IMG/VR virus record: IMGVR_UViG_3300030380_005007
Location: 1 to 52,364 of that record
DNA from: a virus
Reading direction: 5' to 3' (one strand)
DNA length: 52,364 bases
The translations under genes and the position numbers were made by a program. The notes beneath the pieces were generated by a model, which was given only the letters and a program-made list of their open reading frames with translations, was not told where the DNA came from and made no database searches. Position 1 is the stretch's first letter, and each line of letters starts with the position of its first letter. Shown piece after piece: positions 1 to 52,364 of this stretch.

Positions 1-1440
1 AGCTAATATGGCAGATATTAATCTAGGAGTTGGTGGAGCTAACTCAGCATCAGGTGTTTATGAGATTGATAACTCTTGTAAGTTAGAGAGGCTTAATACT
101 GAAAAATTACAACACACATTTGATGCAGACCCAACAAATTTAAAAAAGAATACTCTTAGTATTTGGTTTAAAAGAACTGAGATAAGTGTAAATCAAGGAC
201 TTTATCAATTTGGTGATGATGCAAGTGGAGAACATAGTTATTTTAGATTCACGACTGATGACAGAGGATTTTTAAGAGGTAATTTTGGCAGTAATGTTCA
301 ATTTTTACTTACCTCACAATCATTTAGAGATACTTCAGCATGGTATCATTTAGTTGTTGCATGGGATACAACGCAAAGCACTGCTTCTAATAGATTAAAA
401 GTTTATTTAAATGGTTCAGAAATAACAGTATTTGATACTGATAATCGTTCCTCAGTAATTCCATTAAATCAGGATACACCACATGGAGAAAATGGTAAGT
501 CTATAATAATTGGTGAGGGTGTTTATGACATTTCTGCTTATGTCGCTGAAACACACTTTGTAGATGGTCAAGCATTAGCACCTACAGATTTTGGTGAATA
601 TGATGCAGATAGTGGAATTTGGAAACCTAAACAATATACAGGTACTTATGGCAATAATGGATTTTATTTAGACTTTAGCGATGCAGCTAACTTAGGTGAT
701 GATGCTAGTGGTAATGGTAATAACTTTACAGAAACCAACATAACAGCAGCCGACCAAGCTACTGACACGCCTACTAATAATTTTACAATTTTAAACACAC
801 TTCATAGAGTACCTGATACAACAATAAAAGAAGGGAATACTGCTACTGTAAAAACTAATAATGGTTGGAGAACTATAGTTAGTACTTTAGGTGTTTCAAG
901 TGGTAAGTGGTATTTTGAACTAAGTGCAGGAAGTGAATACACTATGATTGGAGTTGCAGGTGATTCTGTTTATGGCGGTGGTGGAACATGGGAATATTAT
1001 CTTGGCTCACTTACAGGTAGTCTCGGGTATTATGGTAACTCTGCTACCTACTTCCAAGACGGAAGTGATAAATCACCTACTAATGTTTCAAGTTTTGTAG
1101 CTGATGATATTATTGGTATGGCACTTGATGTTGATAATGGAAAAGTTTATTTCCATAAAAATGGTACTTATCAAAATCAAGGTAATCCTAATAATGGTAC
1201 AAACGGTTATACTTTAACTGGTATTGCACCTTACTTTTTAGGTTTATCAACTTATCAACAATCCGACCAATGTGAAGTAAACTATGGTGGTTATCATGTT
1301 TATTCAGTCTCGTCAGGTAACAGCGATGCAAACGGATATGGTAACTTTGAATATGCACCACCTTCAGGATATTATGCTTTATGCACTAAAAACTTAGCGG
1401 AGTACGGATAATGGCTTATACAAATATTGATGACCCTTCA
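1..1440. repeat. Imperfect terminal direct repeat (partner 50928-52364)
   Basis: Bases 1-1440 align throughout with 50928-52364, with a net 3-base length difference. Both copies start with AGCTAATATGG and end with 68 identical bases (1373-1440 and 52297-52364). In between they differ at many sites, mostly near the start of the gene and in patches around 700-830 and 960-1220. The seven bases before the ATG at 8 equal the last bases of the gene that ends at 50933. This fits a circular genome whose contig ends overlap on two alleles; a true tandem duplication is the alternative. Confidence 0.85.
8..1411 (+). CDS. LamG/SPRY-type tail fibre or receptor-binding protein (allele 1)
   Basis: The 467-residue product looks like a fibre protein. 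Roughly residues 40-210 resemble a concanavalin A-like (LamG-type) jelly roll, with the pattern AWYHLVVAWD, a run KVYLNGSEI and a closing VDGQALAPTDFGE. Residues about 290-430 resemble a SPRY-like domain (SSGKWYFEL, DDIIGMALD, KVYFHKNGTY). The C-terminus is rich in Gly, Tyr and Asn. It overlaps the next gene by one base (TAATG). A second, diverged copy lies at 50935-52335. LamG and SPRY folds often bind sugars or proteins, so host recognition is inferred, not shown. Confidence 0.8.
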   Translation: MADINLGVGGANSASGVYEIDNSCKLERLNTEKLQHTFDADPTNLKKNTLSIWFKRTEISVNQGLYQFGDDASGEHSYFRFTTDDRGFLRGNFGSNVQFLLTSQSFRDTSAWYHLVVAWDTTQSTASNRLKVYLNGSEITVFDTDNRSSVIPLNQDTPHGENGKSIIIGEGVYDISAYVAETHFVDGQALAPTDFGEYDADSGIWKPKQYTGTYGNNGFYLDFSDAANLGDDASGNGNNFTETNITAADQATDTPTNNFTILNTLHRVPDTTIKEGNTATVKTNNGWRTIVSTLGVSSGKWYFELSAGSEYTMIGVAGDSVYGGGGTWEYYLGSLTGSLGYYGNSATYFQDGSDKSPTNVSSFVADDIIGMALDVDNGKVYFHKNGTYQNQGNPNNGTNGYTLTGIAPYFLGLSTYQQSDQCEVNYGGYHVYSVSSGNSDANGYGNFEYAPPSGYYALCTKNLAEYG

Positions 1441-2454
1441 GCACATTTTCAGACTACTCTCTATACAGGTGATGGTAACGACCCTAGAACAGTAACAAAT
1501 GGTGGAAACTCTGATTTGCAACCTGACTGGGTTATTATAAAGTATAGAACAGCAGGAGTAAGCCCATCAACTTACGACAGTAGCAGAGGAGCAACCAAAA
1601 GACTTTACACTGATTTTGGTAGTACAGAAGCAACCTTAACAACTGGTGTAAAGGCTTTTAATACTGATGGCTTTACAGTAGGCGATTTAGGAGAAGTCAA
1701 TACCAATAATGTTCCTTATGTAGCTTGGCAATGGCATTGTAACAGTGGTACAACCTCATCTAATACAGAAGGCAATACCACTAATACATTACAAGTAAAC
1801 ACCACAGCAGGTTTTAGCATTAACACATTCACAAGTCAAGCATCAGGCAATACAACAATTGGACATGGGTTGGGTGGAGTTCCTGAATTTTATATGATTA
1901 AAGCAAGAAATAATGATTATAGTTGGTGGGTAAACCATGTTGGTATGGGAGACCAAAGTGATGAATATGTGGCATGGAATCTAACAGGCGATAGGAATGA
2001 TGTATCTTGGGGAGCAGCACCTACTAGCACTTTGCTTACATTCTCACAAGCCTTTGTAGGTGCAAGCAAAAACACAGTTTGTTATGCTTTTAAAGAAAAG
2101 CAAGGGTATAGCAAGTTTGGAAAATATACAGGTAATGGAAATGCAGATGGTACATTTGTTTATACAGGATTTAAACCTGCATTTTTTGTGTGCAAAAGAA
2201 CTGATAATACAGGTAATTGGTTGATGTTTGATAATAAACGAGACGGTATAAATCCTAGTGGTAGATATTTTTATGCCAATGGAGGTAATGCTGAATTTGA
2301 CTCAACCACAGTATTATGTGATTTTGTAAGTAATGGTGTAAAGGTAAGGTCAGATAACAATGACATAGGTGCATCCAATGCCACTTATATTTTTTTAGCA
2401 TTTGCAGAAAATCCATTTGTAACATCAACAGGAATACCAACCACAGCTAGGTAA
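1411..2454 (+). CDS. DUF7483-like phage surface/tail protein
   Basis: The 347-residue product has the repeated pattern I associate with DUF7483-like proteins of aquatic phages: a lead segment (PDWVIIKYR), a D-SRG-KRLYTDF stretch, GFTVGD, then YVAWQWHCN, followed by a second related module (GGVPEFYMIKARN, YSWWVNH) and a third (FKPAFFVCKRTD, NWLMFDNKRDG). This suggests about three related beta modules. It is translationally coupled to the LamG protein (TAATG overlap) and sits before a tail-assembly-like protein and the lysis genes. A role as fibre or adhesin is likely from position and composition; no catalytic motif is visible. Confidence 0.7.
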   Translation: MAYTNIDDPSAHFQTTLYTGDGNDPRTVTNGGNSDLQPDWVIIKYRTAGVSPSTYDSSRGATKRLYTDFGSTEATLTTGVKAFNTDGFTVGDLGEVNTNNVPYVAWQWHCNSGTTSSNTEGNTTNTLQVNTTAGFSINTFTSQASGNTTIGHGLGGVPEFYMIKARNNDYSWWVNHVGMGDQSDEYVAWNLTGDRNDVSWGAAPTSTLLTFSQAFVGASKNTVCYAFKEKQGYSKFGKYTGNGNADGTFVYTGFKPAFFVCKRTDNTGNWLMFDNKRDGINPSGRYFYANGGNAEFDSTTVLCDFVSNGVKVRSDNNDIGASNATYIFLAFAENPFVTSTGIPTTAR

Positions 2455-2483
2455 AATAAAATTATTGAGGTAGAATAAAAATT

Positions 2484-3062
2484 ATGTGGGCATTAGTAGA
2501 ATCAGGCAGTATAACTGCTACTTATAATCAACCGAAAGCTATACAAATAGGGGATATAAAATACCCTAGTAATATATTTCAAGTATGGTCTAAATCCGAA
2601 TTAGAGGCTGTAGGTCTTTACGAAGTTGTTTATGATCGTACAAATTTTAAAGATAAAGAATATTATATTAATACTGACGAAACTTTAACTTTTGCAAGTA
2701 ATACGGTTACTGCTTCTTGGGGTACAGCTACAGCAAAAGCCCTAAACGACTCATCAGAAGAAATAAGTGGTGTGACTTACAATTACAAAGGTCTTAAAAC
2801 ATTACACAAAGAAACTGTAGATCAACAAGCATATTCATTATTACAATCAAGCGATTGGATGGTTGTAAGAAATGCAGAAAGTTCAAAAGCCATACCTTCT
2901 GATTGGTTAGATTTTAGAGTAAATGTTAGAAGCACTGCTTCTGATATGAAAGATAAAATAGATGCTGTAAGTGATGTAGACGCACTAGCGGCACTTTATG
3001 TTTACAATTCTAAAACTGGTACACGACCATTGGGTGAGTTTCCAACCCCACCAAGTTCATAA
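2484..3062 (+). CDS. Probable phage tail assembly chaperone-like protein
   Basis: The 192-residue product has a C-terminal half (about residues 115-175) resembling the phage tail assembly chaperone pattern: LLQSSDWMVVR, SDWLDFRVNVR, then a helix around MKDKIDAV. The N-terminal 90 residues look like a small beta domain. It follows the fibre genes directly, where fibre-assembly proteins are often found. It ends just before the lysis cassette. The assignment rests on this short pattern and on position. Confidence 0.55.
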   Translation: MWALVESGSITATYNQPKAIQIGDIKYPSNIFQVWSKSELEAVGLYEVVYDRTNFKDKEYYINTDETLTFASNTVTASWGTATAKALNDSSEEISGVTYNYKGLKTLHKETVDQQAYSLLQSSDWMVVRNAESSKAIPSDWLDFRVNVRSTASDMKDKIDAVSDVDALAALYVYNSKTGTRPLGEFPTPPSS

Positions 3063-3071
3063 GGAGTAAAT

Positions 3072-3179
3072 ATGGAATATTTTTTAGGAATATTATTAGT
3101 TTTAGTAATCGCTGGTGCGGTTATTTGGAAAAACAAACCTGAATGGGTTAGCAAAGTTAAGTCCTGGTTTGTTGAATAA
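3072..3179 (+). CDS. Small single-pass membrane protein, lysis-cassette candidate
   Basis: This 35-residue reading frame has a good ribosome binding site (AAGGAG, 6-7 bases before the ATG) and ends in a TAATG overlap with the next gene. Residues 4-19 form one hydrophobic helix (FLGILLVLVIAGAVIW), followed by a short basic-aromatic tail. Position immediately before an XhlA-like and a holin-like protein suggests a lysis accessory (holin partner or spanin-like), but no family is recognised. Confidence 0.6.
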   Translation: MEYFLGILLVLVIAGAVIWKNKPEWVSKVKSWFVE

Positions 3180-3373
3180 TGTCTAAGCCAACGGTTCAAA
3201 GCACTTATAACGAATTAATTCGTCACCAAACCGAATGTGCTGAACGTTGGAAAACTTGTTTTAACCATCTAGAAAAATTAGATGCTGATATTACGTTTAT
3301 CAGAAATATAGTAGTAGGCGGTACAGGTACTTTGGCTTTGTGCTTTTTAGGATTTATACTGACTCAGATATGA
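3179..3373 (+). CDS. XhlA-like small protein with C-terminal membrane helix
   Basis: The 64-residue protein has an amphipathic, probably coiled-coil N-terminal part (residues 8-40) and one C-terminal transmembrane helix (about 44-62). That layout matches haemolysin XhlA-type lysis accessories, although I cannot confirm the family. It overlaps its upstream neighbour by TAATG and the following holin by ATGA, so the three small genes form a tightly coupled lysis group. Confidence 0.6.
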   Translation: MSKPTVQSTYNELIRHQTECAERWKTCFNHLEKLDADITFIRNIVVGGTGTLALCFLGFILTQI

Positions 3374-3834
3374 AACAACTTAAATCAATTTTAGGTGCTT
3401 TAGCGCCAACTTTAGGAGCGGCTATAGGTGGCCCACTTGGCGGCCAAGCTGGGTCAATACTTAGTTCTGTACTGGGTGTGCCTAACAACCCCAAGTCTAT
3501 AGAATCAGCGATGAACAACATCACCTCTGAACAGATGATGGCGTTAAAGAAAGCTGAAAAAGAATTTGAAGTTCAAATGAAAGAGCTTGATGTTGATATC
3601 TATAAATTAGAAACTAAAGACGTTCAAGATGCTAGAGAAAAGTTTAGCTCTGATTGGACTCCTAAATTTTTAGGTGTTCTTTGTCTTGTAGGCTTCTTTG
3701 GTTATATAGGTATGGTCACACTTTACCCCCAACCAGATTCAAGTGACGATATTGTCATGCTGGTAATTGGATCTATTACTGGTATAGCTACCGCAGTTAT
3801 ATCATTCTATTTTGGATCGTCCAACAAAAAATAA
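3370..3834 (+). CDS. Holin, 3-TM gene-transfer-release type
   Basis: The 154-residue product starts at the ATG inside the ATGA overlap; a longer frame starting at 3340 has no better support. It has a small-residue-rich hydrophobic N-terminus (LGAAIGGPLGGQAGSIL), a charged middle (EKEFEVQMKELDVDIYKLE, then DVQDAREK), the signature SDWTPKFLGVL and two C-terminal membrane helices (about 97-117 and 127-147). This order matches the three-TM holin family first defined in gene-transfer agents (PF11351). It would permeabilise the inner membrane so the adjacent lysozyme can reach the cell wall. Confidence 0.85.
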   Translation: MKQLKSILGALAPTLGAAIGGPLGGQAGSILSSVLGVPNNPKSIESAMNNITSEQMMALKKAEKEFEVQMKELDVDIYKLETKDVQDAREKFSSDWTPKFLGVLCLVGFFGYIGMVTLYPQPDSSDDIVMLVIGSITGIATAVISFYFGSSNKK

Positions 3835-3836
3835 TT

Positions 3837-4301
3837 ATGCACATCTCTGACGAAGGGCTAGAACTTATCAAGCATTTTGAGGGTTGCCCAACAGATGATG
3901 AGGGTAACGTTGTTGCTTATCAAGATGCAGTAGATGTATGGACAATTGGTTATGGCCATACCAAAGATGTGCAAGAAGGCGATAAGTGGACTAAAGAAAA
4001 AGCAGATTTTATGTTATGGCGAGAACTCGAAGATGAGTACGAGGATTACATCAATAATTACGTCCATGTACCTTTAAATCAACAACAATTTGATGCTTTG
4101 TGTTCTTGGGTGTATAACCTTGGACCGGCAAACTTAAAAAAATCAACATTACTTAGAAAATTAAATAACGGTGAATACGAAGAAACGCCAAATCAAATAA
4201 AAAGATGGAATAAAGCTGGGGGAAAAGTTCTCGAAGGTCTAGTGCGAAGAAGAGAAGCAGAGGCTTTGCTTTTTGAAGGCAAAGACTGGCGACATATATA
4301 G
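3837..4301 (+). CDS. Endolysin, GH24 lysozyme
   Basis: The 154-residue enzyme is a T4/P22-type lysozyme that cleaves the glycan of peptidoglycan. The catalytic Glu is E15 (KHFEG), followed by D30 and T36 in YQDAVDVWTIGYGHT. The D-to-T spacing is normal, while the loop between E15 and D30 is longer than in T4 lysozyme. The C-terminal part has the family pattern FDALCSWVYNLG and LVRRREAEALLF. There is no N-terminal signal or membrane anchor, so export through the neighbouring holin is expected. Confidence 0.95.
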   Translation: MHISDEGLELIKHFEGCPTDDEGNVVAYQDAVDVWTIGYGHTKDVQEGDKWTKEKADFMLWRELEDEYEDYINNYVHVPLNQQQFDALCSWVYNLGPANLKKSTLLRKLNNGEYEETPNQIKRWNKAGGKVLEGLVRRREAEALLFEGKDWRHI

Positions 4302-4309
4302 GAGTTTAA

Positions 4310-4777
4310 ATGTCACACGTTTCTGCAAGAATAGCACTTGCAGGTGAATATTTAGCAGCATCATATTTGATGCGATTTTGTGACTCTGTGATAATTGCGC
4401 CCGAGGGTCATAAGTCAGATTTAATACTTGACCACCAAGGTCAACTTTATAAAGTTCAAGTAAAAACAACCAATAGCATTTATAAAAAACGTGATAATGA
4501 TTACTATCGCTGGGATTTTAGATCTAACGCAGATAACAAAAGAAAAAATAAAATGCTAAGATATGGGAGTGGGCAAGTAGACATTTTTTGTTTAGTTGCT
4601 TTACCTATAGATAAAGTTTTCTTTTTATCTTTTGATAAAGTAGAAAATTCTATTGCTAAAACTATAAATAGTTTAAATGAAATTAATTCAGAAGAATCTT
4701 TGATAAATAGTTTATTAGAGATAAATAAAATACCAAATTTGGAACCGATAGATGCCACTACAGAAAGCGATATTTAG
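4310..4777 (+). CDS. PD-(D/E)XK-type endonuclease-like protein
   Basis: The 155-residue product has a helix with E13 (ALAGEYLAASYLM) followed by D37 (GHKSDLIL) and a Q-x-K strand (YKVQVKTT, Q50 and K52). This E, D, Q-x-K layout matches the PD-(D/E)XK fold of small phage and intron-type nucleases (PF11645-like). It is preceded by a good Shine-Dalgarno sequence (AGGAG) and overlaps the next gene by 26 bases. Its position between lysozyme and tail genes is unusual for a DNA enzyme and suggests a late-acting or mobile nuclease. No substrate can be inferred. Confidence 0.65.
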   Translation: MSHVSARIALAGEYLAASYLMRFCDSVIIAPEGHKSDLILDHQGQLYKVQVKTTNSIYKKRDNDYYRWDFRSNADNKRKNKMLRYGSGQVDIFCLVALPIDKVFFLSFDKVENSIAKTINSLNEINSEESLINSLLEINKIPNLEPIDATTESDI

Positions 4778-6626
4778 ACCAGGGGTAAACAGAGAAGGAA
4801 CCGACTACGATAACGAGGGCGGTTGGTTTGATGTAAACTTGGTAAGATTTAGAAAGGGTAGACCTGAAAAATTTGGTGGATGGGCAAAACTTTTAAGCAA
4901 TACTTTTTTGGGAACTTGCAGAGCTCTGCATGCTTGGATTGCTAATTCAGGTGAAAAATATTTAGGTCTTGGAACGCATTTTAAATATTATATTCAAGAA
5001 GGCACAACTTTTAATGATGTTACACCTCTTAGGCTTACAACTGCTGCAGGCGATGTAACTTTCTCTGCTTCAAATGGAGATGCGACAATTACTGTCGCTG
5101 ATACCGCACATGGCGCAGTACAAAACGACTTTGTTACTTTTTCAGGCGCAGCAAGTCTAGGTGGTAATATTACTGCTACTGTTTTAAACCAAGAATATCA
5201 AATCGCTACGATTGTGAATGCAAACTCATATACTGTTGAGGCAAAAGATACAAGCGATTCAACCGTAACTGCAAACGCTTCAGATACAGGAAACGGCGGT
5301 AGTTCTGTTGTTGGTAAATATCAAATTAATACAGGATTAGATGTTTTCGTTCCTTCAACAGGTTGGAGTGTTGGTTCTTGGAGTTCAGGAGCCTGGGGTT
5401 CATCTACTTCCTTATCTGCCTCAAATCAGCTTAGATTATGGACACATGATAACTTTGGCGAAAATTTAATCATCAATCCTAGAGGTGGTGGTATTTTTGA
5501 GTGGATTCAAAATGACGGTCTTAATACTAGGGCTGTTGAGTTGTCGGGCAGAACAGGAGCAAATTTAGTTCCAACCGTAGGACTACAAACAATTACCTCT
5601 GAAAAAGATAGGCATCTTATTGTTCTCGGCGCTGATCCTTTAAATGTAGGTGGTACAGCCAGAACAGGCACCGTAGATCCAATGTTTATCGCTTTTTCTG
5701 ACCAAGAAAACGAGTTAGAGTTTGAACCTTTAATTACCAATACTGCAGGCTCTTTACGATTATCTGCTGGTTCAGAAATTATCGGCGCGTGTAAAGCTAG
5801 ACAAGAAATACTTATTTGGACTGATACTTCACTTTATAGCATGCAATTTGTTGGACCGCCTTTTACATTTGCTGTTAACTTAATAAACCAAAATACAGGA
5901 ATGATAAGTCCTAAAGCGTGTGTTTCTGCTCCGGGTGGCGTGTATTGGATGGATACTAATAGCTTTTACATATATAACGGATCAGTAAGAGAAGTTCCTT
6001 GTTCTGTTTTAAATTATGTTTTCTCAGATATAAACAAAGATCAAGCATTTAAAATTCACGCTTTTACAATAATGGATAAAAATGAAGTAGGTTGGTTCTA
6101 TCCGTCCTCTTCATCCATCGAGGTAGACAGATACGTTTTATATAATTATGAAGAAAAAGTTTGGACTTATGGCCAGTTAGAGAGAACCGCTTGGTTGGAT
6201 TCAGGTATTGAATCATACCCAAGAGCTGTAGCTAATAATTATTTGTATCAACAAGAGTTTGGTTTTGACGATGACGGTTCGCCGATGACAAATGTTTTTA
6301 TTGAAAGTTCAGACTTTGATATCGGTGATGGCGAAAACTTTCAATTTATTCGACGTATGATTCCAGATATTAAGTTTTTACAAAACAGTAACGACTGTTC
6401 AGTTAACGTTGTTCTTAAAACTAGAAATAATCCTGGACAGTCTTTGTCAGCTAGCTCTACAAATGCAGTTCAAAGCAATACTGGTCAACTTAATATTAGA
6501 GCTAGAGGCCGTCAAGTTGCTCTTAGAGTTGAATCAGATGATGATGCAAGCAACGATGGTAATTTAGGAATAGGTTGGAGATTAGGGGCAACCAGATTAG
6601 ATATTAGACAAGACGGTAGAAGATGA
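4752..6626 (+). CDS. Tail stabilisation/hub-type structural protein
   Basis: The 624-residue protein opens with FRPGVNREGTDYDNEGGWFD, a start typical of a large structural protein found in many aquatic podoviruses next to connector or tail genes. Residues about 95-200 contain an inserted Thr/Ala/Ser-rich beta segment, and the rest is rich in W, G and beta-strand patterns. I infer a tail hub or nozzle-like role (compare P22 gp10-type stabilisation proteins), based on size, composition and position. It is coupled to the next gene by ATGA. Confidence 0.6.
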   Translation: MPLQKAIFRPGVNREGTDYDNEGGWFDVNLVRFRKGRPEKFGGWAKLLSNTFLGTCRALHAWIANSGEKYLGLGTHFKYYIQEGTTFNDVTPLRLTTAAGDVTFSASNGDATITVADTAHGAVQNDFVTFSGAASLGGNITATVLNQEYQIATIVNANSYTVEAKDTSDSTVTANASDTGNGGSSVVGKYQINTGLDVFVPSTGWSVGSWSSGAWGSSTSLSASNQLRLWTHDNFGENLIINPRGGGIFEWIQNDGLNTRAVELSGRTGANLVPTVGLQTITSEKDRHLIVLGADPLNVGGTARTGTVDPMFIAFSDQENELEFEPLITNTAGSLRLSAGSEIIGACKARQEILIWTDTSLYSMQFVGPPFTFAVNLINQNTGMISPKACVSAPGGVYWMDTNSFYIYNGSVREVPCSVLNYVFSDINKDQAFKIHAFTIMDKNEVGWFYPSSSSIEVDRYVLYNYEEKVWTYGQLERTAWLDSGIESYPRAVANNYLYQQEFGFDDDGSPMTNVFIESSDFDIGDGENFQFIRRMIPDIKFLQNSNDCSVNVVLKTRNNPGQSLSASSTNAVQSNTGQLNIRARGRQVALRVESDDDASNDGNLGIGWRLGATRLDIRQDGRR

Positions 6627-6934
6627 GCAAAATACTGCCAACTCAGCTGCCTTTAGCGCAAGGTGAGTATGTTTCTGCTGACCTTTTTAATAGACTTGTA
6701 CGTATTTTAGAGATAAACTTAGGAGCAGTAGACCCCGATAATACTTTACAATTATCGACTACTGAACGTGATCAATTAAACTTTAATATTGGCACGCTAA
6801 TATTCAATACGACTACAGAAGTATTGCAGGTATTTGACGGTACAGAGTTTATTGATTTAACGACTCATCGCACCTACCTGACAGGACTTTCTGCTACAAC
6901 TGGATTAGGCTCAGTTACTGTATCGACGCCTTAA
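6623..6934 (+). CDS. Small hypothetical virion-associated protein
   Basis: The 103-residue product contains the segment LIFNTTTEVLQVFDGTEF, a pattern frequent in phage fibre and neck proteins. It overlaps the stop of the hub-type protein (ATGA). No catalytic or membrane feature is visible. A small structural role is inferred from position only. Confidence 0.6.
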   Translation: MSKILPTQLPLAQGEYVSADLFNRLVRILEINLGAVDPDNTLQLSTTERDQLNFNIGTLIFNTTTEVLQVFDGTEFIDLTTHRTYLTGLSATTGLGSVTVSTP

Positions 6935-6961
6935 AAATGCTAACATATAGGTTATATTAAT

Positions 6962-8635
6962 ATGCTAAACGGAATACAAAAACAAGACTTACAAGGTATT
7001 GCTGCTTTGGGGAGAAATGAGGACACTTTTCTTGCGCACGTTGCGCCAGATGAAATGGTTGTCCCAGCTCAAGTTCTTAAAGACGATCCACTTTTAAACA
7101 CATACATTCGTAACTCTATTTCCAAGTACGGCGTTGATCCGAATCAATTCGTAGTCGGAAATGGCGATATGGATTTAAATCCGATGACTGGACTGCCTGA
7201 GTTTGGCTTTTTATCAAAGGTTGTTAAAAAAGTTAAAAAAGCGGTTAAAAAAGTTGTAAAGCCGGTAGCTCAAGTAGCTCAATTTGTACCGGGACCTTGG
7301 CAGGCACCTGCTGCTTTAGTAGCAAAAGCAAGTACCGTATATGACGTAGCAAAAGGCAGAGCAAGTCCAGCAGCTTTATTAAGTGTTGCTGGCCCCTTAA
7401 GAGTTGGTCCAGGAATAGGCGAAAGTTTAGGAGCTATAAAAGATGCTGGCGGCTTAGGAGCAACTTTTGGAAATATAGGTTCTGCTTTAAAATCAGGTAT
7501 CGGCTCATTCGCAAAAGATCCATTTGGTACAATTGGCGGACTATTTAAAGGCGGAGGACAAACTACCGTTCAGCCTGGAGATAGCTTATCAAGTATTGCT
7601 GCAAAAGAAGGAACAACCGTTGCAGAATTATTAAAAGCCAATCCTCAAATAACCAATCCTAATTTAATACAAGCAGGCGCTACTATTAAATTGCCTGGAG
7701 CAAGCGGTTTATCAAGAATTGGGGGTGGCTTACAGAAAATAGGTGAAGGTATTGGCGGATTGATGCCAAGTACTGAAGGTCAAAGTCAAGTTGGAATGAT
7801 CGAAGATATGCTTAAAAGCAGACCATCTGATCCCGTCAGAGAAGGCGGAGGATTTTTAAGTGGAATGATGGGCGGCGATCAACAACAACAACAAGGCGGC
7901 GGCGGATTCTTGCAATCTTTAGGTGGAGCGATGACAGGCCCAGCAGGTCTTGCAGGCTTGTACGGATTAGCGACTTATTTAGGCGCTAAAGAAAGAGAAG
8001 GTGGATTAGCAGAAACTCCAGCAGTAACAATGGATGCTTTAGGAAGATATCAACTTTCTAAAACTTTAGGGACTGGTGGAACCAGAGAAGAGTTTGGTTT
8101 AGGGCCGGCTCCTCAAGCGCTTAAGTTTGCTGAAGGCGATGTAGTTCCATCATCTAATGAAATAAATTTAGTGATCGATGCAATAGATGGAACAATACCT
8201 CAATATGATAATGAAAAAATAATTCAGGACTTTATTGAAAAATATGGAATTGATATGTTTCGACAAATTAGCAGCAATGTAAGCTCAAGAACTTTTTATG
8301 ACAACAATAATGATTTTTACAAAGAGGGAAGAACTATAAACCCATCAAATGTTATTAGACCAGGATTTAATACTGGCGGCGCTGTAATGATGGAAGAATT
8401 AGATATGCGTCAAGGTGGAGAATCTATTGGTCCAGGAACTGGAACTTCCGATGATATCCCAGCGATGTTAAGTGACGGCGAATTTGTAATGACTGCTAAA
8501 GCAACACGTGGAGCAGGCTCATATGAAACCAAAAAAACTCCAAAAGGAATTGAGCTAATTAAAAGCGGAGATCCTTCAAGAGAGGCAGGCGTAGAAAATA
8601 TGCGCGAGCTAATGAAAATGTTTGAGGCAGTATAA
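6962..8635 (+). CDS. Virion protein with a LysM domain
   Basis: The 557-residue product has a LysM peptidoglycan-binding domain at about residues 200-245 (VQPGDSLSSIAAKEGTTVAE, then LIQAGATIKLP). An N-terminal segment (FLAHVAPDEMVVPAQVL) and a C-terminal segment (GPGTGTSDDIPAMLSDGEFV) are patterns I associate with large uncharacterised aquatic phage virion proteins. A Lys/Val-rich stretch at about 85-105 precedes a hydrophobic Gly/Ala-rich region. It probably belongs to the internal or ejected proteins, with LysM helping it engage the cell wall during infection. The start has only a weak ribosome binding site. Confidence 0.65.
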   Translation: MLNGIQKQDLQGIAALGRNEDTFLAHVAPDEMVVPAQVLKDDPLLNTYIRNSISKYGVDPNQFVVGNGDMDLNPMTGLPEFGFLSKVVKKVKKAVKKVVKPVAQVAQFVPGPWQAPAALVAKASTVYDVAKGRASPAALLSVAGPLRVGPGIGESLGAIKDAGGLGATFGNIGSALKSGIGSFAKDPFGTIGGLFKGGGQTTVQPGDSLSSIAAKEGTTVAELLKANPQITNPNLIQAGATIKLPGASGLSRIGGGLQKIGEGIGGLMPSTEGQSQVGMIEDMLKSRPSDPVREGGGFLSGMMGGDQQQQQGGGGFLQSLGGAMTGPAGLAGLYGLATYLGAKEREGGLAETPAVTMDALGRYQLSKTLGTGGTREEFGLGPAPQALKFAEGDVVPSSNEINLVIDAIDGTIPQYDNEKIIQDFIEKYGIDMFRQISSNVSSRTFYDNNNDFYKEGRTINPSNVIRPGFNTGGAVMMEELDMRQGGESIGPGTGTSDDIPAMLSDGEFVMTAKATRGAGSYETKKTPKGIELIKSGDPSREAGVENMRELMKMFEAV

Positions 8636-9987
8636 TGGCTACAGTAAACCCAGTTTTACAAGGTATAACTAGAGATGAGGCAATATCCGATCCGTTTGTC
8701 AGAGAACTTTATTTTGGATCTGCAGACACACCAGGATTAATAGCGCAAGCAACTCAAGCTGCGCAAAAAGCATATTTAGACCAACCTCCAATATTAGAAC
8801 AAACCGCAGGATTAACTCCAGATGAGTTAAGAGCAAGAGAAGTTGCTAGAGCTGGAATTGGTTCTTTTCAACCATTTTTAAGCAGAGCAGAACAAGCTTA
8901 CGGTAGAGGCCTCGGAGCCTTGCAATCAAGTATTGGTTTTGGCGGCCCTTCGGCTAGGCAGTTGCTTGGATTATCTTTACAACAATACGATCCAAGAATG
9001 GCTGGAACATTTTACGATCCGTTTGAAGAACAAGTTGTTCAGCAAACCATACAAGATACTTTAAAAGCAGCAGCTCAACAAGACATACAACAAAGGGCTT
9101 CTGATATAGCTAGAGGCGGAGAGTCCGCTTTTGGTTCAAGAGCTCGATTAACAGCTGGCGAAAGGCAAGCAGCAATAGGTAGAGGATTAGGGGAAGTTCT
9201 TAGCAACATAAGGTCAGGAGGATTCCAAACTGCTCAACAAAGAGCTCTAGAGGAATTTGACAGACAAAGAAATGCTGCAAGCAGAGCAGCTCAATTACAG
9301 GCTGGATTTGGCGGAGATATCTCAGCAGCACAAAGATTGTTTGGCTCAGATATATCCGGACTAGGTTCTGAAGCGCAAAGATTAAGAGGTATTGACGTTG
9401 GTCAACTTGAGGGATTAGGAGCGACTCAAAGAAATATAGAAGAGCAAAGACTTGCTAGACAATATGCTCAACAACAAGCGCAAAGACAAGCTCCGCTACA
9501 AGCTACTAAATTTATTCAAGGTTTTGCTCCTCAATATGTTTCTGGAAGAACAGACGTTAAAAAAACATACGGAATGCCAGTTGATCCTTTAGGATTAGGA
9601 ATCGGAGCAGCTTTAGGAGCTTACAGAGGTTTAAGAAGAGAACCTCAACCTGATTTATCTGCATATAACAAGGGTATAGCTGACACTGAGGCTGCTAGAA
9701 AAGCAGCAGCAGAAAGAGCAGAGATAGGTCAAAATTTACGTTTACCTAGCTCTATAGGAACTCAACAACAATTCCCAACATCTCAATACGGTTATACTGA
9801 TTACAGCAACATGCTTGTTAATCCGTATCAGCCAACTACAAGTTCTTACGTTCCTGGCAGAGTAAACTTACCTAGTTCTTTACCGGGACAAAGCCCAACA
9901 ATAAATAACCCTAATCCATACGCTGGATTTGATCCAACAAATCCTGGAGCGGGTTTGCCTTATAACGTGTTTGGAGGGACTCCTTGA
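8635..9987 (+). CDS. Ala/Gln-rich internal virion protein candidate
   Basis: The 450-residue product is rich in Ala, Gln and Arg, with long helical stretches between residues about 30 and 310 and a Pro/Asn/Ser-rich C-terminal tail. It starts in the stop codon of the LysM protein (TAATG) and ends in a TGATG overlap with the next gene. Helical, Gln-rich proteins in this position are commonly internal or ejection proteins. No enzyme motif is visible. Confidence 0.6.
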   Translation: MATVNPVLQGITRDEAISDPFVRELYFGSADTPGLIAQATQAAQKAYLDQPPILEQTAGLTPDELRAREVARAGIGSFQPFLSRAEQAYGRGLGALQSSIGFGGPSARQLLGLSLQQYDPRMAGTFYDPFEEQVVQQTIQDTLKAAAQQDIQQRASDIARGGESAFGSRARLTAGERQAAIGRGLGEVLSNIRSGGFQTAQQRALEEFDRQRNAASRAAQLQAGFGGDISAAQRLFGSDISGLGSEAQRLRGIDVGQLEGLGATQRNIEEQRLARQYAQQQAQRQAPLQATKFIQGFAPQYVSGRTDVKKTYGMPVDPLGLGIGAALGAYRGLRREPQPDLSAYNKGIADTEAARKAAAERAEIGQNLRLPSSIGTQQQFPTSQYGYTDYSNMLVNPYQPTTSSYVPGRVNLPSSLPGQSPTINNPNPYAGFDPTNPGAGLPYNVFGGTP

Positions 9988-11471
9988 TGAATGTTTTACA
10001 AAGAAAAATGTTTGCTAAAGGAGACCAAGTAAAAAAATCAAGGGTTATCCCTAGGTTTGAAAACGATACGTTACCGTTAACAGACTTTCAAATTCAAACA
10101 GGTCAAAGAACAAACAGACAAGTAAAGCCTAGAGGGGCTGATCCTCAATTTGATTCTTTTTTAGATAGATACGGAATTACAGCATCTCAGTATGCAGAGG
10201 TACATGGTCTAATAGAACCTGAATCAGGAATGCTTGGATCTGTAACTCCAGAGCTATTCTTTGGACCTGGAGGCTTACAATCTTTAGCCTCAAAAATGTT
10301 TACAACCAAAACTGTCCCTACAGGATTAAGCGGAAAAGTCCAGTTGCCTGCAGGACAACAAGGACCTCTTCAAGTAAAAGAAATTACTAAAGATGTAACA
10401 ACCTTATCTCCTTTTGGTAAAACTGCAACTGTACTACCAGCCACTCTTGCTTTAACTGGATCGAAAGCAGTTGAGGAAGAGGAAGATACTATATCGGATG
10501 ATAAAGAAGTGGATTTGGTAGCGCAAAAAGATTTAGATGTAGATCTAACCTTAAAACCAAGCACGCAAAAACTTTTAGATGAGATAATGGGCAAAAAGAA
10601 AGTTGACCCAGCAGAAGAGCGAAAAAAAGTTGGTAAAGAAGAAATAGATTTTATTGATGCAAGTTTAAAAACACTACAAGACAGAAAAAACCAACAAATA
10701 GCTGCTGTTAACAAAAAGCAACAAGAAAAAGATTACGCAACGATGAATATATTTCTTGAAGAAGTTTCTGCAGCTTTAGCTGAAAGCAGAGGTGATCTTG
10801 GGATTGGTTTATCTCAAGGAGCAGCAAATGCAGCAAAAAGAATGGGCGAAGAAGAAAGAGAAGACGAGCTTGCTTTTATTGATGCTCTAAGTGATCTTGA
10901 TTTAGATGAGGGCGGTTTAGATTTGACTGAATCAAATGTATTAAAAATTTCTGAGAGATATAGAGATGCGGTTTCATCTATTGAAAAACAAGACAATTTA
11001 AGAACAATAATTGGAGAAATGAAGTCTGCAATTAGCGGCGGCAACGTTACCGGATTAACCGGTTTTGTCAGCAGAATGATTGATAACGTAGCAGGTTTTA
11101 CTGGAATTGGAGACGATATTGTTCGTGCCGCTACCTCAGCGAAAGATAAAGGCGAATACATACAGGCTCAAGCAATTCAACAAATACTACAAGAAAGTGG
11201 AAGAACTATTTCTGATAGAGATAGACAACTTATTAAACAAATTGTTGCAAACTTAGAAAATCCTTTTATGGGTAAAGGAAGAGCCGAAGAATCTTTATCA
11301 AGAATTTTAAATAATATAAGAATGTCAGAGGATGAAGCTAGGAAAGAAGTAGAGTTTTTAAGACAAAGATACGGAACAGTAATTCCTCAGCTTGGAATGT
11401 ATGATCAAGCTCTTAGTTCAGCACCAACAACAGAACCAGAATATAATCTAGACGACGTTATAACAGGATAA
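9987..11471 (+). CDS. Helical virion protein of the ejection group
   Basis: I place the start at the ATG at 9987 because it overlaps the upstream stop (TGATG) and has GGAGGG upstream; the frame could extend three bases to a TTG. The 494-residue product has acidic, Lys-rich helices between about residues 160 and 300 and is likely coiled-coil. Its gene lies between two other large virion proteins of unknown function. An internal or ejected role is inferred from the neighbourhood. Confidence 0.6.
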   Translation: MNVLQRKMFAKGDQVKKSRVIPRFENDTLPLTDFQIQTGQRTNRQVKPRGADPQFDSFLDRYGITASQYAEVHGLIEPESGMLGSVTPELFFGPGGLQSLASKMFTTKTVPTGLSGKVQLPAGQQGPLQVKEITKDVTTLSPFGKTATVLPATLALTGSKAVEEEEDTISDDKEVDLVAQKDLDVDLTLKPSTQKLLDEIMGKKKVDPAEERKKVGKEEIDFIDASLKTLQDRKNQQIAAVNKKQQEKDYATMNIFLEEVSAALAESRGDLGIGLSQGAANAAKRMGEEEREDELAFIDALSDLDLDEGGLDLTESNVLKISERYRDAVSSIEKQDNLRTIIGEMKSAISGGNVTGLTGFVSRMIDNVAGFTGIGDDIVRAATSAKDKGEYIQAQAIQQILQESGRTISDRDRQLIKQIVANLENPFMGKGRAEESLSRILNNIRMSEDEARKEVEFLRQRYGTVIPQLGMYDQALSSAPTTEPEYNLDDVITG

Positions 11472-11474
11472 AAA

Positions 11475-14400
11475 ATGGCCATAAAAATAAGATTACCGAA
11501 TGGCCGTTACATCAAGGTTGAAACTGACGATCCTAGAAACGCCCAAGCAAAAGCTCAAGAATACTACAATAACGGTGGTAGAGGTTTTGTTGATAAAAAA
11601 ACAAGAAATCTAGCGGCTGAATATGATAAAAGGTTTGATTACGATTCAGGCGTTCAAGCGCCTTGGTTGCGTACAAAGCTTGCGGCGATGGAAACTCTTG
11701 GCGGTAAAGAAAAAGTATTAGAAGACGCTGTTGGATCAGATGGCTTTACTAGAGATAGCTCAGGCAGTTTAGCGCTTACGCCTTTAGGAATGGAAAGGCT
11801 CGGTTTTGACGCTACTGGAAAAAATGTAATTATTGATGAAAGTGGTCTTTCAATGAATGACCTTGTTGATTTTGCTGGAGCTTTAGGGCCAATAGCTGGA
11901 TCTATCCTAGGTAGCGTTGTTACAAGAGGAAGAATAAAACCATCTTATCCTGGAATTAAAAATATGACTCTTAAAGATTTGGGTAAAATATCTTTAGGGA
12001 CAGGTACAGGAGCAGCTGGCGGTAAATATGTAGAAGAAGGAATAGAGTACGTTGCTGGCTTGCAAGATCAAGGAGTAGCTGACTTAGCAAAATTAGGAGC
12101 TACAGAATTTGCTATAGGTGCTGGAGGAGAATTTTTGTTTGGAGCAGCAGCCAAAGGATTAAAGGCTTCACTTGGTCAAAATGCTTTAGCAAGGGGAGCT
12201 GTAGGAACGAGAGCTGTCAAGGAAGCAGCATCTTTAGCCAAAGGTGTTAAAGATGAAGCTACTGGAAAAGTTTACAAAGGAGCTACGGCAATTGCAGGAT
12301 TAGAAAGCCCCATTACAGGTCAATTACAACCTATCTTAGAAGCGATTACAAAGTATAAAGGCAGAGAAGATAATTTAGCAAAATCTTTGCTAGCTACTCT
12401 AAAAAACCTGTATCGAAAAACAAATGACTTAACAGCAGATTACAACGTTACGATTGATGATTTAAGAAAAGAAGGATTTGCAGATGTATTTTCTCAAGTT
12501 GAATCAGGAAGACTTTTAAGAGAAGGCTTGTTAGATACTTTAAATAAATTAGAAAGCAAGGCTGACGTTGCCTCCGGTCAAGTAACTCAATCAGCAAATC
12601 AGATAATCAAAGATTTTGACGCTTTTGCAGAACCTGCAACATCTCAAGCAGGAAACGACATTAGAGAGTTTGCAGTAAACGCGTATGCTTCTTGGGATGA
12701 AACGGTTGATTCATTATATGAACCTTTACAAAACTTTTTTAAAGTTCCAACAAACGTTAAAAAGCTTTTTCCAGAAGGAACATCTGGAGCTGAAATGGCT
12801 GATGCAATTAAGTTAATACCTAAAGAATCATTGCTTGAGCCTATAGAATTTATAAACGCTGCACCTTTAAGAGCACAAGCATCTCAATTAAGAAAATCCG
12901 TATTAAAAGGTGTAGATGAAGATGATCCTTTGTTTAAAGATTTGATGTATCTAGAAAATATTGGAGGCGCCGACGGCAATATGTCTTTGGACGCTTTATT
13001 AAAAATAAGAAAAGATTTAGCAAGTAAGTTAAGAGTAACAGGTAATAATGGCCAGCCTGCAAAATATGCGGGTCTTGACAGTAAAGAAAGACAAAAACTT
13101 TTAACAACTGTTAACAATATGTTTAAAAACATTGAAGACGGAAGTGAACTTGCAGTTGGAATGGCTAGACAAGCTTTTGAAAATGCTGCTGAAAATGTTC
13201 AATCGTTAAGAAGAGCCCAAGGATCAAGGGGCGGTAGACCAACTAAAGCAGAAAACGAATACATATCAGATTTACTAAGAAGAGCTGAAGACGCTGGGAA
13301 AATAAGTACTTATATAAAAGGACTAAAAATTGCTAACGGTTATTTTAGTAAAGGGTTCCAAGCTTTTGATGATGTTAATTTTAGAAAAATTTTAAATGAT
13401 GCTTCGGCTGGCGGCGCCGACGTAGACCAAATAGTTTCTAGTCTTGTTATTGGCAAGAAAAACAACGGAGAAAAACTATCAAAGCTTTTAAGCACGCTTG
13501 ACTCTGCAACTGCAGGTATAAGAGGTACTTACGATGAAACCGGCAGATTAGTTAGGGGTGCTCCTAAAGAAAGAGTTGCCTTAACAATACCAAAAGAGCA
13601 GAAAAGAATATTAGCAGAATTGGATATAAAAGTTAATGAGCCAGTTTTTGCAAACTCGCAAAATACTTTAGATATTTTGCAGAAAGAATATTTTAGAAAC
13701 ATTGTAAAAAATTTAGACCCAGACGCTCCTGTTAATTACGCCAACCTAGCCAAACAAATTAATGATCTTGGCACAACTACAGATGTTTTATTTCCTAACG
13801 GACTTAAAAGACAATTAGTTCAAGAGCTAATGGATGCTGACAATATGGTTAATACTGGATCAGTAAAAGAGCTTGAAGAGCTTTTAAAAACAGCTAAGTC
13901 AGGTGACGATATAGCGGACGCTGTAAGACAGAAAATAGCAGCAAATGCAGAGGTAGATCAATTAAGAACATCTGAGATTGTAAGAAGAATGGATCAGTTG
14001 GATACAGAAGAAATAGTTTCTACTTTATTTAAAAAAGGCAACGTTGATGAAATAAGACTTGTAAAAGAAACTCTTGGACCAGACAGTGAAAAATTTAAGC
14101 AATTTCAGGTAGGCGCGATGAACAAAATAATAACTGACGTTGTTAATCCTGGAGAAGACGTTGTTACAAAACTTTTCAACGAAGGAAAATTTTCTACTCT
14201 AGTTGATGAATACGAATCAGTTTTACGAGAAACATTTGGTGACGATCAGTTTAAGTTGATGCAAAAAGCTGCGGACTCAATTAAATACGCCATGACAGCA
14301 GAAAAAAAAGCTGGAGGAGGAACTTTGTTCACTCAAGCGTTTGTTATGAGATACATTTTTAATCCTATAGGCGCTTTAAGAGTTTTCACTCCTTTTAGAA

Positions 14401-14786
14401 TTTTTGCTACAGCTTTAGGATCACCTACTATAATAAGATATCTTGCCGGAGAAATATCTGATAAAGAAATGTTAAAAAGAGCTCCATCTTTATTAAGAGA
14501 TTTTGGTTACACAAGACCTATTACTAAAAGCATGCTTACGCAAACTCTTGCAGAGGGTGCAGAAGATGCTACACAAGAAGCAACTAGATATAGCGAAACA
14601 GACGGCGTTGATCCAAACATACCGTTAGGATCAGTACAATTACCTAAACAGCAAACTGCAAGTCTTGATTTACCAGAGGTTGAAGCACCTGCATCACAAA
14701 GACAAACTGTTGGCGGTCGAGCTGTTCCAGCCTCTTTAATATCAGATCCAATAACAAGAGATTTAGCTAATCTGCTAGGTCAGTAG
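11475..14786 (+). CDS. Large internal virion (ejection-type) protein
   Basis: The 1103-residue product is the longest in the window and the last gene of the rightward structural operon. It opens with IKIRLPNGRYIKVETDD and continues with mostly helical sequence, plus a hydrophobic Gly-rich segment near residues 135-160 and another near 950-990 (MRYIFNPIGALRVFTPFRIF). Such size, helicity and embedded membrane-like segments are typical of podovirus proteins ejected into the cell envelope. No lytic transglycosylase motif is evident. Its last 20 bases overlap the convergent gene at 14767-15195. Confidence 0.6.
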   Translation: MAIKIRLPNGRYIKVETDDPRNAQAKAQEYYNNGGRGFVDKKTRNLAAEYDKRFDYDSGVQAPWLRTKLAAMETLGGKEKVLEDAVGSDGFTRDSSGSLALTPLGMERLGFDATGKNVIIDESGLSMNDLVDFAGALGPIAGSILGSVVTRGRIKPSYPGIKNMTLKDLGKISLGTGTGAAGGKYVEEGIEYVAGLQDQGVADLAKLGATEFAIGAGGEFLFGAAAKGLKASLGQNALARGAVGTRAVKEAASLAKGVKDEATGKVYKGATAIAGLESPITGQLQPILEAITKYKGREDNLAKSLLATLKNLYRKTNDLTADYNVTIDDLRKEGFADVFSQVESGRLLREGLLDTLNKLESKADVASGQVTQSANQIIKDFDAFAEPATSQAGNDIREFAVNAYASWDETVDSLYEPLQNFFKVPTNVKKLFPEGTSGAEMADAIKLIPKESLLEPIEFINAAPLRAQASQLRKSVLKGVDEDDPLFKDLMYLENIGGADGNMSLDALLKIRKDLASKLRVTGNNGQPAKYAGLDSKERQKLLTTVNNMFKNIEDGSELAVGMARQAFENAAENVQSLRRAQGSRGGRPTKAENEYISDLLRRAEDAGKISTYIKGLKIANGYFSKGFQAFDDVNFRKILNDASAGGADVDQIVSSLVIGKKNNGEKLSKLLSTLDSATAGIRGTYDETGRLVRGAPKERVALTIPKEQKRILAELDIKVNEPVFANSQNTLDILQKEYFRNIVKNLDPDAPVNYANLAKQINDLGTTTDVLFPNGLKRQLVQELMDADNMVNTGSVKELEELLKTAKSGDDIADAVRQKIAANAEVDQLRTSEIVRRMDQLDTEEIVSTLFKKGNVDEIRLVKETLGPDSEKFKQFQVGAMNKIITDVVNPGEDVVTKLFNEGKFSTLVDEYESVLRETFGDDQFKLMQKAADSIKYAMTAEKKAGGGTLFTQAFVMRYIFNPIGALRVFTPFRIFATALGSPTIIRYLAGEISDKEMLKRAPSLLRDFGYTRPITKSMLTQTLAEGAEDATQEATRYSETDGVDPNIPLGSVQLPKQQTASLDLPEVEAPASQRQTVGGRAVPASLISDPITRDLANLLGQ

Positions 14787-15195
14787 ATTTTTCTTCGTAA
14801 ATCTTCCAATTTTTTTTAAGAACATCTAACCACTTTTCCATATCCATAACCGTAACAGCGTCATTATTAACGGGCCATTCAGGATTAATTGCATGTAACG
14901 GAACGCATACGCGAATCGGTTTTCTATTATATTTAAAGACTAAAACGGGAATTCTTTGGTCAGCCGCTGCACATACCTGCTCCCACCATCCTGACTGGTA
15001 CCAATCGCCTGACTTATAGAATTTACATTCCACAGCATGATAAGGAATATTGATATCGCATAAATTGTTCGTCTGGTATTGATCAAGATTCCTCTTACAA
15101 ATATAGTTAATTTTTTCTGACTCGAAAAAAGAATTGAGTATTTTAGCAACCTCTCGCTCAAAGGTCGCCCCCTTGTTCCTAGAATTCACAGACAT
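14767..15195 (-). CDS. Holliday-junction-resolvase-like PD-(D/E)XK nuclease
   Basis: The 142-residue product starts NKGATFEREVAKIL, the first helix typical of small resolvase-type nucleases (E13), followed by D47 and an E-x-K strand (AVECKF, E56 and K58). This is the PD-(D/E)XK active-site order. It is the last gene of the leftward primase operon, fitting a role in resolving replication or recombination intermediates before packaging. Its 3' end overlaps the convergent ejection-protein gene. Substrate preference is inferred from family appearance only. Confidence 0.75.
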   Translation of the reverse strand: MSVNSRNKGATFEREVAKILNSFFESEKINYICKRNLDQYQTNNLCDINIPYHAVECKFYKSGDWYQSGWWEQVCAAADQRIPVLVFKYNRKPIRVCVPLHAINPEWPVNNDAVTVMDMEKWLDVLKKNWKIYEEKSTDLAD

Positions 15196-15206
15196 GTTAC
15201 TTTTGT

Positions 15207-15365
15207 TCAGCTAGATAAGCTAATTGGTTTATTGTCTTCGGTTGTAAAGTCATTATCTTCTTCCTTTCTACGTTCATTTATTAATCTCTTCCATTCATCA
15301 TATCGATAGTATGTTTTATCGACATCATCCCAAATTAATCCTAAATATACCCAATCTTTTTCCAT
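15207..15365 (-). CDS. Small acidic hypothetical protein
   Basis: This 52-residue frame fills the space between the two nuclease genes on the same strand. The product is Trp/Tyr/Asp-rich (KDWVYLGLIWDDVDK, then YDEWKRLINERRKEE). No strong ribosome binding site is visible, but the composition looks coding and the gene fits the otherwise gap-free operon. Function unknown. Confidence 0.5.
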   Translation of the reverse strand: MEKDWVYLGLIWDDVDKTYYRYDEWKRLINERRKEEDNDFTTEDNKPISLSS

Positions 15366-15380
15366 AAGGTTAATTTAACA

Positions 15381-15863
15381 TTATTTCTTCTTCTTCACCA
15401 ATCCCATCTCTTCTCGATCAAATCCAAGGGGATGAGGTGAGAGACATTCAAGCTCGTCTTTGTTGAAATGTATGTACGGCTCTGAATCCTCTTCATAGAC
15501 AGGCTCTGCGACCGTTCCAAAGCGTACATCGTAAGGATAGTCAGCTCTCCAAGTATGGCTATAAACGCTGTCAGTCATTGCGTAAACAATTACAAAAGGA
15601 TAATTAGTAGCCTGGGACAAAGCTGCGCCCATACGTAATTTACTTGCTGATAAAATGATCGTATCGTACTTATCAATCGGAAATGTTCTGCATTTAACCT
15701 CCATCCAAAATGAAACTTCCTTTGATTCGCACCAGTAATCTAGACCATAACTAACTGGCAATTTGTTGCATCTAACATTCCAGAGGCCCTCAATAAAACC
15801 AGCCACACGCTCTTCACGCTTTTGGTCATTAACTGTCTCCATCTTTGGTTTAGGTGTTTCCAT
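15381..15863 (-). CDS. Second PD-(D/E)XK nuclease-like protein of the primase operon
   Basis: The 160-residue product carries a nuclease-like core: E18 in the first helix, D42 (SYGLDYW) and an E-x-K strand (WMEVKCRTF, E55 and K57). The start is supported by GGAG eight bases upstream. The C-terminal 60 residues are not recognised. It resembles small phage resolvase or restriction-fold proteins, but which reaction it catalyses cannot be told. It sits between a small membrane protein and another nuclease, all transcribed leftwards. Confidence 0.65.
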   Translation of the reverse strand: METPKPKMETVNDQKREERVAGFIEGLWNVRCNKLPVSYGLDYWCESKEVSFWMEVKCRTFPIDKYDTIILSASKLRMGAALSQATNYPFVIVYAMTDSVYSHTWRADYPYDVRFGTVAEPVYEEDSEPYIHFNKDELECLSPHPLGFDREEMGLVKKKK

Positions 15864-16077
15864 CTAACTCTCCTTTTTTAAAAGTAATTCTGACAATATA
15901 TTTACGAATGATAGCAATCAAAGTAAATACAGTCGTTTGGATTATCGAGGTGGTCAGCAAAGTAACTTCTAAAAAATTGCAGACATTTAAAAGAATATAA
16001 GATACCGGCAAAGCAATTATTATTCCTACGGCAACATCGCTGAGGCTTTCCTTCATCGCGTATCGATCAATCTTCAT
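15850..16077 (-). CDS. Two-helix membrane protein, DUF7220-like
   Basis: I choose the ATG at 16077, which lies in the last codons of the primase gene; the frame extends upstream only to a TTG. The 75-residue product has two transmembrane helices (about 14-34 and 41-60) separated by a short turn and ends in a basic tail. This layout (MKESLSDVAVGIIIALPVSY, then a second helix and IRKYIVR) resembles the DUF7220 phage membrane proteins. Function unknown. Confidence 0.6.
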   Translation of the reverse strand: MKIDRYAMKESLSDVAVGIIIALPVSYILLNVCNFLEVTLLTTSIIQTTVFTLIAIIRKYIVRITFKKGELDGNT

Positions 16078-18190
16078 CAAAAAATTCAGGATCAATTGCA
16101 ACAATACGTTTTGTTGGTCGACCTGTTCCTTTGGCTCTCATATCCTTTTCTTGTATTTCGCCTGAGTTCTTCAAGCGTTCAATAATTTCTTTGACTTCAT
16201 ATGACTTCATTGATCTAAATATTTCACGTCGATCAATATCTCTTTTTGAGATACCCCAATCGCCTTGACTACGAATGAAGTTGAGTATTTGTTTGATACG
16301 TCCTTCCATTTCTGAACCTGCAACTTTATCTCTACAGTTTTCTATCAATACTTGATCGTAGTAATTAACATAATTAATTGCCCAAAGAGTCACATCAGCG
16401 TTGATTTGTTTTGCGTTGCGATCATCAGCTAGAGCACATATCAAAGCTAAACGCATCGACTTCTCACGCGTTCTTGATAGCAACACTTCCAAGCCTTCTT
16501 TTTCTAATTTATTTTGTTGGTCAACAAGATCGTAAGCTAAGCGCTCAAGCAAGCTTTTACTTTCATCTGAGAATGGAATGACACGTTGTTTAAAATCGAT
16601 CTCTGCATTGTTCATTGATATTTGCTCCATTTCATTTTTAGCTTGACGAACATGTTGGACCCAATCCGTTGTTGATCTTGGAGGTTCTACAAATGGCTTC
16701 ATCTTGCCTACTGTTCTTGGTAGATGTGATTCCGTTACGATAAACCTGTTAAGGAATCCGTCAACGATACGACCGGTTGAGAGCGCACCGTAAAAATTCT
16801 TTGGTACGCTCATACCGACCAACGTTATTGCAGGTTTGATAGTTGACCTATCTAGCACTTCTTTTTGTTGTTTCTGCGTTAACGTCATCATCGAATAGTT
16901 GTCAGGGCGTAGGACACCATGACATCTTCCCCATGTCTCCATAAGAACTTGTAAAGCATCTTCTTTGTTTGAATTACTTGCATTAGAAATACTTTCAAGC
17001 CTTTTACCAAATTCATCCATTACAGTTATATGGGCTGGCTTATGTCTAAGCAAAGAGTAAATAGCACCACTTGATGTGTAACCATCTCCTGCCAACAAGT
17101 CTATCTGCTCAGCTTTTTCAAGAATAGCTTCTATAACTGTCTTAACGTTTTCTTTTCCTTGTCCTGATTTAGCAATACACATAAAGAACAAAGATGAAAA
17201 GTTATTCATATCTGTCTTATATATTCTTCCTAAAGCGACAGATGCTAATGCAATTGATGCTTGTAAATTGATTGCAGGCTGAGATATTTGAGCTATGTCT
17301 TCTGCGTAATTATAAACGTCACTTATAATCCCTGGTGGCTTATATAAGTCATTAGGCTCAACGATATCAATTTGTTTAGATATATATGCAGGAGCCTGCT
17401 GGTTTTTTCTTTCGTGCGTTTTTTGAATACTATTAACGGTAGTTTGTATTTCTGATTGCGGAAGTGGTGGATCGTTTTGTTCGTTCCAAGAATTTACAAA
17501 AAAGTGAACGAAATCTAAATTAAGGTTTTTAGCAATTAAGTATCCTGCTAATCTTGCAGCTTGATCATTTCTTGATCCTTCGGTTACGCCGTCAAGCGAA
17601 AGGGGAGTTGCTATGGGTTTTCCATTTACTTTCTCTGCCCCCGTAATCTTTACCCAAAGATCTTTGGTAAAGTCAGGAAGGTCTTCTATCTCATTGAGTT
17701 CCCAATCATGGATGATTGTGGGTTCATAAATGGCTCCTGTTGCATGTATATTGTGTGGTGCAACGATTAGCCCACCAACTCCCCTAATATCAATTAATTT
17801 ATCAGGATCGTGATCTTGGCCTCTTCTAGCTACGTAGGTAGTAAAGTTTTCAGGGTTATTGTAATAGTAGTGAACGCCTTTACCAGTGGCTACTTTAAAA
17901 GGTGTTACAGGTAAATTATTATCTGCCCAATTCACCGCTTCAGGTGTATCAGCATCTACTACAATAAATTTTCCGGTAACAAGAGCTACTACTAAATCAT
18001 CTCTCCCCTTGAACCATTTTTCAATTTCTGCGGTCGTTGGCTGGGTCTGTTGAAACCTTTGCCAACCGCCTAACTCTTTAGGTGGTACTTTATTTGATCT
18101 TAATAAAGGTACGACACTAATGCCTTCTTCATGGTAGGCAAGAGCTAAGTCCAACGCAGAATCTTGCGCTGTTACGTTTATATGAAACAC
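16067..18190 (-). CDS. Bifunctional primase-polymerase / helicase
   Basis: The 707-residue enzyme combines three parts. Residues about 10-160 form an archaeo-eukaryotic primase (Prim-Pol) domain with VVDADT (D79, D81), GVHYYY (H107) and LIDIRGVGGLIVAP (D134). Residues about 195-260 resemble the primase C-terminal domain (EGSRNDQAARLAGYL). Residues about 290-600 resemble a DUF3987-type helicase, with Walker A AKSGQGKEN near 340-348 and Walker B HITVMDEF near 387-394. It starts with GTG. With no DNA polymerase gene in the window, it probably initiates, and perhaps performs, phage DNA synthesis. Confidence 0.9.
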   Translation of the reverse strand: MFHINVTAQDSALDLALAYHEEGISVVPLLRSNKVPPKELGGWQRFQQTQPTTAEIEKWFKGRDDLVVALVTGKFIVVDADTPEAVNWADNNLPVTPFKVATGKGVHYYYNNPENFTTYVARRGQDHDPDKLIDIRGVGGLIVAPHNIHATGAIYEPTIIHDWELNEIEDLPDFTKDLWVKITGAEKVNGKPIATPLSLDGVTEGSRNDQAARLAGYLIAKNLNLDFVHFFVNSWNEQNDPPLPQSEIQTTVNSIQKTHERKNQQAPAYISKQIDIVEPNDLYKPPGIISDVYNYAEDIAQISQPAINLQASIALASVALGRIYKTDMNNFSSLFFMCIAKSGQGKENVKTVIEAILEKAEQIDLLAGDGYTSSGAIYSLLRHKPAHITVMDEFGKRLESISNASNSNKEDALQVLMETWGRCHGVLRPDNYSMMTLTQKQQKEVLDRSTIKPAITLVGMSVPKNFYGALSTGRIVDGFLNRFIVTESHLPRTVGKMKPFVEPPRSTTDWVQHVRQAKNEMEQISMNNAEIDFKQRVIPFSDESKSLLERLAYDLVDQQNKLEKEGLEVLLSRTREKSMRLALICALADDRNAKQINADVTLWAINYVNYYDQVLIENCRDKVAGSEMEGRIKQILNFIRSQGDWGISKRDIDRREIFRSMKSYEVKEIIERLKNSGEIQEKDMRAKGTGRPTKRIVAIDPEFFDED

Positions 18191-18192
18191 TA

Positions 18193-18522
18193 CTAACTCG
18201 TTTCTTCAAGTGGTCCATAGATAGATTCAAAGTCAAGCTTACCTCCAGACGCTTGTATTATTTTTTTTGCTTGTTTAATAGAAGGTTGACGTAAACCATA
18301 CCTCCACGATTTTGTTGTTGCTGGTGAGCAACCGAATAATTCAGCCGCTGGCTCAGTGCCAATGAACTCAATATATTCTTTAAGAGTATATCTCTTCACT
18401 TCTCTCTCCTTGTATTGTGGTTCTAATTTATTACTTAGAAATACTGAAAGCTCTTTTTCTGATAGAGTGATTGTTCTCCATAGATAGTTTACTTTCCATT
18501 GATCTTTATGTACTTCGTTCAT
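18193..18522 (-). CDS. Cro/CI-like helix-turn-helix regulator
   Basis: The 109-residue product has a C-terminal helix-turn-helix at about residues 55-95 (PAAELFGCSPATTKSWRYGL, then SIKQAKKIIQASGG). I place the start at the ATG at 18522 rather than the upstream TTG. It is the first gene of the leftward primase operon and faces the Sak4 operon across an 84-base divergent promoter region, a common position for an autoregulating phage switch protein. Its operator may be the TTGTAA-rich spacer or the CTACAA-type palindromes near 29.0 and 31.2 kb; this is inference. Confidence 0.7.
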   Translation of the reverse strand: MNEVHKDQWKVNYLWRTITLSEKELSVFLSNKLEPQYKEREVKRYTLKEYIEFIGTEPAAELFGCSPATTKSWRYGLRQPSIKQAKKIIQASGGKLDFESIYGPLEETS

Positions 18523-18557
18523 ATGATACAACCCGTTAATTATTTTGTTGTGACATA

Positions 18558-18586
18558 TTGTAATTGTAAAAAATATAAAATAAAAT
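18558..18586 (+). promoter_or_regulatory. Candidate sigma70-type promoter for the Sak4 operon
   Basis: A -35 like TTGTAA (18558-18563), a 17-base spacer and a -10 like TAAAAT (18581-18586) precede an AAAGGAG ribosome binding site and the ATG at 18615. On the other strand TTTACA plus a 17-base spacer and CAAAAT could drive the regulator gene. The region is very AT-rich, so chance matches are possible. Confidence 0.5.
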
Positions 18587-18614
18587 ACCTTTTATAAAAA
18601 AAAGGAGAAGATAT

Positions 18615-19322
18615 ATGTCAAATATATTAGATAGAATTGCCTCTCCAAGTGATCTTGTTCAAATGCAAGGAGCTAAGATTCTTGTATTTGGAGCATCTGG
18701 AGCAGGTAAAACCACGCTTTGCGCAACCGCGCCAGGCAAAACTCTCATCATCAGTATGGAAGCTGGTCTTTTATCCATCAAGGATAAAGACAATGTGACC
18801 GCTATTGAGGTAAAGGAAGCATCAGAGATCGAGGAGATCGCTCAACTATTGGAGAGCGGTAAACTTGATTATGATACTGTCTGCCTAGATAGTGTTACTG
18901 AGATGTCAGAAATACTTTTGGCTTCTGAAAAAGCTAGAAGTAAAGACCCAAGACGTGCATATGGAGAGGTCATTGAAGTAATGACTCGAACCATGCGTAG
19001 GTTTAGGGATCTGAAGATTCACGTAATCTTTGTCGCTAAAGAAGACAAGATTCGTGATGAGCAAACCGGTGTGTTTCATCATCAACCAATGATGGTAGGT
19101 GCGAAGTTACCGGTGCAAATTCCTTACTTTTTTGATGAGGTATTGGCTTTAAGAACCTTTACTGAAGAAAATGAAGAAGGTAAAAAAATTATCAATAGAT
19201 GGTTGCAAACCACTATTGGTGATAATTATACCGCTAAGGATAGGAGTGGTAAGTTAGAAACTTTTGAAGAGCCTAACTTAACACATGTCATTAATAAACT
19301 TGGATTTACATTAGGAGAGTAA
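18615..19322 (+). CDS. Sak4-like ATPase (AAA_24), single-strand annealing/recombination protein
   Basis: The 235-residue product has a RecA-like core: Walker A GASGAGKT (residues 26-33), a Walker B-like strand DTVCLDSVTEM near 85-95, and later strands VIFVAKEDK and PMMVGAKLP. This matches phage proteins of the AAA_24/Sak4 group, which promote ATP-dependent annealing of single strands together with a phage SSB. The next gene, a DUF669-type SSB candidate, supports this. A strong AAAGGAG site precedes the start. Confidence 0.85.
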   Translation: MSNILDRIASPSDLVQMQGAKILVFGASGAGKTTLCATAPGKTLIISMEAGLLSIKDKDNVTAIEVKEASEIEEIAQLLESGKLDYDTVCLDSVTEMSEILLASEKARSKDPRRAYGEVIEVMTRTMRRFRDLKIHVIFVAKEDKIRDEQTGVFHHQPMMVGAKLPVQIPYFFDEVLALRTFTEENEEGKKIINRWLQTTIGDNYTAKDRSGKLETFEEPNLTHVINKLGFTLGE

Positions 19323-19323
19323 T

Positions 19324-19827
19324 ATGAGCGATTTTGCAGATGTCAAGTTTGATTTCAGTGATGATAATAGCAACACATATATACCCGAGGGCGATTATAC
19401 GACTGAGATAATTAAATGCGAAAAGACTAAGTCTAAAGCAGGTAATGATTATCTCGCACTTGAAGTTAAGGTTGTTGGTGAAAAATACAACGGCTGGATA
19501 GCAAGGAATAATTTTAACCTTTGGTATACCAACAGCGATGCTGAAAAGCAGGATGTGGTTAGAGAGATTGCTGCAAAGCAATTTTCAAAACTACTTAAAG
19601 CTTTGAACATGGATAAGAATCCACCGGCTAACGCTACTGAACTCGTTGGTCTGAACGTTGTTTCTTCACTTGGTATTGAGGAAAGCAATAACGAGGAGTA
19701 CCCTGATAGAAATAATATCACTGGGTTTTCATCCGTTACTGGCGAATCTTCAACACCCCCTAAAGTTGCACAGGATGCACCTGATTGGGTTGAGGAATCA
19801 AAACCAGCTAAACCTAGCTTAGGTTAA
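19324..19827 (+). CDS. DUF669-type ssDNA-binding protein
   Basis: The 167-residue product has the DUF669 pattern: a leading DFSDDN segment, PEGDYTTEIIKCEKTKSKAG, LALEVKVVGEKYNGW and a helical KQFSKLLKALNM. The C-terminus is acidic and Pro-rich, as in single-stranded DNA-binding proteins. The gene lies two bases after the Sak4-like gene, and such pairs are common in phage recombination modules. It probably coats ssDNA for annealing and replication. Confidence 0.8.
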   Translation: MSDFADVKFDFSDDNSNTYIPEGDYTTEIIKCEKTKSKAGNDYLALEVKVVGEKYNGWIARNNFNLWYTNSDAEKQDVVREIAAKQFSKLLKALNMDKNPPANATELVGLNVVSSLGIEESNNEEYPDRNNITGFSSVTGESSTPPKVAQDAPDWVEESKPAKPSLG

Positions 19828-19840
19828 ACAAGAAGGTGCG

Positions 19841-19886
19841 CTAGGGTGCCTCAAGAGTCTTTTCCCCCTGTTAATGACTCACCTAG
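19841..19886. terminator. Weak bidirectional hairpin between convergent operons
   Basis: CTAGGGTG at 19841 can pair with CACCTAG ending at 19886, and inner GAGTC pairs with GACTC; the left arm needs a bulge. The loop side has TTTTCCCCC but no clean U-run follows. It lies exactly between the convergent SSB gene and the gene ending at 19891, so a shared terminator is plausible but weak. Confidence 0.3.
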
Positions 19887-19890
19887 ACTT

Positions 19891-20097
19891 CTAATGAATT
19901 GTTAAACTAACTAGTTGAAGTGGATCGTATTCAGATATGTCTACGACTTTAGCTGGATAATAACTATCGCTATCTTCCATTGATTTGAGTGCGGTAAAAA
20001 ACTTTGCGGTATGTTTATCTGGAGCTTTCATTATTATGGCTTTTAGCTCGTCATCTGTTTCGTAACAGCATATGTATTTTTTTAAATTTTCAAACAT
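19891..20097 (-). CDS. Small hypothetical protein
   Basis: The 68-residue product is last in the leftward helicase operon and overlaps the stop of its neighbour by one base. It has a Cys pair near the start (YICCYE) and an otherwise mixed, soluble composition. No family is recognised. Confidence 0.6.
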   Translation of the reverse strand: MFENLKKYICCYETDDELKAIIMKAPDKHTAKFFTALKSMEDSDSYYPAKVVDISEYDPLQLVSLTIH

Positions 20098-20372
20098 TAA
20101 TTATCTTCCTTAATAAATCCATTTACATATAAAGCAATAATCGCATAATGAATAATCTTCATCAGATCCTCGTTTGCTTTGCCTTTCTTTTTACCAAAAC
20201 GCATTGCGTATTTCATTACATTGCCAACAGCAAATCCCTCTCCGTGACCGCTATCAATTATCATATCAGTTGCCTGATACTTACCGTTGGCGTAATGTTG
20301 GTTATAAGTTTGGTTGATGTAGTTTTCAACGGCTTTAAGAATTTCGTCTTCTTTAAACTTATAATTGATCAT
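20097..20372 (-). CDS. DUF3310-like (SaV-type) nucleotide-kinase-associated protein
   Basis: The 91-residue product ends with GFAVGNVMKYAMRFGKKKGK and EDLMKIIHYAIIALYV, which follows the DUF3310 layout (GNV-KY--R, then EDL-K--Y). That family is widespread in phages, with no established reaction. The gene overlaps the RecE-like gene by ATGA and belongs to the early leftward operon. Confidence 0.65.
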   Translation of the reverse strand: MINYKFKEDEILKAVENYINQTYNQHYANGKYQATDMIIDSGHGEGFAVGNVMKYAMRFGKKKGKANEDLMKIIHYAIIALYVNGFIKEDN

Positions 20373-21199
20373 AGCACTAAATCTACGATATTGGGGCTGT
20401 TGTAGATAGATAAATGACCGCCTTTTCCATGATTGGCGTACTCCTCAAGAAATCCGGACATTTTATCCCAACCTTGCTCCATCAGCTCTTCAGTCATTCT
20501 AAATACTTTTGAAGCATACGGCGGTTTCTTTTCTTGGGCTACAAAGACAAATTCTTTTACTTTGAATCCAGCTTTTTCCATACCTCTTCTGTACCAAGCC
20601 GCTTGCATGTCATAACCATACTTACGCACTGATCCTGCAAATTCTTTTGGGTGGCAGCTTTGAGTTGTTTTGTAATCAACAACAACAATTTCATTCGCTG
20701 AGTAAGGTTTTTGTACCGGCGGACAGATAACATCTGGACGACACTTACAAAGCACATCGCCTTCATACCAATAAAAACTAGCCTCTGCGACTTTGCCTTC
20801 TGCATCTAAATACATACGACCTTCTTCGATCATATTGTTATTCATCGCTTTAATATCCTTCATCTCCACTTCTTTAATAACAGTTAGGCCTCTCTCTTCA
20901 TACTCTTTTTTAAGTTCTTTATTTGCGTTGGTATAAGGTGATCCAGCAATTACCGCAACGGTATTGTTGAATTCATCTTCACCCTCTACTAATAACGCAT
21001 GAGCCGCCGTACCAAAATTCATAGCAGGCGTGGTTTCTTGAACGTGTTCAATAGCGTGTAATTGAGATCGACCAAACGATCTAATATAACTACTGCTAAG
21101 TCCTGGCCCTGCATGGTAGACGGAGTTGGGTATATCTCCGAAAACAAAGCAATCGCCTTTTTGCTCAAACTTATAATCTTTTAATTCTTCAATCTGCAT
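20369..21199 (-). CDS. RecE-like 5'-3' exonuclease (PD-(D/E)XK, DUF3799 type)
   Basis: The 276-residue product has the exonuclease VIII C-terminal domain layout: YHAGPGLSSSYIRSF near the start, MNFGTAAHALLVE (residues about 60-72), CRPDVI and VVDYKTT as the D...D-x-K metal site (about 153-180), and AAWYRRGME. It would resect dsDNA ends to give ssDNA for the Sak4-like annealing protein and SSB at 18615-19827. It overlaps genes on both sides, as expected in an operon. Confidence 0.85.
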   Translation of the reverse strand: MQIEELKDYKFEQKGDCFVFGDIPNSVYHAGPGLSSSYIRSFGRSQLHAIEHVQETTPAMNFGTAAHALLVEGEDEFNNTVAVIAGSPYTNANKELKKEYEERGLTVIKEVEMKDIKAMNNNMIEEGRMYLDAEGKVAEASFYWYEGDVLCKCRPDVICPPVQKPYSANEIVVVDYKTTQSCHPKEFAGSVRKYGYDMQAAWYRRGMEKAGFKVKEFVFVAQEKKPPYASKVFRMTEELMEQGWDKMSGFLEEYANHGKGGHLSIYNSPNIVDLVL

Positions 21200-21476
21200 A
21201 TTTGTACCTCGGTTTTAAAACCAATATTACTTTTTTTGAAATCATCGGCTCTGGCCAATACTTCAAATGTTTATACAAAGACAGCATATTATTTTTCACA
21301 CTATCTTCTTTATATATGGGCTCTCCTATCTTTTTCCAGAACTTAACTATCTCTCGATACTCTCCTCTGTTACCTACAAACGCAACATCTAAATCTGTTC
21401 CGTTGTAAGGTAGATAGACCAACCCCCCTAAATGTTTTCTGAATGGGTAAAAACTTATTGGCTTTCCTATCTCCAT
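21189..21476 (-). CDS. Hypothetical protein between helicase and exonuclease genes
   Basis: The 95-residue product is basic and rich in aromatic residues (ISFYPFRKHLGGLVYLPYNG). It overlaps both the helicase gene and the RecE-like gene by about 10 bases, so it is a genuine member of the operon. No family is recognised; a role in DNA metabolism is suggested only by position. Confidence 0.6.
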   Translation of the reverse strand: MEIGKPISFYPFRKHLGGLVYLPYNGTDLDVAFVGNRGEYREIVKFWKKIGEPIYKEDSVKNNMLSLYKHLKYWPEPMISKKVILVLKPRYKYAD

Positions 21477-23071
21477 AAATGATTTACCACATTTGGAAAC
21501 TTACCGCTAAAATCGACCTTAATCGCTCCTGGCTGATTTATTTCTGTTTGTCTGAATAACGCCTCGTCAACTGTTCTTGGGGGCGATCTGCGTAGGCTTT
21601 CACCGCTTACGACTTTGTTCCACCACGCTACCGCTTTGTCCCTCGCATATCCGGTATGCTCAAAACAAACATATTCGCTGATTATTTTTCTTGGGGTTTT
21701 ATAGCTGACTTTTAGTACAGGTATGTTTTTGGCTTTTGAAAGATGATGAGCAACCCACATATCGAATACAGGTATTTCGTATTTTTCTTTTTTCTTTTGC
21801 TTGGAAATAATATCCAACTGAGATGCAACTAAATCTAATTGGATCTTCCGCATTGGAAACTCATAGCCACAATCTGGACATCTGTTGGCAGCTTTAGCTA
21901 CATACGATCCGCACTCTTTACAAGATTTAACAAGCATCTCGCCTGTCTTTTTGCGTTTGCCTTTTTGATTAGGCTTGATTTGGTTCACAGGACCATGACG
22001 CTCAATATTTTTTGCAAAGTCCAAGACCAAACAGTTTTCTTTGCCTTCTGCTGTTCGCATACCACGTCCCATCATTTGGACGTATAAGCCGGGGCTTAAA
22101 GTGGGGCGTAGCATCACGATCATATCGGTATTAGGTGCATCAAACCCTGTCGTTAAAACATCACAATTAACTAAAGCCCTGATCTTGCCTGCCTTATAAT
22201 CAGCTATCAATTGATCTCTCTCTGTTGGACTTGTATCACCGGTCACGACTCTCGCGCTGACATTACTGAAATTTAATATTCTGCAGACCATTTCAGCATG
22301 AGATATGCCAGCGCAAAAGATCAACCATTGTTTTCTGTTTTGTCCTTTGGTTAAAACTTCTTGCATTGCTTTTTGCGTTCTACCTGAATCGTTCATTTTC
22401 TTTTGTAGATCGCTGGTAACAAACTCTCCTCCGCGCATCGGAACATCATCAACCTCGTATTCAGTATCCATACACTTTGTTACTAAGGGTGATAAATAAC
22501 CGTCGTCGATCAAGCGAATAAAATTCTCACCGCTGCCAAAGTCGATCACGATATCGTCAAAGATAGCGCCTTCTCCCTCTGTCAGCATTCCAGAATTTAA
22601 TCTATAAGGAGTAGCAGTAAAACCGACGACGGTTAAATTTGGATTCTTTTCGCGTAAGGCGACGATGAGAGAACGATACATTCCCTCACCGTCTTTAGGA
22701 ACAAGATGAGCTTCATCGATCAACAATAGATCAAATGTAGGGAGGTACTCAACTTTATTCCAAACCGATTGCAGTTGGGCATAAATAATATCGTTATCGG
22801 TATCTCGACGGCCTAAACTGTTGCCGTACATTCCGATATGGCCTTCCCAAACTTGCTCTAACTTTTCGTAGTTTTGAAAAAGTATTTCTTTAACATGTGA
22901 AACAATTAACGCTTTTGAATTTTTTTGTTGGTTCATATGCCGTACAAATTCAGCGATCACGTGTGATTTGCCTGAACCTGTTGGCATCACCACAAGAGGA
23001 TTATCTGTTTCTATTGCAACATAGTTTTCTAACGCATCAAGTGCTTCTTGTTGATAATCTCTGAGTGGCAT
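21467..23071 (-). CDS. SF2 DEAD/DEAH-type helicase with zinc ribbon
   Basis: I use the ATG at 23071; the longer frame begins at a TTG inside the upstream gene. The 534-residue protein has motif I MPTGSGKS (29-36), motif II LLLIDEAH (about 118-125), motif III-like GFTATPYR, and motif VI QMMGRGMR. A zinc ribbon CKECG...CPDCG lies near residues 380-400, and about 110 residues follow. This is the ResIII-like helicase seen in many phages, likely acting in replication or recombination as an ATP-driven dsDNA translocase. Confidence 0.9.
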   Translation of the reverse strand: MPLRDYQQEALDALENYVAIETDNPLVVMPTGSGKSHVIAEFVRHMNQQKNSKALIVSHVKEILFQNYEKLEQVWEGHIGMYGNSLGRRDTDNDIIYAQLQSVWNKVEYLPTFDLLLIDEAHLVPKDGEGMYRSLIVALREKNPNLTVVGFTATPYRLNSGMLTEGEGAIFDDIVIDFGSGENFIRLIDDGYLSPLVTKCMDTEYEVDDVPMRGGEFVTSDLQKKMNDSGRTQKAMQEVLTKGQNRKQWLIFCAGISHAEMVCRILNFSNVSARVVTGDTSPTERDQLIADYKAGKIRALVNCDVLTTGFDAPNTDMIVMLRPTLSPGLYVQMMGRGMRTAEGKENCLVLDFAKNIERHGPVNQIKPNQKGKRKKTGEMLVKSCKECGSYVAKAANRCPDCGYEFPMRKIQLDLVASQLDIISKQKKKEKYEIPVFDMWVAHHLSKAKNIPVLKVSYKTPRKIISEYVCFEHTGYARDKAVAWWNKVVSGESLRRSPPRTVDEALFRQTEINQPGAIKVDFSGKFPNVVNHLWR

Positions 23072-23072
23072 A

Positions 23073-23147
23073 TTACTTGTCTTTTTTTTCTCTTGATCCG
23101 CCAGGCAACTGCTCAGGATCAAACCAACCGCATGGATAGCCAATCAC
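23073..23147 (-). CDS. GTG-started 24-residue micro-ORF
   Basis: A GTG overlaps the stop of the basic protein upstream (GTGA) and is preceded by GGTCAAGGCAA; the frame ends one base before the helicase ATG. The product contains GYPCGWFDPEQLPGG, which looks like real protein rather than random sequence. The same GTGA coupling occurs at 23944-23947. A -1 frameshift on the A-run upstream could instead fuse this segment to the basic protein. Confidence 0.4.
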   Translation of the reverse strand: MIGYPCGWFDPEQLPGGSREKKDK

Positions 23148-23293
23148 TTGCCTTGACCTCTGTATGCTTTGAAGTTTCTTTTTTTGTTTTTATTCATATT
23201 GGCGAAACCTATATTTCTTCTACCAATACTTGTTCGTTTGCCACGCCCTCTGGTCGCAGGGGTGTGGGTTGTTTTAGTCCACGTCTTTGCCAT
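23144..23293 (-). CDS. Small basic protein (GKRTSIGRRN type)
   Basis: The 49-residue product is strongly basic (RGRGKRTSIGRRN, then NKNKKRNFKAYRGQGK). It has a strong ribosome binding site, AGGAGAAAAA before the ATG, located inside the end of the upstream gene. Similar Lys/Arg-rich mini-proteins ending in YRGQG occur in aquatic phages as far as I recall. Nucleic-acid binding is likely from charge; the function is unknown. Confidence 0.65.
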   Translation of the reverse strand: MAKTWTKTTHTPATRGRGKRTSIGRRNIGFANMNKNKKRNFKAYRGQGK

Positions 23294-23462
23294 TTTTTCT
23301 CCTAGGTGGGTTAATTAATTCAAAATAAAATCGTTTATCATTGATTGCATCAGCAACAATTTCCATCAACTCTTCAGTTGTTTGCTTCTCGCCAAACACA
23401 TCTTCTTCAGTCATTACGACTAGCTTCATTACTTGTTTATGTTTATATTTATTTTTCGTCAT
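23274..23462 (-). CDS. Small hypothetical early protein
   Basis: The 62-residue product has a basic start (TKNKYKHKQ) and an acidic helical middle. It overlaps its neighbours by 14 and 20 bases, which supports it as part of the operon. No family is recognised. Confidence 0.6.
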   Translation of the reverse strand: MTKNKYKHKQVMKLVVMTEEDVFGEKQTTEELMEIVADAINDKRFYFELINPPRRKNGKDVD

Positions 23463-23640
23463 GCCTTATCTCTGCTTCTCCGGTTATATATTCTTCAATC
23501 TCGTATAAAGTGTCATACAGAACGTCATACTTTTTTTGTAGCCATTCTTTTTCTGGTATCTCTTTTCTTCTTTTAAATAAGTAGTTACGTATATCTCTTA
23601 TCTGTATAACTATACGCAACTCGTCTTCGTTCCAATTCAC
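23449..23640 (-). CDS. Small charged helical protein, GTG start
   Basis: The 63-residue product is highly charged and helical (RRKEIPEKEWLQKKYD, then EIEEYITGEAE). The start is a GTG with GAATGAAGG immediately upstream; no better ATG exists in frame. Function unknown. Confidence 0.55.
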   Translation of the reverse strand: MNWNEDELRIVIQIRDIRNYLFKRRKEIPEKEWLQKKYDVLYDTLYEIEEYITGEAEIRHDEK

Positions 23641-23643
23641 CCT

Positions 23644-23718
23644 TCATTCCAAAAATAAAAAAATAACTGAGATAAAAAGCAAGCCTGCAAGTATAGTCAT
23701 CAAGGTAGGATCAAACAT
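23644..23718 (-). CDS. 24-residue membrane peptide
   Basis: An ATG inside the last codons of the upstream gene (AAAGATGTTTGA) opens a 24-residue frame that is almost entirely one transmembrane helix (LMTILAGLLFISVIFLFLE). A longer frame extends to 23832 but is embedded in another gene and less convincing. Small early membrane peptides in phages often modulate host membrane functions; no specific function can be assigned. Confidence 0.5.
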   Translation of the reverse strand: MFDPTLMTILAGLLFISVIFLFLE

Positions 23719-23947
23719 CTTTTTTTCTTCTTGATTTTGCTTTTGCGTTATTGCGCTTTCTAATATCTTCAAACTCAGGTTGTAATCTTTCCCAAAGTTC
23801 ATCTTTACATGCTTGCTTTTCTTTGCCTTCAAGTCCGATAATAATTAGCTCTGACTTCTTGGGTATGTAAGTCTGATGATATTGTTTTTCTTTATCGCGC
23901 CATTCCCATTCGATAGCTCGATCATTAAATACAGTATAGTTGGTCAC
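23711..23947 (-). CDS. Hypothetical early protein, GTG start
   Basis: The 78-residue product starts with a GTG that overlaps the previous stop (GTGA) and has AAGGAGG upstream, a near-perfect ribosome binding site. It is charged, with a Trp-rich N-terminal part (EWEWRDKEKQYHQ) and a Lys/Arg-rich C-terminus (KAKSRRKKDV). No family is recognised. Confidence 0.65.
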   Translation of the reverse strand: MTNYTVFNDRAIEWEWRDKEKQYHQTYIPKKSELIIIGLEGKEKQACKDELWERLQPEFEDIRKRNNAKAKSRRKKDV

Positions 23948-24126
23948 TTGCTTGCCTCCTTAAATGCTTTTTCAAATAGCGCAGGATGATGCGAATAGAT
24001 GTACTCAACAAACTTACTGATTCGTTTGTATGAATCCAAGTCTTGTTGTAATTGGTTGGACCCTTTGACGGGGCTTGGCTGTTGAATGGCTAACACGCCT
24101 TCAATTAAGTTTTTTACTTCGTTCAT
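23944..24126 (-). CDS. First gene of the leftward helicase operon, hypothetical
   Basis: The 60-residue product is mostly helical (SYKRISKFVEYIYSHH). It has a strong ribosome binding site, GGAGGTATAA before the ATG, and lies beside a divergent promoter region. As the promoter-proximal gene it is probably expressed very early. Function unknown. Confidence 0.65.
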   Translation of the reverse strand: MNEVKNLIEGVLAIQQPSPVKGSNQLQQDLDSYKRISKFVEYIYSHHPALFEKAFKEASK

Positions 24127-24152
24127 TTATACCTCCAAAATGTATATTACTA

Positions 24153-24181
24153 AATGTATCAAATACTTCTTGCTTTGTAAA
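24153..24181 (-). promoter_or_regulatory. Candidate leftward promoter for the helicase operon
   Basis: On the minus strand TTTACA (24181-24176), a 17-base spacer and TACATT (24158-24153) lie just upstream of the GGAGGT site of the first gene. The -10 is weak. It overlaps a rightward promoter candidate. Confidence 0.4.
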
Positions 24182-24197
24182 CAAAAATCGTTATACT
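24170..24197 (+). promoter_or_regulatory. Candidate rightward promoter
   Basis: TTGCTT (24170-24175), a 16-base spacer and TATACT (24192-24197) precede the gene at 24211 or its in-frame ATG at 24226. The short distance to the first ATG favours the downstream start if this promoter is used. Confidence 0.5.
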
Positions 24198-24210
24198 TAA
24201 CGTAGATAGT

Positions 24211-24447
24211 ATGAGAAACCAATATATGAATATACAAAAAACAATAAGGATGATTGACAAACTTAGAGATGTGCAAAGAGATTCTTTTGTCGATTTGATT
24301 CGCGCATATTTTAAGACCGGCGGCGTAGAAATAGAAACGCCTGGAGTCTTGATCGAACAAATTAAAAACGATCGAGATGTGTTAATCGATTTAGTTAACA
24401 GTATCGCTGATAGACAAATCAACGATTTAGAACAAAAGGTAAATTAA
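24211..24447 (+). CDS. Small hypothetical helical protein
   Basis: The 78-residue product is helical and charged (TIRMIDKLRDVQRDSFVDLI, then DRDVLIDLVNSIADRQ). The in-frame ATG at 24226 is an alternative start, since the putative -10 ends only 13 bases before the first ATG and neither start has a strong ribosome binding site. It is the first of two rightward genes before the structured RNA region. Confidence 0.6.
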   Translation: MRNQYMNIQKTIRMIDKLRDVQRDSFVDLIRAYFKTGGVEIETPGVLIEQIKNDRDVLIDLVNSIADRQINDLEQKVN

Positions 24448-24448
24448 T

Positions 24449-24640
24449 ATGGGAAGAATGTCAGATTTACATATCGGTATGTGCTCAGATGCAGAAACCG
24501 TTATTGACGATTGCGAGTCTTTTGAGGAGTTTTGCGATCGTATGGTTAAGATTAATTACTTGTATGTACCAAGCATGATTAAAGACATATGGGATGAGTT
24601 TCATATGAATGCTTATTACAAGTATGGCCCAGAGGGTTAG
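24449..24640 (+). CDS. Small hypothetical protein
   Basis: The 63-residue product is acidic with several Cys and Met (IGMCSDAETVIDDCESFEEF). It follows the previous gene by one base (TAATATG). Its stop codon begins the structured non-coding region at 24637. No family is recognised. Confidence 0.6.
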   Translation: MGRMSDLHIGMCSDAETVIDDCESFEEFCDRMVKINYLYVPSMIKDIWDEFHMNAYYKYGPEG

Positions 24641-24890
24641 TCTTCGCGAGCAGGCAAATACGTCTGGCCTGTTAAAATATTAAGAAGACGCTTTAGCCGT
24701 GCAGGTCTTTTTCATACCCTGCCTCCGTAACTTTGAGGTGTAGTTACCGGCGCAAACACCTCACCTATTTTAGTCGTCGCGGGTCCTTTTTTATTTTTCA
24801 TTCCCGCGTTTGGTAATGACGGGGTTTTTCCATTTCCTCGTATATAACTCTAAGGCGTAGTTAACGACGAAACGCCTTACTTTTCTTTTT
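24637..24890 (+). ncRNA. Tandem structured RNA with two covarying H-type pseudoknots
   Basis: Three segments each begin TTAGYC (24637, 24693, 24770). Segments 2 and 3 share one fold. TAACT (24728-24732; 24845-24849) pairs with AGTTA (24742-24746; 24859-24863). The loop between them pairs with a downstream arm: TGAGGTGT with ACACCTCA (24734-24741/24756-24763) and TAAGGCGT with ACGCCTTA (24851-24858/24872-24879). Loop lengths are the same in both (1, 0 and 8 bases). Compensatory changes occur at two pairs of this 8-bp stem, one pair of the hairpin GCAGG/CCTGC versus GCGGG/CCCGC, and one of GCCG/CGGC versus GTCG/CGAC. Segment 1 has GTCTTC/GAAGAC and CAGGC/GCCTG. No gene of credible length lies here. 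Each pseudoknot is followed by T-rich DNA, so terminator or attenuator function is possible. Confidence 0.6.
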
Positions 24891-24915
24891 AACCAAATTT
24901 AGCTAAACTCAAGAT

Positions 24916-25185
24916 ATGAAAGTCTTGGATATTAAAAAGAAGAAACCTTCTGTTGAAGAAGCGCAACGTCGCTTAGAAAAATTATTCTCGGAATTTATCG
25001 AACGCGGTTGCGATCAAGAGTTTCTCGCACTCTTGTTTTTTACTTTCAGCGTCACCGAAGTTTTCAATCACGCCACCACAACAAGCGAAGGATTAAAGAA
25101 AATAGATGATATTTTATATTCTACCTTTGGCGTAGAAAAACAAATCATTTTTACCCCAGAATTACCCCCGGAATTTGACGAATAG
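24916..25185 (+). CDS. Hypothetical protein between the structured RNA and the iterons
   Basis: The 89-residue product is helical, with a basic N-terminus (DIKKKKPSVEEAQRRLEKLF), a hydrophobic-aromatic centre (FLALLFFTFSVTEVF) and an acidic end. It is not the size or pattern of a type III toxin. No family is recognised. Its stop codon abuts the first iteron. Confidence 0.6.
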   Translation: MKVLDIKKKKPSVEEAQRRLEKLFSEFIERGCDQEFLALLFFTFSVTEVFNHATTTSEGLKKIDDILYSTFGVEKQIIFTPELPPEFDE

Positions 25186-25527
25186 TTTTGTCATAAAGTT
25201 CTGACAAAAGACCCCCTTCATTATCGGAATTAGTCGCATTTAGGTGCGATTTGGTAATAGTTTTGTCATATTGTCAGATTTGTCAAAACAGCGCAAATGC
25301 AGTAGCAGAGCACTTTTGGCAGTTTTGTCGTTTTGTCAGAGTACCCCCTTAGAATCTCTATAAATCCCTACAAAATCGTAAAATAAATGGGGGGGTAAAG
25401 AAAAGTATGACAAAACTAATAATATGACTAAATATATATATAATATTATATAAATATATTACCTTATATCAGTATTTTATAGATGTTGAATAGTTTTGTC
25501 AGAGTTTTGTCAAAGGCTTTGACAAAA
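25185..25527. other. Iteron cluster with AT-rich block: candidate replication origin or pac site
   Basis: GTTTTGTCA or a close variant occurs about ten times in both orientations: plus at 25185, 25260, 25279 (short form), 25322 (ending G), 25330, 25493 and 25504; minus at 25202, 25408 and 25520. The last two form a near-perfect palindrome at 25505-25527 with 11-base arms around one central base. An almost pure A/T stretch lies at 25430-25462. Iterons next to an AT-rich block are the usual layout of an initiator-dependent origin. The position just upstream of the terminase small-subunit gene also fits a packaging site. Confidence 0.6.
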
Positions 25528-25564
25528 GTATCTGCAAAAGATGTGATAAACTTGTTGATATAGT

Positions 25565-25726
25565 ATGAAAAAAAAGGTATTAGTTGAGGAATGTCGGAAG
25601 CATTTACACCCCGATATTATTGAATTATTAGAAAAGCCTGTTATCGTAGACATTATAGAAACATTTGACGGAGTTTTAATAGATGCCAGCATACGACATG
25701 AGGATCCGCAGATCGATCAAAGTTGA
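25565..25726 (+). CDS. Small hypothetical protein upstream of terS
   Basis: The 53-residue frame overlaps the start of the terminase small-subunit gene by 44 bases in another frame. It begins KKKVLVEECRKHLHPDIIEL and continues LLEKPVIVDIIETFDG, which looks like real helical protein. There is no clear ribosome binding site. It may be a small DNA-associated protein linked to the iterons, but that is speculation. Confidence 0.45.
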   Translation: MKKKVLVEECRKHLHPDIIELLEKPVIVDIIETFDGVLIDASIRHEDPQIDQS

Positions 25727-26300
25727 GCCAACGTTAGAACCCGTTGACGATATGCCGATTGAATATATGAACGAAGATGAAAAACATCTAACCAAACGCC
25801 AACGATTACTTGTCTGGAATGCAGTCAACGATCCTACCCTTACATTTTCAGAGGCCGCGAAGAAAGCGGGATATAAAAATCCTGTTGTTGTCGGGAGATA
25901 TATGCGTCCTGGCGGGAAGTATGCACATGTGCGTCGGGAGTATGAACGGCTGATGTCGGAGGCTAAAAAGAAATTTGAGTTGACGCATGATAAAGCTGTC
26001 GAAGATTTATATAAACTTAGAGATGACGCTTGGGGGCAAGATAACTTTACGGCTGCGATTAACGCTCAGAATTTATTGATGAAACTTGGCGGGCTCATTG
26101 TAGATCGTCGGGAAGTATTGCATGGCAAGGTTGACCAAATGAGTCGGGAAGATGTTGAGAAACGCTTGGCCCAGTTAATCGGGACTAAGGCTATTGAGAA
26201 TCAGCAGTCGGGTCGGGTAATTGAAGATAAGTCGGAATCAATTACAGTAGATGATTTACTCAAATCGGGTAGTCGGGAAAAGGTCGGGAAAAAGAAATAA
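25683..26300 (+). CDS. terS: Terminase small subunit
   Basis: The 205-residue product matches the small-terminase layout. A DNA-binding helix-turn-helix lies at about residues 38-70 (LTKRQRLLVWNAVNDPTLTF, then SEAAKKAGYKNPVVVGRYM), followed by helical oligomerisation segments (REYERLMSEAKKKFELTH) and a Lys/Asp-rich tail. It would recognise the packaging site and recruit the large subunit encoded at 34448-35908. The two genes are separated by 8 kb of accessory DNA, which is unusual. The gene is peppered with GTCGGG in different reading frames, including rare CGG arginine codons. Confidence 0.75.
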   Translation: MPAYDMRIRRSIKVEPTLEPVDDMPIEYMNEDEKHLTKRQRLLVWNAVNDPTLTFSEAAKKAGYKNPVVVGRYMRPGGKYAHVRREYERLMSEAKKKFELTHDKAVEDLYKLRDDAWGQDNFTAAINAQNLLMKLGGLIVDRREVLHGKVDQMSREDVEKRLAQLIGTKAIENQQSGRVIEDKSESITVDDLLKSGSREKVGKKK

Positions 26301-26322
26301 GCCTACTCAAAGAATAGGCTTA
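26298..26322 (-). terminator. Intrinsic terminator of the leftward accessory operon
   Basis: TAAGCCTA (26298-26305) pairs perfectly with TAGGCTTA (26315-26322), and on the minus strand the hairpin is followed by TTTCTTTTTC. The stop codon of the last leftward gene lies in the loop. It may also help end terS transcription, though no U-run follows on the plus strand. Confidence 0.7.
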
Positions 26323-26513
26323 GCAATCAATTCATCTTTTTTACGCTTATCGAAATGAGATCGAGTAATCTCACCGTTGACTTTGAAGGTGTCCAGATGA
26401 TGAATGTTCTTAGGCTTATTGATCATAATCATTAAACCGCTAACAGAATTCATTTCCTTTTCTCTCTCAAGGTCTTTCTGGCGTTGTTTTACTTTATTGT
26501 TGTATTGCGTCAT
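26307..26513 (-). CDS. Small basic hypothetical protein
   Basis: The 68-residue product has a Lys/Arg/Gln-rich start (NKVKQRQKDLEREKEMN) and a short hydrophobic centre. AAGGAG lies nine bases upstream of the ATG. It is the last gene of the leftward accessory operon 28677-26307. Function unknown. Confidence 0.6.
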   Translation of the reverse strand: MTQYNNKVKQRQKDLEREKEMNSVSGLMIMINKPKNIHHLDTFKVNGEITRSHFDKRKKDELIAKPIL

Positions 26514-26625
26514 TTTGATACTCCTTCTTTAATAATTTTAACACTTCTAAAACTTCTGCACTTTTATAGCCGTCATCACCGATAACTATATCAACGGCTT
26601 CCTTAATTAGTTCTTCGTTATACAT
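26494..26625 (-). CDS. 43-residue hypothetical protein
   Basis: This frame has AGGAG eight bases before the ATG and overlaps its neighbours by 8 and 20 bases. The product is helical and acidic at the start (YNEELIKEAVDIVIGDDGY). The strong ribosome binding site and tight packing support it; function unknown. Confidence 0.6.
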   Translation of the reverse strand: MYNEELIKEAVDIVIGDDGYKSAEVLEVLKLLKKEYQNDAIQQ

Positions 26626-26791
26626 CTTCGTTCTCCTCATATTCAATATCAGATATTTCATTATCTGTTAATTCTATATTATGTTCTTCTTGAAAAGATT
26701 GTTTAACCCATTCAATATATTCTTCTTTTGTTTCACATTCTCTCCCTATGTCAAGAATAGAATATGTTATTACGCTAGTCCAAGTTTTCAT
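26618..26791 (-). CDS. 57-residue acidic hypothetical protein
   Basis: The product is strongly acidic at its C-terminus (LTDNEISDIEYEENEDV) and has AGGAG before its ATG, in the same GAGGAGAACGAAGATG context as the preceding gene. Such acidic mini-proteins are common among phage early genes, including DNA mimics, but nothing specific supports that here. Confidence 0.6.
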   Translation of the reverse strand: MKTWTSVITYSILDIGRECETKEEYIEWVKQSFQEEHNIELTDNEISDIEYEENEDV

Positions 26792-26954
26792 CTTCGTTCT
26801 CCTCTATAAATGATTCGGTTAATATAAATCTGTTTTTCTTGGCTATCTTTTCCAAGATTGGATAACAAGCATCAAAGTATTCTTCATCATTGAATGTTGC
26901 TATCTCCTCAGCGTATGAGCCTTTAGGTGTTTCAAAGTAAACTTTAATTTTCAT
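26775..26954 (-). CDS. 59-residue hypothetical protein
   Basis: The product starts KIKVYFETPKGSYAEEIATF, a beta-hairpin-like start, and ends acidic (EENEDENLD). GGGAG lies upstream of the ATG. It overlaps the downstream gene by 17 bases and the upstream gene by 11. Function unknown. Confidence 0.6.
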   Translation of the reverse strand: MKIKVYFETPKGSYAEEIATFNDEEYFDACYPILEKIAKKNRFILTESFIEENEDENLD

Positions 26955-27114
26955 TTAGTTCTCCCATAAACTCTTTATACATATCTCCTTCTTCAGATAG
27001 ATAGACTGTTTTTTTCGTATCTTCATTTCCGCAAAAAGGACACACCTCAATAAACTTATTTTTTTCGCCGTATAAGTTATCGCACTTTAGACAATGAACA
27101 ACTCTTAATATCAT
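26944..27114 (-). CDS. Small zinc-ribbon protein
   Basis: The 56-residue product has two Cys pairs, C8-x2-C11 (HCLKCDNLY) and C25-x2-C28 (EVCPFCGNE), forming a typical zinc ribbon, then an acidic helix. GGAGGTATAAA precedes the ATG. It is coupled to the upstream gene by ATGA. A nucleic-acid or protein-binding role is likely for the fold; the partner is unknown. Confidence 0.65.
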   Translation of the reverse strand: MILRVVHCLKCDNLYGEKNKFIEVCPFCGNEDTKKTVYLSEEGDMYKEFMGELNEN

Positions 27115-27320
27115 TTTATACCTCCATTATGATTTACCCATTCAGACCAACCCATAGTAGTCTTTTGATCTTGGTCCTTAAGTTTATCTTCGAAAAAATA
27201 AACAACTGCCACACAACCTTTAGTCGCACATTCTGTAATCCTGTAATCAATCTCAGGTGGAATGTTAGATGCACCTAACATATCAGCTACTTCGTCAATC
27301 GTTATTTTATTGTTGGTCAT
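27111..27320 (-). CDS. Small hypothetical protein
   Basis: The 69-residue product begins KITIDEVADMLGASNIPPE, resembling a short helical DNA- or protein-binding start, and contains a Cys pair (ECATKGC). AAAGGAG lies upstream. No family is recognised. Confidence 0.6.
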   Translation of the reverse strand: MTNNKITIDEVADMLGASNIPPEIDYRITECATKGCVAVVYFFEDKLKDQDQKTTMGWSEWVNHNGGIK

Positions 27321-27433
27321 TTTCTATTTCTCCTTTTCATTCCTTTTTTATAAATCCTATCGGCTTGGCGTTGTAATGATTTTTCTATCTGTCTGTCTAG
27401 CCATTTTCTAAACCATTGTCTAAGTTTTCCCAT
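27317..27433 (-). CDS. 38-residue basic peptide
   Basis: The frame starts in the stop of the upstream gene (TAATG) and ends in an ATGA overlap. The product is very basic and aromatic (KLRQWFRKWLDRQIEK, then MKRRNRK), like an amphipathic cationic helix. RNA or membrane binding is possible; no family is recognised. Confidence 0.5.
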   Translation of the reverse strand: MGKLRQWFRKWLDRQIEKSLQRQADRIYKKGMKRRNRK

Positions 27434-27621
27434 TATTCGCACCAATCCCTGTCGTACACCTCAACCGCATAATCGTTCCAATTAGATCGATCAGGTAATT
27501 GTTTTTTCATAATTTGTTGTTGGTTATCGTAAAACTTTTCTTTAGCGTCTTCGTAATCTTCAGCATTATCAATTTCAACTTCGTAATAAAACTTCTCAAC
27601 AATATGTAATTTCATTTTCAT
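27433..27621 (-). CDS. 62-residue acidic hypothetical protein
   Basis: The product has a strand-like start (KLHIVEKFYYEVEI) followed by acidic and Trp-rich sequence (DNAEDYEDAKEKFYD, DRDWCE). It overlaps the upstream gene by ATGA. An alternative ATG lies two codons downstream. Function unknown. Confidence 0.6.
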   Translation of the reverse strand: MKMKLHIVEKFYYEVEIDNAEDYEDAKEKFYDNQQQIMKKQLPDRSNWNDYAVEVYDRDWCE

Positions 27622-27941
27622 TTTGATACCCCGTTTTCATCCATAAGCATAAAATCTACTTCAACCTCTGCATTACAAGTAGCACTATCTCCCATACAGT
27701 AAAAATCTTGTTCTAATATTTCCCCCGTATGATCTAGGATTTCGTATCCGCCTTCGCCTCTCTCATCACCTACAAGATGGTCATAGCCGTCCTCACTTCG
27801 CATAGCCTTAATCCACCTATCGCAAGGTTTTTGTTCAAACTCTCTAATGAAGTATCCCTTGTATTCATACTCTCGTAAGAGAATTGTTCCCTCTAGGTAA
27901 TCATTTTGGTTAAATTCAAATTTAGATATTTGTTTATTCAT
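27618..27941 (-). CDS. Hypothetical early protein
   Basis: The 107-residue product is acidic, with several Cys in its second half (DFYCMGDSATCNAEVEVDF). GGAGATAAAAA precedes the ATG. It appears soluble. No family is recognised. Confidence 0.6.
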   Translation of the reverse strand: MNKQISKFEFNQNDYLEGTILLREYEYKGYFIREFEQKPCDRWIKAMRSEDGYDHLVGDERGEGGYEILDHTGEILEQDFYCMGDSATCNAEVEVDFMLMDENGVSK

Positions 27942-27944
27942 TTT

Positions 27945-28247
27945 TTATCTCCAATTAATATTTTCCAATTCGTAATCAACTATCTCTGAATCTTCTAATC
28001 CTTCATCAAAAGACATACCTATAATTGATTGCTCGTCTTTGATCTCGTCCATTTCAATAGTGAAACCAACTGAATTATCAAAATCTAACATTCCTTCATA
28101 ATTACCCTCATTACTTTCAAAATCCCAAGAGTTAAATAGATCAGCAAAATGATCATTGCCCAACCATAGGTATTTGTAATTACTTCCGTTTTTTAATTCA
28201 GCATAAATTATTCTTGATTGTTGAATTGTTGCTAATTCATTACTCAT
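27945..28247 (-). CDS. Acidic hypothetical protein
   Basis: The 100-residue product is strongly acidic (DFESNEGNYEGMLDFDNSVG, then DEGLEDSEIVDYELE). GGGAG lies eight bases upstream, and the gene overlaps its upstream neighbour by 8 bases. Its charge is compatible with a DNA-mimic or decoy role, but nothing specific shows it. Confidence 0.6.
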   Translation of the reverse strand: MSNELATIQQSRIIYAELKNGSNYKYLWLGNDHFADLFNSWDFESNEGNYEGMLDFDNSVGFTIEMDEIKDEQSIIGMSFDEGLEDSEIVDYELENINWR

Positions 28248-28677
28248 TATTTTCTCCCATATTCTTAAATTGAATTTCTACATCATCACCATATGTTTGT
28301 TGATGGTCATATAACTGTTTGGATAACTGATAAATAATTTGATGAAGTTCGTATCTATCTTTCCACCTTTTGCGCTGAAAGATTTCTTTTTCTACAACAC
28401 TTTCCTTTTCTTGGAAATAGATAGCAACCCATTCAGCATGTTCAAGTCGGATACCATAGGCGTTGCCGTGTTCTTTTCTGCTACCTCTACCTCTGTTTCT
28501 AAATTGATAGCGGTCTTTGTTTAGACACTTAGATAGATACTCTAGTAGTTCTCTGCCATTAGTAATTGGTTTTTCCAGATCGCCTAACGGAATACTAGCC
28601 AATTGTCGGGGCGGTACTGATTCATCTTTTTTAAAAAAGGTGGCTAAGTTCCCGTAATCAAGATATTTGTTTTTCAT
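28240..28677 (-). CDS. Hypothetical protein, first main gene of the leftward accessory operon
   Basis: The 145-residue product has an Arg/Gly-rich centre (DRYQFRNRGRGSRKEHGNAY) and helical flanks (VEKEIFQRKRWKDRYELHQI). TAGGAG precedes its ATG, and a long structured leader lies upstream. It is the largest protein of this operon. No family is recognised. Confidence 0.6.
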   Translation of the reverse strand: MKNKYLDYGNLATFFKKDESVPPRQLASIPLGDLEKPITNGRELLEYLSKCLNKDRYQFRNRGRGSRKEHGNAYGIRLEHAEWVAIYFQEKESVVEKEIFQRKRWKDRYELHQIIYQLSKQLYDHQQTYGDDVEIQFKNMGENNE

Positions 28678-28697
28678 TTTTTATCTCCTATAAAAAT

Positions 28698-28733
28698 GGT
28701 AGTTTTTTTAAGCAGGTCTACCAACTACTGCCT
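28698..28733 (-). promoter_or_regulatory. A-rich H-type pseudoknot just upstream of the 28677 start
   Basis: Read on the minus strand, AGGCAG (28733-28728) pairs with CTGCTT (28715-28710, one G-U), the loop GGTAG (28722-28718) pairs with CTACC (28702-28698), and a run of seven A bases (28709-28703) joins them. The AGGAG ribosome binding site starts nine bases after the knot. The layout recalls small translational riboswitches, but no ligand class is identified. Part of it overlaps a small reading frame. Confidence 0.4.
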
Positions 28734-28804
28734 ATCTCGGAATTATACTCTTGCTCTAGGCTCTCAAGAGTTTTGTAGTTAGTGCATGGTGGTTTAGTTC
28801 TCAT
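28718..28804 (-). CDS. 28-residue leader peptide candidate
   Basis: The frame has AAGGAT nine bases before its ATG and a protein-like composition (TNYKTLESLEQEYNSE). Its stop codon lies inside the pseudoknot upstream of the 28677 gene, so its translation could affect that fold. It may be a leader peptide or a chance frame. Confidence 0.4.
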   Translation of the reverse strand: MRTKPPCTNYKTLESLEQEYNSEIGSSW

Positions 28805-28880
28805 TTACTTTTATCCTTAACCTCTTCAAGCCAACCGAATTGATACAGAAAGGTTTTTATAAAGGCTCACTCCTAACTAC

Positions 28881-29002
28881 TATGTATGTGGGCGATTGGA
28901 TTAGTTAGTCGGGATACAGTCGGGACAAAAATTGTCGGGACTGTGGTCGGACTAAGATAGTTAGTAATCGCTAATTTACCTATCAATCCTCGCACATACA
29001 TA
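28881..29002. other. Five-tier nested inverted repeat (122 bases)
   Basis: Nested perfect arms are TATGTATGTG/CACATACATA (28881-28890/28993-29002), GCGATT/AATCGC (28892-28897/28966-28971), TTAGTC/GACTAA (28905-28910/28950-28955), CAGTC/GACTG (28917-28921/28939-28943) and GACAA/TTGTC (28924-28928/28932-28936), with a 3-base loop. The inner arms are separated by symmetric GG internal loops and contain three GTCGGGA repeats. It starts close to the predicted leftward transcription start, so it may form the 5' end of the accessory-operon RNA, or a DNA cruciform. Confidence 0.75.
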
Positions 29003-29007
29003 TACCC

Positions 29008-29036
29008 ATCTTGGAGACAGATTGTAGAAATGTCAA
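29008..29036 (-). promoter_or_regulatory. Candidate leftward promoter of the accessory operon
   Basis: A consensus -35 TTGACA (29036-29031, minus strand), a 17-base spacer and a weak -10 CAAGAT (29013-29008) face left. The predicted start near 29001 coincides with the outer arm of the nested hairpin. The spacer contains an operator-like half-palindrome. The leader would be about 320 bases. Confidence 0.45.
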
Positions 29037-29085
29037 TACTTAATATGAAAATAATTGAATTAAAAATAAATGATACAAATTGTAG
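29017..29085. promoter_or_regulatory. Operator-like repeats of the TACAAATTGTAG type
   Basis: TACAAATTGTA (29074-29084) is a perfect palindrome around one base, followed by GAAAT. A related copy, ACAGATTGTAGAAAT, begins at 29017. A third site, CTACAATTTGTAG, is at 31203-31215. All overlap promoter candidates, so they look like binding sites of one dimeric repressor, possibly the HTH protein at 18193-18522. Confidence 0.5.
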
Positions 29086-29110
29086 AAATACGTATTGAGA
29101 TAGGTATAAT
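29080..29110 (+). promoter_or_regulatory. Candidate rightward promoter with overlapping operator
   Basis: A perfect -10 TATAAT (29105-29110) lies 19 bases after TTGTAG (29080-29085). The -35 overlaps the operator-like palindrome, which would allow repression. The gene at 29140 follows. Confidence 0.5.
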
Positions 29111-29139
29111 AGAAGGATAACAAAATGGAGATATAGAAA

Positions 29140-29442
29140 ATGAATGAATATTTAAATATGTACCGTTTAGGCAAGTTTGCAGAAACGAAAAAAAATGCTG
29201 AGGGTAAAAGAGTCGCATTACATGACGGCACTTACTACGGACTACAAGGGACAGTAGCAGTCGTTGATTATGAGACTGGTTATAGAGCCTTAAAAAAAGA
29301 TTTCAGCAATGAATATATTGATTTAACTCAATCAGAAATTGATTCTTGGAATGAAGGTCAAGGATTAAATAAAGAAGATGTAAGATCAATTGTTGCTTAC
29401 AGCTTTACGGGTGGAATTAGGTTGCAAAATGATATTAATTAA
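29140..29442 (+). CDS. Hypothetical early protein
   Basis: The 100-residue product contains ALHDGTYYGLQGTVAVVDYE, a beta-rich stretch, and a more acidic second half. It is the first gene of a three-gene rightward unit ending at a strong terminator (30018-30044). A second ATG lies four bases downstream but out of frame. No family is recognised. Confidence 0.6.
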   Translation: MNEYLNMYRLGKFAETKKNAEGKRVALHDGTYYGLQGTVAVVDYETGYRALKKDFSNEYIDLTQSEIDSWNEGQGLNKEDVRSIVAYSFTGGIRLQNDIN

Positions 29443-29683
29443 TTACGGAATTCAAGACGGTGAGAATGAATATACAGAATGGGATTGCGATATTAATTTC
29501 TCTAAAGCTGATTATGACAATGGCAAGGTAAAAGATTTTGATCTTTTACAAGATATGTATTCAGTAGATGAAGATGACTTTGACGGCAACAACGCATATT
29601 GGGATAGCGATAGATTGGTATATGTTGAAAGTGTCCAAGATATTGATCAAGAAACGCTAGATATTTTAAGGAGATATGTATGA
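29429..29683 (+). CDS. Acidic hypothetical protein
   Basis: I use the ATG at 29429, which overlaps the end of the previous gene; an upstream ATG at 29390 would bury 13 extra codons in that gene. The 84-residue product is very acidic (YSVDEDDFDGNNAYWDSDR). Function unknown. Confidence 0.6.
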   Translation: MILINYGIQDGENEYTEWDCDINFSKADYDNGKVKDFDLLQDMYSVDEDDFDGNNAYWDSDRLVYVESVQDIDQETLDILRRYV

Positions 29684-29997
29684 TAAGCACAATGACAAAA
29701 AGCGATTTTAAAAATTGGTTTAGATCAAGTTCATACAAAAATAATTTTTCTTACATGGGGTTAGATGCTTTGTTTGATTACCTAGAAGAATTAGAGGACG
29801 ATACAGGTGTCAAAATAGAATTTGATCCTATTGCTATTTGTTGCGATTTTGTAGAGTACGATAGCCTAGAAGAAATTACAGAAATGTATGACTCAATAGA
29901 AACGCTTGAAGATTTGGAAATGGAAACAACTGTTATTCGAATATATGAGTATGACGGCAAAACGGAAACAGGGGGTTATATTATTAGAGATTTTTAA
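29680..29997 (+). CDS. Conserved-type acidic phage protein
   Basis: The 105-residue product contains FSYMGLDALFDYLEELEDDT followed by IEFDPIAICCDFVEYDSLEE. I recognise this pattern from many phage and mobile-element proteins of unknown function. The start is supported by AAGGAG six bases upstream and an ATGA overlap. It is the last gene before a strong terminator. Confidence 0.65.
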   Translation: MISTMTKSDFKNWFRSSSYKNNFSYMGLDALFDYLEELEDDTGVKIEFDPIAICCDFVEYDSLEEITEMYDSIETLEDLEMETTVIRIYEYDGKTETGGYIIRDF

Positions 29998-30017
29998 CTG
30001 TATCTCCGTTGCAGTTA

Positions 30018-30044
30018 GGGGCTACTTAGGTAGCCCTTTTTTTT
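30018..30044 (+). terminator. Intrinsic terminator
   Basis: GGGCTAC (30019-30025) pairs with GTAGCCC (30030-30036) around a TTAG loop, followed by eight T. It ends the 29140-29997 unit. Confidence 0.9.
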
Positions 30045-30141
30045 ACCTACTGTCCCCAACAAAATTATATAGACTTCTTTAATAGGGCAATTAATAGCAT
30101 TTCCCTTGTTGATCGGCTTTCCCTTTTAAAAATTTGAGGGT

Positions 30142-30191
30142 GTCGGGTGTCGGGATTGTCGGGGTCGGGATTAGAATTAGTCGGGTCGGGA
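30142..30191 (+). repeat. Cluster of six GTCGGG repeats with G-quadruplex potential
   Basis: GTCGGG begins at 30142, 30149, 30158, 30164, 30180 and 30185, all on the plus strand. Four G-runs at 30145-30169 with loops of 4, 6 and 2 bases meet the usual quadruplex rule. It follows a terminator and precedes an AT-rich repeat. The wider gene-free stretch 30045-30364 also holds the AT repeat, two GATC sites, the palindrome GCGGGCCCGC near 30271 and a promoter. Confidence 0.85.
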
Positions 30192-30200
30192 TTTTGTTTA

Positions 30201-30248
30201 GATATATATAGATATAGATATAGATATAGATAAAAAAATATATATATG
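30201..30248. repeat. GATATA tandem repeat and AT-rich tract
   Basis: Short tandem units GATATA (30201-30232) run into an A/T-only tract up to about 30248. It directly follows the GTCGGG cluster, as the TA tract does at 31012. Confidence 0.8.
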
Positions 30249-30306
30249 TAGTCGTTGGATCGAAAAAACGGCGGGCCCGCTGGATCGTCCGGGCTGCTAA
30301 TTAAAT

Positions 30307-30334
30307 TTGATATGTAGGATACAAAGAGTATAAT
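30307..30334 (+). promoter_or_regulatory. Strong sigma70-type promoter candidate
   Basis: TTGATA (30307-30312), a 16-base spacer and a perfect TATAAT (30329-30334) precede a GGAGAA ribosome binding site (30351) and the ATG at 30365. This single-gene unit ends at the terminator at 30922. Confidence 0.65.
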
Positions 30335-30364
30335 AAGCTTATAACTTAACGGAGAAATTAAATT

Positions 30365-30901
30365 ATGAATGACATATATATAGAAAATATAAACCTTAAA
30401 AACTCAAGGAAACACTTTCCGCGAACAACCAAAAATTATTATTGGCATTTCGTAGACGGTTTAAAATTGGTTTTTAGTTACAGAACTTTAATTGCAATTG
30501 ATCGGCTTGTTTCGGTTAACAATTGGAGCCGAACAACCGCGCGGCATTTGTTCTGGTATAGCGGCAGCGATAAAGATCACCCGCGCGTTAATGATTTCAA
30601 CGAACAAGCGCGAGAGATTTTAAAGGATGCCGGGCTGTTAGAAGAGCGCAACCCGCTTAAATCAATTGCGGCTATCTCTTCAATATTTTCGCTGATGTCC
30701 AATGAAGAGGATGAAGGATCTATAAGAAGGTCAAATAATCAGCGTAAAAGGTTTTACGAAACACATCCAGGAATAACATTTCCAGATGATTGGGACAGCC
30801 TAACAACCGCCGACCAAAAAAAGCGGTTAGATATGTGCGACCTAGCGGGACTGGAGAAAAGTAACGATATTGTAAATAGTCCCACATCTAAAACCGCTTA
30901 A
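30365..30901 (+). CDS. Hypothetical protein in a single-gene unit
   Basis: The 178-residue product has an aromatic, basic N-terminal half (KNYYWHFVDGLKLVFSYRTL, then NNWSRTTARHLFWYSG), possibly nucleic-acid binding, and a C-terminal motif FPDDWDSLTTADQKKRLDMC. It has its own promoter and terminator. Its GC content and use of GCG/CGG codons are higher than in the structural genes, suggesting a different origin. No family is recognised. Confidence 0.65.
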   Translation: MNDIYIENINLKNSRKHFPRTTKNYYWHFVDGLKLVFSYRTLIAIDRLVSVNNWSRTTARHLFWYSGSDKDHPRVNDFNEQAREILKDAGLLEERNPLKSIAAISSIFSLMSNEEDEGSIRRSNNQRKRFYETHPGITFPDDWDSLTTADQKKRLDMCDLAGLEKSNDIVNSPTSKTA

Positions 30902-30921
30902 TCTCTCTATCTCCGAGAGTG

Positions 30922-30946
30922 CCCCCGCTAGTCGGGGGTTTTTTTT
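30922..30946 (+). terminator. Intrinsic terminator
   Basis: CCCCCG (30922-30927) pairs with CGGGGG (30933-30938), followed by eight T. The 3' arm includes a GTCGGG motif. Confidence 0.9.
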
Positions 30947-30950
30947 GTCT

Positions 30951-30976
30951 GTCGGGTGTCGGGGTCGGGGGTCGGG
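30951..30976 (+). repeat. Cluster of four GTCGGG repeats with G-quadruplex potential
   Basis: GTCGGG starts at 30951, 30958, 30964 and 30971, again all on the plus strand and just downstream of a terminator. Four G-runs with loops of 4, 2 and 2 bases (30954-30976) meet the quadruplex rule. The gene-free stretch 30947-31295 also contains a TA tract, phased GATC sites, an operator-like palindrome with a promoter, and a hairpin before the next gene. Confidence 0.85.
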
Positions 30977-31011
30977 TTTTTTTATATATAGTTAGTAAAA
31001 ATTAATTATAA

Positions 31012-31106
<95 letters not shown>

Positions 31107-31201
31107 CACCGCAAGGTCATATATAACTATTGCTTATAATGTCCTTCCCGGTAATATCATTTATATGAATGTTCGCAGCTGAGCAAAAAGACCCCCTAAT
31201 T

Positions 31202-31231
31202 TCTACAATTTGTAGCAAGATCGATTATAAT
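31202..31231 (+). promoter_or_regulatory. Operator-overlapped promoter candidate for the 31296 operon
   Basis: CTACAATTTGTAG (31203-31215) is a perfect palindrome with 6-base arms. It overlaps a -35-like TCTACA (31202-31207), 18 bases before a perfect TATAAT (31226-31231). The palindrome is the same type as at 29074-29084. Another TATAAT without a good -35 lies at 31135-31140. Confidence 0.5.
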
Positions 31232-31264
31232 AAAACCACTGGCGCCAAAAGGCGGCAGCATTTA

Positions 31265-31281
31265 CGGGGGCAGAGCCCCCG
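31265..31281 (+). promoter_or_regulatory. GC-only hairpin abutting the ribosome binding site
   Basis: CGGGGGC pairs perfectly with GCCCCCG around an AGA loop. The next bases are AGGAG and then the ATG at 31296, so the stem touches the ribosome binding site. With no U-run it is not a terminator; translational control or 5' mRNA stabilisation is more likely. Confidence 0.6.
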
Positions 31282-31295
31282 AGGAGATAGAAAGT

Positions 31296-31631
31296 ATGCT
31301 AGAAGTAGACTTTAGAGATTGCTCGGAAGAGTGCAAAGAAAAGCTGAATAAGTTCCAGTTCTATATTGGTTCTTACATGATGGCGATTGGTATCGGTGAG
31401 ATCACCGAGAAAAATGTAAATGAAGTATATGCAAGATTGCTGATCCTTCACACATCATCTGATGTTCATTTAGAAGGTGAGCCTTGGATGACTTACGATA
31501 TGGTTAAGCTACTCATTGGCGCCAAGTTCAATGTGGCTTATGAGAAAGCATCCGTATGGTCAACAAGAATGTATAAATGCGTTCTTAGAGAAGTCGAGAG
31601 AAATCTTGATAAACAGAAAGAGGTGGCTTAA
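31296..31631 (+). CDS. Hypothetical protein, first of a four-gene cassette
   Basis: The 111-residue product is helical with several Cys and Met (DFRDCSEECKEKLNKFQFYI). GAGGAG lies upstream and the stop overlaps the next ATG (TAATG). Base composition is noticeably richer in GC and GATC than in the structural operon. No family is recognised. Confidence 0.65.
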   Translation: MLEVDFRDCSEECKEKLNKFQFYIGSYMMAIGIGEITEKNVNEVYARLLILHTSSDVHLEGEPWMTYDMVKLLIGAKFNVAYEKASVWSTRMYKCVLREVERNLDKQKEVA

Positions 31632-31918
31632 TGAAAGATCTAATCCTTAGATGGCTTGGTCTTGATCAGACTGTAGCTACTGACGAGCAAGTCGAGAAAG
31701 TGGTTGAGAGAGTAGTCGAAAGACTACTCGCTCAAAACTACGACTTCGACGGTTTCACTTCTAGAGTCGAAGACCTAGAAGGACTGGTAGAAGATATCGA
31801 GCGATACGTTGAGGATCACTCTGTAGGACTTGAGACGCTTGAGGAAAGAGTAGATGACATCTACTCACCTGATGGGTTCGAGCTCACTTTAACCGCAAAG
31901 ACTCAAGAGGTGGCGTAA
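31631..31918 (+). CDS. Acidic coiled-coil protein
   Basis: The 95-residue product has heptad-like Val/Leu/Glu patterns (QVEKVVERVVERLLAQ, then VEDLEGLVEDIERYVED), indicating a coiled coil between residues 20 and 80. It is coupled to both neighbours by TAATG overlaps. Oligomerisation is likely; function unknown. Confidence 0.65.
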   Translation: MKDLILRWLGLDQTVATDEQVEKVVERVVERLLAQNYDFDGFTSRVEDLEGLVEDIERYVEDHSVGLETLEERVDDIYSPDGFELTLTAKTQEVA

Positions 31919-32241
31919 TGACAGATATCAATAACTATCTTGAGTCCAAGGTCCGAATCACTCCCATTAGTGGGAGTGGCTCGGTATATGCGCAGTCCCT
32001 AATTTCTAGGGGCTTCGCTGACACGCGAGCAACCAAGATTGGCGAGGCGATCGATAACGACGATATGCTGGCTCTAGCTTACGCAATCGGTTCATGCGAT
32101 GACTATTACTATCCTTGGCTGATCGAGAATGAGCCGATCCTCTTCTTATACTTTAGGAAGAACGCGCCTCATATGAAGGACGACATCGACTGGATGGATC
32201 AGCGGATCCGCCAACACTTGGAGAAGAGAAATGATAAGTAG
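31918..32241 (+). CDS. Hypothetical protein of the GC-rich cassette
   Basis: The 107-residue product has a short Gly/Ser segment (TPISGSGSVYAQSLISRGFA) followed by an acidic helical domain. It overlaps the next gene by 11 bases. No family is recognised. Use of CGG/CGC/GAG codons is heavier than in the structural genes. Confidence 0.6.
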   Translation: MTDINNYLESKVRITPISGSGSVYAQSLISRGFADTRATKIGEAIDNDDMLALAYAIGSCDDYYYPWLIENEPILFLYFRKNAPHMKDDIDWMDQRIRQHLEKRNDK

Positions 32242-32434
32242 ACCTTGGAGATCATACTCATACGGCGATCCGTCGCCTTGCACTTGCGGATCCGGAAAGG
32301 ATCGAGCGATCTGCAAGGATCGGCTCGGCAACTTCGTCACTTACTTCTGCGAGGACTGCGAGGATCAGCATCTGCCCAGCTGGGATCCAAGCATATGGAC
32401 CAAGCAGATCCGCTACGAGGAGTGTGATTGGTAA
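32231..32434 (+). CDS. Small Cys-rich (zinc-binding-like) protein
   Basis: The 67-residue product has C-x-C (PCTCGSGKDRAICKD) and C-x2-C (TYFCEDCEDQH) groups, consistent with one zinc site. GGAGAAG lies upstream. Four GATC sites within 32289-32321 are spaced 8-11 bases in different reading frames. It is the last gene before a strong terminator. Confidence 0.6.
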   Translation: MISRPWRSYSYGDPSPCTCGSGKDRAICKDRLGNFVTYFCEDCEDQHLPSWDPSIWTKQIRYEECDW

Positions 32435-32452
32435 TTAGATCCAACTGGATCG

Positions 32453-32478
32453 AGGGGGCTGATCGCCCCCTTTTTTTT
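32453..32478 (+). terminator. Intrinsic terminator
   Basis: AGGGGGC (32453-32459) pairs with GCCCCCT (32465-32471), followed by a T-run to 32478. It ends the four-gene cassette. Confidence 0.9.
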
Positions 32479-32479
32479 G

Positions 32480-32500
32480 GTCGGGTTGGTCGGGTCGGGT
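32480..32500 (+). repeat. Three GTCGGG repeats after a terminator
   Basis: GTCGGG starts at 32480, 32489 and 32494, on the plus strand. This is the third gap in a row where such repeats directly follow a terminator. Confidence 0.8.
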
Positions 32501-32840
32501 CGAGGCATACAGATGGATCAGCTTTCTTTTTCTGATCAGCAAATATATAAGTAGCTAAAAAAAAGATCTGATCAACGCTTTTACTGGGCCCAAATATTGT
32601 CCGCCCAGGTCGCCCTGGTTCCTTAACCCAAGGGGGGGAAAGGGGACCAAAAACACCCTTTTTTTTCCAAAAACACCCGGTTTTTGATCAAAAACATGAT
32701 TCTTTTGGATCCAAACTTTAGATCAGATCGGGCTTAATTTGCACCCCCCACCCCCCTAAATCGAGGGGTGTTACCGTATACTAGGTTACAGGCAATAATA
32801 CACATACTAATTCTGGTATTTTTTAACTTTTGAATCTTTG
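32501..32840. other. Gene-free spacer before the late promoter
   Basis: I see no credible gene. The stretch has several GATC sites, a paired CTGGGC...GCCCAG (near 32586-32610), a repeated CCAAAAACACCC, a G-run/C-run pair, and CACCCC...GGGGTG near 32752-32770. These may fold but show no conserved partner in the window. Confidence 0.5.
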
Positions 32841-32841
32841 C

Positions 32842-32870
32842 TTGTAAAGGATTCTTTAGTCGGCTATTAT
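32842..32870 (+). promoter_or_regulatory. Candidate late promoter of the structural operon
   Basis: TTGTAA (32842-32847), a 17-base spacer and TATTAT (32865-32870) are the best promoter match before the structural genes. The -35 TTGTAA is the same as at 18558. The predicted start near 32877 coincides with a long stem arm. Confidence 0.5.
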
Positions 32871-32876
32871 TCTTAC

Positions 32877-32941
32877 AAGCGAGTAAGGTATTTAGCACTT
32901 CGTTCATACTATCTTCTCCAAGACTTTTGCTTTACTCGCTT
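32877..32941 (+). promoter_or_regulatory. 5'-terminal long-range stem of the late transcript
   Basis: AAGCGAGTAA (32877-32886) pairs perfectly with TTACTCGCTT (32932-32941), enclosing about 45 bases, and the left arm begins at the predicted transcription start. A neighbouring pair, CTTGTAA/TTACAAG (32841-32847/32873-32879), shares bases with it and could compete. A 5'-terminal stem would protect the late mRNA from decay. Confidence 0.5.
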
Positions 32942-32968
32942 ACTAAAAAATATATGTAGGAAAAAAAT

Positions 32969-34099
32969 ATGGGTTTATTTTCAAAATTACGTAAAAAAGT
33001 TAAAGCAAAAAAAGTAGCTAAAAAAATTATTTCCCCTAAAATTGCAAAATCAGGACGCGGCGGTATTCTTAACGAAATAAGAGAACGCGGCGGTTTTGCC
33101 GGAGCTATTCCGCTACCGAGAAGAAATCCTTTTATTAATAGGATTAAAGATTTAAATATGGATGACAGAGGAATGATGTTGGATAGGTTTAGACAATTAG
33201 GTAAACCACGTCTAGGTTTCGGTTTAGGAGAACTTCTTCCACGTATTAAAGATAAGGTACCCTTGGCGCCGGTTTTTTCTGGTATGCCGATGCCTCAAAT
33301 GGTAGGTGAACCCCAAATGCTTACGCAGCCAATTTCTAGAGTCCCAGTCGAAGAAAATATTTCTGAAATTTATGACTCTGGCTTTGCGATGCGTGATAAG
33401 CAAATGGATATGATGGAACCAAGAATGATGATGGCGGACGGGGATGTTGCACTTTCAGGAGAAGCTGCAGCCGAAAGTTTAGATAGTTTCTTAAATGCTA
33501 ATCCAGAACAAGTTGAATTTGGAATGGAATCCAGACTTAGAAATGTAACGTTAGAAATGATGGATGCTTTGAGCAGAGGCGATCTGGATGCAGTTAGAGA
33601 ACTTGAAGCAGAAAAAATAATGCTTGAAAAAATGCTTAAAGATAAAAAAATGCCTAAATACGGACCTCCTCCGCAAAGACCAGAGGGTATGGCAGCCGGC
33701 GGCGAAGCTAAACCAGACTTTTTAGATTTCGACAACGACGGCGATAAAGAAGAATCGATGAAACAAGCGCTTCAACAAAAAAATAAATTTGCTGAAGGCG
33801 ACGAAGTCAGTATGATGCTGATGGAAATGGATGAGGGTGATGATATGTCAGAAGAAGAAATGGAAGGCTTAGAAGGTTTAAGCGAAGTATCCGGTCCTGA
33901 AACCGAAATGCTTAACAATATTATTAACCAAATTATTGAACTAATTGCGCAAGGCGCGACTGAAGAGCAAATCATTCAATTCTTGATGGAACAAGGTCTT
34001 GACGAAGAAGATATTACTGAAGTGATGAGCATGCTTTCTCAGGAAATGACTGCAGGTGGAGAAGAGGGTATAGATTCTCAATTAGCTGCTCTCGGCTAA
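32969..34099 (+). CDS. Met/Glu-rich virion-associated protein, first late gene
   Basis: The 376-residue product starts very basic (KLRKKVKAKKVAKKI), then becomes Met-rich and acidic. It contains a calcium-loop-like segment (PDFLDFDNDGDKEESMKQAL, near residue 250) of a kind common in aquatic phage proteins, and an acidic helical C-terminus with two related repeats (ITEVMSMLSQEM region). Being first in the morphogenesis operon before the terminase, it may be a head-associated or scaffold-like factor. No family is firmly recognised. Confidence 0.6.
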   Translation: MGLFSKLRKKVKAKKVAKKIISPKIAKSGRGGILNEIRERGGFAGAIPLPRRNPFINRIKDLNMDDRGMMLDRFRQLGKPRLGFGLGELLPRIKDKVPLAPVFSGMPMPQMVGEPQMLTQPISRVPVEENISEIYDSGFAMRDKQMDMMEPRMMMADGDVALSGEAAAESLDSFLNANPEQVEFGMESRLRNVTLEMMDALSRGDLDAVRELEAEKIMLEKMLKDKKMPKYGPPPQRPEGMAAGGEAKPDFLDFDNDGDKEESMKQALQQKNKFAEGDEVSMMLMEMDEGDDMSEEEMEGLEGLSEVSGPETEMLNNIINQIIELIAQGATEEQIIQFLMEQGLDEEDITEVMSMLSQEMTAGGEEGIDSQLAALG

Positions 34100-34100
34100 G

Positions 34101-34442
34101 ATGCAAGATATCGATAAGGCTTTAGCGGAATTAAGCGCTCTTGGTCCTATCTCAGATGATCCTCTGTACTCAATCAGTATGGCGGTCTTTGGTCCAACCG
34201 GTAAATTAAAACTTGCTGATCTTGCTATCGATTTAGCCAAACACTCAAGAATCAAATCGTTAATTAATTCTGGAACTGCTGGAGATCGAGCAGAAGCAAA
34301 AAGAATTTACGAAACAATTAAAATTAAAGATCCAGATAAAGCCAACGAGCTTTATACGGATATGTTAAATGAAGGCAAAAAGATTGTCGGAACCGAAGAT
34401 ATTACCAAGATGGCTAAAGAGTACGGTTTTAAAATAAAGTAA
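34101..34442 (+). CDS. Small hypothetical protein before terL
   Basis: The 113-residue product is helical and soluble (KLADLAIDLAKHSRIKSLIN). It starts two bases after the previous stop and ends five bases before the terminase large-subunit gene. Function unknown; a packaging accessory is possible from position. Confidence 0.6.
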   Translation: MQDIDKALAELSALGPISDDPLYSISMAVFGPTGKLKLADLAIDLAKHSRIKSLINSGTAGDRAEAKRIYETIKIKDPDKANELYTDMLNEGKKIVGTEDITKMAKEYGFKIK

Positions 34443-34447
34443 AAAGT

Positions 34448-35908
34448 ATGGACCTGTCACATTTGACAGAATCAGAGCTCAAAGAAGCTCTGCTGTTAGT
34501 AGAAAAACAACAAGGCTTCGCCGTTCAGGAGGAGTGTCAACAATCGTTTTTAAAATATATCAATCAGATGTGGCCCGAGTTTATCTGCGGTCGCCATCAT
34601 CAGATTTTTGCCGAGAAACTTGAACAAGTTGCGCAAGGCAAAATCAATCGTTTGATTATCAATATGCCACCTCGTCATACCAAATCTGAATTTGCTTCAA
34701 CGTATTTTCCGTCTTGGATAATGGGTATGCAACCAAAAATGAAAATAATGCAGACCACTCATACCGGCGAACTGGCCGTTAGGTTTGGTAGGAAAGTTAG
34801 AAACTTGATGGAGCAAAAAGAATACAAGCAGGTATTTCCAGATGTAAAGCTGCAAGCCGACAACAAATCAGCCGGTCGTTGGGAAACCAATAAGGGTGGC
34901 GAATACTTTGCAGCGGGTGTTGGTGGAGCCGTAACCGGAAGGGGTGCGGATTTATTAATTATTGATGACCCGCATTCAGAACAAGATGCGCTGTCGCCGA
35001 ATGCGTTGGAGAGTGCGTATGAATGGTACACCTCTGGACCTCGTCAGCGTTTGCAACCCAAAGGCGCGATTGTTATTGTAATGACGCGTTGGTCTTCAAT
35101 CGACTTGACCGCTAAATTACTTGAAGCGCAAAAAGAACCTTTGGCAGATCAATGGGAAGTGATAGAGTTCCCTGCAATTTTTCCTGATACCGAGAAACCT
35201 TTATGGCCTGAGTTTTGGTCGCAAGATGAATTATTGAAAGTTAAGGCGTCGTTGCCTGGCATGAAATGGAATGCTCAGTGGATGCAACAACCAACCGCTG
35301 AAGAGGGATCGATCATCAAACGCGAGTGGTGGCAAAGGTGGGAAAATGATTCCTTGCCGGGCGTAAAATATATTATGCAAAGTTACGATACTGCGTTTTC
35401 CAAAAAACAAACCGCAGACTATTCTGCGATTTCAACTTGGGGTGTATTTAAGCCAACGGAAGATTCACCTGATTGTGTTATCTTATTGGATTCGCAAAAA
35501 GGTCGCTGGGACTTTCCAGAACTTAAAGAAATTGCGATGCGCGAATACCAATATTGGCAATCGGATATGGTTTTGATTGAGGCGAAAGCATCCGGAACTC
35601 CGTTGACGCATGAACTGCGGCGAATGGGAATACCGGTGGTTAATTATTCGCCAACGCGTGGCCATGATAAACATTCAAGAATGCACTCGGTTGCTCCGAT
35701 CTTTGAAGCCGGTATGGTTTGGGCACCCAATCGTATGTTTGCAGAAGATATGATTGAGGAATGTGCTGCATTTCCATTTGGCGCTAATGACGATTTATGT
35801 GATACTATGACCCAAGCGTTAATGCGATTCCGCGAAGGTGGATTTGTTTACTTAGATAGCGATTACGACGACGAAGAACGTGAACCAAGAAAGAGAGTTT
35901 ATTACTAA
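34448..35908 (+). CDS. terL: Terminase large subunit
   Basis: The 486-residue packaging motor has an ATPase part with a Walker A-like PPRHTKSE (74-81), a Walker B LLIIDDP (169-175) and a coupling segment VMTRWS. The nuclease part begins near D314 (QSYDTAFSKK), with E378 in VLIEAKASGT and a C-terminal Asp group (NDDLCDTMTQAL). The length is typical of podovirus terminases. It cleaves and pumps DNA into the prohead through the portal encoded next; the genes overlap by TAATG. Confidence 0.95.
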   Translation: MDLSHLTESELKEALLLVEKQQGFAVQEECQQSFLKYINQMWPEFICGRHHQIFAEKLEQVAQGKINRLIINMPPRHTKSEFASTYFPSWIMGMQPKMKIMQTTHTGELAVRFGRKVRNLMEQKEYKQVFPDVKLQADNKSAGRWETNKGGEYFAAGVGGAVTGRGADLLIIDDPHSEQDALSPNALESAYEWYTSGPRQRLQPKGAIVIVMTRWSSIDLTAKLLEAQKEPLADQWEVIEFPAIFPDTEKPLWPEFWSQDELLKVKASLPGMKWNAQWMQQPTAEEGSIIKREWWQRWENDSLPGVKYIMQSYDTAFSKKQTADYSAISTWGVFKPTEDSPDCVILLDSQKGRWDFPELKEIAMREYQYWQSDMVLIEAKASGTPLTHELRRMGIPVVNYSPTRGHDKHSRMHSVAPIFEAGMVWAPNRMFAEDMIEECAAFPFGANDDLCDTMTQALMRFREGGFVYLDSDYDDEEREPRKRVYY

Positions 35909-38406
35909 TGGCAATTGAAAGACAGGTACCCGATCCAGCGCAAACAGCTGAACCCGTACAAGATTTAACAACTCAAAGATCAACCGATGATCTTGATGAA
36001 GATATTATTGAAATTTTAGAAGGCTTAGACGAAGAAGAAGGCGTTCAGTTCCAAGAAGATGGTTCTGTCATTTTGGGCGAACCTGATGTTGAAATGCCTG
36101 GACTAGGTTTTGGAGAAAACTTAGCCGAAGTTGTTTCTGAAAATGAACTTGACAAAATATATGTTGAGTTGATGTCTGCTATTGAAAACGACAAGTCTGC
36201 TCGCGAAGACTGGGAGAAAACTTATACCGATGGATTGAAATACCTCGGTATGAAATTTGATGACGAAAGATCAGAGCCGTTTGAAGGAGCGAGTGGCGTG
36301 ATCCATCCTTTGCTTGGAGAGAGTGTGACTCAATTCCAAGCGCAAGCTTACAAAGAATTATTGCCGCCTCAAGGCCCTGTTAAAACTCAGGTCGTAGGTG
36401 AATACAATTCAGCGGTCGAAGAACAAGCGCAACGCGTAAAAGAGTTTATGAATTATCAGATTACTCACGTTATGGAAGAGTATGACGAAGATTTAGATCA
36501 GATGCTTTTTTATCTGCCCCTTGCAGGAAGTGCATTTAAGAAAGTTTATTATGATGAAAATCTAGGCAGAGCAGTTTCTAAGTTTGTAGCTCCAGAAGAT
36601 TTAATCGTTCCTTACTACACCACAGATTTAGAAAACTGTCCTAGAATTACGCATCTAATTAAGATGCCTGAAAACGAAGTTAAAAAACTTCAAGCAATTG
36701 GTTTTTACAGAAACGTAAAAGTTGATACCGGCGATGATAGTACTGTTGATGCTGGATTAGAAAGCGAACAAGAAAAGCTAGAAGGGATAAAACCATCATA
36801 TGATACCGGTGAAGTATGTAATCTTTACGAGATTCATTGCAACTTAGACCTAGAAGGTTTTGAAGATACTGATGAAGACGGTGACTTTACTGAAGTCAAA
36901 CTGCCTTACATCGTAACTATTGATACCAATTCAGATAATATTCTCTCAATCAGAAGAAACTTCGTTGAAGACGATCCGATAAAAAACAAAATTGAATATT
37001 TTGTTCACTTTAAATTTTTGCCTGGATTAGGTTTTTACGGATTTGGTTTAACGCATATGATTGGCGGTTTATCCAAAGCTTCAACCTCAATTGTTAGACA
37101 ATTAATTGATGCTGGAACGTTATCTAACTTACCGGCTGGTTTTAAAACTAGAGGCATTAGAATTAGAGATGAAGATTCTCCGATTCAACCGGGTGAGTTC
37201 AGAGATGTTGATGCTCCAGCAGGAAGTCTTAGGGATGCAATTCAACCGTTGCCGTTCAAAGAGCCAAGCGGAACCTTATTAAATTTATTAGGATTATTAG
37301 TTCAATCAGGACAACGCTTTGCTTCAATCGCTGAAATTAATGTGGGCGAAGGCAACTCTCAAGCTCCAGTCGGAACCACGTTAGCTTTACTCGAAAGGTC
37401 AACCAAAGTTTTATCTGCGATTCATAAACGATTACATGCAGCGCAGAAAAAAGAATTTGATTTACTTGCAGATATTTTTGCTAAGAGCCTTCCAGATGTT
37501 TATCCGTATGCGATAGCTGGTGGAATGATGCAAGTTAAACAAACTGACTTTGATGAAAGAGTAGATGTATTCCCCGTATCAAATCCAGATATATTTTCAA
37601 CCAGTCAAAGAATTGTAATGGCTCAAGAAATGATGCAGTTAGTTCAATCTAATCCGCAGATTCATGGCCCTAACGGTGTGTATGAAGCTTATCGAAGAAT
37701 GTATGCCTCTTTAGGCGTAGATAATATTGATGCTTTATTGGTGCCACCCCCTGATACAGAGCCTAAACCTATCGAAGCTGGTTTTGAAAACTCTGTATTA
37801 CTAGCAGGTGGAGTAGCGCAAGCATTTCCAGAACAAGACCATGATGCTCATATAGCGGTTCATGTTAATTTGTTAAACATGCAGCCGGTCCAAATGAATG
37901 CTCAGGTACAAGCTAACATCTATGCACATATTATGCAGCATTTGCAAATGAAGGCTGATATTATTGCGCAGCAACAAATGCCGCCTGAAGCCTTGCAACA
38001 GTATCAAGGTTTGTTGCAGCAAAGCCAAGCGGTTAGCCCTGTTGAGGCTGGACAGATGACTCAACAAGCAAACTCTATTTTGGCTCAGTTTAGTGCGCCG
38101 ATTATGAATGAATTAATGATGCAGTTTTCTCAACAAGTAGCTGCTCCACCGCAAGAGGATCCTTTAGTATCTATTAGAAAACAAGAGCTTGCTTTAAAAG
38201 GTCAAGAGTTGCAGCAGGATAAAGAACAGTTTGCAGTTAAGGAACAAATTAGAGCTGAGGAGAAAGCAAGACAAGATCAAATAGATCGAGAAAGAATTGA
38301 CGCGCAACGAGATATTGCTAGAATGAGAGATGGTACTGCTCAAGATAGACTTGATCAGCAAAAAGAATTAAAATTAATTGACTTAGGATTAAACCAACTT
38401 AATTAA
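35908..38406 (+). CDS. Portal protein
   Basis: The 832-residue product directly follows terL and has the portal layout: an acidic N-terminus, SEPFEGASGVIHPLL, a core with DLIVPYYTTDLENC and FLPGLGFYGFGL, and QAPVGTTLALLERSTKVLSA, then a Gln-rich helical C-terminal barrel-like region (residues about 650-830). Its large size resembles P22-type portals with extended barrels. It forms the dodecameric vertex for DNA entry and exit. Confidence 0.9.
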   Translation: MAIERQVPDPAQTAEPVQDLTTQRSTDDLDEDIIEILEGLDEEEGVQFQEDGSVILGEPDVEMPGLGFGENLAEVVSENELDKIYVELMSAIENDKSAREDWEKTYTDGLKYLGMKFDDERSEPFEGASGVIHPLLGESVTQFQAQAYKELLPPQGPVKTQVVGEYNSAVEEQAQRVKEFMNYQITHVMEEYDEDLDQMLFYLPLAGSAFKKVYYDENLGRAVSKFVAPEDLIVPYYTTDLENCPRITHLIKMPENEVKKLQAIGFYRNVKVDTGDDSTVDAGLESEQEKLEGIKPSYDTGEVCNLYEIHCNLDLEGFEDTDEDGDFTEVKLPYIVTIDTNSDNILSIRRNFVEDDPIKNKIEYFVHFKFLPGLGFYGFGLTHMIGGLSKASTSIVRQLIDAGTLSNLPAGFKTRGIRIRDEDSPIQPGEFRDVDAPAGSLRDAIQPLPFKEPSGTLLNLLGLLVQSGQRFASIAEINVGEGNSQAPVGTTLALLERSTKVLSAIHKRLHAAQKKEFDLLADIFAKSLPDVYPYAIAGGMMQVKQTDFDERVDVFPVSNPDIFSTSQRIVMAQEMMQLVQSNPQIHGPNGVYEAYRRMYASLGVDNIDALLVPPPDTEPKPIEAGFENSVLLAGGVAQAFPEQDHDAHIAVHVNLLNMQPVQMNAQVQANIYAHIMQHLQMKADIIAQQQMPPEALQQYQGLLQQSQAVSPVEAGQMTQQANSILAQFSAPIMNELMMQFSQQVAAPPQEDPLVSIRKQELALKGQELQQDKEQFAVKEQIRAEEKARQDQIDRERIDAQRDIARMRDGTAQDRLDQQKELKLIDLGLNQLN

Positions 38407-38414
38407 ATAACAAA

Positions 38415-38615
38415 ATGATAAAAAGAACTGAAATCAAAGATTTAGAAACTCCTAAAATATTGAAGAAACAACCTTATACTAATAAAGGTAATGTTGCTTT
38501 TAACGATATGAAGAACGTAAGCGCTGACGCTACACCTAAGCCAGGAATGGGCAAAGGTAAAGCAAGAGGTGTGGGCGCAGCTGAGTTCGGCGGTAAGTTT
38601 TCTGGCGTTTATTAA
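38415..38615 (+). CDS. Small basic hypothetical protein
   Basis: The 66-residue product is basic and Gly-rich at its end (GMGKGKARGVGAAEFGGKFS). It is coupled to the next gene by TAATG. A head-associated role is possible. Confidence 0.6.
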   Translation: MIKRTEIKDLETPKILKKQPYTNKGNVAFNDMKNVSADATPKPGMGKGKARGVGAAEFGGKFSGVY

Positions 38616-38824
38616 TGTCAGTTATTTGGATAGCTGACCAACTTAAAAAACAGCTAAAGGAGAAGAAAGAAGATATTAACGCTCAGTTATTAAACGGCGT
38701 TAAATCTTTTGAAGATTATCAATATCTACGTGGTCGCTACAATTCTCTCGACGACGTAGAAAATGAACTTAGAGAATTGCTAAAAAGGATAGTTGAAGAT
38801 GACGGAGAAGATATTAGTACCTGA
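38615..38824 (+). CDS. Small helical hypothetical protein
   Basis: The 69-residue product is a charged helix (DQLKKQLKEKKEDINAQLLN, then SLDDVENELRELLKRI). It resembles short coiled-coil proteins often found between portal and scaffold genes. Its end overlaps the GroES-like gene by 26 bases. Confidence 0.6.
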   Translation: MSVIWIADQLKKQLKEKKEDINAQLLNGVKSFEDYQYLRGRYNSLDDVENELRELLKRIVEDDGEDIST

Positions 38825-39284
38825 CCACGTAGCGGCAGAGGTCGAAGCGGAAGCTAAAAAAGAAACAGAAAAAGAATCTGAAACAGATACTGCTTTTGTT
38901 AATTCAGAAGATAGAGTCCTAGATCCGACTCTAATGTCAAAATCACTTGTAGAACGAATGCCTAATCCTGCGGGATGGCGGATGTTAATCCTTCCATATA
39001 AAGGAAGAGGTGTTTCTAAAGGTGGTATTACCCTAGTAAAAGATACAGTTGACAGAGAAGCGCTAGCTTCAGTTGTTGCATATGTGGTAAAAATGGGCCC
39101 GCTTTGTTATAAAGACAAAGACAAGTTTGGTGACATCCCTTGGTGTGAGGAAAAACAATGGGTGCTTATAGGAAGGTATGCAGGAGCTCGCTTTAAATTA
39201 GGCGATGATGCTGAATGCCGAATAATTAACGATGATGAAGTTATCGCTACGATCTCTGATCCAGATGACATTGTCACGCTGTAA
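38799..39284 (+). CDS. GroES-like co-chaperonin (Cpn10 fold)
   Basis: I use the ATG at 38799; the frame extends two codons to a TTG. After an acidic, Lys-rich N-terminal extension (residues 1-45), residues about 50-160 follow the Cpn10 pattern: PNPAGWRMLILPYKG, KGGITLVKDT, ALASVVAYVVKMGPLCY, WVLIGRYAGARFKLGD and CRIINDDEVIATI. T4 gp31 and other phage co-chaperonins help the host GroEL fold the capsid protein, and this gene sits five genes before the capsid gene. Confidence 0.7.
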   Translation: MTEKILVPDHVAAEVEAEAKKETEKESETDTAFVNSEDRVLDPTLMSKSLVERMPNPAGWRMLILPYKGRGVSKGGITLVKDTVDREALASVVAYVVKMGPLCYKDKDKFGDIPWCEEKQWVLIGRYAGARFKLGDDAECRIINDDEVIATISDPDDIVTL

Positions 39285-39296
39285 CGTGAGGAAATC

Positions 39297-40211
39297 ATGC
39301 AAGAAGAAGAAAAAAACTTAGTAGAAGAACAAGTAGAAGATGGTGAGGTTGTCGAAGTTGAAATGCCTGAAGAGGAAGCAGATGAATCGGCACCTGTAGA
39401 AGATGTTTCTGAGGAGGAACAAGCAAAGGACGAAGACAAGGACGAATTAGAAAATTATTCTAAAAACGTTCAAAAGCGGATTGCTACGCTTACTAAAAAA
39501 ATGCGTGAGCAGGAACGAGCTGCTCAATCAGCGTATGAATACGCAAGATCTTTGCAAGAAGAAAATAATAATTTAAAAACCTCTAACTCAGAGGCTCATC
39601 AGAATTATTATTCTGAAGCAGAGAACAGATTAAAGTCGCAAAGAGCTCAAGCAAATTCAGTTTTAAAATCAGCTTATCAAGAACAAGATTGGGACAAAGT
39701 AACAAAAGCCCAAGAAATACTAGATAAGATTACGGTTGAAGAAAGTAAATTGGTTAATACTAAAATAAAGGTTGAGGAAGCGCCTCAAACTCAATACCAA
39801 GATTATGTTCAACAACAACAATATCAACAACCTGCTCAACAAGAGGCGCCTGACCCTGAACCTGCGGCGCAAGATTGGGCAGAAAAAAACAAGTGGTTTG
39901 GTGAAGATGAAACCATGACGTTGGCTGCTTTTAACATTCATCGAAAATTAATTGAAGAAGAAGGGTTTGATCCTTCTGATTCAATGTATTATGATGAGAT
40001 AGATAAACGTATCAGAGTTGAGTTTCCTCATAAGTTTGAAGACGGTGGGGAAGTTAAACCAAAACAGAAGATGCAACAAACTGTTGCCCCGGCTGTAAGG
40101 TCTGAAGGCTCTGGACGCAAACGACAAGTTAGACTTACCAAAAGCGAAGTTGAAATGGCGCGTCGTTTGAATGTACCGGTTCAAGAATACGCTAAACATA
40201 TTAAAAGGTAA
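39297..40211 (+). CDS. Scaffolding protein
   Basis: The 304-residue product has an extremely acidic N-terminus (residues 1-50), a long coiled coil (about 55-160), a Gln/Pro-rich linker (QDYVQQQQYQQPAQQEAP), and a basic C-terminal segment (RKRQVRLTKSEVEMARRLNV). This matches phage scaffolds, whose basic C-terminus docks the capsid protein. Its position just before the capsid genes agrees. Confidence 0.8.
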   Translation: MQEEEKNLVEEQVEDGEVVEVEMPEEEADESAPVEDVSEEEQAKDEDKDELENYSKNVQKRIATLTKKMREQERAAQSAYEYARSLQEENNNLKTSNSEAHQNYYSEAENRLKSQRAQANSVLKSAYQEQDWDKVTKAQEILDKITVEESKLVNTKIKVEEAPQTQYQDYVQQQQYQQPAQQEAPDPEPAAQDWAEKNKWFGEDETMTLAAFNIHRKLIEEEGFDPSDSMYYDEIDKRIRVEFPHKFEDGGEVKPKQKMQQTVAPAVRSEGSGRKRQVRLTKSEVEMARRLNVPVQEYAKHIKR

Positions 40212-40217
40212 GAAACT

Positions 40218-40694
40218 ATGACAAAAGAGAACAAAAAAACAAACAACAGAACCCCACGTTCTGCAGATACTCGAGCTGATATGAACGCTCGCAAACCTTG
40301 GCGTCCCCCATCTATGTTGGAGACTCCACCAGCACCTGAAGGTTATTCCTACAGGTGGATAAGAGCCGAAATTGTCGGTCAGGAAGATAAGAAAAATGTT
40401 ATGTCAAGATTACGTGAAGGCTTTGAGCTAGTGCGTAAAGAAGAGATAGGAGATTTCGAGCTTCCAACGATGGACGATGGAAAGCACGCTGGTGTAGTAG
40501 CCGTGGGTGGTTTGCTTTTGGCTAAGATTCCCAATGAAACGCGTGATGAAAGAAACGCCTACTTTTCTGATCGTGCGCAATCCCAACAGGATGCAATTGA
40601 TAATGATTTGATGAAGGAATCTGACCCGTCTTCTCCGATATTAAAACCTCAGAGAAGTTCAAGCGTTACTTTTGGTGGTGGCAAAAGAGATTAA
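40218..40694 (+). CDS. Head-associated hypothetical protein
   Basis: The 158-residue product contains PPAPEGYSYRWIRAEIVGQE and a following segment VMSRLREGFELVRKEEIGDF, a pattern common in aquatic phage proteins between scaffold and capsid genes. It is mostly charged, with no enzyme motif. A minor head role is inferred. Confidence 0.6.
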   Translation: MTKENKKTNNRTPRSADTRADMNARKPWRPPSMLETPPAPEGYSYRWIRAEIVGQEDKKNVMSRLREGFELVRKEEIGDFELPTMDDGKHAGVVAVGGLLLAKIPNETRDERNAYFSDRAQSQQDAIDNDLMKESDPSSPILKPQRSSSVTFGGGKRD

Positions 40695-40736
40695 TTTTTT
40701 GCTGCTTAAAACAACTTTTTAGATAAAGGTAAAATT

Positions 40737-41315
40737 ATGGCTAATAAAAATGCACCTTTCGGTCTAAGACCAGTTGGCGAATTAGGTTCGAGTTATAACA
40801 CAAGCGGAACAACCGAATACTCAATTGCCTCTGGCGCGTCCGGAAACATTTTTTCAGGCGACCTAGTAAAAATGGCTAACACAGGTACTATTCTAGTAGC
40901 TGCTGCTGGCGATCAAGCGCTAGGTGTCTTTAGGGGATGTAAATATACCGACTCAAATGGCGATGTAATCTATTCAGCTTACTGGCCAAACGGTACTGTT
41001 TCATCAGATGCGGTGGCATTCGTAGTTGACGACCCAAATGCCTTGTTTGAAGTCCAAAGTGCTGCTACTGGCTCAGTTGTTCAAACTGTAGTTGGTAACA
41101 ACGCTGATATTGTTTATTCAACTGGATCAACTCAAACTGGTATTTCTGCTGTTAAAATCAGCGGAACAACTGCAGCAACTTCAGCACAATTAAGAATTGT
41201 TGGTTTTTCAGGAGATCCTGACAACAATGCTTTAGGTACTGGAACGTTGTCTACAAACGTTAACATGATTGTCAAAATTAACGAGCACTTCTATGCTCAA
41301 GTAACGGGAGTCTAA
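40737..41315 (+). CDS. Probable head decoration/stabilisation protein
   Basis: The 192-residue product starts NKNAPFGLRPVGELGSSYNT and is rich in small residues and beta strands. It lies two bases before the capsid gene's leader, where decoration or stabilisation proteins are typically encoded. No signature is definite. Confidence 0.6.
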   Translation: MANKNAPFGLRPVGELGSSYNTSGTTEYSIASGASGNIFSGDLVKMANTGTILVAAAGDQALGVFRGCKYTDSNGDVIYSAYWPNGTVSSDAVAFVVDDPNALFEVQSAATGSVVQTVVGNNADIVYSTGSTQTGISAVKISGTTAATSAQLRIVGFSGDPDNNALGTGTLSTNVNMIVKINEHFYAQVTGV

Positions 41316-41317
41316 TC

Positions 41318-42226
41318 ATGGCAATTAATCGTTCACAATTAGCAAAGGAACTCGAGCCTGGTTTGAATGCCTTGTTTGGCATGGAATACGCTAGGTACGA
41401 TAACGAACATGCAGAAATCTTTGATACTGAAACTTCAGATAGAGCTTTTGAAGAAGAGGTACTAATCGTTGGCTTTGGGAATGCCCAAACTAAAGCTGAA
41501 GGATCTGGTGTTGCATTTGATAATGCAACTGAAGGATATACTTCAAGATACAGCCACGAAACAGTTGCTCTTGCTTTTGCTCTAACAGAAGAAGCTGTTG
41601 AAGACAATCTGTACGACAGACTTGGTTCAAGGTATACAAAAGCCTTGGCTAGATCTATGGCAAATACAAAGCAGATTAAAGCTGCTTCAGTATTAAATAA
41701 CGCGTTTAGTAGCAGCCATACAGGCGGCGACGGTCAACCTCTTGTTTCTAATGCTCACCCTCTCGGTGGCGGCGGAACTGCAAGTAACAGACCATCAACT
41801 TATACTGACCTTAATGAAACTTCATTAGAAGATGCTCTTATTTCTATATCAACTTTTAGTGATGACAGAAATTTAGTAATTGCATTACAAGGTACAAAGT
41901 TGATTGTTCCACCTCAGTTGCAATTTGTTGCTGACAGATTACTAGAAACTCCTGGAAGAGTTAGTACATCTGACAACGACATCAACGCTATTAAGAATAT
42001 GGGCATGGTTCCTGAAGGGTATGTGGTTAACCACTATCTAACAGATACTGACGCTTGGTTCTTAAAAACTGATTGTCCTGACGGATTTAAACATTTCCAA
42101 AGAAGCCCAATGCAAACTTCACTAGAAGGTGATTTCGATACTGGTAATATGAGATATAAAGCCAGAGAGAGATACAGCTTCGGATTCTCCAACTGGAGAG
42201 CAGTGTTTGCATCTCAAGGTGCTTAA
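41318..42226 (+). CDS. Major capsid protein (HK97 fold)
   Basis: The 302-residue product starts MAINRSQLAKELEPGLNALF and continues with YTSRYSHETVALAFALTEEA, SNAHPLGGGGTASN and a C-terminal domain with FLKTDCPDGFKHFQRSP and YSFGFSNWRAVFASQGA. These features match the Mu gpT/HK97-like major capsid proteins common in aquatic phages. It follows scaffold and decoration genes and ends at a strong terminator, as expected for a gene needing high expression. Confidence 0.85.
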   Translation: MAINRSQLAKELEPGLNALFGMEYARYDNEHAEIFDTETSDRAFEEEVLIVGFGNAQTKAEGSGVAFDNATEGYTSRYSHETVALAFALTEEAVEDNLYDRLGSRYTKALARSMANTKQIKAASVLNNAFSSSHTGGDGQPLVSNAHPLGGGGTASNRPSTYTDLNETSLEDALISISTFSDDRNLVIALQGTKLIVPPQLQFVADRLLETPGRVSTSDNDINAIKNMGMVPEGYVVNHYLTDTDAWFLKTDCPDGFKHFQRSPMQTSLEGDFDTGNMRYKARERYSFGFSNWRAVFASQGA

Positions 42227-42261
42227 TACCCGTTACTCGGGGTGGGTTGTTTAAACCTACT

Positions 42262-42291
42262 GAAAGGGAGCTTAGGCTCCCTTTCTTTTTT
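42262..42291 (+). terminator. Intrinsic terminator after the capsid gene
   Basis: GAAAGGGAGC (42262-42271) pairs with GCTCCCTTTC (42276-42285) around a TTAG loop, followed by six T. It isolates the next gene from the capsid unit. Confidence 0.9.
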
Positions 42292-42366
42292 CTGAAATAA
42301 ATTTACAAAAAGCTACCTTAAACAGTATTCTTATTGTAGAATCTGAGTAAACCAATTATAAATACT

Positions 42367-42783
42367 ATGAATACTGGTTTACATTCGAGTTTATCTTTAG
42401 CAAACTCACCTTGCACTGGTCGTTGCACTACGTCTATGGCTCCTTTTGACGAAAGATGTCAAGGATGCGGCAGAAATATTAAACAAATACGCGATTGGGA
42501 AACATATTCTGATTATGATAAGAAAATAGTTAATGTAAAAAACTGGCTAGAGGGTTATGATATAAGACAGAAAATTGAGGCAGAAATGAGTTCAAAAGAT
42601 TCCAAAAAAATACAAGACATTCAAGGCAGAATGACTACTGTTATTTCTTTAGTAGAGATGATAGGCCAAGATATGTTGGATGAGTTTGGTAAGGACTCAT
42701 CAATAAAAGAATCTTATCAGGCTTTATTTAGTTGTAGAGAGCAAATACTCAAGTCAAAAGAAAACTTCCCTCAAGACTGCTAA
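42367..42783 (+). CDS. DUF1289-family Cys-rich protein (moron-like)
   Basis: The 138-residue product begins with the DUF1289 signature: SPCTGRCTTSMAPFDERCQG, CGRNIKQIRDWETYS, giving four Cys in a small metal-binding-like domain (residues about 14-50). The remaining helical region is not recognised. DUF1289 proteins are mainly small bacterial proteins of unknown function. The gene lies between a strong terminator and a hairpin, separated from the structural genes around it, which suggests a host-derived extra gene. A -35/-10 pair TTGTAG/TATAAA (42334-42362) ends too close to the ATG to be convincing. Confidence 0.75.
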   Translation: MNTGLHSSLSLANSPCTGRCTTSMAPFDERCQGCGRNIKQIRDWETYSDYDKKIVNVKNWLEGYDIRQKIEAEMSSKDSKKIQDIQGRMTTVISLVEMIGQDMLDEFGKDSSIKESYQALFSCREQILKSKENFPQDC

Positions 42784-42791
42784 AGTAGTAT

Positions 42792-42813
42792 AGTTATCTA
42801 AACCGAGATAACT
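42792..42813 (+). terminator. Hairpin after the DUF1289 gene
   Basis: AGTTATCT (42792-42799) pairs perfectly with AGATAACT (42806-42813). The following TGTTGCTCC is only weakly U-rich, so termination would be partial. Confidence 0.35.
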
Positions 42814-42879
42814 TGTTGCTCCAACTGACTCGGCAGACTTACTCCAAAGATGGCGCAACTAATTTAGCAGGAGAAAACA

Positions 42880-43386
42880 ATGGCTAAATCAACTTTTTCA
42901 GGTCCAGTCAAATCTTTGGCAGGATTTATCTCAGCAGGAACTAACGCAATCGTAAGTCTTACAGCTGACACATCCTTAACTGTAGACGCACATGCAGGTA
43001 AGATACTTCTATGTAATGACGCTGATGGTAAATTTACATTACCTTCTATTGTTACTACTACACCAAGCGATCCGACAGATCCAAATCAAACCAATAATTT
43101 AGGTGCATCATTTACATTTGTTATTGTTACCGCAGCTACTGATTTAGATATCAAAACAGACGGTACTGATAAGTTTGTTGGTGGTCTATATACTGGTGTT
43201 AACAACGCAACAGGCAAAACCTTTATTTCAGGTGCATCTAATGACGTTATTACACTTAACGGATCAACCAAAGGCGGATTAGCAGGAAGCATTATTAAAG
43301 TTCACGCTATAGCAAGCGCTAAGTATGCTGTAGAAGGAATCACTTTAGGTTCAGGAACTCTAGTAACTCCATTTGCTGACGCTTAA
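42880..43386 (+). CDS. Beta-rich structural protein
   Basis: The 168-residue product is rich in Thr, Ala, Gly and Asp (SLTADTSLTVDAHAGKILLC), with no charged helices. This composition and its place among virion genes suggest a head-decoration or fibre-like protein. A good ribosome binding site (CAGGAG) precedes it. Confidence 0.6.
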   Translation: MAKSTFSGPVKSLAGFISAGTNAIVSLTADTSLTVDAHAGKILLCNDADGKFTLPSIVTTTPSDPTDPNQTNNLGASFTFVIVTAATDLDIKTDGTDKFVGGLYTGVNNATGKTFISGASNDVITLNGSTKGGLAGSIIKVHAIASAKYAVEGITLGSGTLVTPFADA

Positions 43387-43401
43387 TACTAGGAGATAAT
43401 T

Positions 43402-43701
43402 ATGGCAGGTAGAATTGTAGGATCAGATGTAAAGACAGCTACAACCACTTCTTCTGCTACCGGTGGTGCAGTTTTGCAAAACGGTAGAGCAAGATTAAGA
43501 GGATACATCATAGCTGGCGGATCTTCTGACGGTACTGTTACTTTCAGAGATGGAACTGTATCAGGCTCTACCATATTAATTGCTCCTTGCAACGCTAATG
43601 ATACTGAAACAATGAACATTCCAGATTCTGGTGTTCTATTTGAAGACGGTATTCATGTTGTATTAAGTAATATAGATAGAGTAACTGTCTTTCACTCTTA
43701 G
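43402..43701 (+). CDS. Small beta-rich structural protein
   Basis: The 99-residue product is rich in Gly, Thr and Val (RARLRGYIIAGGSSDGTVTF) and continues the structural cluster. AGGAG lies upstream. A decoration or minor virion role is likely from composition and position. Confidence 0.6.
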   Translation: MAGRIVGSDVKTATTTSSATGGAVLQNGRARLRGYIIAGGSSDGTVTFRDGTVSGSTILIAPCNANDTETMNIPDSGVLFEDGIHVVLSNIDRVTVFHS

Positions 43702-43715
43702 CATTTGAATCTTTT

Positions 43716-43749
43716 TGTAGTAGCACTTATTATGGTGCTACTACATTTT
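43716..43749 (+). terminator. Hairpin with short T-run before the basic-protein cluster
   Basis: TGTAGTAGCAC (43716-43726) pairs perfectly with GTGCTACTACA (43735-43745), followed by TTTT. The stem is long, but the U-run is short and the next ATG is at 43754, so attenuation or partial termination is more likely than a full stop. Confidence 0.5.
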
Positions 43750-43753
43750 AATT

Positions 43754-44053
43754 ATGGCAGCTAAGAAAAAATCAAAACCCATACGCAGAACCGTAGGTAA
43801 AGGCGGTAATTATCGTCCTACCAAAAAAGGCGCTGGTATGACAAAAAAAGGTATTAAGGAATATCGCAAAAAAAATCCAGGCTCAAAACTTAAAGGAGCA
43901 GTCACTGGTAAAGTAAAAAAAGGATCCGCAGCTGCAAAAAGAAGAAAATCATATTGCGCTAGATCTCTTGGTCAACTTAAGCGTAGCTCAGCAAAAACAA
44001 GAAACAATCCAAACTCAAGAATTCGTCAAGCAAGAAGAAGGTGGAAATGTTGA
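43754..44053 (+). CDS. Very basic DNA-binding-like protein (DUF6321-like)
   Basis: The 99-residue product is Lys/Arg-rich throughout: KGGNYRPTKKGAGMTKKGIK, GAVTGKVKKGSAAAKRRKSY and RQARRRWKC. I recognise the KRRKSYCARSLGQLK segment from proteins annotated as DUF6321 in aquatic phages. Two Cys lie near the conserved ends. It is the first of four consecutive cationic genes, so a packaged DNA-binding role is plausible but unproven. Confidence 0.65.
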   Translation: MAAKKKSKPIRRTVGKGGNYRPTKKGAGMTKKGIKEYRKKNPGSKLKGAVTGKVKKGSAAAKRRKSYCARSLGQLKRSSAKTRNNPNSRIRQARRRWKC

Positions 44054-44085
44054 GGGAAATGAAAAAAATTTGGTAGAATTAAGTA

Positions 44086-44316
44086 ATGGCTAAAAAAGTA
44101 AAAAGCGGCGGTAAAATTTGTCCAGCAGGAAAAGCTTGGGCAAAACGCACATTTGATACATACCCAAGTGCGTATGCAAATATGGCTGCATCTAAATATT
44201 GTAAAGATCCAAACTATGCAAAAAAATCCAAAGCCAAAAAAAGCAAAAGAAAAAAGTATGCTGGTGGCGGTATTGCCAGTGCAGGCTTTGGAGCTGTAAT
44301 GAGATCATCTAGCTAA
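44086..44316 (+). CDS. Basic Cys-containing protein (KICPAGKAWAK type)
   Basis: The 76-residue product has KICPAGKAWAKRTFDTYPSA and SKYCKDPNYAKKSKAKKSK, a pattern I recognise from cyanophage and other aquatic phage proteins of unknown function. It ends with a Gly/Ser tail. Net charge is strongly positive. It lies in the cationic cluster. Confidence 0.65.
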   Translation: MAKKVKSGGKICPAGKAWAKRTFDTYPSAYANMAASKYCKDPNYAKKSKAKKSKRKKYAGGGIASAGFGAVMRSSS

Positions 44317-44320
44317 AATT

Positions 44321-44647
44321 ATGGGACAACTAGCAGAGTGGCGTAAACAAAATTGGGTTCGTATTGGAACCGACGGTTCTATTAAAGGTCCTTGTGGAAC
44401 TAGCAAAAATAAAAAAAACCCAGACCGTTGTTTGCCAGCAGCCAAAGCAAGAAGTTTATCTAAAACAGAAAGGGCTAAAACTGCTAGAAAGAAAAAAAGA
44501 GCTGGGGCAAAAGGTAAAACTGTTGTCTCAAATACAAAAAAAGCTAAAGTAAGAGTTAAAAAATCAACAGGCGATGTCGTTATTAAGATTGCCAAAGGAT
44601 GTGGTAAAGTAATGAACGACAGGAGAAAGAAAACTAAATTTTATTAG
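44321..44647 (+). CDS. Basic protein, DUF5872-like
   Basis: The 108-residue product contains QNWVRIGTDGSIKGPCGTSK, NPDRCLPAAKARSLSKTE and GAKGKTVVSNTKKAKV. This order matches the family I know as DUF5872, widespread in phages and large viruses with no proven function. Strong positive charge and two conserved Cys again point to DNA or RNA contact. It starts five bases after the previous stop. Confidence 0.7.
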   Translation: MGQLAEWRKQNWVRIGTDGSIKGPCGTSKNKKNPDRCLPAAKARSLSKTERAKTARKKKRAGAKGKTVVSNTKKAKVRVKKSTGDVVIKIAKGCGKVMNDRRKKTKFY

Positions 44648-44655
44648 GAAATAAT

Positions 44656-44886
44656 ATGTATAAGAAAACTAAAGGTTACTCTAAAGGCGGTAAAAAAGGC
44701 GGCCTAAAAAAAATGTCTAAAGGCGGAATGAAACCTAAAGGAATGTCTAAAGGCGGTATGGCCAAAGGGTACAAAAAAGGTGGTATGGCCAAAGGGTACA
44801 AAAAAGGTGGTATGGCCAAAGGGTACAAAAAAGGTGGTATGGCCAAAGGCAATAAAAAAGGTGGCAAAAAGGGCGGAAAAAAGTAA
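44656..44886 (+). CDS. Lys/Gly repeat protein, protamine-like
   Basis: The 76-residue product is almost only Lys, Gly, Met, Ala and Tyr, built from the 9-residue unit AKGYKKGGM repeated in tandem (encoded by near-identical 27-base units at 44758-44865). Such a disordered polycation could neutralise packaged DNA, like a protamine. The start has a GGAAATAAT leader and is the first Met. The alternative is a low-complexity tail of no function, but it keeps company with three other basic proteins. Confidence 0.65.
   Translation: MYKKTKGYSKGGKKGGLKKMSKGGMKPKGMSKGGMAKGYKKGGMAKGYKKGGMAKGYKKGGMAKGNKKGGKKGGKK
44758..44865 (+). repeat. Four tandem 27-base units
   Basis: Units begin at 44758, 44785, 44812 and 44839; the first three are identical and the last is diverged. 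They code for nine residues each, so copy-number change keeps the frame. Confidence 0.9.
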
Positions 44887-44892
44887 GTAGTA

Positions 44893-45570
44893 GTGGCTTA
44901 TCTTTATAGCAATATACCTCACTTTAAGTGTTGGGTAAGAAAAGAATATACTCATAACCATGACAAATATCATGGTGACTTTTTACACGCCATGGCAGTT
45001 GGCGTAACTACGATGCCAAATCGTTGTCTAAGCTTTCACATGATATTTACTGGAGTTGAGGCTGATGGTGAGCCAGAAGATACGGTGCATGGTGGCGCAA
45101 TGTGGGCTAGAATGCCAATCACAGCTTTAGTAGGCGACACGCCTTTTGAAGAATGGCCCGAGCCTATGCAAGTGCATGACGCGCAGCCTTGGGATTGTTC
45201 CTCTCATAACAACTCAGTATATGTTATTGATAGAGCTACACCATGCCCTTGGCTAGCCAAAATAGATGGTCAAATGTTTCCTGCGAAATATTACTTTACA
45301 GTTGATTATGCTGAAAGTGAGATCGCAGATGATCCAGCTCAACATAAAAGTAGTCACGTTTTAGAGCTTTTAGACGCAGGAGAATGGACAGGTAATATAG
45401 TTGCGCTACCAAACAATAGAGTTAGAGTTACACACCCTGCTTGGTTCCAAACAGGTGAAGGTGCACCCGACTTCAGGCCATCTCAACATATACATTATTC
45501 TAAATCTGATTTAGACTATACCTTAGATGTAAACAGGGTTTTTGATAACTTATATAATGAGGATGAATAA
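44893..45570 (+). CDS. Conserved-type hypothetical virion-region protein
   Basis: The 225-residue product begins with a GTG preceded by AAGTAAGTAGTA, a poor ribosome binding site. It contains HDKYHGDFLHAMAVGVTTMP, WARMPITALVGDTPF and HPAWFQTGEGAPDFRPSQHI, many His and Trp residues and no repeats. I recall similar proteins of unknown function in aquatic phages. His-rich regions could bind metal. It precedes the connector genes. Confidence 0.6.
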   Translation: MAYLYSNIPHFKCWVRKEYTHNHDKYHGDFLHAMAVGVTTMPNRCLSFHMIFTGVEADGEPEDTVHGGAMWARMPITALVGDTPFEEWPEPMQVHDAQPWDCSSHNNSVYVIDRATPCPWLAKIDGQMFPAKYYFTVDYAESEIADDPAQHKSSHVLELLDAGEWTGNIVALPNNRVRVTHPAWFQTGEGAPDFRPSQHIHYSKSDLDYTLDVNRVFDNLYNEDE

Positions 45571-45695
45571 TGGCTGATCTATCGGTTGCTCAAAAAAGAA
45601 AATTAATAAAAGAACTTAAAGGCGCCTCTAAGCTTCATGCAAAACAAGCAGCTCAAATAGAGAAATCTTTAAAAAAAGTTAAAAAGAAAAAATAA
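45570..45695 (+). CDS. 41-residue Lys-rich helical protein
   Basis: The frame starts in the stop codon of the previous gene (TAATG) and ends in the next start (TAATG), so it is a coupled gene. The product is a basic helix (KRKLIKELKGASKLHAKQAA, then KKVKKKK). It extends the series of cationic mini-proteins in this operon. Function unknown. Confidence 0.7.
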   Translation: MADLSVAQKRKLIKELKGASKLHAKQAAQIEKSLKKVKKKK

Positions 45696-46366
45696 TGTCA
45701 GTTTCAGGTAGTACAGACTTTGAGCCAAATGTAGCTGAGTTCGTTGAAGAAGCATTTGAAAGATGCGGCCTTGAAATGCGTACTGGCTATGATTTAAAAA
45801 CTGCAAAAAGATCTATAAATTTGATGTTAGCTGAGTGGGCTAATCGTGGTCTAAATCAGTGGACTATTGAACAAGCAACTACAACAGTTATTGAAGGAAC
45901 AACTGATTATAATTTAAACGCTAATATTATCGATATTCTTGATGTTGTTTGTAGAAGAACTGTTAGTGGAACTCAAACCGACATATCAATGGACAGGTTA
46001 AGCAGAAGTGAATATATAAATATTCCAAATAAAGATACAAAAGCAAGACCATCGCAATTCTTTTTTAACAAACAAAACAACCCTGTTTTACAAGTATGGC
46101 CAGCTCCTGAAAACTCAACCGATATTCTTGTTTATAACAAGTTAGTAAGAATGGATGATGCTGATAAAGCAACAAATACTATGGATATGCCTTTTAGGTT
46201 TTATCCTTGTTTTGCTGCTGGTCTTGCATACTACATTTCAGTAAAAAGGGCGCCTGAAAAAACAACTTTGCTTAAACAGCTTTACGAAGAAGAGTTTGAT
46301 AGAGCAATGTCGCAGGATGAAGATAGAGCATCTTTTAGAATTAGACCTTTTAGAAGTGTGGTTTAA
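45695..46366 (+). CDS. Head-to-tail connector (P22 gp4-like adaptor)
   Basis: The 223-residue product has the adaptor pattern EEAFERCGLEMRTGYDLKTA, KRSINLMLAEWANRGLNQWT and PSQFFFNKQNNPVLQVWPAP. Proteins of this kind sit below the portal in short-tailed phages. It lies before another connector-like gene. Confidence comes from the strong N-terminal helix pattern. Confidence 0.7.
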   Translation: MSVSGSTDFEPNVAEFVEEAFERCGLEMRTGYDLKTAKRSINLMLAEWANRGLNQWTIEQATTTVIEGTTDYNLNANIIDILDVVCRRTVSGTQTDISMDRLSRSEYINIPNKDTKARPSQFFFNKQNNPVLQVWPAPENSTDILVYNKLVRMDDADKATNTMDMPFRFYPCFAAGLAYYISVKRAPEKTTLLKQLYEEEFDRAMSQDEDRASFRIRPFRSVV

Positions 46367-47089
46367 ATGGCTTACGCAAGCGGAAAATTTGCTGTAGGTT
46401 TATGCGATAAGTGTGGATTTAGATATAAATTAAATTCTTTAAAAAAAGAATGGAATGGTTTAAAAACATGTAGATCTTGTTATGAACCAAAACACCCGCA
46501 ATTAGACCCTCATACTGCTCCTGCAGATCCTCAAGCGATTTACCAACCTAGGCCAAATACCGATAAAGAAGTAGGAGAGGGATACGTAGTTGTTTTATAT
46601 AACTCAATTACAAGTTCAAATTCTATGAATCCAAATATAATAGGATCAAACTTTTCTTTATCTAGACTTGATGGCGAAATTGGCAGCGTAACTGTTTCTG
46701 TAGACGGATCTGTAACACCAACGCCATCTCCAACTCCAGCACCTACCCCAAGTCCATCTGTTACAACTTATACAGTTACAGTAGCAAGTTATTATGGTTC
46801 TAATTATTTTTATATTGATGGTTCAAGAGCACCAACACTTAGCCTGACAGAAGGTCAAACTTATAAATTTGATCAATCAGATAGCACTAATTCAAATCAC
46901 CCTTTAAGATTTTCAACTACTGCGAATGGTACGCATGGTGGCGGAACAGAATATACCACTGGCGTTACTACCTCTGGCACTCCTGGAAGCTCAGGTGCAT
47001 ATACTCAGATAGAAGTTGCATCAGGAGCACCAACACTTTACTATTACTGTACTAACCATTCGGGTATGGGTGGCCAAATTAACACATAA
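46367..47089 (+). CDS. Zinc-ribbon and cupredoxin-like fusion protein
   Basis: The 240-residue product joins two domains. Residues 10-45 form a zinc ribbon (C13-x2-C16 and C35-x2-C38). A Pro/Thr/Ser linker (PTPSPTPAPTPSPS) leads to a beta domain at about 133-240 with YTVTVASYYG, a His in SNHPLRF (H178) and a C-terminal YYYCTNHSGMGG (C228, H231, M234). His, Cys, His and Met are the ligands of type 1 copper sites, here with C-x2-H-x2-M spacing. The gene lies among connector genes, so this is probably a virion or neck protein. Confidence 0.65.
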   Translation: MAYASGKFAVGLCDKCGFRYKLNSLKKEWNGLKTCRSCYEPKHPQLDPHTAPADPQAIYQPRPNTDKEVGEGYVVVLYNSITSSNSMNPNIIGSNFSLSRLDGEIGSVTVSVDGSVTPTPSPTPAPTPSPSVTTYTVTVASYYGSNYFYIDGSRAPTLSLTEGQTYKFDQSDSTNSNHPLRFSTTANGTHGGGTEYTTGVTTSGTPGSSGAYTQIEVASGAPTLYYYCTNHSGMGGQINT

Positions 47090-47091
47090 AA

Positions 47092-47775
47092 ATGAGCAGT
47101 CCAATAACATTATCAGAACTTAAAACATTAATTCAGAACTATGTAGAGAATGATGAAACAACTTTCGTTAACACTCTTGATGACATAATTAAAAATACTG
47201 AAGAAAGAATTTTTGAACTAATTCAATTTGATTATTTTAGAAAAAATGTAAAAGGACTTTTGTCAGCCGGATCTAGATTTCTAACAGCTCCAGATGATTT
47301 TGAATTATCTTTTTCTTTGGCTGTAATAAATACAAACGGAGATTACAGTTTTTTAGATAAGAAACATACAAGTTTTATGCAAGAATATTGCCCTGATCCA
47401 ACCGATTCAGGTGAGAGAGCTTTGCCACTTTATTATGGTGATTTTGATAAAGATTTGCATACTGGATTAAAAGAATCAACAATTATTATAGCCCCGGTTC
47501 CCGATCAAAATTATGAAGTAGAACTTCACTATTTATATAAACCAAATTCATTAGTTACAGATACTACTGGAACTTGGATGTCCGAACATGCAAGAAATGC
47601 TTTACTTTATGGATGTTTAGTAGAGGCTTATACCTACATGAAAGGCGAGCCCGATTTATTAACATTGTATGAAAATAGATTTCAACAAGAAGTTGCAAGG
47701 TTAAAAAATAAAGCTGAGGCAAGAGGGAGAAGAGATGAATATAGATATGATTCATTAAGAACACAAGTTACTTAA
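47092..47775 (+). CDS. Tail/connector adaptor protein (T7 gp11-like)
   Basis: The 227-residue product has ITLSELKTLIQNYVENDETT, RFLTAPDDFELSFSLAV and later VELHYLYKPNSLVTDTTGTW, then HARNALLYGCLVEAYTYMKG. This is the layout of podovirus tail-tube-A/adaptor proteins. Together with the gene at 45695 it probably links portal and tail. Confidence 0.7.
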   Translation: MSSPITLSELKTLIQNYVENDETTFVNTLDDIIKNTEERIFELIQFDYFRKNVKGLLSAGSRFLTAPDDFELSFSLAVINTNGDYSFLDKKHTSFMQEYCPDPTDSGERALPLYYGDFDKDLHTGLKESTIIIAPVPDQNYEVELHYLYKPNSLVTDTTGTWMSEHARNALLYGCLVEAYTYMKGEPDLLTLYENRFQQEVARLKNKAEARGRRDEYRYDSLRTQVT

Positions 47776-47794
47776 ATTTTTAAAAGGAGAAGGT

Positions 47795-48538
47795 ATGAAG
47801 AGAATCAAGAAACTTGAAGGTAAAACTGTAGCTATTGTCGGTATGGGCAAAAGCTGGTTTGACTATAATTTAGCAAAATCACATGGCTCACATTTTGATG
47901 AAGTATGGGCTATCAATTCAGTAGCATCTGTTATTTATCACGACAGAGTTTTTATGCTTGATCCACCATCAAGGTTTTTAGATACCGATGATGCTGGAGG
48001 ACAAACCGAAAGCATGTCAAAGCTTCTTCAAGAACATCAAGGACCAATATATACATGTGAATTAGATGATAGATGTCCTGGATTAGTGGAATATCCTGTG
48101 CAAGAAGTATTATCAGCCACTGGATGTCATTATTTAAACAATACAGTTTCTTTTGCGGTTGCTTTCGCAGTTTGGAATAAAGTTGGAAAAATAAAATTAT
48201 TTGGTATTGATTTTAGTTATAGAGGCAATCTTCATTTTGCTGAGGCTGGAAGGGCTTCAGTAGAGTTTTGGTTGGGAAAAGCCATGCACTTAGGAATACA
48301 GGTTGAAGTAGCGTCAAGTAGCGGTCTTCTTGATACTGATGTTCCTGCAGATGAAAAACTTTACGGTTATCATAGATTGGCTGATCCTCTTGTTGTCATA
48401 ACTAATGAGAAAGGCGAGTTGATAGCAAGAAAAAAAAGTGAGGTAATTCAATACAAACAAGAAAAAGATCCTGTTTTGATTGACAAACATGACAGTCATT
48501 TGGAAAAAAATAAAGTGGGAGAACCAAACAAATGGTAA
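47795..48538 (+). CDS. Rossmann-like nucleotide/sugar-binding protein in the tail operon
   Basis: The 247-residue product begins with a glycine-rich strand-loop (KTVAIVGMGKSWFDYNLAKS) and continues VWAINSVASVIYHDRVFMLD, TGCHYLNNTVSFAVAFAVWN and IKLFGIDFSYRGNLHFAEAG. This resembles Rossmann-fold proteins of the DUF115 or glycosyltransferase-like kind known from phage tail regions. It may modify host or virion glycans, or be a structural relic; the substrate is unknown. AAAAGGAG precedes the start. It overlaps the next gene by 7 bases. Confidence 0.5.
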   Translation: MKRIKKLEGKTVAIVGMGKSWFDYNLAKSHGSHFDEVWAINSVASVIYHDRVFMLDPPSRFLDTDDAGGQTESMSKLLQEHQGPIYTCELDDRCPGLVEYPVQEVLSATGCHYLNNTVSFAVAFAVWNKVGKIKLFGIDFSYRGNLHFAEAGRASVEFWLGKAMHLGIQVEVASSSGLLDTDVPADEKLYGYHRLADPLVVITNEKGELIARKKSEVIQYKQEKDPVLIDKHDSHLEKNKVGEPNKW

Positions 48539-48825
48539 TAAGTTATAAAGCTGGTCCAGAGCTTGGTATGATTGAAGTTCATACAACAAATGAAGGCGGA
48601 CATCCTATAGAATTTTGGTCTGATCTTTGTATCAAAAGAATTATTTCTGTTAGCGAGGAAGCGCCTGAAGAAATACAACAACAGATAAAATCATTCCAAG
48701 ATAACATTCAAAAAGTGATTGAACAATATATGCAAAATGCTATAAAATCTGATAGGATTACAATTAATAATGAATTAGAAAAAGCAGGTTTCAAAGAAGC
48801 TGCTGATTTAATTAGGAAACTTTAA
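48532..48825 (+). CDS. Small helical hypothetical protein
   Basis: The 97-residue product starts as a small beta unit (EVHTTNEGGHPIEFWSDLCI) and ends as a charged helix. I recall similar short proteins in aquatic phages. Position suggests fibre or tail assembly. Confidence 0.55.
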   Translation: MVISYKAGPELGMIEVHTTNEGGHPIEFWSDLCIKRIISVSEEAPEEIQQQIKSFQDNIQKVIEQYMQNAIKSDRITINNELEKAGFKEAADLIRKL

Positions 48826-48827
48826 CT

Positions 48828-49256
48828 ATGGCAATATCATCAACACTTACAACAAGCTTTAAAAAAGAATTGTTGCTTGGCAATCATAATTTTACTAACT
48901 CAAGTGGCGACACTTTTAAATTAGCTTTATATACTTCATCAGCTACTTTAGGCGCAACCACCACTTCGTTTACTACTACAGGTCAAGCATCTGGTACTAA
49001 CTACACTTCAGGTGGCTCTAACTTAACTAATGTTACTCCAACAAGTTCAGGTACTACAGCTTTTACTGACTTTGCAGATTTAACATTTAGTACAGCAACA
49101 GTTACTGCTAGAGGTTGTATGATTTACAACTCAAGTGATAGCAATAAATCAGTTGCTACTATTGATTTTGGTGGAGATAAAACATCAACTGCTGGGGACT
49201 TTACAATTGTATTCCCTGCAGCGGCAGCCTCTACAGCGATTATCAGAATCGCCTAG
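48828..49256 (+). CDS. Small Thr/Ser-rich tail protein
   Basis: The 142-residue product begins with TTSFKKELLLGNHNFTNSSG and is very rich in Thr, Ser and Ala with beta-strand character (FKLALYTSSATLG). This matches a family of small tail-region proteins seen in many phages. It likely belongs to the tail or fibre base. Confidence 0.65.
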   Translation: MAISSTLTTSFKKELLLGNHNFTNSSGDTFKLALYTSSATLGATTTSFTTTGQASGTNYTSGGSNLTNVTPTSSGTTAFTDFADLTFSTATVTARGCMIYNSSDSNKSVATIDFGGDKTSTAGDFTIVFPAAAASTAIIRIA

Positions 49257-49262
49257 CCTTAA

Positions 49263-49901
49263 ATGGCTATCATAAACGGTTGGGGTCGAGGCACTTGGAA
49301 TGAAGGTGCTTGGGGCACAGCCTTACCTCTTACATTAACAGCTCCTAGCGCAGGAACATCTGCTTTAGGAACTGTATCCGTTGTAGCAAAAGCAAATGTA
49401 TCGCCTAGTGGCCTATCAATAACATCTACTAATGGTGGTGTTGCGGTAGATGCACCCGGCGTTGTTGGCGTAAACGGTCTAGCTGCAACAGGTGGTTTAG
49501 GAACTGTTATAACGCCATCTACAAATGTTTTATCAATTTCAGGTTTAGCTGGAACTTCTGCTTTAGGAACTGCTTCTACAGATGCTGAAGCGAATGTTAC
49601 CCTAAGTGGGCTAGAAGCAACTGGATCAGTTGGCTCAACTACACAAATAGCTAAAGCCAATCAAACGCCTACAGGACAAGCAGGCACTTCAGCTTTAGGA
49701 ACTGCAACAACTCAAACAGATAATAGATTTGAAATTATTAATCCTGTCAATTTAGTGGCGACTGTGGGAACTTTAAGTTTTGATGCTAAAGCCACAGTAA
49801 CGCTTACTGGTGTTTCAGCTACGGTAGAATTAGGCAAACCGTTTAAATGGCAAGAAATAGATGACAATCAAACTCCTAATTGGAGTGAAGTCGCTGCTTA
49901 A
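49263..49901 (+). CDS. Repeat-containing tail/fibre protein
   Basis: The 212-residue product opens with GWGRGTWNEGAWG and then repeats a unit of about 30-35 residues containing GTSALGT and ANV--SGL about four times, ending WQEIDDNQTPNWSEV. The end motif is common at the C-termini of tail proteins. The repeats suggest an extended beta stalk. Confidence 0.6.
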   Translation: MAIINGWGRGTWNEGAWGTALPLTLTAPSAGTSALGTVSVVAKANVSPSGLSITSTNGGVAVDAPGVVGVNGLAATGGLGTVITPSTNVLSISGLAGTSALGTASTDAEANVTLSGLEATGSVGSTTQIAKANQTPTGQAGTSALGTATTQTDNRFEIINPVNLVATVGTLSFDAKATVTLTGVSATVELGKPFKWQEIDDNQTPNWSEVAA

Positions 49902-49952
49902 TAGTGTAAAATTATTATTTATGATTTAATATATCAAATATAGGATTTAGTT

Positions 49953-50933
49953 ATGGCAACTTATGTAAACAACTTACGACTTAAAGAAATCGCCACAGGT
50001 GATGAGTCAGGTACTTGGGGAACCAGTACCAATACCAATTTAGAACTTATCGGAGAAGCTCTTGGTGTAGGAACTGAAGCGATTACCACTAATGCTGATA
50101 CGCATACTACAACCGTAGCAGACGGTAGTTCAGATGCTGGTCGAGCTTTTTATCTTAAATATACAGGAACATTAGACTCAGCTTGTACGATTACGATTGG
50201 CCCAAACACTATGAAGCGTGTGCAAATTATTGAAAACGCTACTAGCGGTTCTCAAAATATTATTATTTCCCAAGGATCTGGCGCTAACGTAACTATAGCC
50301 CCTGGAAAAGTAGCGGTAGTACAATTAGACGGAGCAGGAGCAGGTGCAGCAGTTTTAGACGCACTTACTGATTTAGCTGTTACTGATAGTTTATCAATAA
50401 ACGGTACAACTTTAACAATTGGTGATGCGACAGCAGAAGATACTAAAATAGTATTTGATGGTAACGCTCAAGATTTTTATATTGGTTTAGATGATTCAGC
50501 AGATGATTTAGTAATTGGTTTAGGATCAGCAGTAGGTACAACACCTGCTATTTCGGTAGATGAAAACCAAAATGTGACGATGCCACAAATTGTTACTGCA
50601 TCCACTTCAGCAAATATAACTCAAGTATCTTTAACAGACGGTACAGTATCTTGGGATGCAAAAGCAGCCGCTAACGCATTTTTACTATTAGAAGAAAACT
50701 CAACCATATCAGCTCCAAGTAACGCAGTTGAAGGAGCAATTATAAGTATTGAAGTAGCACAACATGCTTCTAGCGGACCGTATACTTTAGCTTGGAATGC
50801 AATTTTTGAGTTTGTTGGAGATGAAACCCCAACTCAAACAGCAACCGATGCTAAAACTGATATTTACGCATTCCGTTATAACGGTTCAAAATGGCAAAAT
50901 ATAGGTATTAGTCAAAACTTAACACAAAGCTAA
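49953..50933 (+). CDS. Tail fibre-type structural protein
   Basis: The 326-residue product begins YVNNLRLKEIATGDESGTWG, a start seen in many aquatic phage fibre proteins, and is rich in Gly, Thr and Asp with beta-strand patterns (AFYLKYTGTLDSACTITIGP, KIVFDGNAQDFYIGLDDSAD). It lies directly before the LamG/SPRY protein, so it may form the stalk that carries it. Confidence 0.7.
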   Translation: MATYVNNLRLKEIATGDESGTWGTSTNTNLELIGEALGVGTEAITTNADTHTTTVADGSSDAGRAFYLKYTGTLDSACTITIGPNTMKRVQIIENATSGSQNIIISQGSGANVTIAPGKVAVVQLDGAGAGAAVLDALTDLAVTDSLSINGTTLTIGDATAEDTKIVFDGNAQDFYIGLDDSADDLVIGLGSAVGTTPAISVDENQNVTMPQIVTASTSANITQVSLTDGTVSWDAKAAANAFLLLEENSTISAPSNAVEGAIISIEVAQHASSGPYTLAWNAIFEFVGDETPTQTATDAKTDIYAFRYNGSKWQNIGISQNLTQS

Positions 50934-50934
50934 T

Positions 50935-52335
50935 ATGGAAACCCTCCAAAGGACAGCTAATCGAGGAAGCGTATCAACAGGTTATGATGTCGATAATTCT
51001 GTTAAGTTAGAAAGAGCTAATAATGAAACATTACAGCATACTTATGATTCAGACCCAACAAATTTAAAAAAGAATACTCTTAGTATTTGGTTTAAAAGAA
51101 CTGAGATAAGTGCAAATCAAGGACTTTATCAATTTGGTGATGATGCAAGTGGAGAACATACTTATTTTAGATTCACGGTTGATAACAGAGGATTTTTAAG
51201 AGGTAATTTTGGCAGTAATGTTCAATTCTTACTTACCTCACAATCATTTAGAGATACTTCAGCATGGTATCATTTAGTTGTTGCATGGGATACAACGCAA
51301 GGTACTGCTTCTAATAGATTAAAAATTTATTTAAATGGTTCAGAAATAACAGCATTTGATACTGATAATCGTTCCTCAGTAATTCCATTAAATCACGATA
51401 CACCAAATGGAGAAAATGGTAAGTCTGTATTAATTGGTGAGGGTGTTTATGACATTTCTGCTTATGTCGCTGAAACAAACTTTGTAGATGGTCAAGCATT
51501 AGCACCTACAGAGTTTGGTGAATTTGATTCTGATTCAGGTATTTGGAAACCAAAAAAATATACAGGCACTTATGGTAATAATGGATTTTATTTAGATTTT
51601 GAAGACTCTTCAAGTTTAGGGACAGACCAAAGTGGTAATGGTCATAACTTTACTTTAAATAATATTACAGCAGCCGACCAAGCAACAGATACTTGTACTA
51701 ATAATTTTGCTGTTTTAAACACACTTCATAGAATACCTGATACCACAAGAAAAGAAGGTCTTACAACCACAGTAAAAACTAATAATGGTTGGAGAACTAT
51801 AATTAGCACATTAGGTGTTTCTAGTGGTAAATGGTATTTTGAAATGAGCGTAGGAAGTGAATACACCATGGTTGGAGTTGCAGGTGATGCTGTTTTTGGA
51901 GGCGGAACTACAAACCAAAATTATATTGGTGGTGAAACAGGCAGTATCGGATATTATGGTAATAGTGCTACCTTCTATCAAGATGGTGCTGATAAATCAC
52001 CTAGTAATGTTTCAGGTTTTGTAGCTGATGATATTATTGGATTTGCATTTGATGCTGATAACAAGAAAATTTATTTTCATAAAAATGGCACTTACCAAAA
52101 TTCAGCGAATCCTAATACTAGCTCAAATGGCTATGATGTAACAGGCAATGCACCTTTCTTTTTAGGTTTTGCAACCTATCAACAATCCGACCAATGTGAA
52201 GCAAATTATGGTGGCTATCATGTTTATTCAGTCTCGTCAGGTAACAGCGATGCAAACGGATATGGTAACTTTGAATATGCACCACCTTCAGGCTACTATG
52301 CTTTATGCACTAAAAACTTAGCGGAGTACGGATAA
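50935..52335 (+). CDS. LamG/SPRY-type tail fibre or receptor-binding protein (allele 2)
   Basis: The 466-residue product has the same layout as the protein at 8-1411: a LamG-like domain (residues about 35-210) and a SPRY-like domain (about 290-430). The N-terminal 25 residues differ almost completely, and several loops differ, while the core and the last 50 residues are nearly the same. It starts two bases after the stalk-type protein and ends in TAATG with the next gene. It is the allelic or duplicated partner of the first gene. Confidence 0.8.
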   Translation: METLQRTANRGSVSTGYDVDNSVKLERANNETLQHTYDSDPTNLKKNTLSIWFKRTEISANQGLYQFGDDASGEHTYFRFTVDNRGFLRGNFGSNVQFLLTSQSFRDTSAWYHLVVAWDTTQGTASNRLKIYLNGSEITAFDTDNRSSVIPLNHDTPNGENGKSVLIGEGVYDISAYVAETNFVDGQALAPTEFGEFDSDSGIWKPKKYTGTYGNNGFYLDFEDSSSLGTDQSGNGHNFTLNNITAADQATDTCTNNFAVLNTLHRIPDTTRKEGLTTTVKTNNGWRTIISTLGVSSGKWYFEMSVGSEYTMVGVAGDAVFGGGTTNQNYIGGETGSIGYYGNSATFYQDGADKSPSNVSGFVADDIIGFAFDADNKKIYFHKNGTYQNSANPNTSSNGYDVTGNAPFFLGFATYQQSDQCEANYGGYHVYSVSSGNSDANGYGNFEYAPPSGYYALCTKNLAEYG

Positions 52336-52364
52336 TGGCTTATACAAATATTGATGACCCTTCA
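52335..52364 (+). CDS. Partial start of the DUF7483-like protein (truncated by window end)
   Basis: The last 30 bases code for AYTNIDDPS after the Met, identical to the start of the gene at 1411. The window end cuts the gene; on a circular map it is the same gene. Confidence 0.85.
   Translation, partial: MAYTNIDDPS

Follow-up and report, generated by a model that had tools for sequence, protein, structure and literature searches.

The window, that is, the whole stretch of DNA analysed here, is a 52,364-base IMG/VR virus record, which was assigned to a tailed phage by its recognised terminase, portal and head genes. Its large terminase shared ~58-63% identity with the large terminases of phage 023Pt_psg01, DSL-LC04 and the Pelagibacter phages HTVC023P and HTVC027P. 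An RNA element sits between two small + strand ORFs of this record (24449-24640 and 24916-25185), near replication, SSB and terminase small-subunit genes. PHROG and Pfam searches of both flanking ORFs, P0001 and P0002, gave no matches, with remote homology remaining possible; in the window, no ORF of at least 60 aa was found across the element and no tRNA was found at it. A preliminary description of this DNA had reported an H-type pseudoknot in two segments, which are termed domains A and B below. The features of the locus, including a separate pseudoknot, PK1, in front of both domains, are as follows.

24449..24640, + strand: upstream ORF P0001, 63 aa, without known family
24638..24640, + strand: stop codon TAG of upstream ORF P0001; in most relatives the stop, usually TAA, lies 6 bases before PK1
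24644..24649, + strand: conserved palindrome TCGCGA, replaced by TCCGGA in other relatives
24650..24655, + strand: PK1 S1 5' arm GCAGGC; pairs in all 27 distinct sequences
24661..24665, + strand: PK1 S2 5' arm CGTCT; GC/AT, TA/CG and CG/TA pair types co-vary with 24686-24690
24667..24672, + strand: PK1 S1 3' arm GCCTGT; pairs with the 24650..24655 arm
24686..24690, + strand: PK1 S2 3' arm AGACG; pairs with the 24661..24665 arm
24696..24700, + strand: domain A P1 5' arm, GCCG with the fifth base unpaired here; pairs with 24748-24751
24701..24722, + strand: domain A P2 hairpin GCAGG...CCTGC, an optional helix that the L190 class lacks; in the alignment, each of the seven P2 pairs is changed on both sides
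24727..24732, + strand: domain A P3 5' arm GTAACT (S1 of the preliminary description), covarying
24734..24741, + strand: domain A pseudoknot 5' arm TGAGGTGT (S2 of the preliminary description), covarying
24742..24747, + strand: domain A P3 3' arm AGTTAC
24748..24751, + strand: domain A P1 3' arm CGGC
24756..24763, + strand: domain A pseudoknot 3' arm ACACCTCA
24773..24777, + strand: domain B P1 5' arm GTCGT
24778..24808, + strand: domain B P2 hairpin CGCGGG...CCCGCG
24819..24841, + strand: domain B extra hairpin ACGGGG...CCTCGT, only in B copies; compatible changes in L004
24845..24868, + strand: domain B P3 TAACT/AGTTA, pseudoknot 5' arm TAAGGCGT (24851-24858) and P1 3' arm ACGAC (24864-24868)
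24872..24879, + strand: domain B pseudoknot 3' arm ACGCCTTA, then CTTTTCTTTTT
24904..24915, + strand: likely -10 box (TAAACT) and start-site region of a leaderless downstream gene, judged by sequence; -10-like box 4-8 bases before ATG in 23/45 distinct relatives
24916..25185, + strand: downstream ORF P0002, 89 aa, without known family

The block TCGCGA at 24644-24649 and the TCCGGA of other classes are both palindromes, in which two neighbouring bases are swapped and the symmetry is kept. P0002 (24916-25185) and its relatives form a small protein family with apparently leaderless expression, the -10-like box (TATACT, TACAAT or TAAACT) ending 4-8 bases before ATG. Between P0002 and the terminase small-subunit gene, the window (25185-25560) carries many TTTTGTCA/TGACAAAA copies and a CCCCC...GGGGGGG pair, which may mark a replication origin or packaging site; L011 and L012 carry similar repeats.

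The two domain pseudoknots were checked base by base. In segment A, S1 is formed by 24727-24732/24742-24747 and S2 by 24734-24741/24756-24763, with loops L1, L2 and L3 of 1, 0 and 8 bases; in segment B, S1 (24845-24849/24859-24863) and S2 (24851-24858/24872-24879) are joined by loops of the same lengths. The offset between the segments, given earlier as about 117 bases, is exactly 117. As had been claimed, the S2 arms TGAGGTGT/ACACCTCA and TAAGGCGT/ACGCCTTA differ by two compensated pairs, and two further helices carry one each, namely P1 (GCCG/CGGC vs GTCG/CGAC) and P2 (GCAGG/CCTGC vs GCGGG/CCCGC). A scan of the window on both strands for this S1/L1/S2/L2 geometry with L3 of 6-12 bases gave 3 occurrences, two of them being segments A and B; by chance (60 dinucleotide shuffles, whole window), it occurred 0.38 times on average and never more than twice. 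Nested-only folding energy was unremarkable (z -0.3 to -2.2) in a folding program that cannot score pseudoknots. The third, diverged segment that had been placed in front of these two is no diverged copy but the separate H-type pseudoknot PK1, at 24650-24690. A pairing of GTCTTC with GAAGAC (24640-24645/24684-24689) around the first segment was rejected, as it is unconserved in relatives.

From 5' to 3', the consensus element consists of a stop codon, six bases reading TC(GC or CG)GA, PK1 (6-bp S1, 5-bp S2 and an A-rich third loop), a short linker and the domain or domains. PK1 is the best conserved part. Within a domain, P1 (about 5 bp) encloses the optional hairpin P2 and the hairpin P3 (5-6 bp), and the loop of P3 forms the 5' arm of an 8-bp helix, the 3' arm of which follows P1 at a distance of 3-5 bases. 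By a simple A-form estimate, P1, P3 and the 8-bp pseudoknot can stack in one column with a short A-rich closing strand, a fold that would be tight but feasible because ~4 bases are needed to close 10 bp and 3-5 are observed.

Relatives were gathered by exact-pattern scans and by scans in which the downstream ORF protein, the terminase small subunit or the helicase served as the query. About 120 IMG/VR loci between similar genes carry the RNA, and parsing them gave 45 distinct sequences, several loci being one contig retrieved by different scans. The helicases of most relatives were 74-100% identical, and in nearly all relatives reaching far enough the RNA preceded the helicase gene in the same orientation. 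A structural descriptor that fixed only the end letters of one helix found 14 true motifs and one false motif in 2.2 Mb.

Covariation was then counted across the relatives. In alignment A5, 94.4% of pair cells were standard pairs, compared with 37-44% in slid controls, and 17 pairs were changed on both sides, a number reached in 0 of 500 shuffles. A structure-anchored table of 27 distinct sequences placed covariation in PK1 S2, P1, P3 and the 8-bp pseudoknot, and parsimony on a tree built from the helicases of 38 relatives gave about 19 double-change events. PK1 S2 occurs as CGTCT/AGACG, CATCT/AGATG, CACCT/AGGTG and CGTTA/TAACG; in the commonest marine type (CATTC with GAAGTG), four of its five positions are paired, or a bulge is used. 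PK1 S1 varies on one side only. The 8-bp helix occurs as TGAGGTGT, TGAGATGT, TGAGGTAT, TGGGATCT, TGGGGCTT, TGGGGCGT and TGGAGTGT, each with a matching partner. Since G-T cells (60) far outnumbered A-C cells (14, of which 13 came from the last position of PK1 S2), the coding-sense (+) strand is the folding strand.

These results indicate that the RNA structure is kept by selection, as the preliminary description had proposed from the two segments. Covariation in independent relatives extends over P1, P2 and P3 as well as the 8-bp pseudoknot and S2 of PK1, and pairing is kept across relatives; no conserved protein frame was seen, and both loops and spacers differ in length, by single bases as well as by tens of bases. 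A conserved RNA structure at this site is close to certain. Two occurrences of a pseudoknot in a single sequence can thus be borne out by a whole family.

The tandem arrangement holds for the window and not as a general rule, being limited to the window and close relatives: two domains occur in the window, L002 and L004, and the other classes have a single domain. P2 is missing in the L190, L231 and L254 types and in the L193 type, whose domain is the smallest, and P1 in one relative, L283, while the L232, L238 and L250 types keep PK1 and have the domain replaced by another 3' fold. In L232, L233, L238 and L250, the outer arms of the fold behind PK1 (GATATG/CATATC and GGTATG/CATACC) co-vary. 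An extra domain copy behind the SSB gene, at a convergent-gene junction, is present in some relatives and cleanly absent in others with the same flanks (e.g. L165 and L176 compared).

This extra 3WJ-pseudoknot domain was seen at 11141-11214 (-) of L165 and 5926-6002 (-) of L166, and also in L114, L163, L168-L172, L179 and L186; some relatives have a knot helix with entirely different letters (AGAGCGC/GCGCTCT). A second, separate pseudoknot lies behind the SSB gene (19324-19827) of the window, at 19825-19890 (+), with a hairpin GGTGC/GTGCC whose loop, GCTAGG, is paired to a CCTAG lying 3' of a variable inner hairpin. It is kept with varying stems in about 30 distinct sequences, occurs also behind a different SSB-like protein in the GC-richer contigs L289, L303, L305 and L324, and gave no Rfam match.

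No real copy of the RNA was found in the isolates 023Pt_psg01, DSL-LC04, HTVC023P and HTVC027P, and weak model matches in G001, G007 and HTVC023P had no knot when the sequence was inspected. blastn against isolated phages and plasmids returned nothing meaningful, only chance stretches of 21-27 bases. Eighteen PK1 pattern matches in genome contigs are likely due to chance, none having a domain under the structural descriptor, and model R1 found 0 copies in 754 genomes of two proteobacterial classes (strict filters, without positive control). At the gathering score, none of the 4227 families of Rfam 15 matched the window or five relatives, and no family, xrRNA-type models included, matched 24500-25000 at E up to 10, in line with the earlier statement that the RNA belongs to no named class. 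The topologies of hammerhead, HDV-like and twister RNAs do not fit the pairing order of the element. No description of the RNA was found in the open-licence full-text literature. The RNA family is thus new, being previously undescribed and without an Rfam match.

As to the genomic setting, the gap between stop codon and PK1 measures 6 bases in 51 of 61 loci (9 bases in the window and L004), and the upstream genes vary. Because a simple promoter scan gave no promoter before the RNA, it is most likely part of the upstream mRNA. Directly behind the RNA, a -10-like box of the next gene, an apparent leaderless promoter, was found in 23 of the 45 distinct sequences; in 18, a ribosome site for that gene was found. 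The downstream gene types are unrelated (P0002-like, MLKADGF type, cytosine methyltransferase and others); an attenuator array for one downstream gene, which had been suggested earlier, is disfavoured because the downstream gene varies.

The stop-codon spacing, the promoter or ribosome site of another gene beside which the element ends, the SSB copy at a convergent-gene junction and the lack of a promoter in front fit a cis element at message ends. We tentatively favour, with a probability of roughly 0.38, a new phage RNA element family that would act in cis at the message 3' end, its knots blocking exonucleases so as to fix and protect the end of the upstream mRNA. Once the last ribosome has left, the knots would fold into a barrier that is hard to unwind, and exonucleases would halt there, mainly those moving 3'-to-5' and possibly also 5'-to-3', as at viral xrRNAs. 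The end of the upstream message would then be fixed and protected, and its decay uncoupled from the next gene. Some observations run counter to a pure 3'-end role: in the 18 distinct sequences where the RNA is directly followed by a gene that has a ribosome site and no evident promoter, it is also a 5' leader, L283 is without P1, and L232, L238 and L250 have another fold for the domain. The fixed stop-codon spacing could instead be a sign of a translation-termination role.

A stable free RNA, processed from the message and acting in trans, e.g., by sequestering a host or phage protein as a decoy or sponge, is conceivable although on the unlikely side. The domain is self-contained and compact, tandem in the window and independent of flanking gene identity, and its unpaired letters are conserved in the TTTATTCAT-like P2 loop, the A-rich PK1 loop and the A-rich closing strand, all of which would suit such an RNA. 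However, no promoter was found in front, P2 and its conserved loop are missing from whole classes, and in every case the site is either the region behind one and the same small gene or the end of the SSB gene.

Rather unlikely is a transcription terminator or attenuator, with a pseudoknot in place of the usual hairpin, that would end the upstream unit before the next promoter. The promoter directly behind the RNA in 23 of 45 sequences, the copies between convergent genes and the T-rich tail after the knot (CTTTTCTTTTT in the window; mean 4.5 T in 8 bases) point in this direction. Yet at least 5 T in the first 8 bases occur in only 26 of the 45 and some have 2-3, a scan for intrinsic terminators (GC-rich hairpin and direct U-run) was empty at the element, and marine relatives have a gene right behind it with no evident promoter. 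An exonuclease block seems likelier than termination because the U-run is not constant.

An action on ribosomes at the stop codon, be it recoding, slowed termination or a block of re-initiation, appears improbable. The 6 bases between stop and PK1 resemble the spacing of known recoding signals, and the SSB gene has another knot ~5-7 bases past its stop, but the frame past the stop is unconserved, PK1 loop length differs by single bases between close relatives, and no slippery sequence was noted on unsystematic inspection. Even less probable is a riboswitch or leader controlling the gene behind: the RNA is near the ribosome site of that gene in 18 of 45 sequences, but several unrelated gene types follow, and in about half of the sequences the next gene has its own apparent leaderless promoter. 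That the structure matters as single-stranded DNA in replication or packaging is highly improbable, for although replication, SSB and terminase small-subunit genes are near, G-T cells far exceed A-C cells and the element lies behind stop codons, oriented with the upstream gene.

Several local motifs were also considered and rejected. PK1 as a promoter (TATAAA in its loop) is an insufficient explanation, as S2 shows covariation and the spacer differs in length by 1-2 bases. A P2 loop hiding the P0002 start codon (TTTCAT vs ATGAAA) was discarded since the loop motif stays where the downstream gene starts differently, and Shine-Dalgarno mimicry by TGAGGTGT since other classes carry TGGGATCT or TGGGGCTT.

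The element was compared with known RNAs. The STAXI motif (RF01728), the closest described SSB-linked tandem pseudoknot, is found near SSB and further genes for DNA handling (PMC2864571). The phage element is similar in its tandem pseudoknots (in the window) near SSB and DNA-handling genes, but no UUCG tetraloops were seen, the gene neighbourhood is another one, and it usually has one domain (two in the window, L002 and L004) whereas the STAXI pseudoknot occurs two or three times; the RF01728 model matched 0 of 7 records (window and six relatives) at E up to 10. In flaviviral xrRNAs, P1 encloses P2 and P3, the P3 loop pairs 3' of P1, copies occur in tandem, and the rings stop bacterial RNase J1 in vitro (PMC7603331, PMC5760640). 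The phage domain has the same P1/P2/P3 pairing order, covarying, and tandem copies. Unlike in the flaviviral RNAs, its P2 is dispensable and missing in several classes, so that the three-way junction is not constant; the pseudoknot has 8 bp vs about 4 in Zika xrRNA1, and the element comes from a DNA phage. Flaviviral xrRNAs are further marked by a second small pseudoknot linking 5' strand and junction, with a base triple, and by halting a 5'-to-3' exoribonuclease unaided by cofactors; no counterpart of that small pseudoknot was noted in the phage domain on unsystematic inspection. By analogy, it may work like an xrRNA, though it is not classed as one. It is doubtful, though worth stating, that an xrRNA-like ring-shaped knot evolved in uncultured DNA phages independently of RNA viruses and would mechanically stop bacterial exoribonucleases as a modular, duplicable message-end cap.

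REP/BIME sequences of enterobacteria are modular intergenic structures behind stop codons, variable among close relatives, which shield upstream mRNA from 3'-to-5' exonucleases. The phage element is likewise modular, intergenic, behind stop codons and present or absent in close relatives; REP sequences, however, are simple imperfect hairpins in chromosomes, whereas the phage element is a pseudoknotted fold with one or two fixed sites. Type III toxin-antitoxin RNAs (ToxI and kin) are tandem H-type pseudoknots in repeats of ~36-45 nt beside a toxin gene. The phage element shares the tandem H-type pseudoknots (in the window), but its domains are about 55-113 nt, and its neighbours have no Pfam or PHROG match, with no toxin gene recognised.

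Taken as a whole, an uncultured group of aquatic phages carries an RNA family with unusually clear covariation, two pseudoknots included, which is absent from Rfam. The compact fold and its covariation provide ready-made partners for broken and restored constructs, and make it directly testable whether knotted RNAs serve phages to shape or withstand mRNA decay.
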